Program-made: the position numbers and the translations under genes
Assembly (NCBI GenBank): GCA_000018565.1
Contig: CP000875.1
Coordinates: 5,967,199 to 6,031,198 of the forward strand
From: Herpetosiphon aurantiacus DSM 785
Lineage (GTDB): Bacteria > Chloroflexota > Chloroflexia > Chloroflexales > Herpetosiphonaceae
Direction: 5' to 3'
Length of the DNA stretch: 64,000 nt
Shown here: one piece after another, positions 1-64,000 of the stretch
Layout of the letters: every line of letters begins with the position of its first letter
Position numbering within the stretch: position 1 is the first letter of the stretch
The notes under the pieces: generated by a model
What the model saw: only the letters and a program-made list of their open reading frames with translations
Told to the model about the DNA's origin: nothing
The model's database searches: none

Positions 1-1
1 G

Positions 2-232
2 CCAAGCCCAGGCATCAACAGCGGGATTGATGAAATGCGTAACCAAGCCCAAAATGTGTTCAACAAGGTCAAAACTGCGGTTAACAATGCTCAAACCAGC
101 AACGCTAACTCGGCTGCACCACAAAGCAATTGGAAGTTTGATCCACAAACGGGTCAACCAATCAATCCAGCTCCAGCCCAACCAGAAAAACCACGGTTTG
201 ATCCATACACTGGTCAGCCATTGAACGACTAA
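2..232 (+). CDS. C-terminal fragment of a hypothetical protein with a repeated tail
   Basis: The reading frame is open at the left edge of the window, so only the last 76 codons are present. The visible part is polar and rich in Asn, Gln and Pro. It ends in two copies of a short motif, FDPQTGQPI and FDPYTGQPL, separated by a Pro/Ala/Gln linker. No enzymatic domain can be recognised in this stretch. Such tails often follow a zinc-ribbon or membrane domain, but that part lies outside the window, so no function is assigned. Confidence 0.6.
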   Translation, partial: PSPGINSGIDEMRNQAQNVFNKVKTAVNNAQTSNANSAAPQSNWKFDPQTGQPINPAPAQPEKPRFDPYTGQPLND

Positions 233-233
233 T

Positions 234-593
234 CTAACGATTGAGCTGATACCACAACGGTCGTTGAGCACAGCGCTCAGCGGCCGTTTTTTGTTGGGCA
301 GAATCACAAAGTTGCTCAACTTCTTGCTCTAACAGTTTGAGTGTCTGCGGAGCCAGCCAATAGACCGTGGCTTGGCCTTCCTGTTCGCTTTCCACCACGC
401 CAGCTTGAGCTAACACCCGCAAATGTTCCGAGATTGTCGATTGAGCACGATTGGTTCGCTGCACAATATCATTACAAATACAGCGAGGATGCTGAGCGAT
501 GTAGCGCACAATGCCTAAGCGCAATGGATGGCCGAGGGCATGGCACATACTGGCGAGTTGGGTTAATGCAGCATCAGCTTGAATCGTTTCCAT
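234..593 (-). CDS. ArsR/SmtB-family winged-helix regulator
   Basis: A 119-residue protein of the usual ArsR length. A winged helix-turn-helix covers about residues 15-85, with a recognition-helix stretch around residues 50-62 (QSTISEHLRVL). Cys38 and Cys40 (RCICNDIV) sit where metal- or thiol-sensing members carry the ELCVCDL motif, so metal or redox sensing is possible but unproven. The family represses its own operon or neighbours until a ligand binds. No metal exporter is adjacent; the next gene upstream on the same strand is the sigma factor, from which it is separated by a terminator-like hairpin. The target is therefore unknown. Confidence 0.85.
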   Translation of the reverse strand: METIQADAALTQLASMCHALGHPLRLGIVRYIAQHPRCICNDIVQRTNRAQSTISEHLRVLAQAGVVESEQEGQATVYWLAPQTLKLLEQEVEQLCDSAQQKTAAERCAQRPLWYQLNR

Positions 594-620
594 CTGACAA
601 CCTCCGATTGTGGTGTTGAT

Positions 621-672
621 TAAAAACTAACACACGCGCATCACGGCATTATGTCCGCGCTACGCGTGTGTT
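621..672 (-). terminator. Rho-independent terminator after the sigma factor gene
   Basis: A perfect 10-bp inverted repeat (629-638 with 663-672, AACACACGCG) encloses a 24-nt loop. On the minus strand it is followed by TTAGTTTTTA. It lies just after the sigma factor stop and before the ArsR gene. It could also double as an operator for the ArsR protein, since it sits directly upstream of that gene. Confidence 0.6.
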
Positions 673-698
673 GCTTTGCCGTTCAATCTGCAACTTAG

Positions 699-1850
699 TT
701 ATTCAAGATAGGCTCGCAATTTGCGCCCACCAAACGCTGGGTGGCGCAGTTTTCGCAGTACTTTGGCCTCAATTTGGCGAATTCGCTCGCGGGTAATGCC
801 AAATTCGCGGCCAACTTCTTCAAGGGTACGATATTTGCCATCGACCAAGCCATAGCGTAGCTCAATAATCCGCCGTTCACGCTCATCGAGCTTGCACAGC
901 ACTTCATCAAGTTGTTCGCGCAATAAATGCTCGGTCGCATGATCAAGTGGCTCGGATGAGCGATCATCTTCGATAAAATCGCCTAACACACTATCGCCTT
1001 CGTTGCCAACGGGCGTTTCCAGCGAAACTGGCTGACGGGCAACTTCGAGCACGCGCCGCACTTTATCGGCGGGCAACCCAAGGGCTTCGCCAATCTCCTC
1101 GGCACTTGGCTCACGCTCTAAGGCTTGTTGCAACTTGTGGGCCGTGCGCTTGACCCGATTGATCGTCTCGCCCACGTGAACTGGCAGGCGAATAGTGCGA
1201 CTATGATCAGAGATCGAGCGCGTAATTGCTTGGCGAATCCACCATGTTGCATAGGTTGAGAACTTAAAGCCCTTGTGATAATCGAACTTCTCGGTTGCCC
1301 GCATCAGGCCAATATTGCCCTCTTGAATTAAATCTAAAAACGACATGCCGCGGCCAACATATTTTTTTGCAATCGACACCACGAGGCGTAAATTGGCTTG
1401 GATGAGATGTTGACGGGCTGCTTCGCTTTCGAGAACTTGCTGTTGCAGGCGGGCTTTTTCTTCGAGGAGATATTCGTGGCGGGCGAGCCGAATCATTGCG
1501 CGTTCGCCGCGTTCCAATTGTTTGGCCAACATGGTTTCTTCGTGGGCGGTTAAGAGATGCACTTGGCCAATTTCGCGCAAATACATGCGCACCGGATCAT
1601 CGAGGCTTACCCCTTCCCGAATCAGAGACCGTTCGAGATCGTCATCATCGACATCGCGTGAACGGAGATGCACTGCAGCGGTTGGCGGTTCTTCCAAAAT
1701 TGGAATATCTTCTGCTTGGCAGCGGACACACAATTCGTCGAACAGCGCTGTGTTTTTGTCGGAGGGAGGAAGGTGGAGCAGCACTTGGTCGTGCGTTAGA
1801 TAACGATGCTGACGGGCTGCCCCCATCAGAACTTCGAGTACGTTTTTCAA
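699..1850 (-). CDS. sigA: RNA polymerase primary-type sigma factor (sigma-70, RpoD/SigA)
   Basis: This protein directs RNA polymerase to -10/-35 promoters. Up to 383 residues are encoded. A short N-terminal region precedes region 1.2 ([11 protein letters not shown]), followed by region 2 with the -10-recognising segment ([15 protein letters not shown]), region 3 and region 4.2 with its helix-turn-helix ([20 protein letters not shown]). This is the full region set of group 1 or 2 sigma factors. An in-frame TAG lies upstream, so the start is either TTG at 1850 or ATG at 1826; neither has a clear ribosome site. A second sigma-70 elsewhere in the genome could be the essential one, so housekeeping status is inferred. 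Confidence 0.9.
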
Positions 1851-2056
1851 GTAAGCACCGACTTTCTACTGCTATAGAAAAGCCTAATGATAGACCACTA
1901 TATCACGGATAGATCTGCGATTCAATACCCTATTCAAGCACATTGGGGGTGAAGTTTCCATAACATGCAGCTGATAATTCGTTGAAAAAAACGAAAAGTT
2001 GTATAGTAGTTGGCAACAACTGCGAAGGAGGCGGGTTTTTCAGCCCGATTGATGCC

Positions 2057-4129
2057 ATGACAACGATTGCCCTTGATCAGCAGATTATTCATGCGGTTTG
2101 CCCCCACGATTGCCCCGATACCTGCTCGATGCTTGTAACCGTGCAGGATGGTAAGGCGATTAAGATTCAGGGCAACCCTGAGCACCCTATAACCAATGGT
2201 TTTTTGTGCACCAAAGTCTCGCGCTATGTTGAGCGTACCTACCACCAAGGCCGGTTGTTGTATCCGGCCAAGCGGGTTGGTCCCAAGGGTGCAGGCCAAT
2301 TCGAACGGATCTCGTGGGACGAAGCCTTAACAACCATCGCCGAATGTTTGCAAGCAATCAGCACTAGCCATGGCCCGCAATCAATTTTGCCCTACTCCTA
2401 TGCTGGCACTATGGGTTTGCTGCATTATGGCTCGATGGATCGACGCTTTTTCCATCGTTTGGGCGCTTCATTGCTCGACCGCACGATTTGTGCCAGCGCT
2501 GGGGCAACTGGCTATCGCTATACGGTTGGCGCGAGTGTTGGCACTGACCCCGAGGCCTATGTTGATGCCAAATTAATTATTTTGTGGGGAACCAACACAC
2601 TCACGTCGAATGTGCACTTGTGGACCTTCATCAAGGCGGCACGTAAAGCTGGCGCACGGGTGATTGCGATCGATCCTTGGCGTTCGCGCACTGCCGCCCA
2701 ATGCGATTGGCATATTGCACCTTTGCCAGGCACTGATGCTGCCTTGGCGCTGGGCATGATGCATATTATTTTTCGTGATGGCTTGCAGGATCAAGCCTAT
2801 CTTGATGAATATTGTCTTGGTGGCGAACAATTGCGCCAGCGCGTGCAGGAATATCCGCCAGAGCTTGTGGCCGAATTGACTGGTTTGGATGTCGCAACGA
2901 TTGAGCAATTGGCCCACGAATATGCTACGACTGCACCCGCTGCGATTCGGATTAATTATGGCTTGCAACGCCACGCTGGCGGCGGCATGGCCGTGCGTAC
3001 TTTGGCTTGTTTGCCTGCGGTAATCGGTTCGTGGCGTGAGCGAGCAGGCGGCATTTTGCTTTCCACTAGCGGCACATTTCCAATTAATAATGCGGCCTTG
3101 GAGCGCCCTGATCTGATTCCTGCTGGCACTCGCATGATCAATATGAATCAGCTTGGTGATGCCCTGACCGAATTAAACGACCCGCCAGTGCAAGCTTTGT
3201 TTGTCTACAATTCTAATCCGGCGAGCGTGGCCCCCGATTTGGAAGCAGTCAAGCGTGGCTTGGAGCGCGAAGATTTGTTCACGGTGGTGCACGAGCAGTT
3301 TTACACCGACACGACGCGCTACGCTGATATTATTTTGCCTGCAACCACCCAACTAGAGCATGTAGATTTACATAAAGCCTATGGTCACTGGTATTTAGCT
3401 TGGAGCAACCAAGCGATTGAGCCGCTAGGCGAGGCGATTCCGAATACCGAGTTGTTTCGGCGCTTGGCGGCCAAAATGGGCTTTAGCGAGCCATGTTTTA
3501 GCGATGATGATCAAACGATCGCTCGCCAAGCACTCAATTCAAATCATCCAGCCTTGGCAGGCATTACCCTCGAACGTTTGCAAGAAGCGGGTTGGCTGCG
3601 TTTAAATGTACCAAGCAATTGGGCACCGTTTGCTGAGGGCAATTTTCTCACACCATCGGGCAAGTGCGAACTCTATTCTGAACGGATGTTGGCTGATGGT
3701 TTTGATCCATTGCCGACCTATACCGCGCCTTACGAAAGCCCAGTGACTAACCCACGTTTGGCTGAGCGCTATCCATTGACCCTAATTTCGCCGCCAGCCC
3801 ATCACTTTTTAAATAGCACCTTTGGCAATATTTTGCAGCGCTACGAAAGTGGCCCGACCCTAGAAATTAATCCACTTGATGCGATTGAGCGCAATATCGA
3901 CGATGGCGATCAAGTATTGATTCGCAACGATCGTGGCGGTTTTGTGGCAACAGCAGTGGTGACTGATCGGGTGCGGCAAGCTGTGGTGGTTGCGCCATCA
4001 ATTTGGTGGTCGGAGCTAACCGTCGATGGCCGCAACGTCAACCATACCACACCCCAAGCGCTTTCGGATATGGGCGGCGGTGCAACGTTCTACGATAATT
4101 TGGTTGAGGTTGAGCGTATTGTCAGCTAA
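2057..4129 (+). CDS. Molybdopterin-dependent oxidoreductase with an N-terminal 4Fe-4S motif
   Basis: A 690-residue member of the MopB superfamily (the DMSO reductase / formate dehydrogenase type). Near the N-terminus CPHDCPDTC plus a later Cys (FLCTKVSR) forms the [4Fe-4S] site. The central part binds the molybdopterin guanine dinucleotide, and the C-terminal domain (NPLDAIERNIDDGD onward) is the dinucleotide-binding beta-barrel. The substrate cannot be read from the sequence, and no partner electron-transfer subunit is adjacent. No TAT signal is visible, so it is probably cytoplasmic. The frame runs upstream to a TTG at 1982, but ATG 2057 begins the conserved part. The best purine-rich site (AAGGAG, 2025-2030) is far away, with a CGGG/CCCG hairpin between, so the start is uncertain. 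Confidence 0.85.
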   Translation: MTTIALDQQIIHAVCPHDCPDTCSMLVTVQDGKAIKIQGNPEHPITNGFLCTKVSRYVERTYHQGRLLYPAKRVGPKGAGQFERISWDEALTTIAECLQAISTSHGPQSILPYSYAGTMGLLHYGSMDRRFFHRLGASLLDRTICASAGATGYRYTVGASVGTDPEAYVDAKLIILWGTNTLTSNVHLWTFIKAARKAGARVIAIDPWRSRTAAQCDWHIAPLPGTDAALALGMMHIIFRDGLQDQAYLDEYCLGGEQLRQRVQEYPPELVAELTGLDVATIEQLAHEYATTAPAAIRINYGLQRHAGGGMAVRTLACLPAVIGSWRERAGGILLSTSGTFPINNAALERPDLIPAGTRMINMNQLGDALTELNDPPVQALFVYNSNPASVAPDLEAVKRGLEREDLFTVVHEQFYTDTTRYADIILPATTQLEHVDLHKAYGHWYLAWSNQAIEPLGEAIPNTELFRRLAAKMGFSEPCFSDDDQTIARQALNSNHPALAGITLERLQEAGWLRLNVPSNWAPFAEGNFLTPSGKCELYSERMLADGFDPLPTYTAPYESPVTNPRLAERYPLTLISPPAHHFLNSTFGNILQRYESGPTLEINPLDAIERNIDDGDQVLIRNDRGGFVATAVVTDRVRQAVVVAPSIWWSELTVDGRNVNHTTPQALSDMGGGATFYDNLVEVERIVS

Positions 4130-4191
4130 GCTATGTGGTTGCTGGTATATTCGTGGTTAGCGTAACGATACCCAAACGTTGAGGAGTGTGT

Positions 4192-4497
4192 ATGAGTTTT
4201 TTGCGTAAGCTTTTTGGCAGTAGCAGCCAACCTGCCAGCGATGCTGGAATTTATTTGCAGGTGCGCTGCAAACGTTGTGGCAGCCTGATTCGGGTGCGAA
4301 TTGATAGCCGCAACGATCTATCACAGCGCGACGAGGATGATAACTTGTTTGTGCGCAAAACCTTGGTTGATGATCGCTGCTACAGTCGTATCGAGCTTGA
4401 AGCGGTGTTCAGCCCCAAACGTCAATTGCTCAATTGTGAGATTAATGGTGGCACGCTTGTGGCTGGTGAAGAGAATACTACCACCAGCACGCGCTGA
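4192..4497 (+). CDS. Small conserved hypothetical protein with a Cys pair
   Basis: A 101-residue protein of unknown function. The start ATG is chosen because GAGGAG lies 5 nt upstream. The N-terminus (MSFLRKLFG) is amphipathic. It is followed by a beta-rich segment containing VRCKRCGSLIRVRID, a zinc-ribbon-like half site, and two more Cys residues further on (DRCYS, LLNCEI) that could complete metal binding. It sits between the molybdopterin enzyme and pgi on the same strand, about 100 bp before pgi. I recognise no named family. Confidence 0.7.
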   Translation: MSFLRKLFGSSSQPASDAGIYLQVRCKRCGSLIRVRIDSRNDLSQRDEDDNLFVRKTLVDDRCYSRIELEAVFSPKRQLLNCEINGGTLVAGEENTTTSTR

Positions 4498-4600
4498 GTG
4501 TGGTACGATGGGCAAAGTTGGCCGCTGGGCAACGAAGCCTTGCAACTGCACCGCCGCAGCCTACGACAAAGACCCAATTTCGCAAACAATAAGGAGTGTC

Positions 4601-5995
4601 ATGAGTACTCAAGCTATTCGCTTTGATTACAACAATGTGATGGCCGATGTGATTGGTGAACATGGATTGACTGAGGCTGAAATTGAGGCAGCATTGCCCC
4701 ATGCCGCCGCCGCGATTGAAGCTGTCTATGCTCAACGCGCCGATCTCGGCTGGATGGATTTGCCCTATCAAGATACCAGTGAAATTATTGCTCAAGCCCA
4801 AGCTGTGCGTGCTCGCGCCGACACGTTGGTGGTTTTAGGCATTGGTGGCTCAGCGCTTGGCCCAATCGCAACCCAAACGGCTCTCCAGCACCCATTTTAT
4901 AATAATTTGCCGCGTGAATTGCGCCGTGGCCCCACGTTGTTTGTACCCGATAATGTTGACCCTGAATTAAACGCTGGCTTGCTCGATGTGCTTGATCTTG
5001 AGCGCACCGTGTTCAATGTGATCACCAAATCGGGCACGACTGCCGAAACCATGGCATCCTTCATTTACTTCCGCGAAGCCTTGGCCAAACGCCTTGGTAA
5101 GGATAAATTAGTTGATCACTTGGTGTTGACGACAGACCCTAAGAAGGGAGCCTTGCGCCAAATTGCTGATCGCGAGGGCTACCCAACCTTGCCCTTACCA
5201 GCCAGCGTTGGTGGCCGCTTCTCGGAACTTTGCGCAGTTGGCTTGTTCCCAGCGGCTGTTACTGGCATCGATATTGATGAATTGTTGGCGGGGGCAGCCT
5301 ATGCTGACAAACGTAGCCAAGAGCGCGACCCGCGCAAAAATCCCGCCGCAATGTGTGCATTAATCCAATTCTTGCTCGATAAGAAGGGTAAGAATATGGT
5401 TGTGATGATGCCCTATGCTCAGCGTTTACGCGATGTGGCTGATTGGTTCCGCCAATTGTGGGCTGAAAGTTTGGGCAAGCGGGTTGATCGGGCTGGCAAT
5501 GTGGTCAATGTTGGCCCTACACCAATCAAATCGTTGGGCGCGACCGACCAACATTCGCAAGTGCAACTCTATGCTGAAGGCCCATTCGATAAATTGATGC
5601 ACTTCTTGTTTGTTGAGCAGTTCCAAGTGGAAGCACCGTTGAGCAATGCCTACCCCGATATCAACGAGCTTTCGTATCTTGATGGCAAGAGCTTTAGCCA
5701 ATTGCTCAAAGCCGAGGGCGAAGCAACCCAGTTGGCGATTGCCGAAGCTGGTCGCCCCAGCATTGCCCATTATTTCCCAGCAGTCAATGCCTTTACGCTT
5801 GGGCAATTCTACTACATGCTCGAAATGCAAACCGCCTTTGCTGGCGAGTTGTACAACATCAATGCTTTTGATCAGCCTGGAGTTGAGGCTGGTAAAATCG
5901 CTACCTACGCCTTGATGGGTCGCGAAGGCTACGATGCTCGCCGCCACGAAATTGAACAAGCTCGTGGCCGCAGCCGTAGCGAATTTATCATCTAA
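4601..5995 (+). CDS. pgi: Glucose-6-phosphate isomerase
   Basis: This enzyme interconverts glucose-6-phosphate and fructose-6-phosphate in glycolysis and gluconeogenesis. At 464 residues it has the shorter Bacillus/archaeal-type bacterial length. Visible motifs are the sugar-phosphate SIS segments VLGIGGSALGP and TKSGTTAETM and the family signature VGGRFSELCAVGLFPA. The frame extends further upstream, but ATG 4601 has AAGGAG at an appropriate distance and starts the homologous region. A strong terminator follows. Confidence 0.95.
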   Translation: MSTQAIRFDYNNVMADVIGEHGLTEAEIEAALPHAAAAIEAVYAQRADLGWMDLPYQDTSEIIAQAQAVRARADTLVVLGIGGSALGPIATQTALQHPFYNNLPRELRRGPTLFVPDNVDPELNAGLLDVLDLERTVFNVITKSGTTAETMASFIYFREALAKRLGKDKLVDHLVLTTDPKKGALRQIADREGYPTLPLPASVGGRFSELCAVGLFPAAVTGIDIDELLAGAAYADKRSQERDPRKNPAAMCALIQFLLDKKGKNMVVMMPYAQRLRDVADWFRQLWAESLGKRVDRAGNVVNVGPTPIKSLGATDQHSQVQLYAEGPFDKLMHFLFVEQFQVEAPLSNAYPDINELSYLDGKSFSQLLKAEGEATQLAIAEAGRPSIAHYFPAVNAFTLGQFYYMLEMQTAFAGELYNINAFDQPGVEAGKIATYALMGREGYDARRHEIEQARGRSRSEFII

Positions 5996-6010
5996 ACCCA
6001 ATTGATCAGA

Positions 6011-6041
6011 CCTGCCATGCTCAAACCATGGCAGGTTTTTT
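6011..6041 (+). terminator. Rho-independent terminator of pgi
   Basis: CCTGCCATG (6011-6019) pairs perfectly with CATGGCAGG (6027-6035) around a 7-nt loop and is followed by TTTTTT. It lies 15 nt after the pgi stop and between convergent genes. Confidence 0.9.
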
Positions 6042-6066
6042 ACTCCTTACGCCCGATGCTTGAATC

Positions 6067-7632
6067 CTACAACTTTGAAAGAATCGAGGCCAAACGTCGT
6101 CGGAAGGGTAGATCAAACAACGAGCGCAGTATTTTGGGTGCATTCAACTGAAGCTGATCATGCTCTTGCTGCTTGGCAGCTTGATAGGCCAAGAGTGCAC
6201 CGTTTTCAGGGTTTTCGGCTAAACTTTGTTCAACCACCGCCAAAGCCACCTCGGCATCTTGCAAATCGCCCAGATAATCTTGAGCGGTGACTAATTGCTC
6301 AAGCAGCGATTCGTGTTCTTCGGCCAAGGCCGCGCTAAATAGCTCAAGCGTATAGCGCAGATGCTTAATTTCAATCCGCAGGCGGTGCAAACTCTCCACT
6401 GGTGCATCATTTAAGATCACATCGTAGGCGCGAATGCGCTCGTAGTGGCTCCAAACCGTGCTGCCAACCCAATGTCGCACCAAACTACGCTCGACTCGGC
6501 CCTCGCTAGTATCAGCCTCGCGCACTCCAGCGCCGGCAGTCAGTACAAAGTCGGTCAAACGCTGGGCAAATTTACTGGCTTTGCGGCTTTCCAAAAAGCT
6601 CAATAATTCAACCCGTGCCGCATCTCGCTGCTGGCTGATCGACTCGATCAAGGGTGCATAGCCTGCTTGTTCTTGCTCAGGCAAGTCGGCGCGATGATCA
6701 TCAAGTTTACCCAAAAACACATCGGCATCGCGCACCGCGCCCAAAACGCTGGCCCATTGGCGCAAACCTCGCCGCAATTTGGCGACAATTTCTGGTTCGT
6801 AGAGGGTTTCACCCAAAATCGCCAAAATTGTGCGCAAGCGGCGGGTTGCCACGCGCATCTGATGCACACCCTCGGAATCATCGCCAACTACCGCGATTGG
6901 CCAAGCTTTGTGTAATTTCAGCACATGTTTGGCCAAAATTGAGCGCCCTGCTTCGGCCAAATTGTTAGTTGACTCCATCGGTGTGCGATCAACCGCTTGT
7001 TTGAGTTGTTCGAGATGCTCGGCATGGTTCAAAAGCAGCATTCCGCGCTGGCTCTTGGAGCGGGTTTCTGGCTCCAGCGGCAGTTGCGTGGTGTAAATCG
7101 AGGCCAACACTGCGAGATCAGCAGCAGTGCCTACGCCTTTGAGTTCGATTTCAATCTCGTGGAACGGCAACGAACGTTCGCCACTGACCAAAGAGCCACG
7201 ATCAAGTGCCAATTCGGCGATCTCTTGGCCATCGCGCTCGATCCGCCAGAGCCGTCGTCGATTGCGCACGGTCAGCATTGGCAATAATGGCTCGTCGCCA
7301 ATTACTGCCTGCAGTGGCTCGCGAATATCGCTGGGCCACAATTCAGGATGATCGCGCACATTCGGCGTAATTTCATGCTCAAATTCTTGGCGTTGATGGA
7401 CAGCACCTTTAACTTTGCCCGGCAGTTTCAAGGTTAGCCATAATTGTTGGTCAATCCGGCGGATACGTAGAGTGTAGCGCTGCTGATCGAGTTGGCGGCT
7501 GGCGGTATCCAAAATGCTATCGCGAATTTCGACGGTTACCCGCTCGCCAAGGCTAAACGGCGCGATATTAATGGCTTCAAGTTGTTTGGGGCGAATCGGT
7601 TGCGTTGCGCGGTATTTGGCTTCTTGTTCCAT
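6067..7632 (-). CDS. CYTH-CHAD domain protein
   Basis: A 521-residue two-domain protein. Residues 1 to about 200 form a CYTH / triphosphate tunnel domain, opening with the ExExK signature (EQEAKYR, Glu2, Glu4, Lys6) and alternating basic and acidic strands. From about 230 to 510 lies a CHAD domain, a His- and Arg-rich helical bundle (HQMRVATRRLRTIL; HRLRIEIKHLRYTLE). The family binds or hydrolyses polyphosphate or triphosphate-bearing molecules. CYTH-CHAD fusions are known and are linked to polyphosphate granules, so a role in polyphosphate metabolism is likely but not proven. The gene stands alone, convergent with pgi. Confidence 0.9.
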   Translation of the reverse strand: MEQEAKYRATQPIRPKQLEAINIAPFSLGERVTVEIRDSILDTASRQLDQQRYTLRIRRIDQQLWLTLKLPGKVKGAVHQRQEFEHEITPNVRDHPELWPSDIREPLQAVIGDEPLLPMLTVRNRRRLWRIERDGQEIAELALDRGSLVSGERSLPFHEIEIELKGVGTAADLAVLASIYTTQLPLEPETRSKSQRGMLLLNHAEHLEQLKQAVDRTPMESTNNLAEAGRSILAKHVLKLHKAWPIAVVGDDSEGVHQMRVATRRLRTILAILGETLYEPEIVAKLRRGLRQWASVLGAVRDADVFLGKLDDHRADLPEQEQAGYAPLIESISQQRDAARVELLSFLESRKASKFAQRLTDFVLTAGAGVREADTSEGRVERSLVRHWVGSTVWSHYERIRAYDVILNDAPVESLHRLRIEIKHLRYTLELFSAALAEEHESLLEQLVTAQDYLGDLQDAEVALAVVEQSLAENPENGALLAYQAAKQQEHDQLQLNAPKILRSLFDLPFRRRLASILSKL

Positions 7633-7823
7633 GGATCATCTCCGTGACAACATCATCCATCGGTTAGTATAGCATGGGGCTTGATTTGAGCATAGAGTAA
7701 AATATCACCCCAAAGGGTGAGATGATTGATACATCCATAATGGGATAGGTTGCGAATATCTCCACAAGAACATCATACATATCATTGATGTTTGAACATA
7801 TTTCTTGTTAGGAGGGGCAACGT

Positions 7824-8543
7824 ATGAATGTGTCACGACGCGGATTCTTGAAAGGTGTCGGCGGTGGAATTGCGGTCGCAAGTTTTGCATCAATGTTCGG
7901 TCTGCATGATGTTTCAGCAGCCGATTACAACGCTCAAGCCCATGATGCCAAAGATACGCCACTGACGATTGTGTCGTTAGCCGCTACCGCTGAACGTCTG
8001 GCAATCACCTCGTATTACAACACGATCAAGGGCAATCCATTTGGGCTATCCGAAGCAGAATTATTGTATTTGAAGTATGCGCTTAGCTCAGAATTGCATC
8101 ACCTTGAGGTTGTCGAAAGCTTTGGTGGTAAGGCGCTGACCGATAAGTTCTATGTTCCTGCCAAGTTCTTGAGCGATTTTGGGGTCAACACCAACACCTT
8201 TATGGCAGCAGAAACGGCCTTTACCGGTGCATATTTGGCCGCAACTCGGCGCTTTGCTGAGCTTGGCGAACCACGTATCGCCGCCACAACCGCCCAGCAT
8301 GCCGCAACCGAAGCCGAACACTTGGCGATCACCCGTGAGCTTGGTGGCTATTTGCCAAATCCAAATACCTTGCCCGCCCCAATCTACTACAACGTTTCCG
8401 ATGCAGTACCAACGCTTGGGCCTTTCTTGCAAGGCGGCGCAGGCTTCATCGGCCCAGTCGATTACCCAGGTGCTGATGCTGTGCGCATGTTGCTTGGCAA
8501 AGACATGGCCCTCAAAGTCCCACCATTCACGCAAGTCTTCTAG
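7824..8543 (+). CDS. TAT-exported ferritin-like domain protein
   Basis: A 239-residue protein with a twin-arginine signal (SRRGFLKG at residues 4-11, hydrophobic segment to about residue 32, Ala-rich cleavage region). The mature part is helical, with repeated Glu and His residues (ELHHLEVVESFGG; TEAEHLAITREL) of the ferritin-like fold. A metal-binding, oxidative-stress or structural envelope role is possible; the enzymatic activity is unknown. AGGAGG lies just ahead of the ATG. It is followed on the same strand by another exported protein. Confidence 0.8.
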   Translation: MNVSRRGFLKGVGGGIAVASFASMFGLHDVSAADYNAQAHDAKDTPLTIVSLAATAERLAITSYYNTIKGNPFGLSEAELLYLKYALSSELHHLEVVESFGGKALTDKFYVPAKFLSDFGVNTNTFMAAETAFTGAYLAATRRFAELGEPRIAATTAQHAATEAEHLAITRELGGYLPNPNTLPAPIYYNVSDAVPTLGPFLQGGAGFIGPVDYPGADAVRMLLGKDMALKVPPFTQVF

Positions 8544-8707
8544 TTTGTAACAGTTGCCTGCGATCGTTGAGCCGCTGCGCTCTTTGATCCGCCGTGCGCT
8601 TGGTTTCCAGTGAGGCTGGCTGCTGTTACGGTGGCCAGCTAAACGTGCTTAATCTATATCATTTTTAAATGATTACCATACAATTGTACGATAGGAAGGT
8701 GATTGAT

Positions 8708-9724
8708 ATGCCAAAACGTGTCATGCTGATTTTAGGGTTATTGCTGGGGTTAACCCTTTGGCCCAGAGCGGCCTCAGCTCATGAAGTCTGCTTCCCCGAA
8801 GATCAAAGCCCTCACTGTTTGAGTGACCCATTTAGCGATTATTGGGAAGCTAACGGCGGCCTGCCCGTTTTTGGTTATCCAATTACCACGGTCAACCGCG
8901 AACAAAATCGCGAAACTGGCAAAGTCTATCGGACCCAATGGATGGAACGCAATCGTTTTGAGTTGCATCCGGAAAATACGGGCACGCCTTATGAGGTTTT
9001 GCTGGGTTTATTGGGCAAAGATCGCTTGGCACAACTGGGCCGCCAACCTGATTCAGCAGAATCTGGGCCAAAGGCTGGCTGTTTGTGGTTCAAAGAAACT
9101 GGGCACAATGTCTGTGATCAAGGCAATGGGATTGGCTTCAAAAGCTATTGGCAAGCCAATGGCTTGAAAATCGATGGATTGGATGCCTATGCACGTTCGT
9201 TACAGTTGTTTGGTTTGCCCTTGACTGAGCCAAAAATGGAGCGGAACAGCAGTGGCGATTTAGTCGAAACCCAATGGTTTGAGCGTGCTCGCTTCGAGTG
9301 GCATCCCAATAATCCCAATAATTTTAAGGTGTTGTTGGGCTTGCTCGGCAAAGAGGTGCGCGGAACCACTCCACCAACCACGCCGCCAACCACTTCACCG
9401 CCAACGACCGCCAATTGCACCATGAACGCGCCAGCAGTCGCCGAAGGCGCACAGGCTTGGGTGGTCTATCCCGAAATTGCTAGCAATACAACCCAAACGG
9501 TCTGTGTGCGCTTGACGATTAGTGCCAAGCCTAAGAGCGGGGCAACTGCCACCGTTGAAATCGATTTGGCCAGCGGAACCCAATCGCTGATTGGCTTGAC
9601 CGATAGTAGCGGCATTGCCACGATTCAGTTCAAAGTTGGCAGCCAATCAAGTGGGCGGCGCAATGATGTACGGGCCAGTTTCAGCACAGGTCAAACTGCT
9701 ACAACCAGCTTTATAATCAAATAA
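8708..9724 (+). CDS. Secreted repeat protein with a Thr/Pro linker and Ig-like C-terminus
   Basis: 338 residues. The start is ATG 8708, with AGGAAGG 8 nt upstream. A Sec signal peptide ends near residue 24 (ASAHE). Two related repeats of about 75 residues follow. Each has an F..YW..NGG / FG.PLT pattern, a TQW.ER.RFE.HP segment and an LLGLLGK end, a repeat I associate with exported Chloroflexota proteins. A TTPPTTPPTT-type linker leads to a beta-sandwich-like domain of about 95 residues. It is likely a cell-surface or secreted protein. Ligand and role are unknown. Confidence 0.75.
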   Translation: MPKRVMLILGLLLGLTLWPRAASAHEVCFPEDQSPHCLSDPFSDYWEANGGLPVFGYPITTVNREQNRETGKVYRTQWMERNRFELHPENTGTPYEVLLGLLGKDRLAQLGRQPDSAESGPKAGCLWFKETGHNVCDQGNGIGFKSYWQANGLKIDGLDAYARSLQLFGLPLTEPKMERNSSGDLVETQWFERARFEWHPNNPNNFKVLLGLLGKEVRGTTPPTTPPTTSPPTTANCTMNAPAVAEGAQAWVVYPEIASNTTQTVCVRLTISAKPKSGATATVEIDLASGTQSLIGLTDSSGIATIQFKVGSQSSGRRNDVRASFSTGQTATTSFIIK

Positions 9725-9738
9725 GTTTGGCGATATTG

Positions 9739-9766
9739 AGCGCGTTGGGTCATTATCCAACGCGCT
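9739..9766. terminator. Stem-loop between convergent genes
   Basis: AGCGCGTTGG (9739-9748) pairs perfectly with CCAACGCGCT (9757-9766) around an 8-nt loop. It lies between two convergent genes and touches the stop codon of the barstar gene. There is no long T-run on either side, so efficiency as an intrinsic terminator is uncertain. Confidence 0.5.
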
Positions 9767-10229
9767 ATGCTTGGAGATTTGGCTCATCCAAAACCTCAGC
9801 CAAATCGAGCAATTCTGGCTGGCTATATTCCAAGCCGCTAAACCAAATGCTCCACACATAGCCTCGACTACGCCATTGCTCAACACAACTTTGAGCGATT
9901 TCACAGAAAATTTGCCAAGCACCGTGATCATGGCGGCACAATTGATCGGCCTCATAGAAAATAATAATCAGACCTGTTGTTTCCAACCAACTTAAATCGT
10001 TTAACGCTTCTTCGAGCGCATCCCAATTGTGGTCAACATAGCTGGGGAACTGCAAGGCCTGAGCGCAGGCATGCAGCAAATCGGCCTTGCTACTAATTTC
10101 ACGGCCATCAAGCTCGATAATTTGGAGTTGATGGTGTTGCACGCCCATCAACAAACGGCCAATATGCGAAGCTTGCACCCGATATAAACCTGATTGAGCG
10201 GGATCACGAGCCAGATTGTTCAATTTCAT
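9765..10229 (-). CDS. Barstar-family ribonuclease inhibitor
   Basis: A 154-residue barstar-type protein. The fold signature begins at IIELDGREISSKADLLHA, and the inhibitory helix is YVDHNWDALEEALNDLSWL, whose Asp in NWDAL matches the barnase-contacting Asp of barstar. An N-terminal extension of about 35 residues precedes the core. It should bind and block the ribonuclease encoded immediately upstream. The two genes overlap by 4 nt (ATGA, 10226-10229), so they are co-transcribed and probably translationally coupled, as expected for an enzyme/immunity pair. No signal peptide is visible, so it acts in the cytoplasm. Confidence 0.88.
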   Translation of the reverse strand: MKLNNLARDPAQSGLYRVQASHIGRLLMGVQHHQLQIIELDGREISSKADLLHACAQALQFPSYVDHNWDALEEALNDLSWLETTGLIIIFYEADQLCRHDHGAWQIFCEIAQSCVEQWRSRGYVWSIWFSGLEYSQPELLDLAEVLDEPNLQA

Positions 10230-10837
10230 TGGCGTACTCTCCGAAAACTTGCATAATGATCATCGGTGTAATACAACTCGCCATTATCGCCAGCCACAAT
10301 TCGGCGTGCCCCGCGATCGGCTGAGCCAGGCGTTTCGACGGTGTATTCGCGATAGTAGCCGCGTGGTTTGCTCGGCAAAATTTGCTCACGATTGTTGAAA
10401 ATTGCCCCATCTTTGCTATAGGGAAACGGCCCGCCCTGCTCGATCAAGCGAATTGTAGCTTGGGCTTGAATTGGCAAATCGCCAAACGCCACATAGCGCA
10501 ATCCAGCCGAATCGCGCTCAGGCGTGCGCGTAGCGCGGGCGGTCGGCGCAACCGTCGGGCTTGGGCGTGGCCGCGTGGTTGGTTTGGCAGTCGGCATGAC
10601 CGTCTGGCGTGGCCGCGTGGTTGGTTTGGCGGTTGCCACGGCAGTCTGGCGTGGTCGGCTGGTCGCTTGTTGTGGCGTGCTCGATGGCAAACCCCGCGAA
10701 CTGATTTCGATAGTTGCACTAGGATTTGGGCTGGGCGTTGGTTGATCGCTGCTGGGCAGATTGTTGAACCAAATCAAGCCGATTAAGATAATCAGGCCAA
10801 GGCCAAACTCCAAACCGCGACGTAAACGGGTTGACAT
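10226..10837 (-). CDS. Membrane-anchored or exported guanyl-specific ribonuclease (RNase Sa/T1 family)
   Basis: 203 residues. An uncleaved-looking signal anchor (residues 10-25) is followed by a Pro/Thr/Arg-rich linker to about residue 108, containing near-repeats of AKPTTRPRQT. The C-terminal ribonuclease domain closely resembles Streptomyces RNase Sa: GPFPYSKDGAIFNNRE, YYREYTVETPG, RGARRIV and YYTDDHYASF. By that comparison the catalytic residues Glu164, Arg179 and His194 are all present. The enzyme should cut RNA after guanosine outside the cytoplasm. A dedicated barstar gene overlaps its 3' end. A GAGGAAAT site precedes the ATG. Confidence 0.88.
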   Translation of the reverse strand: MSTRLRRGLEFGLGLIILIGLIWFNNLPSSDQPTPSPNPSATIEISSRGLPSSTPQQATSRPRQTAVATAKPTTRPRQTVMPTAKPTTRPRPSPTVAPTARATRTPERDSAGLRYVAFGDLPIQAQATIRLIEQGGPFPYSKDGAIFNNREQILPSKPRGYYREYTVETPGSADRGARRIVAGDNGELYYTDDHYASFRRVRQ

Positions 10838-10850
10838 TGCTATTTCCTCG

Positions 10851-10885
10851 CAAAAACACCCGACCGCACAGGCAGATCGGGTGTT
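10851..10885 (-). terminator. Terminator after the sugar-binding lipoprotein gene
   Basis: AACACCCGA (10855-10863) pairs with TCGGGTGTT (10877-10885). On the minus strand the stem runs into TTTTTG. It separates the sugar-binding protein gene from the ribonuclease gene downstream, so the two are probably separate transcripts. Confidence 0.85.
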
Positions 10886-10907
10886 GTAGTGTGATGCTGA
10901 TTGTCGT

Positions 10908-11984
10908 TTAGGGCTTGATGCCTACTGCTTCACAAGCGGGTACTAATTTGACTGGGCAAAGTTGTTGCGGCGACCAAAAATTATCGCTCACAATGGTATC
11001 TTTGACCGTGGCTTTGGTGACCACAACTGGATTGAGCAAAATCGCTGGAACATTCATAATTCCGTTTGCCACCGTGCGATTGTTGACCAAGTTGGTTGGA
11101 ATGGGCTGACCAACCATCAAGGCATGAGCGATTTTGGCGGCAGCCTCGGCTTGAGGCCGAATTGCCTTATACACCGTCATATGTTGCTCACCAGTGATGA
11201 TCCGCTGCACGGCGGTGAGTTCAGCATCTTGGCCAGTAATCAAGGGCAATGGCTCAAGCTTGGCTGCTTGGACAGCGACTAATGCACCACCAGCAGTACC
11301 ATCATTGGCCGCATAAATTCCGTCGATCTGATCGCCAGCTGCCAGCATTCGTTCAACATATTGCTGCGCCTCGGCGGGCTTCCAATCGGGCGTATCAAAC
11401 TCGCCAATAATCGTCAATTTGCCAGCAGCGACTAATGGATCAAAAACCTTTTTGGCTCCACGCTTGTACTCGCTGGCATTGTTATCGCTCAGCGAGCCGT
11501 GAAGCAGCAGAATTTTGGGATTACTCAGGCCACGCGCGGCAAGGCCGGCAATCAAGCTTTCGGCCTGTAATTCGCCGATTTTTTGGTTATCAAACGAGAT
11601 ATAGGCCGTAACGCCAGGCGAATTAAGAATCAGCCGATCATAGGCCACAACTGGAATCGATTGCTCAGCAGCATGATCAGCAATCGTGCGAGCATCGACC
11701 GAATCGACTGGATCAAGCACCAACACCCGTGCCCCAGCCTTGATCGCCTCTTCGGCCTGCTGTTGTTGCAAGCTTGGGTTATTTTGGGCGTTGTAGTACA
11801 ACACCTGACAATCGTTGCAGAGCAAATTCATTTCGCGCTCGAACCATGGCCGATCCACAGTTTCATAGCGTTTGGTGGTTTGCTCTGGCAACAACAGCGC
11901 AATAATTTTGGCCTTGGGCGCTTCCGCTCCACCACATCCAACTAGCACCAGCAAAAGTACCAATAGCACAAACCTGCGTCGCAT
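10908..11984 (-). CDS. Sugar-binding lipoprotein of the XylF/RbsB type
   Basis: A 358-residue periplasmic-binding protein type 1 lipoprotein. The lipobox is LVLVGC (Cys17). The two-lobed sugar-binding fold is evident from ARVLVLDPVDSVDARTIADHA, IPVVAYDRLI, KILLLHGSLSDNNASEYKRG and YAANDGTAGGALVA. The DNNA and YDRLI stretches are most like xylose-binding XylF. The family feeds an ABC sugar importer, but no permease or ATPase gene is next to it, so it is an orphan here. A single-domain sugar-type ABC ATPase fused to a kinase occurs at 46933; any link is speculation. Confidence 0.88.
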   Translation of the reverse strand: MRRRFVLLVLLLVLVGCGGAEAPKAKIIALLLPEQTTKRYETVDRPWFEREMNLLCNDCQVLYYNAQNNPSLQQQQAEEAIKAGARVLVLDPVDSVDARTIADHAAEQSIPVVAYDRLILNSPGVTAYISFDNQKIGELQAESLIAGLAARGLSNPKILLLHGSLSDNNASEYKRGAKKVFDPLVAAGKLTIIGEFDTPDWKPAEAQQYVERMLAAGDQIDGIYAANDGTAGGALVAVQAAKLEPLPLITGQDAELTAVQRIITGEQHMTVYKAIRPQAEAAAKIAHALMVGQPIPTNLVNNRTVANGIMNVPAILLNPVVVTKATVKDTIVSDNFWSPQQLCPVKLVPACEAVGIKP

Positions 11985-12023
11985 AGCTAAAACTCCTTGT
12001 GCATTGGCGGACGCTGGCTTCGT

Positions 12024-13844
12024 TTAGTGGGCAGCGGTATCCAACAACTGCTCGCTTAGCTCAACGAAACGGTCAATATCGGCCTTGATGGTGGCCAAAC
12101 TTGCCCGCCAAAAATCGGGGGTCCGAATATCAATCCCAAAACGTTCGGCCAAGGTTGCTGCGTCATGCTTGCCCGAAGCCGCCAATAAATCATCGTATTT
12201 GGCCCGAAACTCATCGGGTGTTGCTACATACTGGGCATACAAGCCTAAGCCGAACAATAAGCCAAACATATAGGGATAATTGTAAAATGAGCGTTCAGTG
12301 CTATAGTAATGACCTTTGACCGCCCACATATACGGATGGTAGTACTGTTCGTCCAAGCCATCGCCATAGGTTTCAGCTTGGGCCTTGAGCATTAGGTCGT
12401 TAATTTCCTGCACGCTTAGCTCACGCGCTTGACGGGCTTCGAACAGGCTTTGCTCGAAAATAAAGCGGCTGCTGATATCGACAACCAACTGGCAGCTATT
12501 TTGCAACGATGATTCGATGATTGCTAATTGGGTTGCAGCATCAGCCTTAGCCAAGGCGGCGTTGCGCACAATCGTTTCACAGAAAATGCTGGCAGTTTCA
12601 GCCAAGGTCATCGGAATTTGGCGCTGCAATGGGGTGGTTTCGGCTAAGTTAAGGTTATGATAGCCGTGACCCAACTCATGTGCAAGGGTGCGCATTCCAG
12701 CAAACGAGGGCTTATAGTTGCTCAGGATGCGTGATTGATCGCCAACTAAACGCATACAGAACGCGCCATCACGTTTGCCAGCCCGTGGCTCAGCATCGAT
12801 CCAGTTTTCATCGAAGGCGCGGGCGGCATAATCACGCAAGCGTTGTGAATAGCTGCCGAAATGCTCCAAAATGAAGGCTTCCGATTCGGCGTATTCCCAA
12901 GTGCTGACATCGTTGCCAATCGGCGCGAAGAGATCGAACCATGCCAACCGTTCGCTGCCCACCAACCGTGCTTTGGCCCGCAAGTAGCGGCGGAAATCTG
13001 GGAAGGTTTCGCGGGCGGCGGTTAACATTGCATCAAGGGTTTGGCGATCAATATTGTTATCCGCCAGCGCCTCATCCAACGCTGTAGCCCAACCACGATG
13101 GCCAGCCAACGTGTTAACTTGGCCTTTGATGCTGTTGATTGCCGCTGCCATGGGCGTTTCGACCCCTTTCCAGCCAGCCAATTCGGCCTCGTAAGCGCTG
13201 CGCCGAACTTCACGATTTGGATCAAACGCCAAATTGCGTACCATGCTCATTGGCATATGCTTGGTTTCGCCAGCATGCGTGACTGGCACGCTAAGCTGTG
13301 AGCTAACCACCGTGTGCAATTTGCTCCAAGCGCTGCCACCGCTCAAATTGAGTTCGACTGCCAACACTTCTTCGGCTGGCGACATCAGGTGCAACGCTTC
13401 TTGCTTGGTTTTGTGCAAAATAAAGGCATGCTCGGCGGCCAAACTTGATTGAGCAATCAATTGATCAATATCCAAGCCACCAATCCAAGCGACCCAGCGC
13501 AGACCCAATTGTTGCAATTGCATGCCCAATTGTTGCATTTCGCTAAACCGAGCTTGGGCTAGCGTATCACGGGTGTCGGTGGCGACAAAGCCCATCACAT
13601 AGCTAAAATTGGTCATCATCGCATCTTGGGTTTGGTTGAAGGCAGTAGTTACGGTTTCAAAGGTCGCGATGGTGGCGGAATCAAGCACTTGGTTTTCACT
13701 ACGTTGGATAGCAGCTTGATCAAACAGGCTTTTGAGATCGCTCACTTGTTGCTTGATCCGTTGAAAGCCTGCGGCAAATTCAGGCGAGTCTAGGCTGGGG
13801 TAGACAACTGAAAGATCCCAGTGTGGGAGCGTTTGGGTAGTCAT
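12024..13844 (-). CDS. pepF: Oligoendopeptidase F, M3 metallopeptidase
   Basis: A 606-residue cytoplasmic zinc peptidase that cleaves short peptides. The zinc motif HELGHGYH lies at about residues 388-395, with the third-ligand Glu region following (LAETASIFCET). Length and the IMSPAEE-like N-terminal half fit the PepF clade. The next gene upstream on the same strand encodes a peptide-binding protein, suggesting that imported peptides are degraded here. The 52-nt gap between the two genes allows co-transcription. Confidence 0.93.
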   Translation of the reverse strand: MTTQTLPHWDLSVVYPSLDSPEFAAGFQRIKQQVSDLKSLFDQAAIQRSENQVLDSATIATFETVTTAFNQTQDAMMTNFSYVMGFVATDTRDTLAQARFSEMQQLGMQLQQLGLRWVAWIGGLDIDQLIAQSSLAAEHAFILHKTKQEALHLMSPAEEVLAVELNLSGGSAWSKLHTVVSSQLSVPVTHAGETKHMPMSMVRNLAFDPNREVRRSAYEAELAGWKGVETPMAAAINSIKGQVNTLAGHRGWATALDEALADNNIDRQTLDAMLTAARETFPDFRRYLRAKARLVGSERLAWFDLFAPIGNDVSTWEYAESEAFILEHFGSYSQRLRDYAARAFDENWIDAEPRAGKRDGAFCMRLVGDQSRILSNYKPSFAGMRTLAHELGHGYHNLNLAETTPLQRQIPMTLAETASIFCETIVRNAALAKADAATQLAIIESSLQNSCQLVVDISSRFIFEQSLFEARQARELSVQEINDLMLKAQAETYGDGLDEQYYHPYMWAVKGHYYSTERSFYNYPYMFGLLFGLGLYAQYVATPDEFRAKYDDLLAASGKHDAATLAERFGIDIRTPDFWRASLATIKADIDRFVELSEQLLDTAAH

Positions 13845-13896
13845 TTGGCTGATCCTTTCTCATCAACAACCCTAAAAAGCCGCAACGCCCCGCTGA

Positions 13897-15591
13897 TTAG
13901 CGTGGGCGTTCGTTTTGTGGTTCATTTCGGAAGTTGGGCAAGACTTGACGGGTGGATACTAGATACCAATTGGCGATCCGCCGGAAGCGATCGCTATGCC
14001 GATAGAGCACTTCAGCTTGTTGGTTGATTGGAGCCAGACCAAGCACCTCGATCGATGGTCCAACCTGCTGCTCCAACAACGGCTGATAGAGCATCACTGA
14101 GGGCGCGAGTGCTAGCCATTTGGCCTGAAATTCAGCATACAATTCGCGGCGGGTTTCTTGGCTGGTGGTTTGGCGAGCACGCACCAATAAATCATCAATT
14201 GCTGGGTCTTCGAGGCCAGCAAAGTTGGCGGCGTTGACCTGCGACGAATGCCATAACTCGTAAACATCGGGGTCGCTGCCTAAATTCGACCAACCATGAA
14301 TTGCTAAATCGAAGGTATGTTGGCTCAGCGTATCTTGCAAATTGCTGCTCGGAACCAATTGCAAACTGCTTGAAATACCGACCGTGGCTAATTGGGCTTG
14401 AATGCGTTCGGCGATGGCGCTGCGTTCGGGGCTGTTGGCACTGACCAAATCGAAGCGCAACAATTGGCCAGCTTTACGCCGCCACCCTTCGGCATCACGC
14501 TGCCAACCAGCTTGATCAAGCAACCCATTGGCGCGACTCTGCTCAGCATCATCAATATAGCCGGTGAGACCCTCAGCAACCGCCCACGACGAAGGCAAAA
14601 TTGGCGAATTCAAGGGCAACGCCCGATTTTGCAACACTTCAGTAATCAACGTAGTTGGGTCAACTGCATAATCGATCGCTTGGCGCACCCGTAAATCATC
14701 AAGTGGCGGACGACGCAAATTAATCGTCAGGACCACATAATCAGCCAAAGGCGCACGCACCTGGCGATAGCCGATTGGCAACGGTAATTCGCCTTGTTCA
14801 GTCACATCGTAGGCAAACGCATCGACCAAATCACGGCGCAGTGCTTCATGCGCAGCTTCCATGGTTGCGTAAAGCCGAAACTCCAGCCGCTCCAAATTGG
14901 GGCGACTATTGGGAATATTCGGACGGTAATCAGTGTTGGCCAATAGCTCGATTAAGTTGCCATCGCGTTTACCAAAGCGAAAACTGCCAGTGCCAACTGG
15001 TTGCTGATTCCAAGCTTGCCATTGGTCGGGCGTAGCGTTGCGCAACAGATGCGCGGGCAAAATTGGCACAGTTAGTTGGTTGAGGAAGGGCGCAAAAGCA
15101 ACTGGCAAGTTAAAACGCACAGTTTGCGGATTCAACGCGGTGACGGCGATATTTTGCCAAGCTAACTTAAGGCTGGGGTCGCCATTAAATTGTGGGCTTT
15201 TGATCCAGTCGATCGTCCAGATCACATCGTTTGCAGAAAAAGGTGTGGCATCGTGCCAGCGCACATCAGTGCGCAAGGTCATGGTATAAACCAGATTATT
15301 GCTGCTGACCTGCCAATTTTCGGCGAGATCGGGCACGACCACGCCAGTTGCCTCAACGCGGGTCAAGCCTTCAAACAACAAAGCACTTAAGTCGGCCTCG
15401 GCGCGGGTTTGGGCACTACCGCGCAATGGGTTAAGATCATTGACCTCGCCAACCAAGGCCTCGCGATAGACCCCGCCAACGCCTGCCTCGCCGCCTGCTG
15501 TTGTTGCTAGCGCAAGATGCGCCAACAACAACAAAACCAGACTAGCACAAACCAACGTGGCTCCAATTTGCCAACGAATACGTCGAACCAT
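13897..15591 (-). CDS. Family 5 extracellular solute-binding protein (peptide type)
   Basis: 564 residues with an N-terminal signal or membrane anchor (residues 8-30) and no lipobox Cys. The mature protein is the SBP_bac_5 type: LVYTMTLRTDVRWHDATPF, DVIWTIDW, RQAIDYAVD and HGWSNLGSDPDVY. These proteins deliver oligopeptides, nickel or sugars to ABC importers. No permease or ATPase is adjacent. It starts 4 nt after secG on the same strand and precedes pepF, so secG - binding protein - pepF form a likely operon. Confidence 0.9.
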   Translation of the reverse strand: MVRRIRWQIGATLVCASLVLLLLAHLALATTAGGEAGVGGVYREALVGEVNDLNPLRGSAQTRAEADLSALLFEGLTRVEATGVVVPDLAENWQVSSNNLVYTMTLRTDVRWHDATPFSANDVIWTIDWIKSPQFNGDPSLKLAWQNIAVTALNPQTVRFNLPVAFAPFLNQLTVPILPAHLLRNATPDQWQAWNQQPVGTGSFRFGKRDGNLIELLANTDYRPNIPNSRPNLERLEFRLYATMEAAHEALRRDLVDAFAYDVTEQGELPLPIGYRQVRAPLADYVVLTINLRRPPLDDLRVRQAIDYAVDPTTLITEVLQNRALPLNSPILPSSWAVAEGLTGYIDDAEQSRANGLLDQAGWQRDAEGWRRKAGQLLRFDLVSANSPERSAIAERIQAQLATVGISSSLQLVPSSNLQDTLSQHTFDLAIHGWSNLGSDPDVYELWHSSQVNAANFAGLEDPAIDDLLVRARQTTSQETRRELYAEFQAKWLALAPSVMLYQPLLEQQVGPSIEVLGLAPINQQAEVLYRHSDRFRRIANWYLVSTRQVLPNFRNEPQNERPR

Positions 15592-15595
15592 ACGC

Positions 15596-15838
15596 TTATA
15601 CTGTTAATAAGAAGGGATGCACGAGTGCTAAAATAATTAACACGCTGGCGATCACAATCGTTACATTAAAGAGGGTTTTTTCAACGCCGCGGCGGGTGCG
15701 ATAGGTGGCTGAGGTGTTGCGGCCACCCAAAACGCTCGCGCTATTGCCTTTGGCTTGTAAAAGCACCAAAGTAATCAAGGCAATCCCCAAAACAACTTCT
15801 GCCGAAAACAAATACGTTTGCACCTGGTAAACCTCCAC
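15596..15838 (-). CDS. secG: Preprotein translocase subunit SecG
   Basis: 80 residues with two transmembrane helices and the cytoplasmic loop typical of SecG: VLLQAKGNSASVLGG, where the usual form is LLQ.GKG.....LG. It assists SecYE-mediated export across the plasma membrane. It leads a likely operon with the solute-binding protein that begins 4 nt after its stop. Confidence 0.9.
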   Translation of the reverse strand: MEVYQVQTYLFSAEVVLGIALITLVLLQAKGNSASVLGGRNTSATYRTRRGVEKTLFNVTIVIASVLIILALVHPFLLTV

Positions 15839-16167
15839 AGTTGGCTGTGTCTAGTTAATTGTCAATAGATCGCTATTATAAACCAAGAATATAGAACGAG
15901 GGATCGGGGATCAGGGGTCAGGAGTCAGAGTAGGCTTTTAACCACGAAGCACACGAAGCGAAGGGCTATAGGCTATGTGTAATGGTTCATTCCCTCACCC
16001 CCTGACCCCCTTCCCGCACGCGAGGCGAGGGGAACCGCTCCAAGCGTGCTCCCCTTGCCCGCCGTCGTGGGAGAGGGGTTGGGGGTGAGGGAACGCTGGA
16101 ACTGGTTGGCTAAACTTATAATCTATTACCCCTGACCTCTAAGCCCTAGCCCCTGACCCCACTTCTA
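15839..16167. other. Gene-free spacer with dispersed repeats
   Basis: This 329-bp gap between secG and the dGTPase gene encodes nothing recognisable. It holds a run of GGGATCGG/GGGGTCAGG-type short repeats near 15900, a CACGAAGCACACGAAG stretch near 15943, the palindromic GC-rich repeat at 15992-16091, and a CCCCTGACC run near 16130-16161. Confidence 0.7.
15992..16091. repeat. Dispersed GC-rich palindromic repeat, copy 1 (R1)
   Basis: The element begins CCCTCACCCC and ends GGGGGTGAGGG, with inner arms also complementary (GAGGCGAGGGG against CCCCTTGCCC). The left flank carries TAATGGTTCATT, and the right flank AACGCTGGAACTGGTTGG, both shared with other copies at 31224 and 54875. No coding frame is conserved. 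It can fold into a long hairpin. Confidence 0.8.
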
Positions 16168-17235
16168 CTACATATCCCACGTTTTAGGAATAAACAAATC
16201 GTTGAATTTTTTCAGGGCATAGCGATCAGTCATGCCAGCAATATAATCGATCACGGCGCGTTCGGTTGGCTCGCCGCGCTGCTCGCAAATTGCCAACAGA
16301 TCGCTTGGCAAGGCTTCGGGATGCTGACAATAATATTCGTAGAGTGTGTTGATCACATACTCGACCTTGCCATCCTCGGTTTTGGCGGGGCCGCGCAAAT
16401 AAACATTGGCATACATATATTCGCGCACGCCGTTGGTTGCCTCTAGAATTTGCGGACTCATGCTGATGCTCAATTCGCCGGGGGCTGGCTGCTCACCGCG
16501 TGCCCACCAATTATGGTCGATCATATCGCAAACCATGGTATTAATCCGCTCGGCGTGGGTTGTGCCAAGCACTGCCACATAGGCGCTTGGCAAATCGCCC
16601 AGCTGTAAAATGCCAGCCCGCATCGCATCATCAATATCATGATTAATGTAGGCCACACTATCAGCCAATTTGATAATTTGGCCTTCGAGGGTTGAGGCTG
16701 TGCCCCATGTTGCGGTGGTAATATCTTTGCGCGATTTGGAGTGCGAATAGATACCCTCGCGCACTTGTTGGGTTAAATTCAGCCCCTCGCCATGTTTCTC
16801 CAACAGCTCAACCACCCGCACACTTTGCTCGTTATGCCGAAACTTGCGGCCAATTGCTTTGGCGAGCGCGGCTTCACCAGCATGGCCAAATGGCGTGTGC
16901 CCCAAATCGTGGCCCAAGCCAATCGCCTCGATTAAATCTTCGTTTAGCCGCAAAGCGCGACCAATGGTACGGGCAATTTGGGTCACCTCAAGCGTGTGGG
17001 TCAAACGAGTACGATAATGATCGCCAATCGGCGCAATAAAGACTTGAGTTTTATGTTTGAGTCGGCGAAAAGCCTTGGAATGTAAAATGCGGTCGCGATC
17101 GCGCTGAAATTCGGTGCGCACTGGCGAAGCTGGCTCTGGCTGATCGCGTTTGGCCTGAGCACTCAAGGCGGCCAATGGCGAGAGCGTATCACGTTCAGTT
17201 GCTTCGAAAAATTGCCGCACAGATTGATGCTGCAT
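16168..17235 (-). CDS. dgt: Deoxyguanosinetriphosphate triphosphohydrolase-like HD protein
   Basis: 355 residues; hydrolyses dNTPs (classically dGTP) to deoxynucleoside and triphosphate. HD-domain metal motifs are visible: RTRLTHTLEV, then GLGHDLGHTPFGHAGE, and a later Asp in ADSVAYINHDIDDA. The N-terminal FRRLKHKTQVF segment is typical of the dGTPase family. The longer frame starts at 17256, but ATG 17235 has AAGGAG 6 nt upstream and is preferred. A stand-alone gene. Confidence 0.9.
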   Translation of the reverse strand: MQHQSVRQFFEATERDTLSPLAALSAQAKRDQPEPASPVRTEFQRDRDRILHSKAFRRLKHKTQVFIAPIGDHYRTRLTHTLEVTQIARTIGRALRLNEDLIEAIGLGHDLGHTPFGHAGEAALAKAIGRKFRHNEQSVRVVELLEKHGEGLNLTQQVREGIYSHSKSRKDITTATWGTASTLEGQIIKLADSVAYINHDIDDAMRAGILQLGDLPSAYVAVLGTTHAERINTMVCDMIDHNWWARGEQPAPGELSISMSPQILEATNGVREYMYANVYLRGPAKTEDGKVEYVINTLYEYYCQHPEALPSDLLAICEQRGEPTERAVIDYIAGMTDRYALKKFNDLFIPKTWDM

Positions 17236-17450
17236 AGCCTGCTCCTTGACGTACAATTAACTGCAAACCGAGAAATAAACCGCCCAAGTAGCCAATTATT
17301 TGTTATGATGTATATCCTACAGCATTGTGACAAGCACTGGCACACTAGCTTAGCGGCGAATCATAATCCCTGATTTACAGCAACGAAAACTAAACCGACT
17401 GATCATCCGTAGCTTACGGCGATCATACAAATATCCAAACTGAGGCTGGT

Positions 17451-18248
17451 ATGCCCTATATAATTGATGGTCATAATTTAATCGGTCAACTAGCGACTAT
17501 TCGCCTGAACGACCCCGACGATGAAGCCAAATTGGTTCAACTGCTGCAACGCTTTGCGATTACCCGTAAAGTGAGTGTTTCAGTCGTCTTTGATCGTGGT
17601 CAATACACCCAAGGCTCGCTTGGCGGCGGCGGGGTCAGTGTGCGTTTTGCCCGCTCGCCTAGCGATGCCGATGAGATTATTAAATCGCAACTTGTGCGCT
17701 TATCACGGCCCAGCGAGTGGGTTTTAGTCTCATCGGATCGGGCGATTACCTCGGTGGCTGATGCGGTTGGCGCTCGGGTGATTACTGCGCGGGATTTTGC
17801 CGCGCTGCTTGAATCGATGGGTGCGGCTGACCCCAACGCCCCAACCCACCAAGAAATGCATGCCCATGTTCGCCAAGATCAACTGCCAGAATGGCTAGAT
17901 TTTTTTGGCATTGATAAAGAGAGTGCTGAGAGCAAAGTTGACTTGACGCGCAAACCCAAGCCAAATCAACCAACGCAGCAACGCAGCGCCACCCAAGCCA
18001 AACGGCGCTCGCCGCAGGCTGCTAAACCAATTGTTGTGCCACAGCCGCCAGAGCGTTGGCAATTGCCACCACGCCGCAAAGATCAGCCTGATCCGATTCC
18101 GCGTGATGCTGATGGCCGACCACGACTCTCGCGCGGTGGCAAAAACCCCCAAGCTAGCACTGGCGAACGGCTGCATAAACCACCGCCGCCAGTTCACCCA
18201 GATGAGATTGATGAGTGGCTCGAATTTTTTGGGGCTGATGAGCAATAA
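17451..18248 (+). CDS. NYN-domain (YacP-like) predicted ribonuclease
   Basis: 265 residues. The N-terminal half (about 1-125) is a PIN/NYN nuclease-like domain: YIIDGHNLI with the first acidic residue, VVFDRGQ, SDADEIIKSQL and VSSDRAI, giving the usual acidic cluster. The C-terminal half is a basic, Pro/Gln-rich disordered linker. Two similar short motifs, QLPEWLDFFGID and EIDEWLEFFGAD, bracket this linker and may be protein-binding peptides. RNA cleavage is inferred from the family. It ends 12 nt before fni, so the two are likely co-transcribed. Confidence 0.82.
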   Translation: MPYIIDGHNLIGQLATIRLNDPDDEAKLVQLLQRFAITRKVSVSVVFDRGQYTQGSLGGGGVSVRFARSPSDADEIIKSQLVRLSRPSEWVLVSSDRAITSVADAVGARVITARDFAALLESMGAADPNAPTHQEMHAHVRQDQLPEWLDFFGIDKESAESKVDLTRKPKPNQPTQQRSATQAKRRSPQAAKPIVVPQPPERWQLPPRRKDQPDPIPRDADGRPRLSRGGKNPQASTGERLHKPPPPVHPDEIDEWLEFFGADEQ

Positions 18249-18260
18249 CGAGGCTGGATC

Positions 18261-19295
18261 ATGACAGAAACTGCAACCGAAGGCCGTAAAATCGATCATG
18301 TTAATATTGTGATTAAAGAAGATGTCAACGCCAAAGGCATAACAACTGGCTTTGGGCGTTATCATTTTGAGCATGATGCCCTGCCAGAATTGGATATGCG
18401 CAGGATTGATTTGAGCACAACATTTTTGGGCAAGCAGCTCAAAGCACCATTTTTAATTAGCTCGATGACCGGTGGTGCTGCGCCAACTGAGAAAATTAAT
18501 TTACAATTGGCCGAAGCCGCTCAAGCCTTGGGCGTGGCAATGGGTGTTGGCTCGCAACGGGCAGCAATTTTCGACCCAAGTGTTGCTGCTTCGTATCAAG
18601 TGCGCCGCGTTGCACCTGATATTGCCTTGTTTGCCAATTTGGGCGCGGTGCAACTCAACTATGGCTATGGCGTTGAACAATGCCTACGCGCAGTTGATAT
18701 GATTCAAGCTGATGCGCTGATTTTGCATTTTAATGCGTTGCAAGAGGCCGTCCAGCCTGAAGGCGACACCAATTTTGCAGGCTTATTGCAAAAAGTTGAG
18801 GCAATCTGTCGTGCTTTGCCCGTGCCAGTTATCGCCAAGGAAGTTGGCAACGGCATTGGAGCCAAAACTGCCAAGCGTTTAGTTGAAGCTGGCGTGCAGG
18901 CGATCGATGTGGCGGGGGCTGGTGGCACAAGTTGGAGCGAAGTCGAACGCTTCCGCCATCGCACTCAGGCAGGCCAACGGATTGCTGCAACCTTCGCAGG
19001 TTGGGGTATTCCAACCACCGAGGCGATTAAGCAAGTGCGGGCAGCGTTGCCAAACATTGGGATTATTGGTTCTGGTGGATTGCGCAGCGGGCTAGATTTG
19101 GCCAAAGCGATTGCGCTCGGCGCTGATTTAGGCGCATCTGCTGCGCCAAATTTGTTGGCCCAAAACGATGGCGGCAGCGAAGCTGTCTACGAAGCTATTT
19201 TGGCAGTAATTGACGAATTGCGGATCAGCATGTTTTGCACTGGAGCGGCCAATCTGGCAGAATTACGCCAAACACCTTTATACTCGGTTGGCTAA
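18261..19295 (+). CDS. fni: Type 2 isopentenyl-diphosphate delta-isomerase
   Basis: 344 residues; the FMN- and NADPH-dependent isomerase converting IPP to DMAPP for isoprenoid synthesis (carotenoids, menaquinone side chain). The TIM-barrel motifs are clear: APFLISSMTGG, MGVGSQRAA, HFNALQEAVQPEGD (the Q and E of the active site), VIAKEVGNGIG, DVAGAGGTSW and GSGGLRSG. It follows the NYN gene at 12 nt and is followed 21 nt later by an acetyltransferase gene. Confidence 0.95.
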   Translation: MTETATEGRKIDHVNIVIKEDVNAKGITTGFGRYHFEHDALPELDMRRIDLSTTFLGKQLKAPFLISSMTGGAAPTEKINLQLAEAAQALGVAMGVGSQRAAIFDPSVAASYQVRRVAPDIALFANLGAVQLNYGYGVEQCLRAVDMIQADALILHFNALQEAVQPEGDTNFAGLLQKVEAICRALPVPVIAKEVGNGIGAKTAKRLVEAGVQAIDVAGAGGTSWSEVERFRHRTQAGQRIAATFAGWGIPTTEAIKQVRAALPNIGIIGSGGLRSGLDLAKAIALGADLGASAAPNLLAQNDGGSEAVYEAILAVIDELRISMFCTGAANLAELRQTPLYSVG

Positions 19296-19316
19296 GTTTT
19301 TCGAGAAAGTAGTTTC

Positions 19317-19826
19317 ATGAGTAAAACCTTGGATATTATCATTCGGGCTTTGGAGCCAGATGATTACCTTGACCTTGCAACCATATTTAGCGGGCCAAAT
19401 GTGCTTGATGGATCGTTGCATGTGCCGTTTCCTTCGCAGGATGTCTGGCGACGACGGGTGGAAAACCCCGATACCGAAACGCCGCGCTTGGTTGCCACAA
19501 TCGATGCCATGGTTGTTGGCATCATCAGTTTGGAGATTGGCGAGGGTCGGCGGCGACATGCTGGCGATTTGGAATTAGCGGTGCGCGACGATTATCAAGG
19601 CCGTGGGATTGGCGCAGCCTTGATGGCGGCCATGATCGATTTGGCCGAAAATTGGCTTGGCCTCAGTCGGCTTGAAATCGTCGTTTTTACCGATAACACG
19701 CCAGCGATCACGCTCTACAAGCGCTTTGATTTCGCGGTCGAAGGCACATTGCGCAACTATGCCTATCGTGGTGGCAAGCTCAGCGATGCTTATACCATGG
19801 CTCGTTTAGCGCCAACGTCTGCCTGA
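19317..19826 (+). CDS. GNAT-family N-acetyltransferase
   Basis: 169 residues with the acetyl-CoA-binding motif A (LAVRDDYQGRGIGAALMAA) and the following helix and strand (RLEIVVFTDNTPAITLYKRFDF). The GNAT fold transfers acetyl groups to amines. The overall pattern resembles the RimI/SpeG-like and antibiotic/amine acetyltransferase group, but the substrate cannot be told. The last gene of the short NYN-fni-GNAT run. Confidence 0.88.
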   Translation: MSKTLDIIIRALEPDDYLDLATIFSGPNVLDGSLHVPFPSQDVWRRRVENPDTETPRLVATIDAMVVGIISLEIGEGRRRHAGDLELAVRDDYQGRGIGAALMAAMIDLAENWLGLSRLEIVVFTDNTPAITLYKRFDFAVEGTLRNYAYRGGKLSDAYTMARLAPTSA

Positions 19827-19898
19827 TGTTCAACTGATGGTTAGCTGAAAAAGCCCCAAATTTTGCAACTTGGCAATCTGAGCATGGTAGAATACCCG

Positions 19899-19916
19899 AG
19901 GCGGCGCGAGCCGCCT
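19899..19916 (+). terminator. Short GNRA-loop hairpin ahead of the penicillin-binding protein gene
   Basis: AGGCGGC and GCCGCCT pair perfectly around a GCGA tetraloop and run into TTGTTGT. It may end transcription of the acetyltransferase gene. A TAGAAT sequence at 19888-19893 could instead be a -10 element, making this a leader hairpin. Confidence 0.4.
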
Positions 19917-19966
19917 TGTTGTATATATCCGGCGACCATAACACCATAAAGGGGTATGTGTCTACT

Positions 19967-22900
19967 ATGCGTCAAACTCGAAATGTAATCTCACGGCGAC
20001 AACGCCGCACTACACGATTTATTCCCTCACGGCTTGGCAATAAGCAAGCTCCACGCCCTATGGGCCGCCGCATTGTGCTGGCCTTTGTGGGCTTGTTGGT
20101 GGCTGGGCTCGTGCTCATGGGCGTGGCTGGGGTGGCCATGGCCGTTACCTACAACGGTATTGCCGCCAACCTCAAGCCACGGCTTGATCAAATTCATACC
20201 TATACGGCTTTTCAGCCATCAAAAATTTACGATCGCAATGGCACGCTGCTATATGAATTTGTTGGCGAAGGTCGGCGTACACCAGTTAAACTTGAAGAAG
20301 TTTCTAAGCATTTGATTAACGCGACGGTTGCCGCCGAAGATGCCTCGTTCTTCGAAAACTCTGGTGTGAACTATTTCAGTATTGCGCGGGCAACCTATGC
20401 CAACCTTACCCAGCAAAGTGTTGGGGCTGGCGGTGCTTCAACCATTACCCAGCAGGTTGTGCGCTTGATCGTACTGACCACCGAAGAGCGTCAAGATCCC
20501 AACGTCTATAGCCGCAAGGTCAAAGAAATTATCTTGGCCCAAGAGTTGAACACGGTTTATAGCAAAAACGAAATTCTCGAACTGTATCTGAACGAAATTC
20601 CCTATGGCAACTTGTCGTATGGCATTCAGGCCGCCGCCCAGAATTATTTCGGGGTTGATGCCAAAGATTTGGATATTGCTCAATCGTCGTTGCTCGGCGG
20701 GATTCCCCAATTGCCCACGACCTATAACCCCATGCCGTGGCTCGACGATAATTTGCTGCTCAAAGGAATTAAATTACCCAAAGATGTTTGGATTGATCCG
20801 CTCTACGATTTGAGCAATGACATCAAAGGCGAGATTGCCCCACCCAAAGGTCGCCAAATCGAAGTGCTGCGCCAAATGGTCAAAAACAATTATTTGACTG
20901 AACGCGAAGCGCGAGCAGCAGTGGCTAAAGATTTACAGTTTGCCAAGCCTGAAGTCAGTTTATTAGCACCACACTTTGTCTTTTATGTCAAAGATTATTT
21001 GCAACAACGCTATGGGGCTGAGGTGGTTTCAAATGGTGGTCTCAGCATCACCACCACCCTCGATTTGGAAACCCAAAATCTAGCCCAAACCATCGCCTAT
21101 ACTCGTATTCAAGAACTTAACGCCGATAATCGCAATATTCACAATGCTGCGGTGGTGGTGATGCAGCCCAACACTGGCCAAATTTTGGGCATGGTTGGCT
21201 CGATTGGCTATGATCTTTCCGAAACCACCACAACCCCCGGCGAAGAGGGCAACGTGCTTGATGGCAAAGTCAATGTCACCACTGCTTTGCGCCAACCAGG
21301 CTCGGCTTTGAAACCATTCACCTATCTTTCGGGGATGGAGCAATATGTGGCGACCGACGGCGCACGCGGGATCACCCCTGCCAGTGTGTTGTGGGATGTG
21401 CCAACGATTTTCAACCCACGCGGGGTCAAATACGAACCACAAAACTTCGATAATCAATTTCATGGGCCATTACGGGCACGCACTGCAGTTGCCAACTCGC
21501 TGAATATTCCAGCAGTCAAGGGCTTGAAGGCTGCTGGCATTCCCGAAACCCTTGATCTATTGCATCGTTTGGGCATTTCGCCGAATGTTTTGGCTAACGA
21601 CCCAGGCTATTATGGCTTGGCGCTGACCCTTGGTGGTGGCGAAGTTACCCCATTGGATTTGGCGACAGCCTACAATACGGTTGCCAGCGGTGGTCGCTAT
21701 TTTGCGCCAACCCCAATTCTCAAAATTACCGATGCTCGTGGCAAAACCTTGGAAGAATTCAAGCCCACGCCATTGGCCAACCCCGAAAGCGATGCGGTCA
21801 GCGATACTAGCAAGTGTGTGATTCCTGAAGGCGAGGATTATCAATTGGGTGCGCGAGTTCCCAATGGAACCCAATGTGTTGATGGTCGCTTGAACTACAT
21901 CATCACCAACATGATCAGCGATAACGAAGCACGTCGCCCAATCTTCGGTCTGAATAGCATTTTGAAGCTCTCGCAACCATCAGCGGTCAAAACTGGGACG
22001 ACCAACGACTTCCGCGATGCATGGGCTTCGGGCTTCACGCCATTCGTTACCGTTACAGTCTGGACGGGCAATAACAATAACGAACAAACCGCCCAAGTTG
22101 AAAGTACCCAAGGCGGTGGCGTGATTTGGGCTCGCACGATGGAAGCCATTTTTGCCAATGAACAGATCATGAATCGCTTGGCAGGCTTCTATGGTGGCAT
22201 CGAAAATATGCCCCAAAGCTTCGAAAAATCGTATCCCGGGGTCTATCGCGAGAGCATTTGTGAAATTCCCGGGCCATTCGGTGGTCGCACCGACGAGCTG
22301 TTTATTGATGGCTTGGATGCTGGCGGTAAGTGCGATCTCTACGAAAAAGTCTCGGTTGTGCGGCTAACCGTCACCGATGCTGAGGGCAAAGAAACCACGA
22401 CCTACTGCCGCCCAGTCGAAGGTGCTGAGTATCCCGAAGGCGCAATTTCATCAATTTATGTTTGGAAGTTGCCCGAAAGCAATGATGACGAACGGATCGA
22501 TCTCAGCAAATGGAAGGGCTATACATCGGATCGTGGCAATAGTGGCAACGACGAAGATGAGCCAGTGGCGCTTGATCCGGATAAGTTGCCTGGCTGCGAT
22601 ACGATTGCTCCAACCCCAACTCCAGGCACACCAACGCCTGATCCATTGACCCCAACCGTACCAGTGCTGGGGCCAGGTCAAGTTTTGATGCCTAATTTGG
22701 TTGGCTATGGCGAAAATCAAGCTCGCCAACAGTTGATGAGCTTAGGCTTTGCGCCTGATAAGATTGTGGTCGATTATCAAGGCCGCGATCGACTTGGGCC
22801 AGTTTTTGATCAATATCCAGCCTATGCTGTGGTCAGTAGCCTGCCCGGGGTTGGCTCGGTGGTTGATCTGAATACTGTGATTATTTTGGGCATTCGCTCG

Positions 22901-23080
22901 CCTGATGGCAGCCAGCCAACCACGGCTCCACCAGTAACAGGCCAACCAACGACGGCTCCGCCGCCAGTTAACCCAACTCCGGCATTACCATTGCCGACGA
23001 CGATTATTATTCAGCCGTCGCCAGTTGAGCCATCGCCTGTGCCTGAACAACCCCAACCAACTCCAGTGGTAACACCCTAA
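19967..23080 (+). CDS. Class A penicillin-binding protein (glycosyltransferase/transpeptidase) with a PASTA domain
   Basis: 1037 residues. A basic cytoplasmic start and one membrane helix (about residues 28-55) precede the GT51 glycosyltransferase domain (VAAEDASFFENSGVN, GGASTITQQ). The transpeptidase domain has SxxK in GSALKPF, SxN in ANSLNIP and KTG in VKTGTTNDF. A PASTA domain follows (VLMPNLVGYGENQARQQL), then a long Pro/Thr tail. It polymerises and cross-links peptidoglycan. The frame extends to 19916, but ATG 19967 begins the natural N-terminus; an upstream GTG at 19958 is an alternative. The PASTA domain suggests muropeptide or wall sensing. Confidence 0.93.
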   Translation: MRQTRNVISRRQRRTTRFIPSRLGNKQAPRPMGRRIVLAFVGLLVAGLVLMGVAGVAMAVTYNGIAANLKPRLDQIHTYTAFQPSKIYDRNGTLLYEFVGEGRRTPVKLEEVSKHLINATVAAEDASFFENSGVNYFSIARATYANLTQQSVGAGGASTITQQVVRLIVLTTEERQDPNVYSRKVKEIILAQELNTVYSKNEILELYLNEIPYGNLSYGIQAAAQNYFGVDAKDLDIAQSSLLGGIPQLPTTYNPMPWLDDNLLLKGIKLPKDVWIDPLYDLSNDIKGEIAPPKGRQIEVLRQMVKNNYLTEREARAAVAKDLQFAKPEVSLLAPHFVFYVKDYLQQRYGAEVVSNGGLSITTTLDLETQNLAQTIAYTRIQELNADNRNIHNAAVVVMQPNTGQILGMVGSIGYDLSETTTTPGEEGNVLDGKVNVTTALRQPGSALKPFTYLSGMEQYVATDGARGITPASVLWDVPTIFNPRGVKYEPQNFDNQFHGPLRARTAVANSLNIPAVKGLKAAGIPETLDLLHRLGISPNVLANDPGYYGLALTLGGGEVTPLDLATAYNTVASGGRYFAPTPILKITDARGKTLEEFKPTPLANPESDAVSDTSKCVIPEGEDYQLGARVPNGTQCVDGRLNYIITNMISDNEARRPIFGLNSILKLSQPSAVKTGTTNDFRDAWASGFTPFVTVTVWTGNNNNEQTAQVESTQGGGVIWARTMEAIFANEQIMNRLAGFYGGIENMPQSFEKSYPGVYRESICEIPGPFGGRTDELFIDGLDAGGKCDLYEKVSVVRLTVTDAEGKETTTYCRPVEGAEYPEGAISSIYVWKLPESNDDERIDLSKWKGYTSDRGNSGNDEDEPVALDPDKLPGCDTIAPTPTPGTPTPDPLTPTVPVLGPGQVLMPNLVGYGENQARQQLMSLGFAPDKIVVDYQGRDRLGPVFDQYPAYAVVSSLPGVGSVVDLNTVIILGIRSPDGSQPTTAPPVTGQPTTAPPPVNPTPALPLPTTIIIQPSPVEPSPVPEQPQPTPVVTP

Positions 23081-23090
23081 ATTTCGTGAT

Positions 23091-23120
23091 CGAGCGCTTG
23101 TTGACAACGACAAGCGCTCG
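23091..23120 (+). terminator. Stem-loop after the penicillin-binding protein gene
   Basis: CGAGCGCTTGT (23091-23101) pairs perfectly with ACAAGCGCTCG (23110-23120). Only a weak T-run (GCGTTTGG) follows. Its position 10 nt after the stop codon supports a terminator or a 3'-end stabilising role. Confidence 0.6.
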
Positions 23121-23194
23121 GCGTTTGGCATGTCGTGGCATAATGCCCTATAATGCCCGCGAATGAGCAGGCTCTAATGGCCTGAGGAGCGATC

Positions 23195-23962
23195 ATGAAC
23201 ATTTTGCTTTCCAATGATGACGGTGTACATAGCCCAGGCTTATTGGCGCTGAAATGCCAACTTGAGCAGCTGGGCTGTGTGACCGTGGTTGCGCCAGAGC
23301 GCAATTGGAGCGCAGGTAGTCATAGTCGCACCTTATTTGCCCCACTGCGGGTCAACGAAGTTCAGCTTGCTGATGGTAGCCCCGCCCTCGCCTGTGATGG
23401 CTCGCCTGCCGATTGTGTTGGGCTGGCGCTGCTCGGCGTAATGGATCATCGGCCTGATTTGGTGGTTTCGGGGATCAATCTTGGAGCCAATCTCGGCCAC
23501 GATGTCTTGTATTCGGGCACGGTGGCGGCGGCCATGGAAGGCCTTGTGGTTGGCATTCGCTCGATTGCGGTTTCGCTGGTTGATGGCTACAAGCCTGGCA
23601 GCGATTTTAGCGTAGCTGCCGATTGGGCTCGTCGCATCGCCGCCACCGCCATGGAACTGCAATTGCCCAGCGATATTTTGTTGAATGTAAATGTGCCGCA
23701 AGGCTCGGCAGAAATTGTCAACGATGCCAAAGTTACTCGTTTGGGACATCGGATTTATCGTGATGAATTGATTAAGCGGCTTGATCCACGGGGCCGCCCC
23801 TATTATTGGGTTGGTGGAGCCGCGCCTGATGGCAAGCCCGATGATGGAACCGATTTTGGCGCAGTGGCCAACAACCATGTTTCAATTACGCCGCTGCATT
23901 TCGATATGACCAACCTTGATTGGGTGCAACGATTAAGTACTGCGATATGGAATAACGCTTAA
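23195..23962 (+). CDS. surE: 5'/3'-nucleotidase SurE
   Basis: 255 residues; a metal-dependent survival phosphatase acting on nucleoside monophosphates. The N-terminal metal-binding motif LLSNDDGVHSPGL is intact. VVAPERNWSAGSHSRT, VSGINLGANLGHDVLYSGTV and the Tyr/Arg-rich C-terminal part complete the family pattern. The ATG is preceded by GAGGAGCGATC-type spacing. The next gene starts at the base directly after its stop codon, so the two are translated from one transcript. Confidence 0.94.
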   Translation: MNILLSNDDGVHSPGLLALKCQLEQLGCVTVVAPERNWSAGSHSRTLFAPLRVNEVQLADGSPALACDGSPADCVGLALLGVMDHRPDLVVSGINLGANLGHDVLYSGTVAAAMEGLVVGIRSIAVSLVDGYKPGSDFSVAADWARRIAATAMELQLPSDILLNVNVPQGSAEIVNDAKVTRLGHRIYRDELIKRLDPRGRPYYWVGGAAPDGKPDDGTDFGAVANNHVSITPLHFDMTNLDWVQRLSTAIWNNA

Positions 23963-26554
23963 ATGTCACGTTATAAATTACAAACGTATCAATTTGGAAT
24001 TGTCAACGGCTTGCGCCAAGATGTTAGCGATCGCATTAATAGTGCGATGCCCAATAATTTATTTGCACCTGAGGCTCGCAAAGGCCATTTGTTTGTATTA
24101 ACCGATGCAGTTAATGAAGGTGCACGCGGCAAAGAAGCCTGCGATCTGGTAACCCAAACCATCATCAAAGCATTTTATGCCGATACCTCATTTAGTATTA
24201 CTTCAGGTTTGCGCAATGCCTTGAAAACTGCTAATACGGCGTTGTATGAGTTTAATTTCAAGGCCGCGCATCACCAAAAAACTGCGGTTGGTTGTACATG
24301 TGCGGTGTTGCGCAACAACGATTTGTATATTGCTCAAGTTCAGCCAACTCAAGCCTATATTGCTCATCGCGGCCAATTACGGGCGTTGCCAACCAATCCA
24401 TCGTGGCAAGGCAACGTCAGTAGCTCAACAATTATGCCGCCCAACGCGCTTGGCACCAGCCTTTTCAGCGAACCAGAAATGTTTCGCAACGTGGTTGAGG
24501 CTGGCGATATGTTGGTGCTCTGTTCGAGCCGTTTGGCGCGGGTGTTAGGTCGGGCTGATGCTGAACGCATGTTTTGTCTTTCCGAGGCAGCGGCTTCGCT
24601 GGAAGAATTGTATGCCATTACGCGACGCAATAATTTAAATGAAGCCCACGTTGCGCTGATTGATATGCTGCCGTTTGTTGACCCAAACAGTGAATTGCTC
24701 TCGGCTGAAGGTTTGGCCGAACGCGGCAAGGCTGCGGCCAGCGTGGTTGGCGAATGGATCAGCGATGTAACGGCCAATGCGGCTTTGATGGTGCGCCGCG
24801 ATAAAGATGATGAAAACGGCGAACCAAGTTCAGCAATCGACGAACTGCCGCCAATGCCTGCCGAACTTGAAGAAGTTGACCCACGCGATATGGGCTGGCT
24901 CAACGAGCGCCCGCGCTATCGCCCCCGCAGCTTGCGCGATGCAGAGCAATGGCTGCCTAGCTCATATTTAGGCGAAACCAGCATGGTCGCGGCAATTCAG
25001 GCCGCCAGCAGTGCTCCCAGCATCGATTTGACCGACATGGAGCCGTTGCCAATTGATTTTGCCGCCGTGCCCGTGCCACAGCGTGATCCAGTTGTGCCGT
25101 TGACTGGCTGGCAAAAATTTACTGCGCCGTTTCGCTATTTGCTCGCAGCAATTGTGACCTTTATTGCCAATTTCGGACGCAGTAGCCGCCCGATTGCCCC
25201 ACCACTACCGCGCTTTGCTCAAGCCCGTGGCGGCGATTTGTCGTATCGGCGTTCGCGACGGCGCAACATCCCATGGACGTTAATTGCACTTTTGATTGTG
25301 TTAGTTGGTGGCGGTTGGTTCTATGTACAAGATCGCCGCTTGCAAAATACCGAAGCCGCTTATCAAGATAGTTTGAATGTAGCTAATGCCAAATTTGACG
25401 CCGCCGTTCGTGCGACCGATGATCGTGCCGCCTTGGAAGAATTAGGCGAACTTGATACCCATCTCGAAACCTTGGGTAGCGACCAGGGCTATATGAGCAA
25501 CCCAACCCGCAAAGCCGATTATCTGGCCTTGCGCAAAAAATCCGATAATTTGCGGGCGAGCATTGATCGCACCTCGTTCTTGACCGATCTTAAACTGGTG
25601 ACGACCATGCCAACCAGCGACACGATTGGCAAATTGATTGTCACGCCCAATACAGGCAAGAACGATCTCTATTTTATTGGCACTGAAAATGGCACGCTCT
25701 ACAGCTACAGCGAAGGCAGTAGCAGCCCGCCGATCAGCTTATTAAAAGATGGCGATGAAATTGCCGGATTGCCAGCAGCGCCAATTCGCAGCGTCATGTT
25801 GCGCGAAGGCGAGCTAGCAGCGATCGATGCCCCGCCGAACCTTAATGCTCAATCGAACATTTATTTCTACTTGAGCGATACCAAAACCTGGGTTTCGCGC
25901 ACAATTCAAGGCAGCGAACTTTGGACGCGTCAACCATTCCCTGATATCGAGACCTACGGCGGTGGCTTGTATGTCTACGATTTGGGGCGAACTGATAGCG
26001 CCACTGCTGGCGAGATTTTGCGCTATCGCTCCGGCGAATTTGCCAACTTGCCCGAAAATTGGATCACCACATCAACTGGCGATTTCAACACCAAATCTGT
26101 GGTTGATGTGGCGATTGACGGGCGGATTTATATGCTCCAACCTGATGGCACAGTTGGTATTTTCGAGGGCGGAGCGTTGATCGATACCGTCACAGTGCCA
26201 GCGCTTGATCCACCATTACGTGCTCGACGATTGTTCGTTGAGCAAGAAGTGAGTGCTGAAACCTTCCGCGACAATCAAGGCAATTTCTTCATCGTCGATG
26301 CAGTCAATCAGCGCATCGTCGAGGTCAATCGCCAAGGCGAGATTGTGCAACAACTCAAAATGCCGAGCACGAGCACGATCAAGCTGGAATTGCTCAACGA
26401 TGTTGCTGTGATTGGCAGCGGCTCCAGCAAAATGCTCTATCTGGCCAACAGCAATCGAATCTATTCGATGGTGTTGCCATCGCCGCCGCCACCACGCGAA
26501 AGCCTGGGCGGCACAACCACAACACCAACGGTTCAAATTACACCAACACCATAA
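23963..26554 (+). CDS. Pseudo-PP2C phosphatase domain fused to a membrane helix and propeller-like ectodomain
   Basis: 863 residues, not a named family to my knowledge. Residues 1 to about 245 follow the PP2C fold step by step, but metal-site positions have changed. LTDAVNEGARGKEAC replaces the usual DGMGG segment, QVQPTQAYIAHRG replaces VGDSRAYLLRDG, and LVLCSSRLARVL replaces LLCSDGL. Phosphatase activity is therefore unlikely. A polar linker (245-430) leads to one membrane helix (about 436-455), then an outer region of about 400 residues with repeated beta-strand blocks resembling an NHL-type propeller, and a Thr/Pro tail. The helix orientation is inferred. It directly follows surE and precedes ychF. 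Confidence 0.65.
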   Translation: MSRYKLQTYQFGIVNGLRQDVSDRINSAMPNNLFAPEARKGHLFVLTDAVNEGARGKEACDLVTQTIIKAFYADTSFSITSGLRNALKTANTALYEFNFKAAHHQKTAVGCTCAVLRNNDLYIAQVQPTQAYIAHRGQLRALPTNPSWQGNVSSSTIMPPNALGTSLFSEPEMFRNVVEAGDMLVLCSSRLARVLGRADAERMFCLSEAAASLEELYAITRRNNLNEAHVALIDMLPFVDPNSELLSAEGLAERGKAAASVVGEWISDVTANAALMVRRDKDDENGEPSSAIDELPPMPAELEEVDPRDMGWLNERPRYRPRSLRDAEQWLPSSYLGETSMVAAIQAASSAPSIDLTDMEPLPIDFAAVPVPQRDPVVPLTGWQKFTAPFRYLLAAIVTFIANFGRSSRPIAPPLPRFAQARGGDLSYRRSRRRNIPWTLIALLIVLVGGGWFYVQDRRLQNTEAAYQDSLNVANAKFDAAVRATDDRAALEELGELDTHLETLGSDQGYMSNPTRKADYLALRKKSDNLRASIDRTSFLTDLKLVTTMPTSDTIGKLIVTPNTGKNDLYFIGTENGTLYSYSEGSSSPPISLLKDGDEIAGLPAAPIRSVMLREGELAAIDAPPNLNAQSNIYFYLSDTKTWVSRTIQGSELWTRQPFPDIETYGGGLYVYDLGRTDSATAGEILRYRSGEFANLPENWITTSTGDFNTKSVVDVAIDGRIYMLQPDGTVGIFEGGALIDTVTVPALDPPLRARRLFVEQEVSAETFRDNQGNFFIVDAVNQRIVEVNRQGEIVQQLKMPSTSTIKLELLNDVAVIGSGSSKMLYLANSNRIYSMVLPSPPPPRESLGGTTTTPTVQITPTP

Positions 26555-26567
26555 ATAAAGGGGTTTC

Positions 26568-27650
26568 ATGAAAATCGGGATTATTGGTTTACCCAACAGC
26601 GGCAAAACCACAGTTTTTAATGCATTAACCCGCAATACGGCAGAAACAAATGCCTATTCATCGGGCCAAATCGAGCCAAATATCGCCATGGTCAAAGTGC
26701 CCGACGAGCGGCTTGATGCCTTGGCCAAAATGTACAAGCCCAAAAAACTCACGCCAGCCGATGTTCAATATATCGACGTGGCCGGGATGAGTGGCAATGC
26801 CCACGAAAGCGGCGGCTTGAACCCACAGTTTCTGAATTACATCAGCCAAGTTGATGCCTTGTTGCATGTGGTGCGAGCATTTGAAGATGAAGGCGTGCCG
26901 CATCCCCAAGATAGCGTCAATGCTGCCCGCGACCTAGCCTCGGTCGATATGGAGTTGATGTTCTCGGATATGGCGATTATCGAGCGGCGTTTGAGCCGTT
27001 TGCGCGGCGAAGTGACCAAAATGGTCGGCAAAGACCGCGAAGTGCGCCTGATGGAACTCAACGCGCTCGAACGCTTATACACTGGTCTCGAACAAGATGT
27101 GCCGATTCGCGCCCAAGAATTGAGCGAAGAAGAAGCCAAAGTGCTGCGCGGCTTCCAATTTCTGAGTGGCAAACCCATGTTGGTGGTGGTTAACATCGAC
27201 GAAAAGCAACTCAAAACGCCGCCAGTCTTGGCCTACGACAAGCCCAAAACCGCAATTGTGACCTTGGCAGGCAAAGTTGAAGCCGAATTGGCTCAGCTCG
27301 AAGATGAAGATGCCCAAATGTTTATGGACGATTTAGGCATTACTGAGCCAGCCCGCGATCGCGTGATCAAAGCTTCGTATACCATGATGGGCTTGATCAG
27401 CTTCTTGACCGCAGGCGACGACGAAGTGCGAGCTTGGACGATTCGCCAAGGCATCGGTGCGGCTGAAGCGGCTGGCACGATTCACTCCGACTTGCAACGC
27501 GGCTTTATTCGCGCCGAAATCGTGGCCTTCGACGATTTGATGAAAGCTGGCGATATGGCTGCTGCCAAAAAAGCGGGCACAGTACGGCTCGAAGGCAAAA
27601 CCTACATCGTCAAAGATGGTGATATCGCCCACTTCTTGTTCAACGTGTAA
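26568..27650 (+). CDS. ychF: Redox-regulated ATPase/GTPase YchF (OLA1 type)
   Basis: 360 residues. A TRAFAC-class P-loop protein with Walker A in GLPNSGKTTVFNALT, switch region DVAGMSGNAHESGGLNPQFLNYI and a NxxE-type base-recognition segment (VVVNIDEKQL). The C-terminal TGS domain is present. The family binds ATP better than GTP and associates with ribosomes. The gene starts 14 nt after the pseudo-PP2C stop. Confidence 0.93.
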   Translation: MKIGIIGLPNSGKTTVFNALTRNTAETNAYSSGQIEPNIAMVKVPDERLDALAKMYKPKKLTPADVQYIDVAGMSGNAHESGGLNPQFLNYISQVDALLHVVRAFEDEGVPHPQDSVNAARDLASVDMELMFSDMAIIERRLSRLRGEVTKMVGKDREVRLMELNALERLYTGLEQDVPIRAQELSEEEAKVLRGFQFLSGKPMLVVVNIDEKQLKTPPVLAYDKPKTAIVTLAGKVEAELAQLEDEDAQMFMDDLGITEPARDRVIKASYTMMGLISFLTAGDDEVRAWTIRQGIGAAEAAGTIHSDLQRGFIRAEIVAFDDLMKAGDMAAAKKAGTVRLEGKTYIVKDGDIAHFLFNV

Positions 27651-27663
27651 GGTCTTTTAAGCT

Positions 27664-27705
27664 CCCTCACCCCCGACCCCTCTCCCACTGCGGCGGGCGA
27701 GGGGC
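27664..27705. repeat. Dispersed GC-rich repeat R1, half-length copy 2
   Basis: It starts CCCTCACCCCC and continues through CCCTCTCCCACTGCGG to a GAGGGGCG end, then the shared flank TTCTAATGGTCATGAT. The same half-element form occurs near 57900 and at the insertion-sequence target (61674 and 63016). Confidence 0.7.
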
Positions 27706-27836
27706 GTTCTAATGGTCATGATCGCCTGTTCGGCGAGAGCAGGGTTCTAGAGGTCTTAACAAGGGTCAGTTTCCGCAGCGAACCACGAATGCATGGGTTC
27801 ATCAGTGAATGCTTGCATCCCACTGATTGCCCTTGA

Positions 27837-27901
27837 GGGGGTGCAGGGGGATTAAAGCCCCCGGCGTTTCCCGCCTTGAGGCGGGACGGAAGGGTGGTGA
27901 T
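27837..27901. repeat. Palindromic repeat R5, left copy
   Basis: It contains two hairpins: GGGGG-ATTAAAG-CCCCC and CCCGCC-TTGA-GGCGGG. Its last 38 bp (27864-27901) are identical to 29694-29731, in the same orientation, on the other side of the leucine-rich repeat gene. Confidence 0.85.
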
Positions 27902-27972
27902 CACGAATAAGAGTTAAAACCTACCCTTGTAAGGGGCTTGGGGTCAGGGCATGACAATAATCAATGAGATTA

Positions 27973-28006
27973 AACCACCACTTCTTGAAACTAAGGAGTG
28001 GTGGTT
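27973..28006 (+). terminator. Hairpin immediately upstream of the leucine-rich repeat gene
   Basis: AACCACCACTTCTT and AAGGAGTGGTGGTT pair with one mismatch around a 6-nt loop, then AGTTT follows. It sits 6 nt before the ribosome site (AAGGAG, 28012-28017). It could stop read-through from ychF or act as a leader structure. Confidence 0.45.
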
Positions 28007-28023
28007 AGTTTAAGGAGTAGAAG

Positions 28024-29610
28024 ATGAGTGAGCAACTTTGCCGGGCGCGGATTGCCCAAAATGCCCAAACCCGTGAACCAACCCTCGATCTTTCATCACT
28101 CAACCTCACCAACCTACCAGAAACGATTGGCGAATTAACTCATCTTGAAGCATTAAATCTTGCCTGCAATCGTCCGCTGCAACTACCGCCTGAACTTGCA
28201 AACCTAACCAAGTTGCGCAAATTGGATCTCAGCTTTCCCCACCAATCTATAATTCCAGCATGGCTCGATCAATTAACCAGCCTCGAAGAATTAGATATTC
28301 GGGCAAACCCGACCACTGGCATTCCCGAGGTTTTAACGCGATTACCACGTTTGCAGAAACTTAATCTTTATCTTGATGGATTTGAAGCATTGCCGAGCGA
28401 ATTGCTTAATCTATCAACGCTACACAATATTACGATTGGTTCAACAAAACTAACCAGATTACCTGATTGGTTCAGTGATTTGCGCATCACAGCTTTAGAA
28501 TACTATCTCAATTCTATTCCTAACGAGCACTTAATTGGGGCGATAGACTCGCTTCAAGTGCTGGATCTACAGCTTTACTATGGGAAACCTACAGCTTTTC
28601 CCGCATGGCTGAGGCAGATGCATCATTTACGCTGGCTTCGTTATAACAGCCAAGCACTGGTGCCACCTTGGTTAATCGAATTACCGCAACTCTCGTATTT
28701 GGAAAGCAACGCCGATTTTAGCGAAATCAGCCAAGTTTGGCATTCATGGGAATCACTTGAACAGCTCAAGTGTGGTTATGTTGACGCGACGACCTTGCCA
28801 CCAAACCTCAAAACCTTAGAAATACCCATCAGCGGATCAGCAATTCCTGAATCAATTCGCCAAGTGCGCCAGCTTGAAGTGCTTCATTTATCGGGTAAAG
28901 GGTTTCGCGAGTTGCCTGGCTGGGTTTTAGCATTGCCCAACTTGCACACCTTGGATCTTATCAGCACAGAGATTGATTACATCCTAGCGCCTGACCAGCC
29001 GAACAATAGCCTACGAAAACTTATGATGCATACCCTCTACTGTGGTCGCAATCACCGCTTGGATGGTCTACGCAGCCTGCATAGGCTGGAAGAATTAAGC
29101 CTGAGTAATCATCGTCTCGGCCAGCTACCCGCATGGCTCTCCGAATTGCAGCATTTACGCGAGTTGTCGATTGATGATTGCGAGTTGACCGATCTTGATC
29201 CAAGTTTGGGACAACTTCATCAGCTTGAAGCACTCTATCTTCATGGCAATGCTATTCCGGTCGCGAGCTTAGAGTTAATGTTCCCCCGATTAACCAAACT
29301 CCAGCATTTATCATTTGGGGTCGCAAACGATGAGTCATTTCCCGCTAGCCTTCGCCAATTGCATCAACTGCGTAGCTTGTATCTGAGAATCGGGCCAGAG
29401 CACAGCATCCCTGAATGGTTGAATCAATTGACCAAACTCGAAAGCATTATGCTTGGCTATAACATTCAGCCAACACAGATCCCTTGGATCGAAGGCTGGC
29501 TGGCACTGCCGAAATTACGCGAGATCGATATTCATATCAAGCCAGAATTGTTTGATCCTGAGTTACTACAACGCTTTACCCAACGCGGCGTAAAAGTCAA
29601 TCTTGGCTAA
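28024..29610 (+). CDS. Leucine-rich repeat protein
   Basis: 528 residues composed almost wholly of leucine-rich repeats of about 23 residues, each with an L..L.L..N/..LP..L..L pattern (for example LTNLPETIGELTHLEALNL). No signal peptide, membrane helix or catalytic domain is visible, so it is probably a cytoplasmic protein-binding scaffold. Some middle repeats have decayed spacing. AAGGAG lies 6 nt before the ATG. The gene stands alone, bracketed by two direct copies of repeat R5, which raises the possibility of accessory origin. Confidence 0.85.
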   Translation: MSEQLCRARIAQNAQTREPTLDLSSLNLTNLPETIGELTHLEALNLACNRPLQLPPELANLTKLRKLDLSFPHQSIIPAWLDQLTSLEELDIRANPTTGIPEVLTRLPRLQKLNLYLDGFEALPSELLNLSTLHNITIGSTKLTRLPDWFSDLRITALEYYLNSIPNEHLIGAIDSLQVLDLQLYYGKPTAFPAWLRQMHHLRWLRYNSQALVPPWLIELPQLSYLESNADFSEISQVWHSWESLEQLKCGYVDATTLPPNLKTLEIPISGSAIPESIRQVRQLEVLHLSGKGFRELPGWVLALPNLHTLDLISTEIDYILAPDQPNNSLRKLMMHTLYCGRNHRLDGLRSLHRLEELSLSNHRLGQLPAWLSELQHLRELSIDDCELTDLDPSLGQLHQLEALYLHGNAIPVASLELMFPRLTKLQHLSFGVANDESFPASLRQLHQLRSLYLRIGPEHSIPEWLNQLTKLESIMLGYNIQPTQIPWIEGWLALPKLREIDIHIKPELFDPELLQRFTQRGVKVNLG

Positions 29611-29669
29611 ATTAACTATATGCCGAGGGTGAATCAACACAGCAACAACAATCCACAGCCCACATATTA

Positions 29670-29731
29670 GGGGTGCAGGGGATGAAAACCCCTGCGTTTC
29701 CCGCCTTGAGGCGGGACGGAAGGGTGGTGAT
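29670..29731. repeat. Palindromic repeat R5, right copy
   Basis: Same orientation as the left copy at 27837. Hairpins are GGGG-ATGAAAA-CCCC and CCCGCC-TTGA-GGCGGG; the 38-bp core 29694-29731 is identical to 27864-27901. Confidence 0.85.
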
Positions 29732-29827
29732 TATATAAGCAATCAAAGATAAAAATCCTGCTATTCGCGATTTAACAATTTTGGCGTATGATAGCCTGTG
29801 ATCGCTCTGCACAGAAAGGATACGACG

Positions 29828-31168
29828 ATGCAGGTCAATCCAGGGATTTTCAAAGCCTATGATATTCGCGGGATTTACCCCAGCGAACTCAACGAAGATG
29901 TAGCTTTTTTGATTGGACGCGCTTTCGCCTCATTTTTGCAAGCTGAAACGGTGGTCGTTGGCCGCGATATGCGCACCTCAGGCCCATCGATTTTCGATGC
30001 GGTGACGCGGGGCTTGATGCACCAAGGCGCTGATGTGATCAACATCGGGATGGTTAGCACCGATCAATATTATTTTGCTTGTACCAAATTGGGCTTGCCG
30101 GGCATGATGGTGACGGCCTCGCACAACCCCAAACAATACAATGGCTTCAAAATGGTCAAAAAAATGCCCCAATTGCTCTCAGGCGATGCCGGCATTCAAG
30201 ATTTGCGCAAATTGGTCGAGAGCGAAGCATTTGATGAACCAACTCGCCAAGGCAGCATGAGCGAGCTTGACCTGAGCGAAGAATTTATCGAATCGGTCTT
30301 GCAATTGATCGATGTAGCCAGCCTCAAATCACTCAAAGTAATCGCCGACACGGGCAATGGCATGGTCGGGCCAATTCTCCAACGGGTCTACGAACGCTTG
30401 CCTGTCGAATTAATTGGCCTGTATCTTGACCCCGATGGCACCTTGCCTAACCACGGGCTTGACCCATTGCAACCAGAAAATCGCGCCGAATTGGAGGCTC
30501 GCGTGGTCAGCGAAAACGCTGATGTGGGCTTTGCCTTCGATGGCGACGGCGATCGCTTCTTTGCAATCGACAATCGCGGCCAATTTATCTCTGGCGATTT
30601 TATGACCGCGCTGATGGGTCAATACTTCCTCGAAAAACACCCAGGAGCCAAAATTTTATATGATGTACGGGCTTCGTGGGCCGTGCCCGAACTAATTGGG
30701 GCTGCTGGTGGTGTGCCGCTGATGGAGCGGGTTGGTCATGCCTTTATCAAAGCTCGCATGTCCAACGAAGGGGCAATTTTCGCGGGCGAAGTGACAGGCC
30801 ACTACTATTTTGGCGATTTCAATTATGCCGATTCAGGCGTGATTCCATCGCTGATTATTTTGGAGATGCTTTCGAAGAAGGGCAAAACTCTGAGCGAATT
30901 GCTGGCTCCGCTCGAAGCAACCTACTTTATCTCAGGCGAAATCAACACCAAAGTTGCCGATGTTAAAGCTGTATTGGCAACTTTAGCCGAAAAATATAGC
31001 GATGCTGAGCAACACACCATGGATGGTCTATCGGTCAATTATCTCGATTGGCACTTCAATGTGCGCGGCTCCAACACTGAGCCATTGTTGCGGCTCAACC
31101 TCGAAGCCCGCAGCAAAGAATTGATGGAAGCTAAGCGCGATGAAGTTTTAGCCATTATTCAAGGGTAA
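29828..31168 (+). CDS. Phosphomannomutase/phosphoglucomutase
   Basis: 446 residues of the alpha-D-phosphohexomutase family, interconverting hexose 1- and 6-phosphates. The phosphoserine loop is MVTASHNPKQYNGFK, the metal loop FAFDGDGDRFF, the sugar loop GEVTGHYYF and the phosphate-binding loop RGSNTEPLLRL. All four active-site loops are intact. ATG 29828 has AAAGGA just upstream and starts the family N-terminus (FKAYDIRG). Together with Pgi and GlgC it could supply sugar phosphates for glycogen and polysaccharides. Mannose versus glucose preference cannot be decided. Confidence 0.93.
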   Translation: MQVNPGIFKAYDIRGIYPSELNEDVAFLIGRAFASFLQAETVVVGRDMRTSGPSIFDAVTRGLMHQGADVINIGMVSTDQYYFACTKLGLPGMMVTASHNPKQYNGFKMVKKMPQLLSGDAGIQDLRKLVESEAFDEPTRQGSMSELDLSEEFIESVLQLIDVASLKSLKVIADTGNGMVGPILQRVYERLPVELIGLYLDPDGTLPNHGLDPLQPENRAELEARVVSENADVGFAFDGDGDRFFAIDNRGQFISGDFMTALMGQYFLEKHPGAKILYDVRASWAVPELIGAAGGVPLMERVGHAFIKARMSNEGAIFAGEVTGHYYFGDFNYADSGVIPSLIILEMLSKKGKTLSELLAPLEATYFISGEINTKVADVKAVLATLAEKYSDAEQHTMDGLSVNYLDWHFNVRGSNTEPLLRLNLEARSKELMEAKRDEVLAIIQG

Positions 31169-31223
31169 ACGAAGACTCAAGGGCTAGGTTTAATGGTTCA
31201 TTGGTTTGGCAATGAATTGCATA

Positions 31224-31314
31224 CCCTCACCCCCTGTCCCGCCCGCGAGACCATGGGGAACCGCTCCAGCAAACTCCCCTCGCGCCGCAGCGGGAGAGGG
31301 GCTGGGGGTGAGGG
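31224..31314. repeat. Dispersed GC-rich palindromic repeat R1, copy 3
   Basis: Begins CCCTCACCCC and ends GGGGGTGAGGG, with a left flank (TAATGGTTCATTGG then GGCAATGAATTGCAT) nearly the same as that of the copy at 54875. It lies between two genes on the plus strand and contains no coding frame. Confidence 0.8.
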
Positions 31315-31441
31315 CACGTAGATCATTACCACCACTCCGATCCCCGACATCTAATAATCAATACCTCAAAAGCTCATATGTTCTATATTTCATGCTATGA
31401 TAGGTAGGCGGAGCCTTGTTATAGTGATGAAGGAGCATCTG

Positions 31442-32239
31442 ATGAGTAATCGCACGAACGACCTGATTCCCCTTAGCGATATGCATGGCCCCAGCCTGCC
31501 CGCTGCCGTTGACCGCGCCACATTTCAAGCCGAACTGAATAGCTTACGGGTGCGTGAGAAGGCCCATACCCGCGAGGGCGATGCGATTGCCGCTGCGCGT
31601 CGGCGTTTACCCATGGTTGAGGTTGCTGCCACAACTCTAGTGGTTGGCCCAAACGGCTTGGTTCCGTTGATTGAGGTTTTTGAGGGGCGCAAGCAACTGT
31701 TTGCCGCCTATATGATGTGGCATCATGGCGCGAATGCCGCCCAACAATGCGAAGGTTGCACCATGAATGTTGGTCATGTGCTGGAATTGGGCTATTTACA
31801 CTCGCGCGATGTAACTTTTGCTGTGTTGAGCCAAGGCCCATTTGCTGAGAGCAACCGCTACCGCGAATTTATGGGCTGGGAACTGCCTTGGTATTCAGTG
31901 CCCGAATCCTCGCTTGATGCGCTGATTGCTGATCGCCATTTTGGCATCTGGGTGTGCTACGTTCAGGATAATGGTCGGGTGTTTGAAACCTATTGGACAA
32001 CTGGTCGTGGTTGCGAGCAAATGGGCAGTTCCTATGCCATGCTCGATATGACGATTTATGGGCGGCAAGAGGCTTGGGAAGATTCTCCAGCTGGCTGGCC
32101 TCAACGCTTTTTCAACACGCGCTCAGCCCAAATGCGCACTGACGAACATGATCAAGCCGTTAATCGCCCCGCTGGACGGCCAATTTCACACTGGTCACGG
32201 CTGGCTGCTGGGCGCTCCGATGATATTATTGATATTTAA
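31442..32239 (+). CDS. DUF899-type thioredoxin-fold protein
   Basis: 265 residues. The pattern RRRLPMVEV, PLIEVFEGRKQLFAAYMMW, QCEGCTMNVGHV (a CxxC pair) and YREFMGWELPWYS is that of the DUF899 family, which has a thioredoxin-like fold and no firm activity. The C-terminus includes the family's Y..LD....GRQE.WEDSP.GWPQ segment. ATG 31442 is preferred over the earlier in-frame ATGs because AAGGAG lies 6-7 nt upstream. A redox role is inferred from the CxxC only. Confidence 0.8.
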   Translation: MSNRTNDLIPLSDMHGPSLPAAVDRATFQAELNSLRVREKAHTREGDAIAAARRRLPMVEVAATTLVVGPNGLVPLIEVFEGRKQLFAAYMMWHHGANAAQQCEGCTMNVGHVLELGYLHSRDVTFAVLSQGPFAESNRYREFMGWELPWYSVPESSLDALIADRHFGIWVCYVQDNGRVFETYWTTGRGCEQMGSSYAMLDMTIYGRQEAWEDSPAGWPQRFFNTRSAQMRTDEHDQAVNRPAGRPISHWSRLAAGRSDDIIDI

Positions 32240-32474
32240 GGTTGATCAACATTTGATTGGTGGGGATCGGTCATTGGGGGCTGGGGATCGGAGTCGAGAT
32301 TGATATACAACTCCCAACCTCTAGGCTTCGATTCTGCCCGAAGAATATCCCGATCCCCGCCAACCGATCCCCAATCCCCAACAATCAATCATCTTTGACA
32401 TAAGCAATTCTTGGTGCTACCATAGGCGCTGCGGGGAATTTTGGAAACGCATATCCCGACGTTGGAGGGTGCTC

Positions 32475-33395
32475 ATGCAGCAGCAGCTAGAACAGTTTTT
32501 GGCCTATTTAACGGTTGAGCGCGGTTTGACCGGTAACACAATTGCCGCCTACCGAACCGATCTTGACCAATTTGTTAACTTTATTGTTGAACGTAACACA
32601 GGCAGTTGGAGCAACGTCTCCCGCGATGACCTGTTGGCGTTCTTGCTCTTTCTCAAAGAAAAGCGCTACGCAACCTCCACGATCGCACGTCGTACTGCTG
32701 CAATTAAATCGTTTTTTGAATACCTGCAAGGCCAGCATAGTATCACCACGAATCCAACTGAAAACTTGGATTCACCCAAGGTTGATCGGTTCTTGCCCAA
32801 GGCAATTACGGTCGCCCAAGTTGATGAACTGCTTGAGTTACCTTTGACCACCAGCGGCCCTGAAGGCTTGCGCGATAAAGCCATGCTCGAAGTGTTGTAT
32901 GCCACTGGCATGCGCGTTAGCGAGTTGGTTGCGCTCGATGTGGGCGATGTTGATCTGGCGATCCACCAGATTCGCTGCTTGGGCAAGGCCAATAAAGAGC
33001 GGAATCTGCCGATTGTTGGCAGCGCCAGCACCGCCTTGGAAGAATATCTCGATATTGCCCGTGGCCAAATTAGCCGTAACGGCGGCGATCCAGCCTTGTT
33101 TCTCAATCACCGTGGTAAGCGGCTTACCCGCCAAGGCTTTTGGTTGATTTTGAAGGGCTACGCCGAACGCTTGGGGCTGAGCGATCTGACACCGCATACC
33201 TTGCGCCACTCGTTCGCAACCCACATGCTCAACCGTGGCAAAGATCTGCGCGAGGTGCAAGAGTTGCTGGGCCATGCAAGTATTTCAACAACGCAAATTT
33301 ATACCCACGTAAGCAACGACCGAGCCGTTAAATACGATCAAGCAGCCCAACGACCAACAGTCGCCAATGCTGCTGAAGTCGAATTTAGCGCCTAA
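32475..33395 (+). CDS. xerD: Tyrosine recombinase of the XerC/XerD type
   Basis: 306 residues. The N-terminal SAM-like core-binding domain (QFLAYLTVERGLTGNTIAAY) is followed by the catalytic domain. The active residues are visible: Arg in ATGMRVSEL, Lys in the beta-hairpin (GKANKERNLPI), HTLRHSFATH, LGHASIS and the nucleophile Tyr in TQIYTHV. It fits a chromosomal dimer-resolution enzyme better than a phage integrase: usual Xer length, no adjacent phage genes. XerC versus XerD cannot be separated by eye. ATG 32475 has GGAGG upstream. Confidence 0.88.
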   Translation: MQQQLEQFLAYLTVERGLTGNTIAAYRTDLDQFVNFIVERNTGSWSNVSRDDLLAFLLFLKEKRYATSTIARRTAAIKSFFEYLQGQHSITTNPTENLDSPKVDRFLPKAITVAQVDELLELPLTTSGPEGLRDKAMLEVLYATGMRVSELVALDVGDVDLAIHQIRCLGKANKERNLPIVGSASTALEEYLDIARGQISRNGGDPALFLNHRGKRLTRQGFWLILKGYAERLGLSDLTPHTLRHSFATHMLNRGKDLREVQELLGHASISTTQIYTHVSNDRAVKYDQAAQRPTVANAAEVEFSA

Positions 33396-33478
33396 TCAAA
33401 TCAGTCGTTGGACTGAACGCAAGCATTGACAACAATGCTACAGTAGCAGCCAACAACGTGATTCATCTTGGTGATGAA

Positions 33479-33691
33479 CCGTAGAAGTAGCTTGGAATGC
33501 AACTTTCAGCGATGTGGGGATAGTGTAAGCCCGCAAGTTTGAACCAAGCGAATGGCGACGGGGAGCCAATCACAATAGATCTCAAAGGTGCCTTGGTTCA
33601 ACCAAGGAACTGGGGTGGAACCGCGAAGCGTTTTGTTTTCTTCGTCCCCAGGCAATGCTAGCAATGGCGTTGTCTGGGGATGAACGTTTTT
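33479..33691 (+). promoter_or_regulatory. T-box riboswitch leader, glycine-specific
   Basis: Stem I is visible. CCGT (33479-33482) pairs with ACGG, GCTTGG pairs with CCAAGC (33544-33549), and AACTT pairs with AAGTT. The distal AGCGATG/GTGTAAG-type apical segment lies inside. The 5' side of the specifier loop has AGAAGTA; the 3' side reads GAATGGCG, with the glycine codon GGC at 33554-33556. Stem III is CCTTGG...CCAAGG (33591-33606). The T-box core TGGAACCGCG is at 33616-33625, and its TGGA bulge matches the U discriminator of tRNA-Gly. The terminator is TCCCCAG (33645-33651) with CTGGGGA (33674-33680) and TTTTT. Uncharged tRNA-Gly should allow transcription of glyS. Confidence 0.93.
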
Positions 33692-33800
33692 AAAGGCAAA
33701 AAGCAGAAGTCAAAAGGCAAAAATTAACTTCTAGGTTGGCTTCCTCGTCTTTGACTTTCAAGGTCATTTTGCCTTTTGCCCTTTGCCTTTTGCCTTATAC
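33690..33800. repeat. Imperfect inverted GGCAAAA/TTTTGCC repeats
   Basis: AAAGGCAAAAAGCAGAAG and CAAAAGGCAAAA at the left face TTTTGCCTTTTGCC-type runs at the right, forming a long imperfect hairpin between the T-box terminator and the glyS ribosome site. A related GAAGGCAGAAGGCAAAA run lies near 54709. It appears to be a simple dispersed repeat. Confidence 0.55.
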
Positions 33801-33811
33801 TGGAGGTTTAT

Positions 33812-35191
<1,380 letters not shown>

Positions 35192-35215
35192 TCACTCACT
35201 AAATCCAGATCTTCA

Positions 35216-35249
35216 AGCCAAGCCCATCATTTGGGCTTGGCTTTTTTTG
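35216..35249 (+). terminator. Rho-independent terminator of glyS
   Basis: AGCCAAGCCCA pairs perfectly with TGGGCTTGGCT around a short loop and is followed by seven T residues. It lies 24 nt after the glyS stop. Confidence 0.92.
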
Positions 35250-35360
35250 TAGGGATACCAACTGTTAGCAAGGTGTAAGCTGAGGCTAACCAAGCCTACA
35301 AACGAAGGTGGTACAATAGCGCTAGACTATCCCTACAATCCACACCCTGAGGAGCCACCC

Positions 35361-36452
35361 GTGAAACGTTTTTTTCAACAATGGCTTCATTCGCTCAATT
35401 ATCCCGACCCCGTTCAACAGCAGCAAGCCCAAATTATGCAGGGCATTCTTTTGGGTTCGTTTATGGCTAGCACTGGTGCGTTAATTGTGCCATTTGTGGC
35501 CCCAGTAACCTTCGTTCAATCAATCGGTATTGCGCTGGCAATCGGTGCCGCAATTATGATTTTTCTGGTAGCTTTATTACTGCTGCGGCGCAATTATTTT
35601 AAATTGGCGCTCTTTGGTAGCGTTTTTGGTTTATCGTTCTTTTTACTGATTATGTTGCTTGGCACTGGCTTAGCTGATAGCGGCGCGATTATTTTTGGTT
35701 TGGCTGTGCCCATGGCTTTGGCTAGTTTGCTCAGTGGTCGCAAATTAACATTCGTGATGATTGGTGTTGGCCTTTTTGGCTTGATAGCCACTGCCCTGGC
35801 CGAAGCTTTCGTGCCGCAGATCACGGGCTTTGCCAAGCCCATGGATAAAAACTATGGCGGAATTATTGGTGGATATACCGCAGTTGCCTTGGTGCTTGGT
35901 ATGGTCTTATCACGCTATAGCAGCGCCTTATCAACCGCGCTCGATGCTGCTCGTACCCGCCAAACCGAGCTTGAGCAACTCCAAGCGAGCCTTGAACAAA
36001 CGGTTGCTGAACGCACTGCCACCTTGCAAAATACCCTTGCCGAGCTAAAACAACGGGCATCCGAGCAAGCTCAATTGCTTGAAGCCAATCAGCAACAGGC
36101 TGTGGTTATTCGCGAGTTGGGTGTGCCTGTGATTCCGCTTGGTGGTCGGCGTTTGGTTGTGCCCTTGGTCGGCCAGCTGGATCAAGCGCGTTTGAATACA
36201 ATTCGTGAGCGAGTGATCACCGCCGTAGTGCAACAACGTGCTCGCCAAGTGCTGCTCGATGTAACCGGCGTGCCCTTGGTTGATGTGCATATGGCTGGCG
36301 AATTGGCCGCCGTTATTGCCGCGACCAGCCTCGTTGGCGCGGAAACCGCGCTCGTCGGCATCAACCCCGATGTTGCCCAAGGTTTGGTTGGCTCGGGCAT
36401 TGATGTTTCGCGCTTGCCAGCCTTCGCTACTTTAGAACAAGCATTGAATTAG
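35361..36452 (+). CDS. Membrane STAS-domain protein (RsbR-like)
   Basis: 363 residues. About six transmembrane helices (residues 25-195) are followed by a coiled coil (about 205-255, rich in Gln, Leu and Glu) and a C-terminal STAS domain (about 258-363: PVIPLGGRRLVVPLVGQLD, VLLDVTGVPLVDVHMAGELA). The STAS domain with a variable N-terminal sensor is the RsbR/stressosome arrangement; a membrane sensor would respond to the envelope. No RsbS, RsbT or phosphatase gene is nearby, so the partner is unknown. The canonical phosphorylated Ser/Thr position carries a Thr in DVTGV. Confidence 0.82.
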   Translation: MKRFFQQWLHSLNYPDPVQQQQAQIMQGILLGSFMASTGALIVPFVAPVTFVQSIGIALAIGAAIMIFLVALLLLRRNYFKLALFGSVFGLSFFLLIMLLGTGLADSGAIIFGLAVPMALASLLSGRKLTFVMIGVGLFGLIATALAEAFVPQITGFAKPMDKNYGGIIGGYTAVALVLGMVLSRYSSALSTALDAARTRQTELEQLQASLEQTVAERTATLQNTLAELKQRASEQAQLLEANQQQAVVIRELGVPVIPLGGRRLVVPLVGQLDQARLNTIRERVITAVVQQRARQVLLDVTGVPLVDVHMAGELAAVIAATSLVGAETALVGINPDVAQGLVGSGIDVSRLPAFATLEQALN

Positions 36453-36484
36453 TTGCCGCATCGTTGTAGTTGGGGGAATGGTCG

Positions 36485-37507
36485 ATGGCGCTTGAGCAAT
36501 CCACACGGGCATTGGTGATTGGTGGTTGTGGCTTTGTCGGCAAACATTTGGTGCAGCAATTATTGGCAGCAGGCCACCCTGTCCGCGTTTTCGATCTCCA
36601 GCCCTACCCCGACCCTCAAGTCGAATCGGTTGTAGGCGATTTACGCAAAGCTGAGCAGGTATTGCAAGCCTGTCACGATGTTGGTACGGTGTTTTTGTGT
36701 GCAGCAGCGGTCGATTGGGGTTGGGGCAATGCCCAGCTCCTGCACGATGTCAATGTGTTGGGGCCGCAACATGTGGTTGCTGCTTGCCAAGCCACAGGTG
36801 TTGCCCAACTGATTTATACCAGCAGCGTTGATGTGGTTTTCGAGGGCAAACCAATTCGGGCTGGCGATGAGCAATTGCCCTATCCCAAGCAGCACTTAGA
36901 TATTTATGGCGCGACTAAAACCGCTGGTGAACGTTTGGTTTTGGCGGCCAATGGTCAAGCAGGCTTGGCAACCAGTGCCTTGCGATTGGGGGGCGTGTAT
37001 GGCCCAGGCGATTCGCATCGCTTGCCATCGTTGGTGAATTTAGGCAAGCGTGGCCCAATTCCACGTTTGGGCAATGGCTCGGCGCGATTTTCGCATATTT
37101 ATGTTGAAAATGCCGCGCACGGCCATATTTTAGCAGCCCAGCGTTTAACCGCCGATGGTGCGATGGGCGGCCAAGCCTATTTTTTGGTTGACCCTAATCC
37201 TGATAACTTTTTTCTGTTTCTCAAGCCGATTGTTGAGGCCTTGGGTTTGCGCATGGCCAAGCGCCATGTGCCATTTGGCTTGATGCATTTCCTGGCATGG
37301 CCCAGCGAATTCTGGTATCGCACAACGCGCAGCAAAACCCGCCCAAGCCTAACGCGCTACACAGTTACCTCAACCTGCGTTGATTTTTGGTTTACCGGAG
37401 CCAAGGCCGCCAACGATTTTGGCTATCAGCCGCTGGTTGATTTGGCCGAAGCGCGGCAACGCACAATTGCATGGGCCAAACGTGAGTTTAATCTAGGCAT
37501 GAAGTAA
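36485..37507 (+). CDS. NAD(P)-dependent epimerase / 3-beta-hydroxysteroid dehydrogenase-type protein
   Basis: 340 residues of the extended short-chain dehydrogenase fold. The Rossmann motif is VIGGCGFVGKHL (GxxGxxG), and the catalytic YxxxK is in IYGATKTAGE with the preceding Ser in YTSSVDVVF. The overall pattern is closest to 3-beta-HSD/NSDHL-like reductases, which act on sterols or other lipids or on nucleotide sugars; the substrate is unknown. ATG 36485 has GGGGGA upstream. It follows the STAS gene by 32 nt and may be co-transcribed. Confidence 0.85.
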   Translation: MALEQSTRALVIGGCGFVGKHLVQQLLAAGHPVRVFDLQPYPDPQVESVVGDLRKAEQVLQACHDVGTVFLCAAAVDWGWGNAQLLHDVNVLGPQHVVAACQATGVAQLIYTSSVDVVFEGKPIRAGDEQLPYPKQHLDIYGATKTAGERLVLAANGQAGLATSALRLGGVYGPGDSHRLPSLVNLGKRGPIPRLGNGSARFSHIYVENAAHGHILAAQRLTADGAMGGQAYFLVDPNPDNFFLFLKPIVEALGLRMAKRHVPFGLMHFLAWPSEFWYRTTRSKTRPSLTRYTVTSTCVDFWFTGAKAANDFGYQPLVDLAEARQRTIAWAKREFNLGMK

Positions 37508-37652
37508 CATCAAAAGTCAGAAATCAAAAATATAACTGTGGGGCGATGGGCTAGCTGAGATTATTGATAAGCTAATCGACTCATCGCCTATAGCCAAAAG
37601 TCAATAGCCAGATACTTGACCGATTAAGCTTATAAACCTTCACCAAAGCAGA

Positions 37653-37681
37653 ATGACAGTAAGCAGTGAATGTGCTATAGT
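37653..37681 (+). promoter_or_regulatory. Sigma-70-type promoter of gap
   Basis: ATGACA (37653-37658) and TATAGT (37676-37681) are separated by 17 bp, with TGTGC before the -10. They lie 65 bp ahead of the gap start codon. Confidence 0.6.
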
Positions 37682-37746
37682 GGTGCAGAACGGCCCAGAG
37701 CCGTGAAAGCATTCTTAATTTGGTGCGAAATAATAAGGAGTCACTT

Positions 37747-38772
37747 GTGGCACGAGTAGCAATCAACGGCTTCGGTCGCATCGGTCGCCAAAGCTTCAAA
37801 ACCATCTTGGATCACTATCGCGATGAGTTGGAAATTGTTGCAATCAACGACCTGACCGATAACCAAACGTTGGCCCACCTGCTCAAGTACGATTCAACCT
37901 ATGGTTCATTCGATGGCGATGTTACCGCCACTGAAGATACAATCAGCGTTACCTTCGCCGATGAAGAAGAGCCAATGGTCATCAAGGCCTTGGCCGAGCG
38001 CGATCCGTCAAAATTACCATGGGGTGAGCTCAACGTCGATATCGTAATCGAATCGACTGGGATTTTTACTGATGCGACCAAAGCCAAAATGCACTTAGAT
38101 GCAGGCGCGAAGAAAGTCATCATCAGTGCTCCCGCCAAGAACGAAGACATCACCGTGTGTATGGGCGTGAACGAAGAAAATTACGACGCTGAAAAACATA
38201 CGATTGTCTCGAATGCATCATGTACCACCAACTGTTTGGCTCCAGTAGCTAAAGTGTTGAACGATAAGTTCGGCATTGTGCGTGGCTTGATGACCACCAT
38301 TCACTCATACACGATGGACCAAAATTTGCAAGACGGCCCCCACAAAGATTTGCGCCGCGCTCGCGCTGCTGCTTTGAACATGGTTCCAACCACCACGGGT
38401 GCTGCTAAAGCTGTAGCTTTGGTTATCCCTGAGTTGAAGGGCAAATTCGATGGTTTCGCCGTGCGCGTCCCAACCCCAACCGTTTCGATGGTTGACTTTG
38501 TGGTTGAATTGGCCGAAGGCGCAACCGTTGAATCGATCAACAATGCCTTTATTGAAGCCTCAGAAGGCGCAATGGAAGGCGTGTTGGGCGTAACCAATGA
38601 AGAACTGGTCTCATCAGACTTCATCGGTACTTCATACTCAAGCGTGGTTGACTTAAGCTTGACCATGGCAATGGGCGACAAGATGGTCAAAGTTGTTGCT
38701 TGGTACGACAACGAATGGGGCTATGCTACCCGCATCGCTGACCTCACCGCCTATATCGCTGAAAAACTCTAA
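37747..38772 (+). CDS. gap: Glyceraldehyde-3-phosphate dehydrogenase, type I
   Basis: 341 residues; oxidative phosphorylation of glyceraldehyde-3-phosphate in glycolysis. NAD-binding start [16 protein letters not shown], catalytic Cys in [12 protein letters not shown], His in [10 protein letters not shown] and the C-terminal WYDNEWGY are all intact. GTG at 37747 is chosen as start because AAGGAG lies 6 nt upstream and the product begins as the family does. A promoter (37653-37681) and a strong terminator bracket it, so it is monocistronic. Confidence 0.97.
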
Positions 38773-38796
38773 GATCGATTGATCGCAATTGGCCTA

Positions 38797-38836
38797 AAAC
38801 GCTGGTGGTTGCAAAAACCACCAGCGTTTGTTGTTT
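38797..38836 (+). terminator. Rho-independent terminator of gap
   Basis: AAACGCTGGTGGTT (38797-38810) pairs perfectly with AACCACCAGCGTTT (38816-38829) and is followed by GTTGTTT. Confidence 0.9.
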
Positions 38837-38969
38837 AACCTTGCGCCAACCACACTATGGCTAGTTCGCGAGCTTGCGCAAGGCTCAACGCCAACTATGC
38901 AGCGTGCCTAATTCTTCCGATATGGTCATGGGTTATGGTAGGATGGACGCTCTAGTGTGAGGTAATCCA

Positions 38970-39788
38970 ATGCGCTTGCTGTATAGATATGGCCTTGTTA
39001 TGTTGATTGTTGGATGTTTTAGCAGTTGTTCGCGCTCGGATGTGCAAGAGGTGCTTCAACCAAGCAGCACCAGCACCCCGCTGATCGCACCCGACCCCGC
39101 CGAGCCAACCACGATTGATAACCAGTGGCAAACCTTGGAGCCAGGCTTGGAGTTCCGCGAAATTGGCTACGATATTACCAATGTCCAGATTTTGCGAGTT
39201 GATCCGGCCTATTTTCGGTTACGTGTTGGCTACGATGTGGCCAGCCCTGGCCGGGTTAGCGAATGGGCTGCCGCGCTCAAGCCAGTTGCGGTGATCAATG
39301 GTGGTTACTTTGATGCCCAAGGGCGGGCTACGGCCCTAACAATTTTTGATGGTGTGATCAACGGTACATCCTACGATGGCTTTGGCGGGATGTTAGCTGT
39401 CGATAGCGCCGATGGATGGTCGTTGCGTTCGTTGCGCGAACAACCCTACGATAGCACTGAAGTGTTGAATCAAGCCTTGCAATCGGCCCCAATGTTGGTG
39501 GTGCATGGTGCAGCTATCGAGCAACCCAACGACGATGGTGATCGCGCCCGCCGCAGTGTGGTTGCCATCGATCAGACGGGACGCTTGTTGCTGATGGTGT
39601 GCAGTTGGCCTAGTTTTACCCTAACCGATCTCAGCCAATGGTTGGTCAAGCAAGATCTAGCAATTGATGCCGCCTTGAATCTCGATGGTGGCTCCTCAAC
39701 AGGGTTGGTTGTTGCTAGCGAAAATCGTTCCTTTAACCTTGATTCGCTGGTGCGTGTGCCCCAAGTGCTGCTGGTTGAACGCCGTTAG
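38970..39788 (+). CDS. Phosphodiester glycosidase-family (NAGPA-domain) lipoprotein
   Basis: 272 residues. The lipobox is LIVGC (Cys16), then a Ser/Thr/Pro linker. The NAGPA/DUF2233 domain follows, with KPVAVINGGYFDAQGRATAL, SAPMLV, RRSVVAIDQTGRL and ALNLDGGSSTGLVV as its conserved stretches. The family cleaves phosphodiester-linked sugars, in humans the GlcNAc-phosphomannose bond. In bacteria it is tied to wall or exopolysaccharide turnover. It should sit on the outer face of the membrane. Confidence 0.85.
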   Translation: MRLLYRYGLVMLIVGCFSSCSRSDVQEVLQPSSTSTPLIAPDPAEPTTIDNQWQTLEPGLEFREIGYDITNVQILRVDPAYFRLRVGYDVASPGRVSEWAAALKPVAVINGGYFDAQGRATALTIFDGVINGTSYDGFGGMLAVDSADGWSLRSLREQPYDSTEVLNQALQSAPMLVVHGAAIEQPNDDGDRARRSVVAIDQTGRLLLMVCSWPSFTLTDLSQWLVKQDLAIDAALNLDGGSSTGLVVASENRSFNLDSLVRVPQVLLVERR

Positions 39789-39796
39789 TCCTGCAT

Positions 39797-42634
39797 TTAA
39801 TCATTGACTGCCTGTGCCAAGGCTGGTTGATACCAACAATTGGGAGCGAATGGTTGGTGCATTTGGAGCACGCGTTGTTGCAAGCTAACATGGCTTGGTG
39901 CTTGTAACTGTGCTTCGGCCACAATTCGATAATATTCGTAGCCATTGCTGGCTGCCCGTTGGGCCAGTTGTTGCCATTGGCGTTGGGCAGCTAGCTCATC
40001 ACCAGCAGCTTGCGTAATCAAGGCATCAAGGCATGCATGATCGAGGGCAATTTCGCCGTTGCCGGCGAGCGGCAAACTATGGCTAAACACCGTGCGAGCA
40101 TGCTCAGCCCCTTCAGTGAGCAACATCAACAAGACTGAACGCCGCTCCCAAGCCATGCGCAATAAATTGTTGCTTTGGGCAATGGGCATGGCTGCAATCC
40201 GATCAAGGCTTTGCCGCGCTGCCCGTAGATCTCCACGCAACAACTGCCCAATCGCCAAAGTATCCAAAATTACGCCTCGGAAAAATGGCTCGCCACCCTC
40301 GCCAAGCATATGCAATAAATTTTGGGCGATGGCTTCAGCTTGCTCGGTTTGACCCAAGGCCAACAAGGTCATGGCAATTTGGTTGCGCGAATTGTACCAA
40401 CCTTGCTGATCGTCGATCTGTTGTTTGATCGCGCAGGCTTGTTCGAGGGTTTGTAACGCCGCTTGGGGCTGGCCGCGCATCATTTGAATAATCGCTTGGG
40501 TGTGTTGCATGCGGGCTTGAGCATAGACATCACCAATTCGACGCAAGCCTGTAACCGCATCGTTAATCGTGGCTTCGGCGCGGTTTAAATCGCCTTTGGT
40601 GTAATAGAGATTAGCCAAATTTACAAAGGCCCGTGGTCGCACCCGCTCCAAGCGGGCAATGCGGGTTTGGGCAATCACATCGAGCCATGTTTGAATGCTG
40701 GCATCGACTTCGCCAGTATATTGCTGCACAATTGCCAAGGTTCCGCCAGCCCGCGCCCGAATTTCAGCGATCGTCATAATTGCCTCAGGATCAAGTTGGC
40801 TGGTCAGGGCAATCGCTTGTTCGGCGGCTTGACGAGCAAGCGCAAATTGCGATTGCATCAAAATCGCTTTGCTCAGTGCCATTTGTAACAAGCCATGCAA
40901 GCGCACCTCACGCGAATCAAGCGTGGCAATGGTTTGTTCGAGCAAGCTTTGGGCGGCAGTAGCTTGATTACGATGCAACATGGCCCCAGTTAAGCGCCAG
41001 ACCAAATGTGCCCGTTGATTTGGTTGCCAGGCCAAAGCCAACGCTTCGCGATACATGGCTTCGGCTTCGCTAGCTTGGCTGGTAGCCATCAAAAATTCAC
41101 CATAACTTTGCAACCACGCAAACAACAATTCAGGATGCTGTTGCTCAATCGTTGGGCGAATGCTTTGCAAAATTGCCGCCGCCGCGCTCGATAAACCCTG
41201 ATTCATCAAGGGATCAAGTTGTTGTTGCAGGCTGTTGAGCGCCGCAGGCACATCGCCCGCCGCAAGATAATGCTGGGCGGCCCGAATTGGGTCAATTCGT
41301 TGATCTTCGAAAACTCTCGCAAGTTGCTGGTGCAGTGCTTTGCGGCGACTGGGCTGACTGCGCAATTGGGCATAAATATATTCTTGTACCAGCGGCAGCA
41401 CATAGGCATGGCTGGGGGCATCAATCAACTGGCGGCGGGTCAGTTCGCTCATGGCCTGTTGCCATTGATATGGCCCATCGACGGCAAAACTACATTCCAT
41501 CGGCCATTCAGCATGCAAGTTTAGTGGCTGAGCAGCAACCGCCAACAAGGCTAGCAAGCGTTCGCTGCTGCTCGGCAATTGACCAAGCATCTGGTCGAGC
41601 ACAAAACTGGCAATATGTGGCTCGTCGATCAAATGCTGCATCAAAGCTTCATCGGCTCCGCGATCGCCCAATAAACCAATAGTTAAGCGCAATAATGCCG
41701 GATTCGCTTGAGTGCGTTCGATTAATTGTTGGCTGTGGGTTGGGCTAAGTTGCGTTCCATAATGCTTGAGCAAGCGTTGAGCTTCAATTAATTCTAATCC
41801 ATGCAACGACCAATAACTAAAGCCTTGTAAATTGAATTGTTCGCGGCTCAGTAGCAAGATTTGGCTGGTGGTTTTTTGGGCTAGCTGTTCAAGCATCAAA
41901 CGCAGTTGCGGTTGATCAATCAGCAATTGGGCATTATCAAAACAGAGCAAAGCCGGAATGTGCTGCAAACCGTTGATCAACAAGCCTAGCTGACGTTCAA
42001 AACTCAAACCAGCTTCGCCATCACGCGGCAAGTGCAATAACGGCTCAACCTGATCGTCGCCGTGGCTCAACAAAAATAGCGCCAACTGGCGAATCAAAAT
42101 TTCGCTCGAAAGGCTCAGCGTGGGCGTAAAACTCAGCCAAAAGCAGCGCTCGCCCCAACTTTGGGCGATTTGGCTGGCGATCACGGTTTTGCCAACTCCA
42201 GCTAGCCCATTGATGCACAAACATCGTTCGTTGGCTAAGCGTTGTTGCACGTGGTTGGTGGCCTGGCGTTCGATTAAAAATGGGGGCAAGGGTGGAGGCA
42301 AATCCAGCAAACCAAGTTCGCTGTGTTGTTGCTGCTCGATTTTTTTGGTGACCGTGACGCTCGTGCCAACCAATGACTCGCCACGAGCCGCCGCTGCTAG
42401 CTCCAACAAACGCGCGACGCTTGCGGGATCATCACTGAGATCGAGCGCTGGAACCATTAATGCTACTAAGGTTGTGAGGTCGGGCAAACGCTGGTCGTTT
42501 TCCAAGCGCGAGATATGGGCCTCGCTATAGCCCGTGGCAATCGCTAAATCGCGCTGGGTTAGGCGTGCTCTGCGTCGCAGAAAATGCAGCAGCGCTCCAA
42601 ACGTGCTGAAAGATTCGAGGGTAACTGCTGGCAT
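39797..42634 (-). CDS. HTH-STAND (NB-ARC-like) regulator with TPR repeats
   Basis: 945 residues. An XRE-type helix-turn-helix covers about residues 12-60 (LTQRDLAIATGYSEAHISRLEN). A STAND NTPase follows, with Walker A GLAGVGKT at 143-150 and a Walker B-like strand ALLCFDNAQ. The C-terminal half (about 440-930) consists of TPR-like helical repeats. Such proteins are signal-integrating transcription factors in which ligand binding to the repeats triggers ATP-driven oligomerisation. Some STAND proteins act in phage defence, but the HTH points to regulation. Divergent from a small Thr-rich protein gene, its most obvious possible target. Confidence 0.85.
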   Translation of the reverse strand: MPAVTLESFSTFGALLHFLRRRARLTQRDLAIATGYSEAHISRLENDQRLPDLTTLVALMVPALDLSDDPASVARLLELAAAARGESLVGTSVTVTKKIEQQQHSELGLLDLPPPLPPFLIERQATNHVQQRLANERCLCINGLAGVGKTVIASQIAQSWGERCFWLSFTPTLSLSSEILIRQLALFLLSHGDDQVEPLLHLPRDGEAGLSFERQLGLLINGLQHIPALLCFDNAQLLIDQPQLRLMLEQLAQKTTSQILLLSREQFNLQGFSYWSLHGLELIEAQRLLKHYGTQLSPTHSQQLIERTQANPALLRLTIGLLGDRGADEALMQHLIDEPHIASFVLDQMLGQLPSSSERLLALLAVAAQPLNLHAEWPMECSFAVDGPYQWQQAMSELTRRQLIDAPSHAYVLPLVQEYIYAQLRSQPSRRKALHQQLARVFEDQRIDPIRAAQHYLAAGDVPAALNSLQQQLDPLMNQGLSSAAAAILQSIRPTIEQQHPELLFAWLQSYGEFLMATSQASEAEAMYREALALAWQPNQRAHLVWRLTGAMLHRNQATAAQSLLEQTIATLDSREVRLHGLLQMALSKAILMQSQFALARQAAEQAIALTSQLDPEAIMTIAEIRARAGGTLAIVQQYTGEVDASIQTWLDVIAQTRIARLERVRPRAFVNLANLYYTKGDLNRAEATINDAVTGLRRIGDVYAQARMQHTQAIIQMMRGQPQAALQTLEQACAIKQQIDDQQGWYNSRNQIAMTLLALGQTEQAEAIAQNLLHMLGEGGEPFFRGVILDTLAIGQLLRGDLRAARQSLDRIAAMPIAQSNNLLRMAWERRSVLLMLLTEGAEHARTVFSHSLPLAGNGEIALDHACLDALITQAAGDELAAQRQWQQLAQRAASNGYEYYRIVAEAQLQAPSHVSLQQRVLQMHQPFAPNCWYQPALAQAVND

Positions 42635-42846
42635 CGCAAGCCTCCTAGGTGAGTGGAAATTATTGGTGGCCGTGAATCGTCATGCAAGCGGATAGCATCG
42701 TTGGGGGTACGTGTTGCACCCAAAACAGGTTGCATACTCAACAAAGAGCCGCATTTTGACAAGATTTGTCATATTTTTCAGCCTTGGGTTTGCTATGCTA
42801 GCTCGCAGATGAGGTTCAGCAGCAGTTATACCGAAGGAGTTGAACT

Positions 42847-43029
42847 ATGCGACGAATCGTCCGACGCACAGTAACCACCGTTACGACGATCACCACCACG
42901 ATCACGTGGCAAGAAACTGCTGATGAACCAAGTGATCGTCCTGATCTTGACCAACATCCGCCAGACCCTGAGCCAACTGCTGAGCCTGATAGTAGCCAAA
43001 GCGATACCTTTGGGCAAATTGCTACTTGA
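42847..43029 (+). CDS. Small Thr-rich hypothetical protein
   Basis: 60 residues. AAGGAG lies 7 nt before the ATG, supporting real translation. The N-terminus is basic (MRRIVRRT), then a Thr/Ile-rich strand-like run (TVTTITTTITWQE) and an acidic, Pro-rich disordered tail. No family is recognised. It is divergent from the HTH-STAND regulator gene, and a membrane protein gene follows 85 bp downstream. The upstream spacer contains a GACAA-GAT-TTGTC palindrome at 42758-42770. Confidence 0.6.
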   Translation: MRRIVRRTVTTVTTITTTITWQETADEPSDRPDLDQHPPDPEPTAEPDSSQSDTFGQIAT

Positions 43030-43114
43030 CTCACCTCGATTTGGTGATTAGATTGAACGTATAGCCGCAAGCTGTATGTGGTAGAACCCAGCGTTTATTG
43101 ATGGAGGATTTACC

Positions 43115-43777
43115 ATGAGCAATGATCAATATTCCAACCAACCGCCGGTTGATCCAAATTATCAACCCTACAACCAAACACCACCGCCCAACCAACAGCA
43201 ACCCTATAGCCAAACGCCGCCCAACCAACCGCAACCGTATCAGCCCTACAGCAACCAAGCACCACAATCGTACCAACCACAATCCCAAGGCCAATTTGTG
43301 GTGCCAAGCGCCAATCAATTAACCAGTAGCTTCAAAAGTTCATCGCTGGGCCGCCGTTTGGCGATTGGCGGTGGCCTACTGGCATGGATCTGCTACTTCT
43401 TGCCATGGTATCACGTGAGCACCGAAATTTTTGGAGTTAGTGATAGCACATCGTTTAATGGGTTGCGTGGTCTTTTACCATGGATGGGCTTTATGGTATT
43501 AACCTCAGTCTTGGTAAATCTCCTTGGCCCATTCTTTGGTCAACAGGTCTATCCGCGCTTTCAACGTTCGTTGAATAATTTCTCGTTGGGCAAGGCTGCA
43601 TTTTTTGGGCTAGCTGCGGCGCTCGGCTTAGCCCTGATTGGTGGATTTATCGTTAGCCCCAGCGATCAAGGAATTGCTGGCATTGATGCTGGCTTTAGTT
43701 TTGGCTTCTATCTCTCAATTCTGGCGTTGGGTACGGCGACCGCTGGCGGCTGGCTGATGCAGCAAAGTGGCGAATAG
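43115..43777 (+). CDS. Four-helix membrane protein with a Gln/Pro/Asn-rich N-terminus
   Basis: 220 residues. The first 70 or so are a low-complexity tract of Gln, Pro, Asn and Tyr (repeated NQQPYSQTPP-like units). It is followed by four predicted transmembrane helices starting near residue 85 (LLAWICYFLPWYHV). TGGAGG precedes the ATG. No enzymatic motif is visible; it may be a small envelope or stress-related protein. The family is not recognised. Confidence 0.7.
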   Translation: MSNDQYSNQPPVDPNYQPYNQTPPPNQQQPYSQTPPNQPQPYQPYSNQAPQSYQPQSQGQFVVPSANQLTSSFKSSSLGRRLAIGGGLLAWICYFLPWYHVSTEIFGVSDSTSFNGLRGLLPWMGFMVLTSVLVNLLGPFFGQQVYPRFQRSLNNFSLGKAAFFGLAAALGLALIGGFIVSPSDQGIAGIDAGFSFGFYLSILALGTATAGGWLMQQSGE

Positions 43778-43819
43778 CCTCGCTGATTAATTATTGATGG
43801 TGTAATTTGAGCTATGTTC

Positions 43820-43864
43820 GATTCCCAACCTACGTGCTGAATAATGGTAGGCTGGTTGGGAATC
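43820..43864. terminator. Stem-loop between convergent genes
   Basis: GATTCCCAACC (43820-43830) pairs perfectly with GGTTGGGAATC (43854-43864); GGCTTT follows. It lies 43 nt after the membrane protein gene and before the convergent HEAT-like gene. Confidence 0.6.
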
Positions 43865-43900
43865 GGCTTTAATCTAGGTTGAACAAGCTAGGTTTAACTA

Positions 43901-44698
43901 TCACTCGAAACCAGGGTGGTTTGCATTCGGCAAGCCTAAAAAGCCATTGATCTCGGCAGGTCGCCATGGAAGACCAAAATTGCGCAGCATGCGTTGGGGA
44001 ACCCGATAGCCCCCATTAACCGTAGCAAATGCCACATGTGCCAGACACATAACGACCGTTGCTTGAATATTGCCCCGCTCAATCTCCGACTTCTTATAAT
44101 GCAACCGTCCAAAGGCAATAATTAAAAGTGCGGCAACATCCTCTGCACTCAAAAATAGTCCTCGTAGTTCGAGGTAAGCAAGACACTGTTCAGCAAGGAC
44201 AGTTCGCTCGATTAATGGACGGTGATAGAGTACCAAAGCACAATCGAACCAATAACGCCGCGTCAGTCCAAGCGCATTATAGTTTTTAATCAGTGTTAGA
44301 TCGTTGATCAGGATGGTATCGATTAGCCATGAATAGAGTGCTTCAGGAACCGGCTGCGCAGTTTGAGCGACAACCAACGCCGCCGTCAACTTTATGACCG
44401 GCTCTTGTGCTTGCTCAAATGTCTCGACTACCCATGCGAAAGCAACCGGGTTGGCACTCGCCCATGCAACTAGATTGTAGCCAGCCCGCAGCATTGGGCG
44501 GTGCTCGGTCTGCGCATAGGGGGCGATCTGCGACCATAACGCTCCATCAACTGTAGTACAACAGGCGACAATCGTTAATGTTTTGGAAGCGATATCCTCA
44601 TCAGGATCATGCAGCAATGGCAGGAGCGTAGGAAATGCAGCGACAACCAATGGATAGATCGTTGCCCGTGCCTCTGCATCATAAGGATCTTCATCCAT
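43901..44698 (-). pseudogene. C-terminal part of a HEAT-repeat-like protein, split by a stop codon
   Basis: 265 codons of alpha-helical repeats (YPLVVAAFPTLLPLLHDPDED is cut short here as AAFPTLLPLLHDPDEDIA; later VIKLTAALVVAQTAQ). The repeats resemble bacterial HEAT-repeat proteins. It lies in the same frame as, and directly after, the 110-codon fragment at 44699-45031, with only a TAG between them. In homologues I know, the two parts are one continuous protein, so this is probably the larger piece of a broken gene. The first Met may still allow internal translation (no good ribosome site is evident). Confidence 0.6.
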
Positions 44699-45031
44699 CT
44701 ATATCTTTTTGTTCAGCAAGTAGCCATAGGCAATCAGTGATGGAATCGGTGGAGCAATCCCTTTAACGATAATCATAACTAATGCAGAAGCACATGAGCA
44801 GGTATGCCCCGAATGGGTTAGAAAGATCCGTAAAAGATAAGGAAATGCCGCCAGTGCTGCAGGCCAAACTCCGCCTTGATGCACGATTGAAGCCGATAGC
44901 GCCGAATGCGATTGTTGAATCACCTCTGGATCGGGATGCGTCAGGTTGCGGAGATGCTGCGGGGTATCGGTGGCATAGCCATAGGCATGATCAATCGTAT
45001 GCCATGGAATCGCATCAAGTTCATCGGTCAT
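44699..45031 (-). pseudogene. N-terminal part of a HEAT-repeat-like protein, split by a stop codon
   Basis: 110 codons. The start (LDAIPWHTIDHAYG, then LRNLTHPDPEVIQQSHSAL and AAFPYLLRIFL) matches the usual N-terminus of HEAT-repeat proteins of polymorphic-toxin and immunity-like neighbourhoods. The last 30 or so codons (from about 44790) are unlike the family. An alternative frame there (ending LWLLAEQKDID) would join better to the downstream piece, suggesting compensating indels. Its ATG overlaps the stop of the upstream gene (ATGA, 45028-45031). Confidence 0.6.
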
Positions 45032-45372
45032 ACACGATCCTGTTCGCGGTTTTCAGCCCATAAACGCGGATTTATTACCTCAATCACTGTTCCCTCACAG
45101 ATTACAGGTCGTCCTGCACGAAACTCAAACGTCAGCCCTTCATGGATTTTTTCCTGCTGTTGGTCAGGCTCAAGGAAACTAATCCAACCGACGATGGTTT
45201 CACCAGGAAAGGCCATACGATCATCAGCTGAAAAAAAGACGCAGTAGAAACCAAGCAAATCATGCGGATAATAAAATGATGTTCGGGTTTCTTTGGTAAA
45301 AAAGACCGGAACTTTTGGCGACGTACTACCGAAAAACGTCATCGTCACAGCAATATCTGGCTGATAAGCCAT
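45028..45372 (-). CDS. Small beta-barrel protein, possibly EF-Tu domain-like
   Basis: 114 residues. The pattern of strands (VPVFFTKETRTSFYYPHD, MAFPGETIVGWISFLEP, LTFEFRAGRPVICEGTVIEVI) resembles the C-terminal beta-barrel of elongation factor Tu, a form that also occurs as stand-alone proteins next to HEAT or SMI1 genes. No GTPase domain is present. It overlaps the split HEAT-like gene by 4 nt and should be co-transcribed with it. Function unknown; immunity-like or accessory is a guess. Confidence 0.55.
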   Translation of the reverse strand: MAYQPDIAVTMTFFGSTSPKVPVFFTKETRTSFYYPHDLLGFYCVFFSADDRMAFPGETIVGWISFLEPDQQQEKIHEGLTFEFRAGRPVICEGTVIEVINPRLWAENREQDRV

Positions 45373-45623
45373 TGCTCTCCTCGAATGCTACTAATGTTTG
45401 ATTCGGGCTAAGAGTACAACATCAAGATCAATATCAATAATATACATACAAATCTCGTTCATTGCGCACCTCAGTGGTAGAGATCTATTGATAGTATAGC
45501 GAATGTGGCTAGAGGGGTGGCAGGTATTTTAAGGCAGGTTGCCTTGACTGGCTCGCTTGCCAAAGCACCCTGAAATCGCCGTGTGAAATATGATACAATT
45601 GAAGCGACGGACTGCATTGAGTC

Positions 45624-45656
45624 AGCCCGCCACCAAAACCAACGGGGGGCTTTTTT
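45624..45656 (+). promoter_or_regulatory. Attenuator-like hairpin directly before mqnC
   Basis: AGCCCGCC (45624-45631) pairs with GGGGGGCT (45644-45651) with one mismatch, then runs into TTTTTT. The T-run ends 4 nt before the mqnC ATG, and the G-run is the only Shine-Dalgarno-like sequence available. The hairpin would therefore block both transcription and translation unless an alternative fold forms. A preceding small hairpin (GACT/AGTC near 45609-45623) could be part of such a switch. No known riboswitch class is recognised. Confidence 0.5.
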
Positions 45657-45660
45657 AATT

Positions 45661-46860
45661 ATGAATGTACAATCGCTTCTTGAAAAAGCAGTCAATGGTG
45701 AGCGTCTTTCGGCTGAGGAAGGGCTGTTTTTGTATCGTGAAGCTGACCTGCTGGATTTAGGCATGGCTGCTGATGCGATTCGCCAACGGCTTGTGCCCGG
45801 AAACTTAGTGACGTATCTTGTTGATCGCAACGTCAATTATAGTAATGTTTGCACGACCAATTGCCAATTCTGTGGTTTTTATCGCCCATTGGGTCACCCA
45901 GAATCCTATGTGCAAACCTACGAAGAAATTGGTGCTCGTTTAGCCGAGCTTGTCGAATATGGTGGAACCCGCGTGCTGATGCAGGGTGGCCATCATCCTG
46001 AATTGCGGCTTTCGTGGTATACCGGCTTACTGAGCTATTTGCGCGAACATTATCCTAGCATCGAGCTTGATTGCTTCTCGCCTTCAGAAATCGATAATCT
46101 GGCTAAGGTCGAGAACATGAGCATTCGCGAGGTGTTGATTGCGCTGAAGGAAGCTGGCTTGGCTGGCGTGCCTGGCGGCGGCGCTGAAATTCTCGATGAT
46201 GAAGTGCGCCAACGGGTTAGCCCACTCAAGCAAGATGCTGCTGGTTGGCTCGAAGTTCAGGGTACAGCGCAATCGCTGGGCATGGCCACCACCGCAACTA
46301 TGGTGATTGGCTTCGGCGAGTCGCTTGAACAACGTATGAATCACCTTATGAAATTGCGTGATTTGCAGGATGTTTCGTTGCGCGAGTATAACAATGGCTT
46401 TATTGCCTTTATTTCGTGGACCGTCCAGAAATCGGAGTTGACCTCGTTGGGTCGCTCGAAGTTCTCGGACGACTACGGGGCAACCGCTGCCGAATATTTG
46501 CGCCACACCGCGCTTGCCCGAATTATGCTCGATAACTTTAATCATATTCAGGCTTCATGGGTAACTCAAGGACCAAAGATTGGCCAAGTTTCGCTGAAGT
46601 TTGGCATCGATGATTTTGGCTCGACCATGCTTGAGGAAAATGTGGTTTCCAACGCCGCTCACGACACCTACCAATGTATGGGCGAACGCGAAATCCACGG
46701 TTTTATTCGCGATGCTGGCTTTATTCCAGCCAAACGCGATACCCACTACAACTTGATTCAAGCTTTTGAAGACCCCAAAGATAGCGAAAACGTGCCATCG
46801 ATGGGCATCAAACAGCCACGTCAAGCCAAGCAGGTCGAAATTCCATTAATGGTTAAATAG
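45661..46860 (+). CDS. mqnC: Cyclic dehypoxanthinyl futalosine synthase
   Basis: 399 residues; radical SAM enzyme of the futalosine route to menaquinone that cyclises dehypoxanthine futalosine. The [4Fe-4S] motif CxxxCxxC is at Cys64, Cys68 and Cys71 (VCTTNCQFCGF). GGTRVLMQGGHHPEL, GLAGVPGGGAEIL and FISWTVQKSELT fit MqnC rather than MqnE. No other mqn gene is in the window. The ATG follows an attenuator-like hairpin by 4 nt. Confidence 0.92.
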   Translation: MNVQSLLEKAVNGERLSAEEGLFLYREADLLDLGMAADAIRQRLVPGNLVTYLVDRNVNYSNVCTTNCQFCGFYRPLGHPESYVQTYEEIGARLAELVEYGGTRVLMQGGHHPELRLSWYTGLLSYLREHYPSIELDCFSPSEIDNLAKVENMSIREVLIALKEAGLAGVPGGGAEILDDEVRQRVSPLKQDAAGWLEVQGTAQSLGMATTATMVIGFGESLEQRMNHLMKLRDLQDVSLREYNNGFIAFISWTVQKSELTSLGRSKFSDDYGATAAEYLRHTALARIMLDNFNHIQASWVTQGPKIGQVSLKFGIDDFGSTMLEENVVSNAAHDTYQCMGEREIHGFIRDAGFIPAKRDTHYNLIQAFEDPKDSENVPSMGIKQPRQAKQVEIPLMVK

Positions 46861-46932
46861 GTTTTTCGGCGAACGCTATGGATGCTTGGTCGTCCATAGC
46901 GTTTGTATTTAAGCAACGAATGGCTGTGTGCG

Positions 46933-48504
46933 ATGTTTACCTGCCGCCATATTTCCAAGCAATTTGGTACGCTGCCCGTGATCGATGAGGTCAGCTTTGA
47001 TCTTGCGCCTGGCGAGGTGGTGGGCTTGACTGGCCAAAGTGGTGCTGGTAAATCGGTATTGGTGCGTTTATTGGCGGGCTTGGAAAAACCCGATACTGGG
47101 GTGATTTCGACCCGTGGCCAATTAATTAACTCGACCCAAAGTGCCTTTCGGGCTGGGTTGGCGGTCATCCATCAGCAGCCAGTGCTAGTTGAGCATTTGG
47201 ATGTGGCGAGTGCGATTTTTTTGGGTCACGAGGTTGGGCGCGGTTGGCTGGGTTGGTTATCGTTGCCCAATCAGCGCCATCACGACACCATGGCGCGGCA
47301 AATTCTAGCCCAACTTGGTTTAGAGTTGCCATCGTTGCGCACCTTAGTTCGTAATTTATCGAGCGAACAACGCCAGATGTTGGCGATTGCGCAGGTGCTG
47401 ATCCGCAAGCCGCAAGTTGTGATTATCGATGAGCCAACGCCGCTACTGCGCTACGAATATCAACAAACGCTGCTCGAATTGATTCGCGAATGGCAAGCGC
47501 AAGGTGTGGCGGTGCTGTTTAGCAGCCAAAATCTTGATCATCTATTTGCAGTGAGCAATCGGATTTTGGTGTTGCGGCGCGGGCGCTTTGTGTTCGAGGC
47601 GGCCACCGAAAAAACCTCGCGTGAGGAAGTGGTGCGGGCACAAATTGGAGCGCGAGATCAGCAACATCTCACACCAATTATTTGGGCCTTGGAAAATTAC
47701 CATCGTGCCAGCCAACAAGCCGAGGCCTTGCGCCAAAGCCAATCCAGCCTAGAGCACGATTTAGCTAGCCAGAATCAGCTTAATCGCCAATTGATTGGCC
47801 AACTCGATCAACAGGTCAGTAATCTTGATCGCGCCAATGCGGCCTTGCAAGAAGCCCAACGTCGTTTGCTTTCCGAGCGCGAAGGTGAGCGCAAAGTGCT
47901 TGCCCGCGAGCTGCACGACCAAGTTATTCAAGATTTGGTGAGCCTCAATTATGATATTGATAATTTGCGCAGCCAAATTGACGACCCTGAGCAAGCCAGC
48001 CTTGGGCTTGACGATTTGCGCGATAACATTCGCCAATTGGTGAGCACAGTACGGGCAATTTGTGGTAACTTGCGCCCGCCAACCATCGATAGCCTTGGGG
48101 TCAATGCGGCAATTCAATCGTTTGTGCGCGATTGGAGCAGCCGCAGCGGCATTGAAGTGCAGCTTGATCTCGACGACGATTTAGAGCGCTTGCCCGAAAT
48201 GCTCGAAATTTCGGCCTTTCGCATGATTCAAGAGGGCTTGAGCAATGTGCGTAAACATGCCCAAGCCACCAAAGTTGGCATTAGCCTGCGTACCACCGCC
48301 CGCCGCACTCTGCTCCTGACGATTGCCGACAACGGGCGCGGCTTGCAAGCTGAGATTAATTTGGCGGCGCTGGCGAATGCAGGCCACTATGGGTTGCTGG
48401 GCATGAGCGAACGGGTGGCGCTGGTTGGCGGGCGTTTCCGCGTGCACAATCGGGCTGGCGGCGGTCTCATCCTCGAAATCGAAATTCCCTACCAACCACT
48501 TTAA
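46933..48504 (+). CDS. Fusion of a sugar-type ABC ATPase domain with a NarL-family sensor histidine kinase
   Basis: 523 residues from ATG 46933 (the frame runs back to a TTG at 46903). Residues 1 to about 240 form a complete ABC ATPase half like the first half of RbsA/XylG: Walker A GQSGAGKS (34-41), Q-loop, signature LSSEQ (142-146) and Walker B VVIIDEP (162-168). The switch position reads SSQNLD, so the H-loop His is replaced. A coiled coil (about 260-320) links to a HisKA_3 kinase: ELHDQVIQDL with His328, LRPPTIDSLG, NVRKHAQA and DNGRG. No sensor, membrane helix, permease or response regulator is adjacent. The ABC part may have become a cytoplasmic sensor. Confidence 0.88.
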   Translation: MFTCRHISKQFGTLPVIDEVSFDLAPGEVVGLTGQSGAGKSVLVRLLAGLEKPDTGVISTRGQLINSTQSAFRAGLAVIHQQPVLVEHLDVASAIFLGHEVGRGWLGWLSLPNQRHHDTMARQILAQLGLELPSLRTLVRNLSSEQRQMLAIAQVLIRKPQVVIIDEPTPLLRYEYQQTLLELIREWQAQGVAVLFSSQNLDHLFAVSNRILVLRRGRFVFEAATEKTSREEVVRAQIGARDQQHLTPIIWALENYHRASQQAEALRQSQSSLEHDLASQNQLNRQLIGQLDQQVSNLDRANAALQEAQRRLLSEREGERKVLARELHDQVIQDLVSLNYDIDNLRSQIDDPEQASLGLDDLRDNIRQLVSTVRAICGNLRPPTIDSLGVNAAIQSFVRDWSSRSGIEVQLDLDDDLERLPEMLEISAFRMIQEGLSNVRKHAQATKVGISLRTTARRTLLLTIADNGRGLQAEINLAALANAGHYGLLGMSERVALVGGRFRVHNRAGGGLILEIEIPYQPL

Positions 48505-49215
48505 CTAATCGCGATAGCCTTGATCGATCGGCAAATTGGGCTGATGGGCTGCCTGCACCGCCAAGCGATCGCAACGCTCGTTATCCTTGACTCCAGCGTG
48601 GCCAGGCACTTGCACCCATTCAATTGTGTGGCCTTGAGCTAGCTCCAACAATTGTTGCCAAAGATCCGGATTTTTGACTGGGCCAGTTGTTGTGCGCCAG
48701 CCATTCTTGCTCCAACGCTCGGCCCAACCTTTGTGCATGCCATTGATCACATAGGCCGAATCGCTATAAACCACTACCTTGCTCGGCTGGCTCAAGGCTT
48801 GCAGGCCGGTAATCACGCCCATCAACTCCATGCGGTTGTTGGTGGTGCGAGCAAAGCCGCCCGTTAATTCGCGCATCTCCGAGCCAGAACGCAATACCAC
48901 GCCATAACCGCCTGGTCCAGGATTGCCATCGCTGCCGCCATCGCTGAACAACACCACTTTGCCTTCGTCCAAAGCTTTTTGCGGATCAATTGCTAAGCTG
49001 ACTGGAGTGAGATCAACGTTTTGGGGAATGCGTTGAGGCGCACGGCCCGCCCGTTCGCGATACCATGCCTCGGCATCAGCAAAGCTAGCAAACCCCTTAA
49101 AAACCGCCTGATCGATGCCCTTGACTTGGGCTTCAGCACCATCGTTGCCAAACCATTCGTTGTAGATTCCAGGTTGGCGACCCTTGACCACCGCATAAAA
49201 TTTTCGTTTTGCCAT
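48505..49215 (-). CDS. rnhA: Ribonuclease HI with an N-terminal RNA/DNA-hybrid binding domain
   Basis: 236 residues; degrades the RNA strand of RNA:DNA hybrids. Residues 1 to about 50 are the hybrid-binding (Cauli_VI-like) domain of eukaryotic-type RNase H1 (FYAVVKGRQPGIYNEW, GFASFADAEAWY). The catalytic domain has acidic residues in FSDGGSDGNPGPGG, NNRMELMGVI, VVYSDSAYVINGM and the C-terminal GVKDNERCDRLA. It is convergent with the kinase fusion, with the two stop codons adjacent. Confidence 0.94.
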   Translation of the reverse strand: MAKRKFYAVVKGRQPGIYNEWFGNDGAEAQVKGIDQAVFKGFASFADAEAWYRERAGRAPQRIPQNVDLTPVSLAIDPQKALDEGKVVLFSDGGSDGNPGPGGYGVVLRSGSEMRELTGGFARTTNNRMELMGVITGLQALSQPSKVVVYSDSAYVINGMHKGWAERWSKNGWRTTTGPVKNPDLWQQLLELAQGHTIEWVQVPGHAGVKDNERCDRLAVQAAHQPNLPIDQGYRD

Positions 49216-49232
49216 ACAACTTTCTATTTAAC

Positions 49233-49269
49233 CTAAAACACCCCAACTCAAACAAGCCTGAGTTGGGGT
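49233..49269 (-). terminator. Rho-independent terminator of bcp
   Basis: ACCCCAACTCA (49240-49250) pairs perfectly with TGAGTTGGGGT (49259-49269). On the minus strand it is followed by GTTTTAGG. It lies directly after the bcp stop and ahead of rnhA. Confidence 0.85.
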
Positions 49270-49277
49270 ACAAATAC

Positions 49278-49742
49278 TTACTTAATCAGCAACTTCAACG
49301 CGCCGCTGACACTATCGGCGGGGCTGATTTTGCCTTGAACATCGATTAAATAGCCGTTTTCGTCGATGATAAAGTGCGAACGAGTTACGCCCATATATTT
49401 TTTGCCGTACATCGACTTCTCGCCCCAAACCCCGTAGGCCTCAGCGAGGCTATGTTGCTCGTCGGCCACCAGCAAAAATGGCAGATCAAACTTGGTTTTG
49501 AATTTTTGGTGCGAAGCCACCGAATCTGGGCTGACCCCGATCACGACGGCATTTTGTTCCTCGATTTGTGGATAGGCATCGCGAAAACCACAGGCTTGGG
49601 TGGTGCAGCCAGGCGTATCATCTTTGGGATAAAAATAGAGCACCACACGCTTGCCCCGAAAATCGCTCAAGCGAATCGTTTCCCCATTATCGGCGGGCAA
49701 TTCAAATTCTGGCGCAAGATCGCCAACGTTTAATGTTGTCAT
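49278..49742 (-). CDS. bcp: Thioredoxin-dependent peroxiredoxin of the Bcp/PrxQ type
   Basis: 154 residues; reduces hydrogen and organic peroxides using thioredoxin. The peroxidatic Cys46 (DTPGCTTQA) and resolving Cys51 (ACGFRD) are four residues apart, the atypical 2-Cys PrxQ arrangement. The N-terminal [11 protein letters not shown] and central [13 protein letters not shown] are standard. The frame opens at 49799, but ATG 49742 starts the family N-terminus. Bounded by a terminator after it and a repeat hairpin before it. Confidence 0.94.
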
Positions 49743-49828
49743 CAGTAAAAGCCTCACACAAAAGAGTTGATTGGATGTATTGTAGCCTGTTTTAAGCAAG
49801 GATGAATGCTGAAGTATGAAATTTAATC

Positions 49829-49891
49829 ACGAAGCGCACAAAGGACACGAAGTTAGTTACCTTCGTGGTTCTTCGTGTCCTTCGTGGTTAA
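49829..49891. repeat. CACGAAG-type inverted repeat (R2)
   Basis: CACGAAGCGCACAAAGGACACGAAG-like left arms face CTTCGTGGTTCTTCGTGTCC-like right arms; the sequence is shown in halves of 20 or fewer bases (left begins AATCACGAAGCGCAC; right ends CCTTCGTGGTTAAAAATT). It folds into a long hairpin just past the LacI stop. Unpaired relatives occur near 15943 and 54768. It may serve as a 3'-end structure. Confidence 0.65.
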
Positions 49892-49894
49892 AAA

Positions 49895-50899
49895 TTAGGC
49901 TCTTACCCGCTGCTCAACACTCGATTCGCGCACAATCAGCTCGCCTTGCAAAATGATTTTGCGGGTTGGCCGTTGTGGGTCTGCCACCCGTTGCAAGACT
50001 AATTCCGTCGCTGAGCGGCCAATTTCATCGGTTGGTTGGGCTAAAACAGTTATCGCTGGCTGCACCAAACTGGCCCAAGCTGTATCATCGAAACCAACCA
50101 AGCCAATTTGCTCAGGCATCTGCAAACGCCGTTCACGAATGGCTTGAAGTGCGCCAGCCGTCAGTAAGCTATTGCTAGTAAAAATGGCCTCTGGTGGTTG
50201 CGGCAAACGCAAGAGATCCAAGGTTGTGCTATGGCCAGCTTCGCTGCGTGGTCGCACAAAGCGCAAATATTCGGGCTGCATGCTGATGCCTGCATCGCGC
50301 AAGGCATCTTCAAAGCCGCGTTGGCGTTCGCGCCCAGTCGTGCTGGCCTCACCAAAAATCGCCCCAATCCGCCGATAGCCTTGATTGATCAGATGTTGGG
50401 CCAAGGTATAACCAGCGCTCACATTATCCAACAGCACGGCATCAACATCGCCACTGCGCAACGAACGGTCGATTAATACGGTCGGAAAGCTCAAATTCAA
50501 TTCATGAAAGCGATTGAGGGTTTGTAAGGTGGGCGAGAAAATCACCCCAGCCACTTGCTCGTCGCCCATCAGTTGCAAATACAGCAATTCTTTTTCGGGA
50601 TTTTCATCGGTGTTGCAGAGCAGCACATTGTAGCCATGGGCATAGGCCGTATCTTCGACGGCACGGCTAACGGCGGTAAAAAAGGGATTACGAATATCTG
50701 AAACGATCAAGCCCAAGGTGTTGGATTGCTGCGAACGCAAATTGCGGGCAATCAAATTAGGCCGATATTCGAGCTGAGCCACCGCCGCTAACACCCGTTC
50801 GCGCACCTCTTGCCGCACATGCGGATGATTGGCCAAAACCCGCGAAACTGTCGCCGTTGAAACATTGGCTGCTTTGGCAACATCTTTGATGCTAGACAT
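49895..50899 (-). CDS. LacI-family transcription regulator, probably of the fructose PTS operon
   Basis: 334 residues. The N-terminal helix-turn-helix (IKDVAKAANVSTATVSRVL) and hinge (YRPNLIARNLRSQQ) are followed by the periplasmic-binding-like sensor domain (TLGLIVSDIRNPFF, VLIDRSL, GFDDTAWASLVQPAITV). ATG 50899 has GGGGAG upstream; the earlier ATG at 50953 gives an atypical N-terminus. The gene is divergent from the PTS operon. Two near-identical LacI-type palindromes lie in the shared 313-bp spacer, strongly suggesting control of fructose uptake and of its own gene. Confidence 0.92.
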   Translation of the reverse strand: MSSIKDVAKAANVSTATVSRVLANHPHVRQEVRERVLAAVAQLEYRPNLIARNLRSQQSNTLGLIVSDIRNPFFTAVSRAVEDTAYAHGYNVLLCNTDENPEKELLYLQLMGDEQVAGVIFSPTLQTLNRFHELNLSFPTVLIDRSLRSGDVDAVLLDNVSAGYTLAQHLINQGYRRIGAIFGEASTTGRERQRGFEDALRDAGISMQPEYLRFVRPRSEAGHSTTLDLLRLPQPPEAIFTSNSLLTAGALQAIRERRLQMPEQIGLVGFDDTAWASLVQPAITVLAQPTDEIGRSATELVLQRVADPQRPTRKIILQGELIVRESSVEQRVRA

Positions 50900-50988
50900 A
50901 GCGAGACTCCCCTTGGCAGTAGTCGATTGCAGTGCTGAAAACGATTGCGGCATTATAGCAGATTAGTGCGCTTTTTCTTAGGATGTAT

Positions 50989-51002
50989 TGTAATCGATTT
51001 CA
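50989..51002. promoter_or_regulatory. LacI-type operator, regulator-proximal
   Basis: TGTAATCGATTTCA has the central CG of LacI-family sites and differs at one position from the perfect palindrome at 51107-51120. It lies 90 bp upstream of the LacI gene start, where it could autoregulate. Confidence 0.75.
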
Positions 51003-51093
51003 CAATAGAATGCTAGTACCTAAGCCAAATAGTGGCTTGATAGGCTTATTCTACTGAAAAACATTGTAAAATCAAGCCCTCTTGTGAAAAGTA

Positions 51094-51122
51094 TTGACAA
51101 ATTCTTTGTAATCGATTACAGT
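51094..51122 (+). promoter_or_regulatory. Promoter of the fructose PTS operon overlapped by a LacI operator
   Basis: A consensus -35 TTGACA (51094-51099) and a -10-like TACAGT (51117-51122) are spaced by 17 bp. The perfect palindrome TGTAATCGATTACA (51107-51120) covers the spacer and most of the -10, so the bound LacI protein should block RNA polymerase. The first gene of the operon starts 91 bp after the -10. Confidence 0.75.
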
Positions 51123-51212
51123 AATTTCAGCAAACAAATTCAAAGCTCTCCCCGCAACCCTACCTGAGCCACTACTCACAACGGGTAGCCATCAGCGACA
51201 AAGGAGTCCGAC

Positions 51213-53690
51213 GTGATCGAGCTACAGCAGCGTCATATCCAACTCAAGAGTCAGCCCGCCAACAAGCAAGCGGCAATTCAACAAGCAGGCCAGCTTCTGG
51301 TTGCCAATGGGCAGATCGAGTCTGGCTATATTCAAAGTATGCTCCAACGCGAAGCCCTTTCGAATACTTATCTTGGCAATGGCATCGCAATTCCTCATGG
51401 TTTGCCCGAAGCCCGCGATCTGATTCGCCAAACCGGAATTGTGGTACTGCAAGTGCCCAACGGGGTGCAGTGGAATCCAGGTGAAACTGTGCACTTAATC
51501 GTTGGCATCGCCGCTCGCTCCGATGAACATATTGCAATTTTGCGCCAACTTACCCGCGTGCTTGGCGATAAAACCTTAGTTGACCAACTCACCCACACCA
51601 CCAATCCTGATGATCTGATTCGCGCATTGACTGGCGCTGAAACGGCTCCCGCAGCCTCAGCGGCTCCAGCTATCAGTGTGGCGGTTGCCAGTGACCAGCC
51701 CTTTTTTGAAACCAAAGTTTTGAATCCCACTGGCTTTCATGCTCGCCCGGCCACAACCTTTGTTGATTGCGCTAAGCGTTTTCAAGCGGAAGTGCGCATA
51801 CGTTATGGCTCGCGTGAGGCCAATGGCAAAAGCTTAATCTCTATTTTGCAACTTGGCATTCCCCATGGCGCGACGATTCAGGTCACGGCTCAAGGTGCTG
51901 ATGCCGCTGCGGCGCTACGTGGTTTACAACAGGCATTGGCCCAAGGCTTAGCTGATGAAACAGCGGAAACGCTTCCAACACGCGCTGCAGTCGATGTGCG
52001 CTGGACACCCAAGGCCGTTGAGCAGACGATCAATGGCATTAGCGCCGCGCCAGGCTTGGCGATTGGCTTGCTCCGCCGTTATAGCCATAGCGAGTTGGTG
52101 ATCGAAGATCGGCCAAGTGACCCGATGGTTGAGGTCAATCGCTTTGAGCTGGCATTGGCCGCTGCCCAAGCCGAGCTGTCAACGCTCTATGATGAAGTGC
52201 AAGCGCGAATTGGCTCAGGCAAGGCGGCGATTTTCCGCGTGCATAGCGAAATGTTGAGCGATACCAGCCTTGTGCAACAAACCGTCTCGTTGTTATTTGA
52301 AAAACATAGCGCTGAATGGGCTTGGCATCAGGTGATCAGCGGGCGCGTGGCCCAAATCGAAAAACTTGACGATCAAGTGCTAGCTGGCCGTGCGGTTGAT
52401 CTGAGTGATGTTGGTCAGCGGGTGTTACGCCAGTTGATCGGCGGCGATCATCAACGGCCTTTGAATGCAGCCACGCCAGTGATTATTTTGGCCGACGATT
52501 TGACTCCCTCAGATACCGCCGCCTTTGACCCCGACACTATTTTGGGCTTTGGCACAGTACGCGGCGGCCCAACTTCGCACACCGCAATTTTAGCGCGTTC
52601 GCTGGGAATTCCAGCAATCGTTGGGGCTGGCGAAGGCTTGTTGAATTTGCCCGAAGAAGCAATTGCAATTCTCGATGGCTACAACGGCAAATTGTATCTC
52701 AACCCAAGTAGTGCCGATATCGAGGCCGCGACCAACTTGCAAGCCGAATTGGCCGAACAACACGAGCGTGCTCAAGCTACGCGCTTCGAGCCAGCCCAAA
52801 CCAGCGATGGCCATCGAATCGAAATTGCTGCCAACATCAATCGCGTTGCTGATGCGAGTGTTGCCGCCGCTGCGGGAGCCGAAGGCGTGGGCTTGATGCG
52901 CACCGAATTTCTGTTCCTTGAGCGCGATAGTGCTCCCAGCGAGGAAGAACAATTCGAGGCCTATCGCGATATGGTGCAAGCGATGGCGGGCCACTCGGTG
53001 ATTATTCGCACGCTGGATATTGGCGGCGATAAAGTTGTGCCCTATCTCGATTTGCCCAAAGAAGATAATTCGTTCTTGGGCATTCGCGGGATTCGACTCT
53101 GCCTAGCCCGACCTGAATTATTTATCCCACAGCTCCGTGCGATTTATCGCGCCGCCGCTTTTGGGCCGCTCAAAATTATGTTCCCAATGATTGCCACCTT
53201 GGAAGATTGGTACGCCGCCCGCGATTTGGCTGAGCAAGTGCGCCGCGAACTCGACGCGCCTCAAGTGCCACTCGGCATTATGGTCGAAGTGCCATCGGCG
53301 GCAGTGCTCGCCGAACAATTTGCCCAAGAAGTCGATTTCTTCTCGATTGGCACCAACGATTTGACCCAATACACCCTAGCAATGGATCGTTTACACCCAC
53401 AATTAGCTAGCCAAGCCGATGGCCTGCATCCAGCGGTGCTGCGAATGATCGACCTGACCGCCCACGCCGCCAACGCCCACAACAAATGGGTTGGTGTATG
53501 TGGTGGCATTGCCGCCGATGCCCGTGGTTCCTTGATTTTGGTGGGCTTGGGCGTGCATGAACTCAGCGTCAGCGTACCAGCCATCGCCGAACTCAAAGCT
53601 GCCATTCGTCAACATAGCTTGGCCGATTTACAAGCACTCGCGCAACGTGCCTTGGCATGTCGCAGTGCTGCCGAGGTACATCAATTATGA
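51213..53690 (+). CDS. fruB: PTS fusion protein EIIA(Fru)-HPr-EI
   Basis: 825 residues carrying three soluble phosphotransferase steps in one chain. The EIIA domain (1 to about 145) has its phospho-His62 in GNGIAIPHG. A short Ala/Pro linker leads to HPr (about 165-255), phospho-His176 in NPTGFHARPA, with the Ser-containing regulatory stretch NGKSLISILQLGI. EI (about 272-825) has His456 in RGGPTSHTAILAR and the PEP-binding C-terminus (GVGLMRTEFLFLERD, VCGGIAADAR). It passes phosphate from PEP to the FruA permease. It overlaps fruK by 4 nt. The order is that of FPr-type proteins with EI added. Confidence 0.93.
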   Translation: MIELQQRHIQLKSQPANKQAAIQQAGQLLVANGQIESGYIQSMLQREALSNTYLGNGIAIPHGLPEARDLIRQTGIVVLQVPNGVQWNPGETVHLIVGIAARSDEHIAILRQLTRVLGDKTLVDQLTHTTNPDDLIRALTGAETAPAASAAPAISVAVASDQPFFETKVLNPTGFHARPATTFVDCAKRFQAEVRIRYGSREANGKSLISILQLGIPHGATIQVTAQGADAAAALRGLQQALAQGLADETAETLPTRAAVDVRWTPKAVEQTINGISAAPGLAIGLLRRYSHSELVIEDRPSDPMVEVNRFELALAAAQAELSTLYDEVQARIGSGKAAIFRVHSEMLSDTSLVQQTVSLLFEKHSAEWAWHQVISGRVAQIEKLDDQVLAGRAVDLSDVGQRVLRQLIGGDHQRPLNAATPVIILADDLTPSDTAAFDPDTILGFGTVRGGPTSHTAILARSLGIPAIVGAGEGLLNLPEEAIAILDGYNGKLYLNPSSADIEAATNLQAELAEQHERAQATRFEPAQTSDGHRIEIAANINRVADASVAAAAGAEGVGLMRTEFLFLERDSAPSEEEQFEAYRDMVQAMAGHSVIIRTLDIGGDKVVPYLDLPKEDNSFLGIRGIRLCLARPELFIPQLRAIYRAAAFGPLKIMFPMIATLEDWYAARDLAEQVRRELDAPQVPLGIMVEVPSAAVLAEQFAQEVDFFSIGTNDLTQYTLAMDRLHPQLASQADGLHPAVLRMIDLTAHAANAHNKWVGVCGGIAADARGSLILVGLGVHELSVSVPAIAELKAAIRQHSLADLQALAQRALACRSAAEVHQL

Positions 53691-54679
53691 GTATCGTTAC
53701 ATTAACGCTCAATCCCGCCATTGACCAAACGATTTTCATCAATAATTTTCAGCTGGAAACCGTCAATCGGGCCTACGATCTCAAGAGCCATGCTGGGGGC
53801 AAAGGCGTGAATGTCGCCTCGCTGTTGGCAGCCAACGGCCATAAGGTGGTGGCAACTGGCTTTTTGGGCGACCAAAACACCGAATTATTCGATAAATTGT
53901 TTGCCGAAAAACAAATCGACGACCAATTTATTCGAATTCCAGGCCAGCCACGGGTTGGCATCAAAATTAGCGATCAACAAACCCAACGTACCACGGAAAT
54001 TAATTTGCCTGGCTTGACCCCAACCAACGAGCAATTGGATGCGATTCGCGCCACAATCAAACGCTTGGCTGCTGACGATAATCAATGGTTTATTTTGGCG
54101 GGCAACGTGCCGCCAGGTATTCCCAGCACAATTTATGGTCAGCTGATCGAAATTATTCGCGCCGCAGGCAAGCAGGTTGTGTTGGATACCAGCGGCGAGG
54201 CCTTGCGCTACGGGTTGGCTGCCTCCCCAACCATCGCCAAGCCCAACCTTGCCGAACTTGAGCAATTTGTAGGCTACCCGCTGACCAGCGAACAAGCCGC
54301 CGCCAAAGCAGGCCGCGAACTGCTCAGCCATGGCATCAAACTGGTGGTAATTTCGATGGGCGAACATGGCGCACTCTTTTTGGATAACGCCCAAAGTTTG
54401 GTGGCGATTCCGCCGAGTGTGGCGGTACAAAGCACGGTCGGCGCAGGCGATGCCATGGTTTCAGGCTTGGTTGCCGCCCAAACCCAAGGGCTTGATCTTG
54501 CGGCGAGTGCCCGCTTGGCCACGGCCTTTGCTGCCGCCAAAATCACCCAGCTTGGCAGCAACTTACCCGCCGCCGAAATTGTCGAGCAGATTCGTGCTGA
54601 TGTGGTGATTCGCCCATGCAATGCGCAACTTGATGTGTTGCAACGTGGCGCGAATCAACTTAAAGGCGTTCCACTCTAA
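53687..54679 (+). CDS. fruK: 1-phosphofructokinase
   Basis: 330 residues of the PfkB family; makes fructose-1,6-bisphosphate from the fructose-1-phosphate delivered by FruA. The N-terminus is TLTLNPAIDQTI, with KSHAGGKGVNVASLLAANG (PfkB motif 1) and the C-terminal catalytic STVGAGDAMVSGLVA with the base Asp in GAGDA. ATG 53687 overlaps the stop of the PTS fusion gene (ATGA), implying coupled translation; the longer frame from 53657 is unlikely. Confidence 0.94.
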   Translation: MSIVTLTLNPAIDQTIFINNFQLETVNRAYDLKSHAGGKGVNVASLLAANGHKVVATGFLGDQNTELFDKLFAEKQIDDQFIRIPGQPRVGIKISDQQTQRTTEINLPGLTPTNEQLDAIRATIKRLAADDNQWFILAGNVPPGIPSTIYGQLIEIIRAAGKQVVLDTSGEALRYGLAASPTIAKPNLAELEQFVGYPLTSEQAAAKAGRELLSHGIKLVVISMGEHGALFLDNAQSLVAIPPSVAVQSTVGAGDAMVSGLVAAQTQGLDLAASARLATAFAAAKITQLGSNLPAAEIVEQIRADVVIRPCNAQLDVLQRGANQLKGVPL

Positions 54680-55096
54680 TTTAAGAATGAATTATGAATT
54701 ATGAGAGATGAAGGCAGAAGGCAAAATCAAAAGCCGAGTGATCAGGGGTCAGGGATCAGACGTTGAAACCGCGAAGCACACGAAGGACGCAAAGAGGGTT
54801 TTAACACAGAGGCGCAGAGGGTAAGGCTTGTTGGCTATTTGTAATGGTTCACTGGGTTGACAATGAATTGTATGCCCTCACCTCATCGCCCGCCTACGAG
54901 GCGAGGGGGAACCGATCCAACCGTGCGCCCCTCGCCCGCCGTAGTGGGAGAGGGGTCGGGGGTGAGGGAATGCTGGAACTGATTGGTAAAGGTTTTGGCT
55001 AGCGGAACATACGTGGGTTTGGCAACAGGCGCTTGACATTGAAGGGATACCGATCCCCAGCCCCTGCCCCCGAACCCTCGTTATAAGGAGCATCCC
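54680..55096. other. Gene-free spacer with repeats inside the fructose operon
   Basis: 417 bp between fruK and fruA with no reading frame of merit. It contains a GGCAGAAGGCAAAATC run (54709), a GATCAGGGGTCAGGG run (54737), a CGAAGCACACGAAGGACGC stretch (54768) and the R1 palindromic repeat (54875-54968). fruA is nevertheless in the same orientation with AAGGAG before its ATG. Confidence 0.7.
54875..54968. repeat. Dispersed GC-rich palindromic repeat R1, copy 4
   Basis: CCCTCACC start and GGGGGTGAGGG end; the left flank reads TAATGGTTCACTGG then GACAATGAATTGTAT, and the right flank AATGCTGGAACTGATTGG, both matching other copies. It lies between fruK and fruA. Confidence 0.8.
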
Positions 55097-56548
55097 ATGG
55101 CACGCATTGTTGCGATCACCTCATGTCCAACTGGTATTGCCCACACATTTATGGCCGCCGAAGGGGTTCAACGTGGCGCAGAAGCCCTTGGTCATCAGAT
55201 TAAAGTTGAAACCCAAGGTTCAGTTGGTGCGCAAAATGTGCTGACTGAGGCCGATATTCGTGAAGCCGATTTGGTGATTATCGCCGCTGATACCAAAGTT
55301 GATCTTGGTCGCTTTGTAGGCAAGCGGGTTTATGAAACCTCGACCAAAGCAGCGATTACCGATGGTCAGGGAATGGTCAAAACCGCCTTTGATCAAGCCA
55401 AAACCTATAACGCTAGCGGTTCAGCCAACCTTGCTGATACCGTCGATGATCTCAAAGCTCAACGCTCGGCCAGCCGCTCCGGTCCCTACAAACACCTAAT
55501 GACTGGGGTTTCGTATATGCTGCCGTTTGTGGTTGCAGGCGGCTTGCTGATTGCCTTGGCTTTTGCGATTGGCGGCATTTATGTATATGAAGATCAATAT
55601 GCCAACACGCTTGGTTGGTCGTTATTCCAAATTGGGGCTAAATCGGGCTTTGCGCTGATGGTGCCAATTTTGGCGGGCTTTATTGCCTTCTCAATCGCTG
55701 ATCGACCTGGCTTAGTGCCTGGAATGATTGGCGGGATGTTGGCCAGCAGCAATGGCTCCGGCTTCTTGGGTGGCATCATTGCTGGTTTTATTGCGGGCTA
55801 CGCTACCGATTGGCTGAACACCAACATTCGTTTGCCAAAAACCTTGGCTGGCCTCAAACCTGTGTTAATTCTACCGTTGCTCAGTACTGCAATCGTCGGT
55901 TTGTTGATGATTTATGTGATTGGCAAGCCCGTTAGTGCGGTTAACACCAGTTTGAATGAGTGGCTGACCGGGTTGCAAGGAACCAACGCGATTTTGCTGG
56001 GCTTGTTGCTTGGGGCAATGATGGCCTTCGATATGGGTGGGCCAGTCAACAAGGCCGCCTATACCTTTGCGGTTGGATTATTGGCTAGCAATGTGTATGC
56101 TCCAATGGCTGCCGTAATGGCTGCTGGCATGACTCCGCCGCTTGGTTTGGCCTTGGCCTCGTTACTCTTCAAAAATCGCTTTACCGCCGAAGAACAAGAA
56201 GCCGGCAAGGCAGCGGCAGTGCTTGGCATTTCGTTTATCACCGAAGGCGCAATTCCCTTCGCAGCACGCGATCCATTCCGCGTGATTCCAGCGATTATGC
56301 TTGGCTCAGCCGTTACGGGAGCACTCTCGATGAGCTTTGGGGCAACCCTGCAAGTGCCACACGGCGGAGTGTTCGTGTTGCCAATTCCCAATGCAGTTGG
56401 TAGTTTGGGCTTGTACATTGTGGCAATTTTGGTGGGCACAGTGGTGACGGCTGCCGCCTTGTATGCGCTCAAACGCCCGTTGCTGCAAACTCCCGTTACT
56501 ACTAGCGAAACCAATGCTAGTGCAACTTCAGCGGTCAGCGTGCGCTAA
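55097..56548 (+). CDS. fruA: Fructose-specific PTS permease, EIIBC
   Basis: 483 residues. The EIIB domain (1 to about 100) carries the phospho-Cys10 in [18 protein letters not shown]. After a linker, the EIIC membrane domain (about 130-465) has about nine hydrophobic segments; the family motif [14 protein letters not shown] is intact. It imports fructose with phosphorylation at C1, using phosphate from the fused EIIA-HPr-EI protein. GAP of 417 bp from fruK is unusual for this operon. A terminator and a tRNA gene follow. Confidence 0.94.
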
Positions 56549-56575
56549 AACATCAACCGATCGAGCTAAAAACAA

Positions 56576-56610
56576 AAACCGTGATGAGCAATACTCATCA
56601 CGGTTTTTTT
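56576..56610. terminator. Bidirectional terminator between fruA and tRNA-Arg
   Basis: AACCGTGATGAG pairs perfectly with CTCATCACGGTT around a 5-nt loop, with A-rich sequence on the left and seven T residues on the right. It should end fruA on the plus strand and the tRNA transcript on the minus strand. Confidence 0.9.
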
Positions 56611-56685
56611 GGCGACTCCGGCGCGACTCGAACGCGCGACCTTTTGCTCCGGAGGCAAACGCTCTATCCACTGAGCTACGGAGTC
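56610..56685 (-). tRNA. tRNA-Arg (anticodon CCG)
   Basis: The 76-nt minus-strand cloverleaf has acceptor GACTCCG/CGGAGTC, D arm GCTC...GAGC, anticodon stem TTTGC/GCAAA with loop CTCCGGA (anticodon CCG, reading CGG), and T arm GCGCG/CGCGC with loop TTCGAGT. The discriminator is G, and CCA is encoded (56610-56612). It lies directly against the terminator of fruA. Confidence 0.96.
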
Positions 56686-56759
56686 GAATCTACCGCTGTG
56701 TAGGATACGGCTAAGACTCTTAATTGTCAAGTTAGATAGACTATTTAATGATTGGTATA

Positions 56760-56807
56760 CCCTCAGCCCCTCGCTCGCCGCAGTGGGAGAGGGGTTGGGG
56801 TGAGGGA
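56760..56807. repeat. Dispersed GC-rich repeat R1, short copy 5
   Basis: CCCTCAGCCCC at the left and GGGGTTGGGGTGAGGG at the right face each other; CGCTCGCCGCAGTGGGAGAG lies between. The left flank AATGATTGGTATA resembles that of other copies. It lies between the tRNA gene and the esterase gene; nothing else is seen there. Confidence 0.7.
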
Positions 56808-56928
56808 ACTGAGCGTATCTTTAACTTTGTAGGACTCCTATGGCCCAATACTATTTAGGTATTTCGGATTTTATGCTAGTGCTAAAATAGCTCCTGATTA
56901 ATCGATTTATGCAGAAGGGTGGCTTCCA

Positions 56929-57819
56929 ATGACAACCACTCCAACTCGTGCTCAACATATCAAAAAAGCCCAACGTTTTGCCAATGTACAGCGTTTAGTA
57001 AGCACAATTCAACGCTTTTTCTATCGTTTCAAACGTTCGGTTGGCCGCCAAGAGCTATCCATTGCAACTGAATTTGGCAAGGTTCGGGTGCTCGGCTATG
57101 GCTTAGAAAATCCCAATCTAAGCCCAATTCTGTTTGATTTGCATGGTGGTGGCTTTATTTTGGGTAGTGCCGATATGGACGAAGCCATGAATGTGCATTT
57201 TAAACAGCAAGTTGGCTGTAAAGTGATCAGCATCGATTATGCCAAAGCGCCCAAATTTCCCTATCCAACGGCGGTTAATCAGGTGTATGCGGTGGTCAAA
57301 TATTTTTATGAAAACGCTGAGAGCTATGCGATTGATCGCGATCTGATGGCGATTGGTGGGCATAGTGCTGGCGGCAATTTAAGCGCGGTAACCTGCCTCA
57401 AAGCCAAGCACGAAGGTCAATTTCAATTTGTCTGCCAAGTGCTCGATTATCCACCGTTGGATCTTGCAACCAGCCCGTTTGCTAAGCCCAATCCCAAGGG
57501 TGCAATTCCACCGCAGATGGCGGCAATGTTCGATGATTGCTATCGCGAAGCCAGCCAAGCCAAGCATCCATATGTCTCGCCTGTGTATGCCGAGCCAGCC
57601 GATTTGGTAGGCTTGCCGCCAGCCTTGTTTATTCTGGCGGGGCGCGATTCGCTACATGACGAGGCCTTGCGCTACGAGCAAATGCTCAAAAACGCTGGAG
57701 TACTCACCGAATGCTACGATTACCCTGAGGCGGCCCACGGCTTTACCTACAAAACTTCAGCCGATACAACCGATGCGATCGCCAAAATGGTGGCATTTTT
57801 GCAGAAATATTTACGCTGA
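56929..57819 (+). CDS. Alpha/beta hydrolase, hormone-sensitive lipase-like esterase
   Basis: 296 residues. The oxyanion-hole motif HGGG lies at 72-75, the nucleophile Ser146 in GGHSAGGN; the acid is in AGRDSLHDEA, and the catalytic His in AAHGFTYK near the C-terminus. The arrangement is that of the HSL/GDXG esterase family acting on short-chain esters. No signal peptide is visible, although the first 35 residues are basic and may form a helical cap. A stand-alone gene. Confidence 0.9.
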   Translation: MTTTPTRAQHIKKAQRFANVQRLVSTIQRFFYRFKRSVGRQELSIATEFGKVRVLGYGLENPNLSPILFDLHGGGFILGSADMDEAMNVHFKQQVGCKVISIDYAKAPKFPYPTAVNQVYAVVKYFYENAESYAIDRDLMAIGGHSAGGNLSAVTCLKAKHEGQFQFVCQVLDYPPLDLATSPFAKPNPKGAIPPQMAAMFDDCYREASQAKHPYVSPVYAEPADLVGLPPALFILAGRDSLHDEALRYEQMLKNAGVLTECYDYPEAAHGFTYKTSADTTDAIAKMVAFLQKYLR

Positions 57820-58020
57820 TGCATAAGCCTCGCACCTCCGACCCGCAGTGGGAGAGGGGTCGGAGAGCCTTACAAGGGCAGATTTTAAGCTCTCTCACTC
57901 CCTGCCCCCTCTCCTACTGCGGTGGGAGAGGGGAGTGTCAATGATCATGATTGAGCTGGTTCCCCCTCGCTCGCTGGGCGGGAGAGAGGGCGAGGGGGTG
58001 AGGGGGTGAACAGGGAATTT
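57820..58020. repeat. Cluster of R1-type repeat pieces
   Basis: Several fragments of the GC-rich repeat lie in both orientations: CCGCAGTGGGAGAGGGGTCGG near 57844 (20 bases or fewer: GCAGTGGGAGAGGGGTCGG), CCCCCTCTCCTACTGCGG near 57904, and GGGCGAGGGGGTGAGGGGG near 57989. TCAATGATCATGATTGAGC follows the middle piece, as in the 27664 copy. Nothing else is seen in this gap. Confidence 0.65.
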
Positions 58021-58025
58021 AAGTT

Positions 58026-59249
58026 TTAGAAGGTTTCGCCGCTGGCTAAATCTTGGTCAACAAAGCTCCGCGCGGTAACCACAACATTCCGGCCAATCGT
58101 ATGGCTTGCGCTAATGCGGGCAGCTTTACCGATGACGCTCAAGCCAGTGTTGAGCAATTGAGGTTGGGCAGCATTGGGCGTGCCAATCGAGCCTTCGCCA
58201 ATCCGGCAATCACGGCCAATCACCACCTGTTTATCGACCACACAGTTATCGAGCACCACGCCTGGCTCAATCACGCTATCGGGCATAATTACCGAGTCGC
58301 GGATAATTGCGCCTGCGCCAACCACAACACCCGTGCCAATTACCGAGCCAGAAACATGGCCATCGACGCGACAGCCATCACAGAGCAAGCTGCGTTCAAT
58401 GCGGGCTGAGGCTCCGAGTTGGGCGGCAGGTCGTTCAAACGAGCGAGTCCGCACCACCCACTCAGGATCATACAAATCGAGCGCGGGAGTTTCGGCCAGC
58501 AAAGCTATATTGGCTTCGTAATAAGCTTGCACCGTGCCAACATCGGCCCAATAGCCGTTGAAGGTGTAGGCACATACATTGGCTTCGTTGACGATCCGTG
58601 GCAGCATTTCGCTACCAAAATCGACCGCCTGATCACGATACAGCAGATCGACCAGATAATCTTTGCGAAAGGCATATACGCCCATCGAGGCCAAGGCACT
58701 ACTGGTACGGCGCGGTTTTTCCTCGAATTTGGTCACGCGACCCTCGCCATCGACCGAAACCATGCCATAGCGATAGGCTTCATGCGGCGGCACGCTATGC
58801 ACCGCCAAGGTAATATCCGCGCCACGCTGCATATGCAAATCGAGCAATGGCCGATAATCCATCTTATAAACGTGATCGCCCGCCAAGACCATCACATAAT
58901 CAACCGGACGTTCTTCGATCACATCAAGATGATAGCGAATTGCATCGGCAGTACCGCGTTGCCAACCGCCGCCATCGGGAGTTGGAAAGGGGTGCAGTAC
59001 CCGCACGCCACCTTGCAAGCGGTCGAGATCCCATGGTTTGCCCACGCCAATATGCTCGTGCAATGAACGTGGTTGGTGCTGCGAAAGCACCCCAACATCG
59101 TAAATGCCCGAATTCACACAATTCGAAAGCGTAAAATCAATAATTCGATATTTGCCAGCAAATGGCGTGGCGGCAGCGGCTCGTCCAGCGGTTAGGGCGC
59201 TTAACGAAGGGCTAGCACCACCAGCCATAATCAAAGCTAAAACACGCAT
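58026..59249 (-). CDS. Degenerate GlgC-like protein, probable non-catalytic ADP-glucose pyrophosphorylase subunit
   Basis: 407 residues, aligned along its whole length with the GlgC encoded just upstream. It has the nucleotidyltransferase fold, AGDHVYKMDY with the metal-binding Asp, and a left-handed beta-helix C-terminus. The N-terminal signature has been lost: residues 10-30 read GGASPSLSALT and GRAAAATPF, where the partner has [11 protein letters not shown] and KRAKPSVPF. The Arg of GTRL and the Lys-Pro pair are absent, so catalysis is unlikely. By analogy with GlgD of Firmicutes it may be a regulatory subunit. ATG 59249 has GGGAG upstream. The second gene of the operon. Confidence 0.85.
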   Translation of the reverse strand: MRVLALIMAGGASPSLSALTAGRAAAATPFAGKYRIIDFTLSNCVNSGIYDVGVLSQHQPRSLHEHIGVGKPWDLDRLQGGVRVLHPFPTPDGGGWQRGTADAIRYHLDVIEERPVDYVMVLAGDHVYKMDYRPLLDLHMQRGADITLAVHSVPPHEAYRYGMVSVDGEGRVTKFEEKPRRTSSALASMGVYAFRKDYLVDLLYRDQAVDFGSEMLPRIVNEANVCAYTFNGYWADVGTVQAYYEANIALLAETPALDLYDPEWVVRTRSFERPAAQLGASARIERSLLCDGCRVDGHVSGSVIGTGVVVGAGAIIRDSVIMPDSVIEPGVVLDNCVVDKQVVIGRDCRIGEGSIGTPNAAQPQLLNTGLSVIGKAARISASHTIGRNVVVTARSFVDQDLASGETF

Positions 59250-59267
59250 ATACAACACTCCCCAGCA

Positions 59268-60515
59268 CTAGATCGACTCGCCACTGGCCACATCGCCGTT
59301 GAATTGGTCCTCATCGCAATCGGAGGCAATCACAACATTGCGGCCAATGCTGATGCCGGCAGGAATATGCGCACCTTTGCCAACAATGCTAATGCCTGTG
59401 GTCAATTTATCTGGTTGCAAGCGATTGGGAACGTTCTCAGTGCCAACCCCAAGTTGCACATTGGCCCCAATCACCACATCTTTATCGACAATTACCCGAT
59501 CAAGCACTGCACCTGGGCCAATCCAAGTATCGGTCATCACGATCGAATCGCGTACAATCGCCCCAGGTGAAACATAGACCCCAGGCGAGAGCACCGAATG
59601 CTCAACCGTGCCGCGCACCACACAGCCATTGCAAATCATTGAGCCTTCGACTTTGCTTTGCGGGCCGAATTTGGCTGGTGGGCGTTCTTCCGAGCGGGTG
59701 TGAATGCGCCATTCAGCATCAAACAAATCGAGGGTGCAAGCCGGATCAAGCAATTCCATGCTGGTTTCCCAGTACGATTGTACCGTGCCCACATCAACCC
59801 AATAGCCTGAGAAGGGGTGGGCATACACATTGTCGTTGGCAATCATCGTGGGAATCACATGCTTGCCAAAATCAAGATTGGGATATTGGCTACTGGTTTC
59901 GCGCAAGCGTTCGACCAAACGTTTGGCATCAAACACATAAATGCCCATCGAGGCCAACGTGCCCTTATCGCGGGCTTTGGGCTTTTCGGTAAATTCGACG
60001 ACTTGATCATCATCATTGACCGTCATAATCCCAAAACGATCAGTTTCTTCGAGCGAGACGTGCATGACTGCCACGGTTAGATCGGCGTTTTTAGCGAGGT
60101 GGGTGGCGATCAACTCACGATAATCCATCTTATAAATATGATCGCCCGAGAGAATTAGCACCAGATCGGCGCGTTGTTCACGGATGTAATTGATATTTTG
60201 CAGAATGGCATCGGCAGTGCCGCTATACCAACTCTGATCATTGCGACCTTGGTAGGGCTGAAGCAAGCGTACCCCACCGCGATTGCGGTCGAGATCCCAT
60301 GGCTTGCCAATGCCGATATGGTCGTTGAGCGAATGAGGCCGATATTGAGTGAGCACCGCAACATCGAAAATATTGGAGTTAACACAGTTGGAAAGCGTAA
60401 AGTCGATAATGCGATACTTGCCAGCAAATGGAACCGAGGGCTTGGCGCGTTTTTCGGATAGCACGCTTAAACGTGTCCCCTCACCGCCAGCCATAATCAT
60501 CGCGACTACGCGCAT
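59268..60515 (-). CDS. glgC: Glucose-1-phosphate adenylyltransferase (ADP-glucose pyrophosphorylase)
   Basis: 415 residues; makes ADP-glucose from glucose-1-phosphate and ATP, the committed step of glycogen synthesis. The signature [21 protein letters not shown] is intact (Arg15, Lys25; quoted here as GGEGTRL and RAKPSVPF). Also present are [16 protein letters not shown] (catalytic Asp), [21 protein letters not shown] and the beta-helix C-terminus. It precedes the degenerate paralogue by 18 nt on the same strand, so the two proteins are probably made together and may form a hetero-oligomer. Confidence 0.96.
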
Positions 60516-60674
60516 AGAACCTCCTTTGGTACCGGGGATTCACGCACCATTATAACCAATTTTGCTCATGCTCAAGCCACAATCTCGTGCTCGATCTGCT
60601 TCAAATTGTCCATATCCAAGGCTTGCTAGGTTTGCTATGCTTACAAGGTATTGGTGTGTTACGAGGAAATGCGC

Positions 60675-61172
60675 ATGAGCAACCACGATCAATTAGCTTT
60701 AGTTCGCCAACGCCATATTCATTTGATGCAATTGACCCTTGATACCCTAGGTCATGTGTTGAGCGATGTAACTCAAGCCCAAGCTACCACGTTTCGCGAT
60801 GGCCCCGATGGCTGGACAGTGGTCGAAGTGCTGTGCCATTTACGCGATTACGACCAGATCTTCCTTGAGCGAGCGATTATGATGCGTGATGGCGATTTTC
60901 CGTTATTGCCAATCTATGATCACGAAGCTATGGTGATTGAGCGCAACTACAATAGTAACGATCTGCGCACAGTCTATGCTGCCTTGCAGGAATCACGCCC
61001 GCGTTTTATCGCATTTTTCCAAGCACTCACGCCTGAGCAATGGGAAAAAGCTGGTACGCACCCCGAACGTGGCTATTTTTCGCTGACCGATGCAGCGATG
61101 CAAGTTGGCATCCACGATGTTACCCATCTTGAGCAAATTACTCGAATTTTGTTGCAAGCAAAGGGGCAATAA
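60675..61172 (+). CDS. DinB-like protein, first of a tandem pair
   Basis: 165 residues of the DinB/YfiT-like four-helix bundle. Family features include VLCHLRDYDQIFLERA, with the first metal-ligand His, and the C-terminal GIHDVTHLEQITRIL with His residues of the second site. Members bind a metal and often act as thiol (bacillithiol or mycothiol)-dependent enzymes; activity is unknown here. ATG 60675 has GAGGAA 6 nt upstream. It is two nucleotides from its paralogue. Confidence 0.85.
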   Translation: MSNHDQLALVRQRHIHLMQLTLDTLGHVLSDVTQAQATTFRDGPDGWTVVEVLCHLRDYDQIFLERAIMMRDGDFPLLPIYDHEAMVIERNYNSNDLRTVYAALQESRPRFIAFFQALTPEQWEKAGTHPERGYFSLTDAAMQVGIHDVTHLEQITRILLQAKGQ

Positions 61173-61174
61173 GC

Positions 61175-61666
61175 ATGTCAGATCCAACTTTGATTGATTC
61201 GATGCTGCGTTGGCATCTGCCGCTGATGAGCCGCACGCTCGAAACCTTGGGGCATATTTTAGCTCGCGTCAGCCAGCAACAAGCCACGACCTTGCGCGAT
61301 GGCGCTGATGGCTGGACGGTTTTGGAAGTGGTTTGTCATTTGCGCGATTACGATCAAATTTTTCAAGAACGAGCAAGCAGTATTCTCGAACAGGATAATC
61401 CGCTGTTTCAAAGCTACAATCCCGATCAGCTTGCCCGTGAGCGCGACTACAACGCCAGCGAGTTGCATGCTGTTTATGCAGAATTATGTGTTTCACGCAC
61501 GCGCTACGTGGAGTTTTTCCAAAGCCTTAGCCCTGAACAATGGCAGCGCCATGGTACCCATCCCAAATTAGGCGTATTCTCATTGGCTGATGCTTTGATG
61601 CAGGTAACTGGCCACGATCTGATACATATGGAGCAAATTACACGAATTTTGTTGCAGGCTGAATAA
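61175..61666 (+). CDS. DinB-like protein, second of a tandem pair
   Basis: 163 residues, a paralogue of the preceding gene. Corresponding blocks are VVCHLRDYDQIFQERA, RERDYNASELHAVYAEL, FFQSLSPEQWQRHGTHP and GHDLIHMEQITRILLQ; the metal-ligand His residues are retained. The pair arose by tandem duplication and is co-transcribed. The insertion sequence lies 38 bp after its stop. Confidence 0.85.
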   Translation: MSDPTLIDSMLRWHLPLMSRTLETLGHILARVSQQQATTLRDGADGWTVLEVVCHLRDYDQIFQERASSILEQDNPLFQSYNPDQLARERDYNASELHAVYAELCVSRTRYVEFFQSLSPEQWQRHGTHPKLGVFSLADALMQVTGHDLIHMEQITRILLQAE

Positions 61667-61744
61667 CCTGATTCCCTCACCCCAACCCCTCTCCTGCCGC
61701 AGTGTTTAAGGGCGGACAGGTTGGGGAATGGGTATTCATCAGTG

Positions 61745-62914
61745 TTAGGGGATGGCCGTCCCGAGCCGACCACCCCGCGTCACCGTCGTGGCCCACCGTT
61801 CGTGCAGCGCCGTTCCCGCCAACGATAGTCGCGCTCCCAGCGCTGGCTGCGTTCCCGTCCACAGCCAGCGCAGCACCCCATACCGCCCCAACCGAAACAG
61901 ACTTTCTCGTGCCGCCCATGGGCGGCGCGGGCTGGGGCGATCCCCGCGTTCGGCCAGCACCGCCTGCGCCTCCGCCGTCCCGACCAGCAGCACCAGCACC
62001 GTCGCGATCGCCATGCCCAGCACCAAGGCCTCCTGCGTCGTCTGGCTCCGCGACTGGCTCGCCTCCCATTGCCAGCCCGCCGTTTTCCAATCGCGAAACA
62101 GGGCCTCAATCGCAGAGCGCCGCCCATACGCCTGCCGAATCGCCCCAATGCCCTCCAGATTGCTCACCAGCAGTAACGGCTCGTGACACGTCGCCTCCCA
62201 TGCGGCCACCACTGTCACCGTTCGCCAGCCCGCCTTCTTGAAGGCATGGCCCCGCCGCACCACGCGATGGCCTCGCGTGACCAGCGTGCGGATCATGGTT
62301 TCGGTGTGCCCCCGCAGTTGGATGCGGGTATGGCCTTGGACGCGCACGACCCAGCCCCAGCCGTAGGCCGCGACCTGATCGGTGAAGGCGGGGCAGCCAA
62401 AAGCACGGTCGGCCACGACGACGACGGACATGGCATTGGGCAGCACCTGCTGCACGCGCTCCAGCAGGGTGGCAACATCGGTCCAGAAGGCGGTGGCGCG
62501 GCGGGTATAGCCGGGATGGAGCACCCAGGCAAGCGGAATGGCGCGACCGTGATACCAGAGGGCGGCGGTGAGCAGGGTCCAGCGGTCGGTGTGGGTGGTT
62601 TCATCGATGATGACGGTGACGGATTCAGTGGGTGCGATGTGGAGGGTGGTGGCGAGGATGGCGCGATGGAGCGACCACGACAGCTGGGAATCCCGATAGG
62701 TGCGGCGCAGTCGGCGTTCGTGACTGGCGGCGTGGGCAGCGGTGGACAGTCCAAGGGCACAGCCCCAGGCCACGACGCGCGTGGTGATGGACGGCATGAG
62801 CAGGATGCTGACGAGCCAATCGGTGAGCCGACGGGCAGTCCAGGGCGAGAGGGTGGGCACGGCGGTGCGCAGGATGGTGTTGATCCAGTGGGCAAGGGCT
62901 GGTATACTCGGCAT
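61745..62914 (-). CDS. IS4-family DDE transposase
   Basis: 389 residues from ATG 62914 (the open frame runs further back to 62989, past the transposon promoter). The DDE triad is Asp104 (VIIDETTHTDR), Asp169 (VVADRAFG) and Glu270. The IS4 YREK signature is exact: Tyr263-x2-Arg266-x3-Glu270-x6-Lys277 (YGRRSAIEALFRDWK). It catalyses cut-and-paste movement of the surrounding element. No frameshift or stop interrupts it, so it may be active. Confidence 0.94.
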   Translation of the reverse strand: MPSIPALAHWINTILRTAVPTLSPWTARRLTDWLVSILLMPSITTRVVAWGCALGLSTAAHAASHERRLRRTYRDSQLSWSLHRAILATTLHIAPTESVTVIIDETTHTDRWTLLTAALWYHGRAIPLAWVLHPGYTRRATAFWTDVATLLERVQQVLPNAMSVVVVADRAFGCPAFTDQVAAYGWGWVVRVQGHTRIQLRGHTETMIRTLVTRGHRVVRRGHAFKKAGWRTVTVVAAWEATCHEPLLLVSNLEGIGAIRQAYGRRSAIEALFRDWKTAGWQWEASQSRSQTTQEALVLGMAIATVLVLLVGTAEAQAVLAERGDRPSPRRPWAARESLFRLGRYGVLRWLWTGTQPALGARLSLAGTALHERWATTVTRGGRLGTAIP

Positions 62915-62976
62915 ACGACCTCGGTTTTGGGATGGGTTTGGTTTCGTCACCACCCAGTATACCAACCCGAGGTCGT
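62915..62976 (-). promoter_or_regulatory. Hairpin with one arm against the transposase start codon
   Basis: ACGACCTCGG (62915-62924) pairs perfectly with CCGAGGTCGT (62967-62976). The inner arm ends exactly at the ATG. A transcript entering from outside the element would fold it and hide the ribosome site, while a transcript from the internal promoter would start after the outer arm. Confidence 0.65.
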
Positions 62977-62984
62977 TGTGTGAA
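62956..62984 (-). promoter_or_regulatory. Transposase promoter
   Basis: On the minus strand, -35 TTCACA (62984-62979) and -10 TATACT (62961-62956) are separated by 17 bp. The expected transcription start, near 62949, lies about 35 nt before the start codon and inside the hairpin loop. Confidence 0.7.
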
Positions 62985-63094
62985 CCCATGGTGTGCGTCC
63001 CTGTCCGCCCTTAAATGCCGCAGTGGGGGAGGGGTGTTCCAATCGTCATGGTGGGATGGTTCGCAGCGAAAACCGATCCTTGCAAGGCGCTCGA

Positions 63095-64000
63095 TTAATT
63101 TTGATTGAAGCGTGGCAACAATGACCAAATCAACAAACCACCAGCCAACCACCACATCCAAGGGCTATAAATCTGTTGGGCTTGGAGAATGCTCGCGCTG
63201 ATGATCAAGGCGCTTGCCGCAATCCCTGCGGTAAGACGGCTCAATGCCCGCTCGATTCGTTTGGTGGTGCGCTCTAGTTTGACAATTTCGGTGCGCACTT
63301 GCAAATCGCCTTGAGCAGCCTTGACGTAAAATTGTTTGGCATGGCGCGGAATTTGGCTGAGGTCGGTAATTAATTCGCGGCCTTCGTTAATTACCCGTTC
63401 GCGCAGATCGCGGCCACTGGTTTGCTCACGAATAAAGCGTAAGGCAAAGGGTTTAGTCACGCTGAAAATATCAAAATCGGGCGCTAAACCAGCCGCCACG
63501 CCACCGATAATCCCTACCGTGCGTCCCAAAAAGAGTAATGATTGAGGCAACTGAAACGGCAAATCATAGAGCAATTCGCTTAATCCGCCGACAAAACCCT
63601 CAACATCGATTTGTTGCAACTCGCGAATTGTGCGGCCATAGGTATAGGAAAACCAAATTTCCAAGGCTTGGCGTAATTGTTGATCATTGGCATTGGGCAT
63701 GACCACGCCAATCGAGCGTGCGCCATCGATCATACGTTGTGGTTCGCGCATTACCACGCCAGCTGCAATCGTGGCGAGGCCATCCATCACGCTTTGGGGA
63801 ATTGAATCGACCATGCCAAAATCGAGGAAGGTGATTACAAAGGGTTGTTTGCCATTCGCCAAGCGCTCGCCGACAGGCCGCACAAACAAATTGCCTGGGT
63901 GTGGGTCGGCATGAAAAAAGCCATCGGTAAAGCATTGTTGCAAATAGGCCAAATAAAGCTTTTCGGCCAAATCCAGCCGATCTATTCCAGCTGCATCGAG
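63095..64000 (-). CDS. ABC1/UbiB-family atypical kinase, C-terminal part
   Basis: The frame is open to the right edge, so the N-terminal part (with the KxGQ and ATP-lysine motifs) is outside the window; 301 codons remain. The visible kinase motifs are FFHADPHPGNLFV and the metal-binding FLDFGMVD. The C-terminus has a charged helical stretch (about LERTTKRIERAL) and two hydrophobic segments for membrane anchoring, ending LPRFNQN. The family is linked to quinone and isoprenoid lipid metabolism. An internal TTG at 63970 is not the real start. Confidence 0.9.
   Translation of the reverse strand, partial: LDAAGIDRLDLAEKLYLAYLQQCFTDGFFHADPHPGNLFVRPVGERLANGKQPFVITFLDFGMVDSIPQSVMDGLATIAAGVVMREPQRMIDGARSIGVVMPNANDQQLRQALEIWFSYTYGRTIRELQQIDVEGFVGGLSELLYDLPFQLPQSLLFLGRTVGIIGGVAAGLAPDFDIFSVTKPFALRFIREQTSGRDLRERVINEGRELITDLSQIPRHAKQFYVKAAQGDLQVRTEIVKLERTTKRIERALSRLTAGIAASALIISASILQAQQIYSPWMWWLAGGLLIWSLLPRFNQN

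Follow-up and report, generated by a model that had tools for sequence, protein, structure and literature searches.

What does a histidine kinase sense when it has no membrane segment and no sensor domain, yet carries at its N terminus an ATPase domain of the kind found in sugar importers? The question is raised by a gene of Herpetosiphon aurantiacus DSM 785, whose genome comprises 6,785,430 bases in three contigs; the window, meaning the whole stretch of DNA analyzed, covers 64,000 nucleotides of it. From these letters alone, the original prediction read a single frame as a sugar-type ABC ATPase followed by a HisKA_3 kinase, and suggested that the ABC half had become a nucleotide- or transporter-sensing module or that it docks on an orphan sugar permease. 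The protein, designated here as ABC-HK, was compared with its relatives, with conventional sugar ATPases, and with the products of the genes around it.

A cytoplasmic kinase with an importer-type ABC domain

The frame is unbroken from an ATG at 46933 to a stop codon ending at 48504, and this start is backed by the family alignment (Table 1). Matches above the curated Pfam cut-offs give the domain order ABC_tran (PF00005; residues 18-169, E 9.7e-29), helical linker, HisKA_3 (E 1.9e-13), and HATPase_c (E 8.2e-9). Besides these three, no Pfam domain scored above its cut-off, and ABC-HK has no extracellular sensor of its own. The highest 19-residue hydropathy is 1.08, with no transmembrane-type segment, and none of 82 family sequences exceeds 1.9, unlike membrane kinases of the XylFII-LytS type, which have a periplasmic domain. 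The predicted fusion in one frame of 523 residues, the places given for Walker A (34-41), LSSEQ, DE (166-167), Gln199, His328, and DNGRG, and the absence of sensor and membrane segments all proved correct.

Table 1. Coordinates of ABC-HK, its domains and motifs, and a second sugar-binding protein in the window
Feature	Position	Strand	Remarks
ABC-HK gene	46933..48504	+	523 aa plus stop; ABC-domain histidine kinase, cytoplasmic
ABC ATPase-like domain, residues 1-245	46933..47667	+	nearest CUT2 sugar ATPases (AraG/XylG/YtfR first domain)
Walker A GQSGAGKS, residues 34-41	47032..47055	+	Lys in 79/82
Q-loop Gln81	47173..47175	+	kept in 76/82
Altered signature LSSEQ, residues 142-146	47356..47370	+	fourth residue Glu in 80/82
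Walker B Asp166 and residue 167	47428..47433	+	Asp166 in 82/82; Glu167 in 44/82
H-loop position 199	47527..47529	+	Gln in Herpetosiphon; His in 0/82
His203	47539..47541	+	66/82; four residues (one helical turn) past H-loop position
Helical linker, residues 246-318	47668..47886	+	TPxIWALExY start conserved
HisKA_3 domain, residues 319-383	47887..48081	+	phospho-acceptor His328 at 47914-47916
HATPase_c catalytic domain, residues 426-521	48208..48495	+	Asn438, Asp466, Gly468, Gly470
Second XylF-like sugar-binding protein	10908..11984	-	57% identical to partner-operon sugar-binding protein

The kinase half is of the HisKA_3 (NarL-type) class, with both domains, the phospho-acceptor His, an N-box, and G-boxes; His328 and the four HATPase_c residues listed in Table 1 are each present in 82/82 sequences. 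The kinase motifs are complete, and autophosphorylation and phosphotransfer are predicted. The linker runs from Thr-Pro 247-248 to His328, and the stretch 248-328 is 81 residues long in every one of the 82 sequences, as expected for a mechanical link. An AF2 model built with 46 sequences (mean pLDDT 79; pTM 0.50, single chain) predicted helices at 243-276 and 283-347 in the linker region; pLDDT was mostly above 90 in the ABC domain and lower in the linker, falling below 50 at 242-255 and 279-287. When the model was used for a fold search, the best 50 of 1795 matches were nearly all titled as ABC transporter subunits.

The nearest NCBIfam models for the ABC half are AraG (147.6 bits), XylG (140.2), and YtfR (138.9). 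The AraG equivalog cut-off is 689 bits, and the cut-offs of XylG, YtfR, RbsA, and other CUT2 models among the matches listed were likewise not reached. Thus, the ABC half is an ABC_tran domain closest to the CUT2 ATPases, yet single, altered, and fused to a kinase.

The domain order was then sought across Chloroflexota, as proposed with the prediction. A scan of 84,980 species yielded 78 loci, of which 68 span both halves (L027-L094; L-numbers denote loci and G-numbers genomes, G000 being the Herpetosiphon genome of the window), six match the kinase only, and four match the ABC domain only. Both halves share one frame in 67 of the 68. All 68 are titled as Chloroflexota taxa, namely Herpetosiphon, Chloroflexus, Oscillochloris, and bins of Anaerolineae, Caldilineaceae, and Thermoflexales; other phyla were sampled via exact 8-residue patterns, so distant fusions elsewhere could be missed. 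In a separate set of 400 Chloroflexota genomes, which partly repeats the species scan, the kinase occurs in 26, and eight further matches (E<=1e-70) cover the ABC half only. In total, 94 loci spanning both halves gave 82 distinct sequences, two of them imperfect (L067, frameshifted inside the ABC half, and L087, cut at a contig end). None of 72,556 plasmid records reached 80% coverage of ABC-HK, that is, none held a full-length relative. Searches of open-access papers, judged by title and the start of the abstract, yielded no description of an ABC-HK fusion, which is no proof of absence.

In the ten loci matching one half only, the ABC half and the kinase half are never adjacent genes. With 94 loci spanning both halves, neither of the refutations named with the prediction (two genes joined by error, or halves that are always separate) stands. 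Loci L100 (1842-12029) and L099 (5116-11696) have an ABC gene and a kinase gene within 13 kb but several kb apart, and nothing suggests that these are the two parts of a divided ABC-HK. A tree of 80 sequences has two well-supported sides (midpoint root, for drawing). When compared with neighboring ATPases, 21 sampled ABC halves form one clade (support 100/99), which joins the single-domain ATPases with weak support (73/81). Two irregular frames were also observed: in Oscillochloris ZM17-4 (L078 7564-9516; L010) the kinase frame extends for about 650 residues with no stop and no Pfam match, possibly antisense to a large neighboring gene, and in L067 both ABC-HK (5941-7591) and the regulator (2756-3801) lie over two frames, the result of either frameshifting or misassembly in a bin from a metagenome.

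Family-wide loss of hydrolysis residues in the ABC half

As controls, 43 CUT2-type ATPases were examined, 42 from the relatives' loci and one from a Herpetosiphon operon (L105), comprising 14 single-domain ATPases and 29 first domains of two-domain ATPases. The signature Gly, the Glu after Walker B, and the H-loop His are present in 43/43. This catalytic set is incomplete in the ABC-HK family: residue 167 is Glu in 44 of the 82 sequences, Asp in 34, and another residue in 4, while the H-loop position is occupied by Asp (44), Asn (12), Gln (8), Ser (6), Lys (5), Gly (4), Glu (2), or Tyr (1). Because His and Gly are intact in all partner-type ATPases, the changes belong to the ABC-HK family. Throughout the family, hydrolysis residues have been lost, whereas Walker A and the Asp of Walker B are retained; the three sequences lacking the Walker A Lys are gapped, frameshifted, or truncated.

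The replaced H-loop His had been noticed correctly as Gln199; its loss is a family trait rather than a local substitution, and the conserved His203 shortly after it was overlooked; at that position, CUT2 ATPases most often carry Asp or Glu. Similarly, LSSEQ had been read as a plain ABC mark; it is indeed present, but is itself changed from LSGGQ. Its fourth residue corresponds to the position of the CFTR G551D change. Loss of the D-loop was considered as a further mark of the family and dropped, since Asp occurs there in 0/43 controls, the position being Gly or Ser in the 14 single ATPases and Asn in the 29 first domains.

The columns common to ABC-HK and the ATPases include an NxxxGxE stretch after the Q-loop. 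In solved importers, the region after the Q-loop borders the groove that receives the coupling helix. The retention of this stretch suggests that docking may persist without catalysis, although its conservation could be structural instead.

Linkage to CUT2 importers and a REC-LuxR-REC regulator

Neighboring genes of the relatives were clustered, and the cluster representatives alone were annotated with Pfam or NCBIfam. Four types emerged: a CUT2 permease (BPD_transp_2), a sugar-binding protein (SBP; Peripla_BP_4), a CUT2 ATPase, and a REC-LuxR-REC regulator. Profiles built from the same clusters, with the ATPase profile taken from the L105 sequence, were run against all frames of the 68 loci and found a permease in 49, an SBP in 45, an ATPase in 42, the regulator in 32, and a second SBP in 14. 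Recounted permease figures are used because binning by score is rough (permease-B of L067 falls in bin A, and a 92-aa fragment of L076 in bin B). An ordinary 223-aa regulator of control locus L095 (182 bits) also exceeds the regulator threshold of 170 bits, but most family regulators score above 450 bits.

A CUT2 SBP or permease lies in 58/68 loci, and one of these or the regulator in 62/68, which answers the proposed check for conserved neighbors (permease, NarL-type regulator); in the ten control loci, which match one half only, no CUT2 SBP or permease was found. Linkage of the gene to one transporter type, the CUT2 importer, is therefore conserved, and the importer is of the xylose/multiple-monosaccharide type. 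The six loci with none of these neighbors are three of Herpetosiphon plus L066, L090, and L093, whose contigs start 68-155 bases ahead of the kinase frame and show none downstream. Only in Herpetosiphon does the ABC-HK gene look orphaned.

Two layouts recur. In the first, SBP, ATPase, permease, and kinase genes follow one another with the regulator nearby (L030, L031, L143), while in L051, L065, and L084 the same genes for the importer are found downstream or on the opposite strand. In the second, a permease (permease-B), a second SBP (SBP2), and the kinase adjoin one another, beside a full SBP-ATPase-permease-A set in L035, L037, L140, L141, and L142. SBP2 lies directly upstream of the kinase in 13 of the 14 loci that have it, and the second permease, where sequence covers it, adjoins SBP2 with no intervening ATPase gene; in L056, SBP2 precedes permease-B. 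Five loci had a second SBP or a bin-B permease without an ATPase, of which L033 and L076 were excluded because in each the contig starts within a permease gene. The other three (L036, L067, L083) encode permease, SBP, kinase, and regulator; the regulator gene lies upstream of permease-B, and the stretches examined (12.0, 7.7, and 13.6 kb) yielded no CUT2 ATPase; the L067 stretch ends just past the kinase, and its regulator is the one split over two frames.

Some relatives have unusual sugar-binding proteins. In L041 (1736-3925), L042, L069, L071, L077, L080, and L144, SBPs of about 710-780 aa lie beside ABC-HK; the L041 protein has two Peripla_BP_4 stretches in one frame, and the other six were judged by length and score; these may represent a double-headed sugar-binding protein. 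In L055 (7589-13556), ABC-HK and the regulator adjoin an 840-aa frame with one Peripla_BP_4 domain, beyond which lie two proteins of 273-298 aa, with no CUT2 permease in the stretch examined.

The two regulators that were scanned each contain two Response_reg stretches and a GerE domain, and the regulator gene is on the strand opposite the kinase in 29 of 32 loci. A search with the Herpetosiphon regulator (E<=1e-55) matched 27 of the 400 genomes, including 26/26 of those with the kinase (hypergeometric 5.5e-40, kinship ignored). The sole genome with the regulator but no kinase, G024, also lacks an SBP2 match, a pattern that loss of the permease-B, SBP2, and kinase genes as one block would produce. 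Presence of the two genes varies within genera, but the two go together: in genus g3, both occur in G061 and G238, neither in G012 or G288, and the regulator alone in G024; genus g5 has one genome with both (G094) and three with neither (G190, G222, G370). The genes lie within 10 kb of each other in 18/26 genomes, are apart in six Herpetosiphon genomes (by 464 kb in the window genome, on different contigs in five), and are on different contigs in two further genomes. We infer that the REC-LuxR-REC protein is the partner regulator of ABC-HK. The Herpetosiphon SBP was matched (E<=1e-40) in only 12/27 genomes and SBP2 in 6/27; thus, the sugar input is not conserved, and the periplasmic side is more variable than the kinase-regulator pair.

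In Herpetosiphon, the partner genes were located in L105 (G000:C1 5541000-5553500), 464 kb from the kinase gene, a distant set that the original prediction had missed. This operon encodes a permease (411 aa), a single-domain ATPase (263 aa) with LSGGQ and the H-loop SHN intact, an SBP (374 aa), and a divergent regulator (354 aa), and adjoins an alpha-amylase-type gene. The idea of docking on a sugar permease gains strong genomic support from the CUT2 SBP, ATPase, permease, and LuxR-type regulator genes beside most relatives, but the permease is no orphan, having its own ATPase, SBP, and regulator. The nearest NCBIfam models for the SBP, permease, and ATPase are xylF, GguB, and YtfR; all matches are below cut-off and do not fix the sugar. 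The gap between the SBP and regulator genes, searched for a candidate regulator-binding site, has weak repeats only.

No cognate regulator lies beside the Herpetosiphon ABC-HK gene itself, and that placement was rejected in favor of the distant operon. Its neighbors are mqnC (45583-46860, +; above cut-off) and RNase HI with an N-terminal extension (48505-49215, -). Three other Herpetosiphon species also have mqnC beside the kinase gene, and likewise a minus-strand frame downstream. Between mqnC and ABC-HK, considered as a possible co-transcribed pair, a perfect 11-base hairpin was seen by eye (46872-46882 / 46893-46903), while a consensus scan of the gap gave no promoter or terminator match. 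The window also encodes a second XylF-like SBP (Table 1), a possible extra input to the kinase; its 57% counterpart occurs in all six Herpetosiphon genomes searched, and the nine frames around it include no CUT2 permease or ATPase look-alike by eye. Elsewhere in the window, a fructose PTS set (51213-56548, +) comprises a fused IIA/HPr/EI-like protein (825 aa), 1-phosphofructokinase, and IIBC, together with a LacI-like regulator recognized by eye (49895-50953, -).

A proposed docking mechanism and its relation to known systems

Because ABC-HK has no membrane segment and no other sensor domain, its input most likely arrives via the ABC half, and since this CUT2-like domain is encoded beside CUT2 permeases, docking there is the simplest reading. 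Genomic linkage ties the kinase to the importer system, and ABC-HK is probably a cytoplasmic kinase docked on a CUT2 permease, reporting the state of the permease to the REC-LuxR-REC regulator. The ABC domain would bind ATP, hydrolyze it poorly or not at all, and occupy the cytoplasmic face of the permease at the site of the ATPase subunit. Whether the docked ABC domains open or close would then be set by a sugar-loaded SBP and the permease. ABC pairs and kinase pairs have a common two-fold symmetry; with both halves expected to be two-fold dimers, this motion would be passed on as a twist or shift of the linker helices, turning autophosphorylation of His328 on or off. The regulator would receive the phosphate from His328 and in turn control the operon of the importer. 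In Herpetosiphon, where the kinase gene lies apart from this operon, the partners are still encoded in the genome. An ordinary ATPase is also encoded in 42/68 loci, so the permease site would be contested. For loci with permease-B and SBP2, a tentative extension is that a complete ABC importer now serves as a sugar receptor: the sugar would be presented by SBP2, permease-B would transmit a signal instead of transporting, and an ABC-HK dimer, replacing the motor, would convert ABC opening and closing into kinase switching.

Three other readings give the ABC half a different role. It may be a soluble sensor of nucleotides or energy charge, in which binding of ATP or ADP sets the kinase and the importer is merely a regulated target. 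Nearly invariant Walker A and Asp166 with the hydrolysis residues gone are what a binding-only site should look like, and Herpetosiphon retains the gene without linkage. The nucleotide-sensing role first proposed is compatible with the kept Walker motifs to this extent, but leaves the conserved neighbors unexplained: a general sensor needs neither a specifically CUT2-like domain nor CUT2 genes close by, and the ATPase-free permease-SBP-kinase stretches of L036, L067, and L083 would have no rationale. We consider this reading unlikely.

Less likely again is a mixed dimer, in which the ABC domain pairs with the ATPase subunit of the operon and the kinase samples an importer in turnover. Such a subunit is frequently encoded nearby, in Herpetosiphon beside the permease, and a degenerate half combined with an intact one is normal in two-domain CUT2 ATPases, whose second domains have Ser and no His at the H-loop in 29/29 cases. 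The signature residue of an ABC domain faces the ATP site of its partner, where the Glu of ABC-HK should hinder closure of the sandwich. Kinases of the HisKA_3 class act as homodimers, which favors a symmetric pair, and the three loci without an ATPase in the stretch examined offer no subunit to pair with.

It is very improbable that the ABC domain is still a working ATPase, with the kinase sensing its own turnover. His203, if it substitutes for the H-loop His, and Glu167 where present would make slow hydrolysis possible, but His203 is missing in 16/82 sequences, residue 167 is Asp in 34, and the signature Gly has become Glu in nearly all. Finally, the joining of two genes by a sequencing or assembly error has a negligible chance of being true and is ruled out by independent assemblies, the 82 distinct sequences sharing one linker length and the sampled ABC halves one clade.

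The docked kinase favored here has parallels among transporter-coupled two-component systems. PhoR, which has no periplasmic sensory domain, has been proposed to read conformations of PstSCAB (PMC5775613). The PstSCAB-PhoU-PhoR-PhoB system of Escherichia coli is thus likewise one in which a kinase reads importer state without a periplasmic sensor; PhoR, however, is a separate protein that works with PhoU, whereas ABC-HK has the ABC domain within its own polypeptide and a CUT2 importer as partner. BceS differs from ABC-HK in being a membrane kinase, in having a resistance transporter as partner, and in not being known to contain an ABC domain. In BceAB-BceS, transporter and kinase form a sensory complex for which transporter activity is the cue (PMC7438565). 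In XylFII-LytS, a xylose-binding protein feeds a sensor kinase (PMC9769921). There, XylFII binds the periplasmic domain of LytS directly, whereas ABC-HK has no membrane segment and is of the HisKA_3 type. The linked SBP, ATPase, and permease proteins have ChvE, GguA, and GguB among their closest named models. In Agrobacterium, ChvE has a further role in signaling to a kinase, VirA of the ChvE-GguAB, VirA-VirG system, which is a membrane kinase with a periplasmic region; ABC-HK has neither feature. RbsA, XylG, AraG, and YtfR are nearest to the ABC half, which differs from them as a single domain with altered signature and H-loop, fused to a kinase.

To the best of our knowledge, none of the Pst-PhoR, Bce, and XylFII-LytS systems has an ABC domain in its kinase. 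How kinases read the state of an ABC transporter is, as far as we are aware, structurally unsettled for the Pst-PhoR and Bce-type systems, whose components are separate proteins. We place ABC-HK with these transporter-coupled systems, as a form with the ABC domain inside the kinase. With an importer-type ABC domain covalently joined to a kinase through a linker of constant length, and with a co-inherited regulator, the coupling step becomes open to structural and mutational study. The family also suggests that sensory input modules can arise by recruitment of ABC motor domains.
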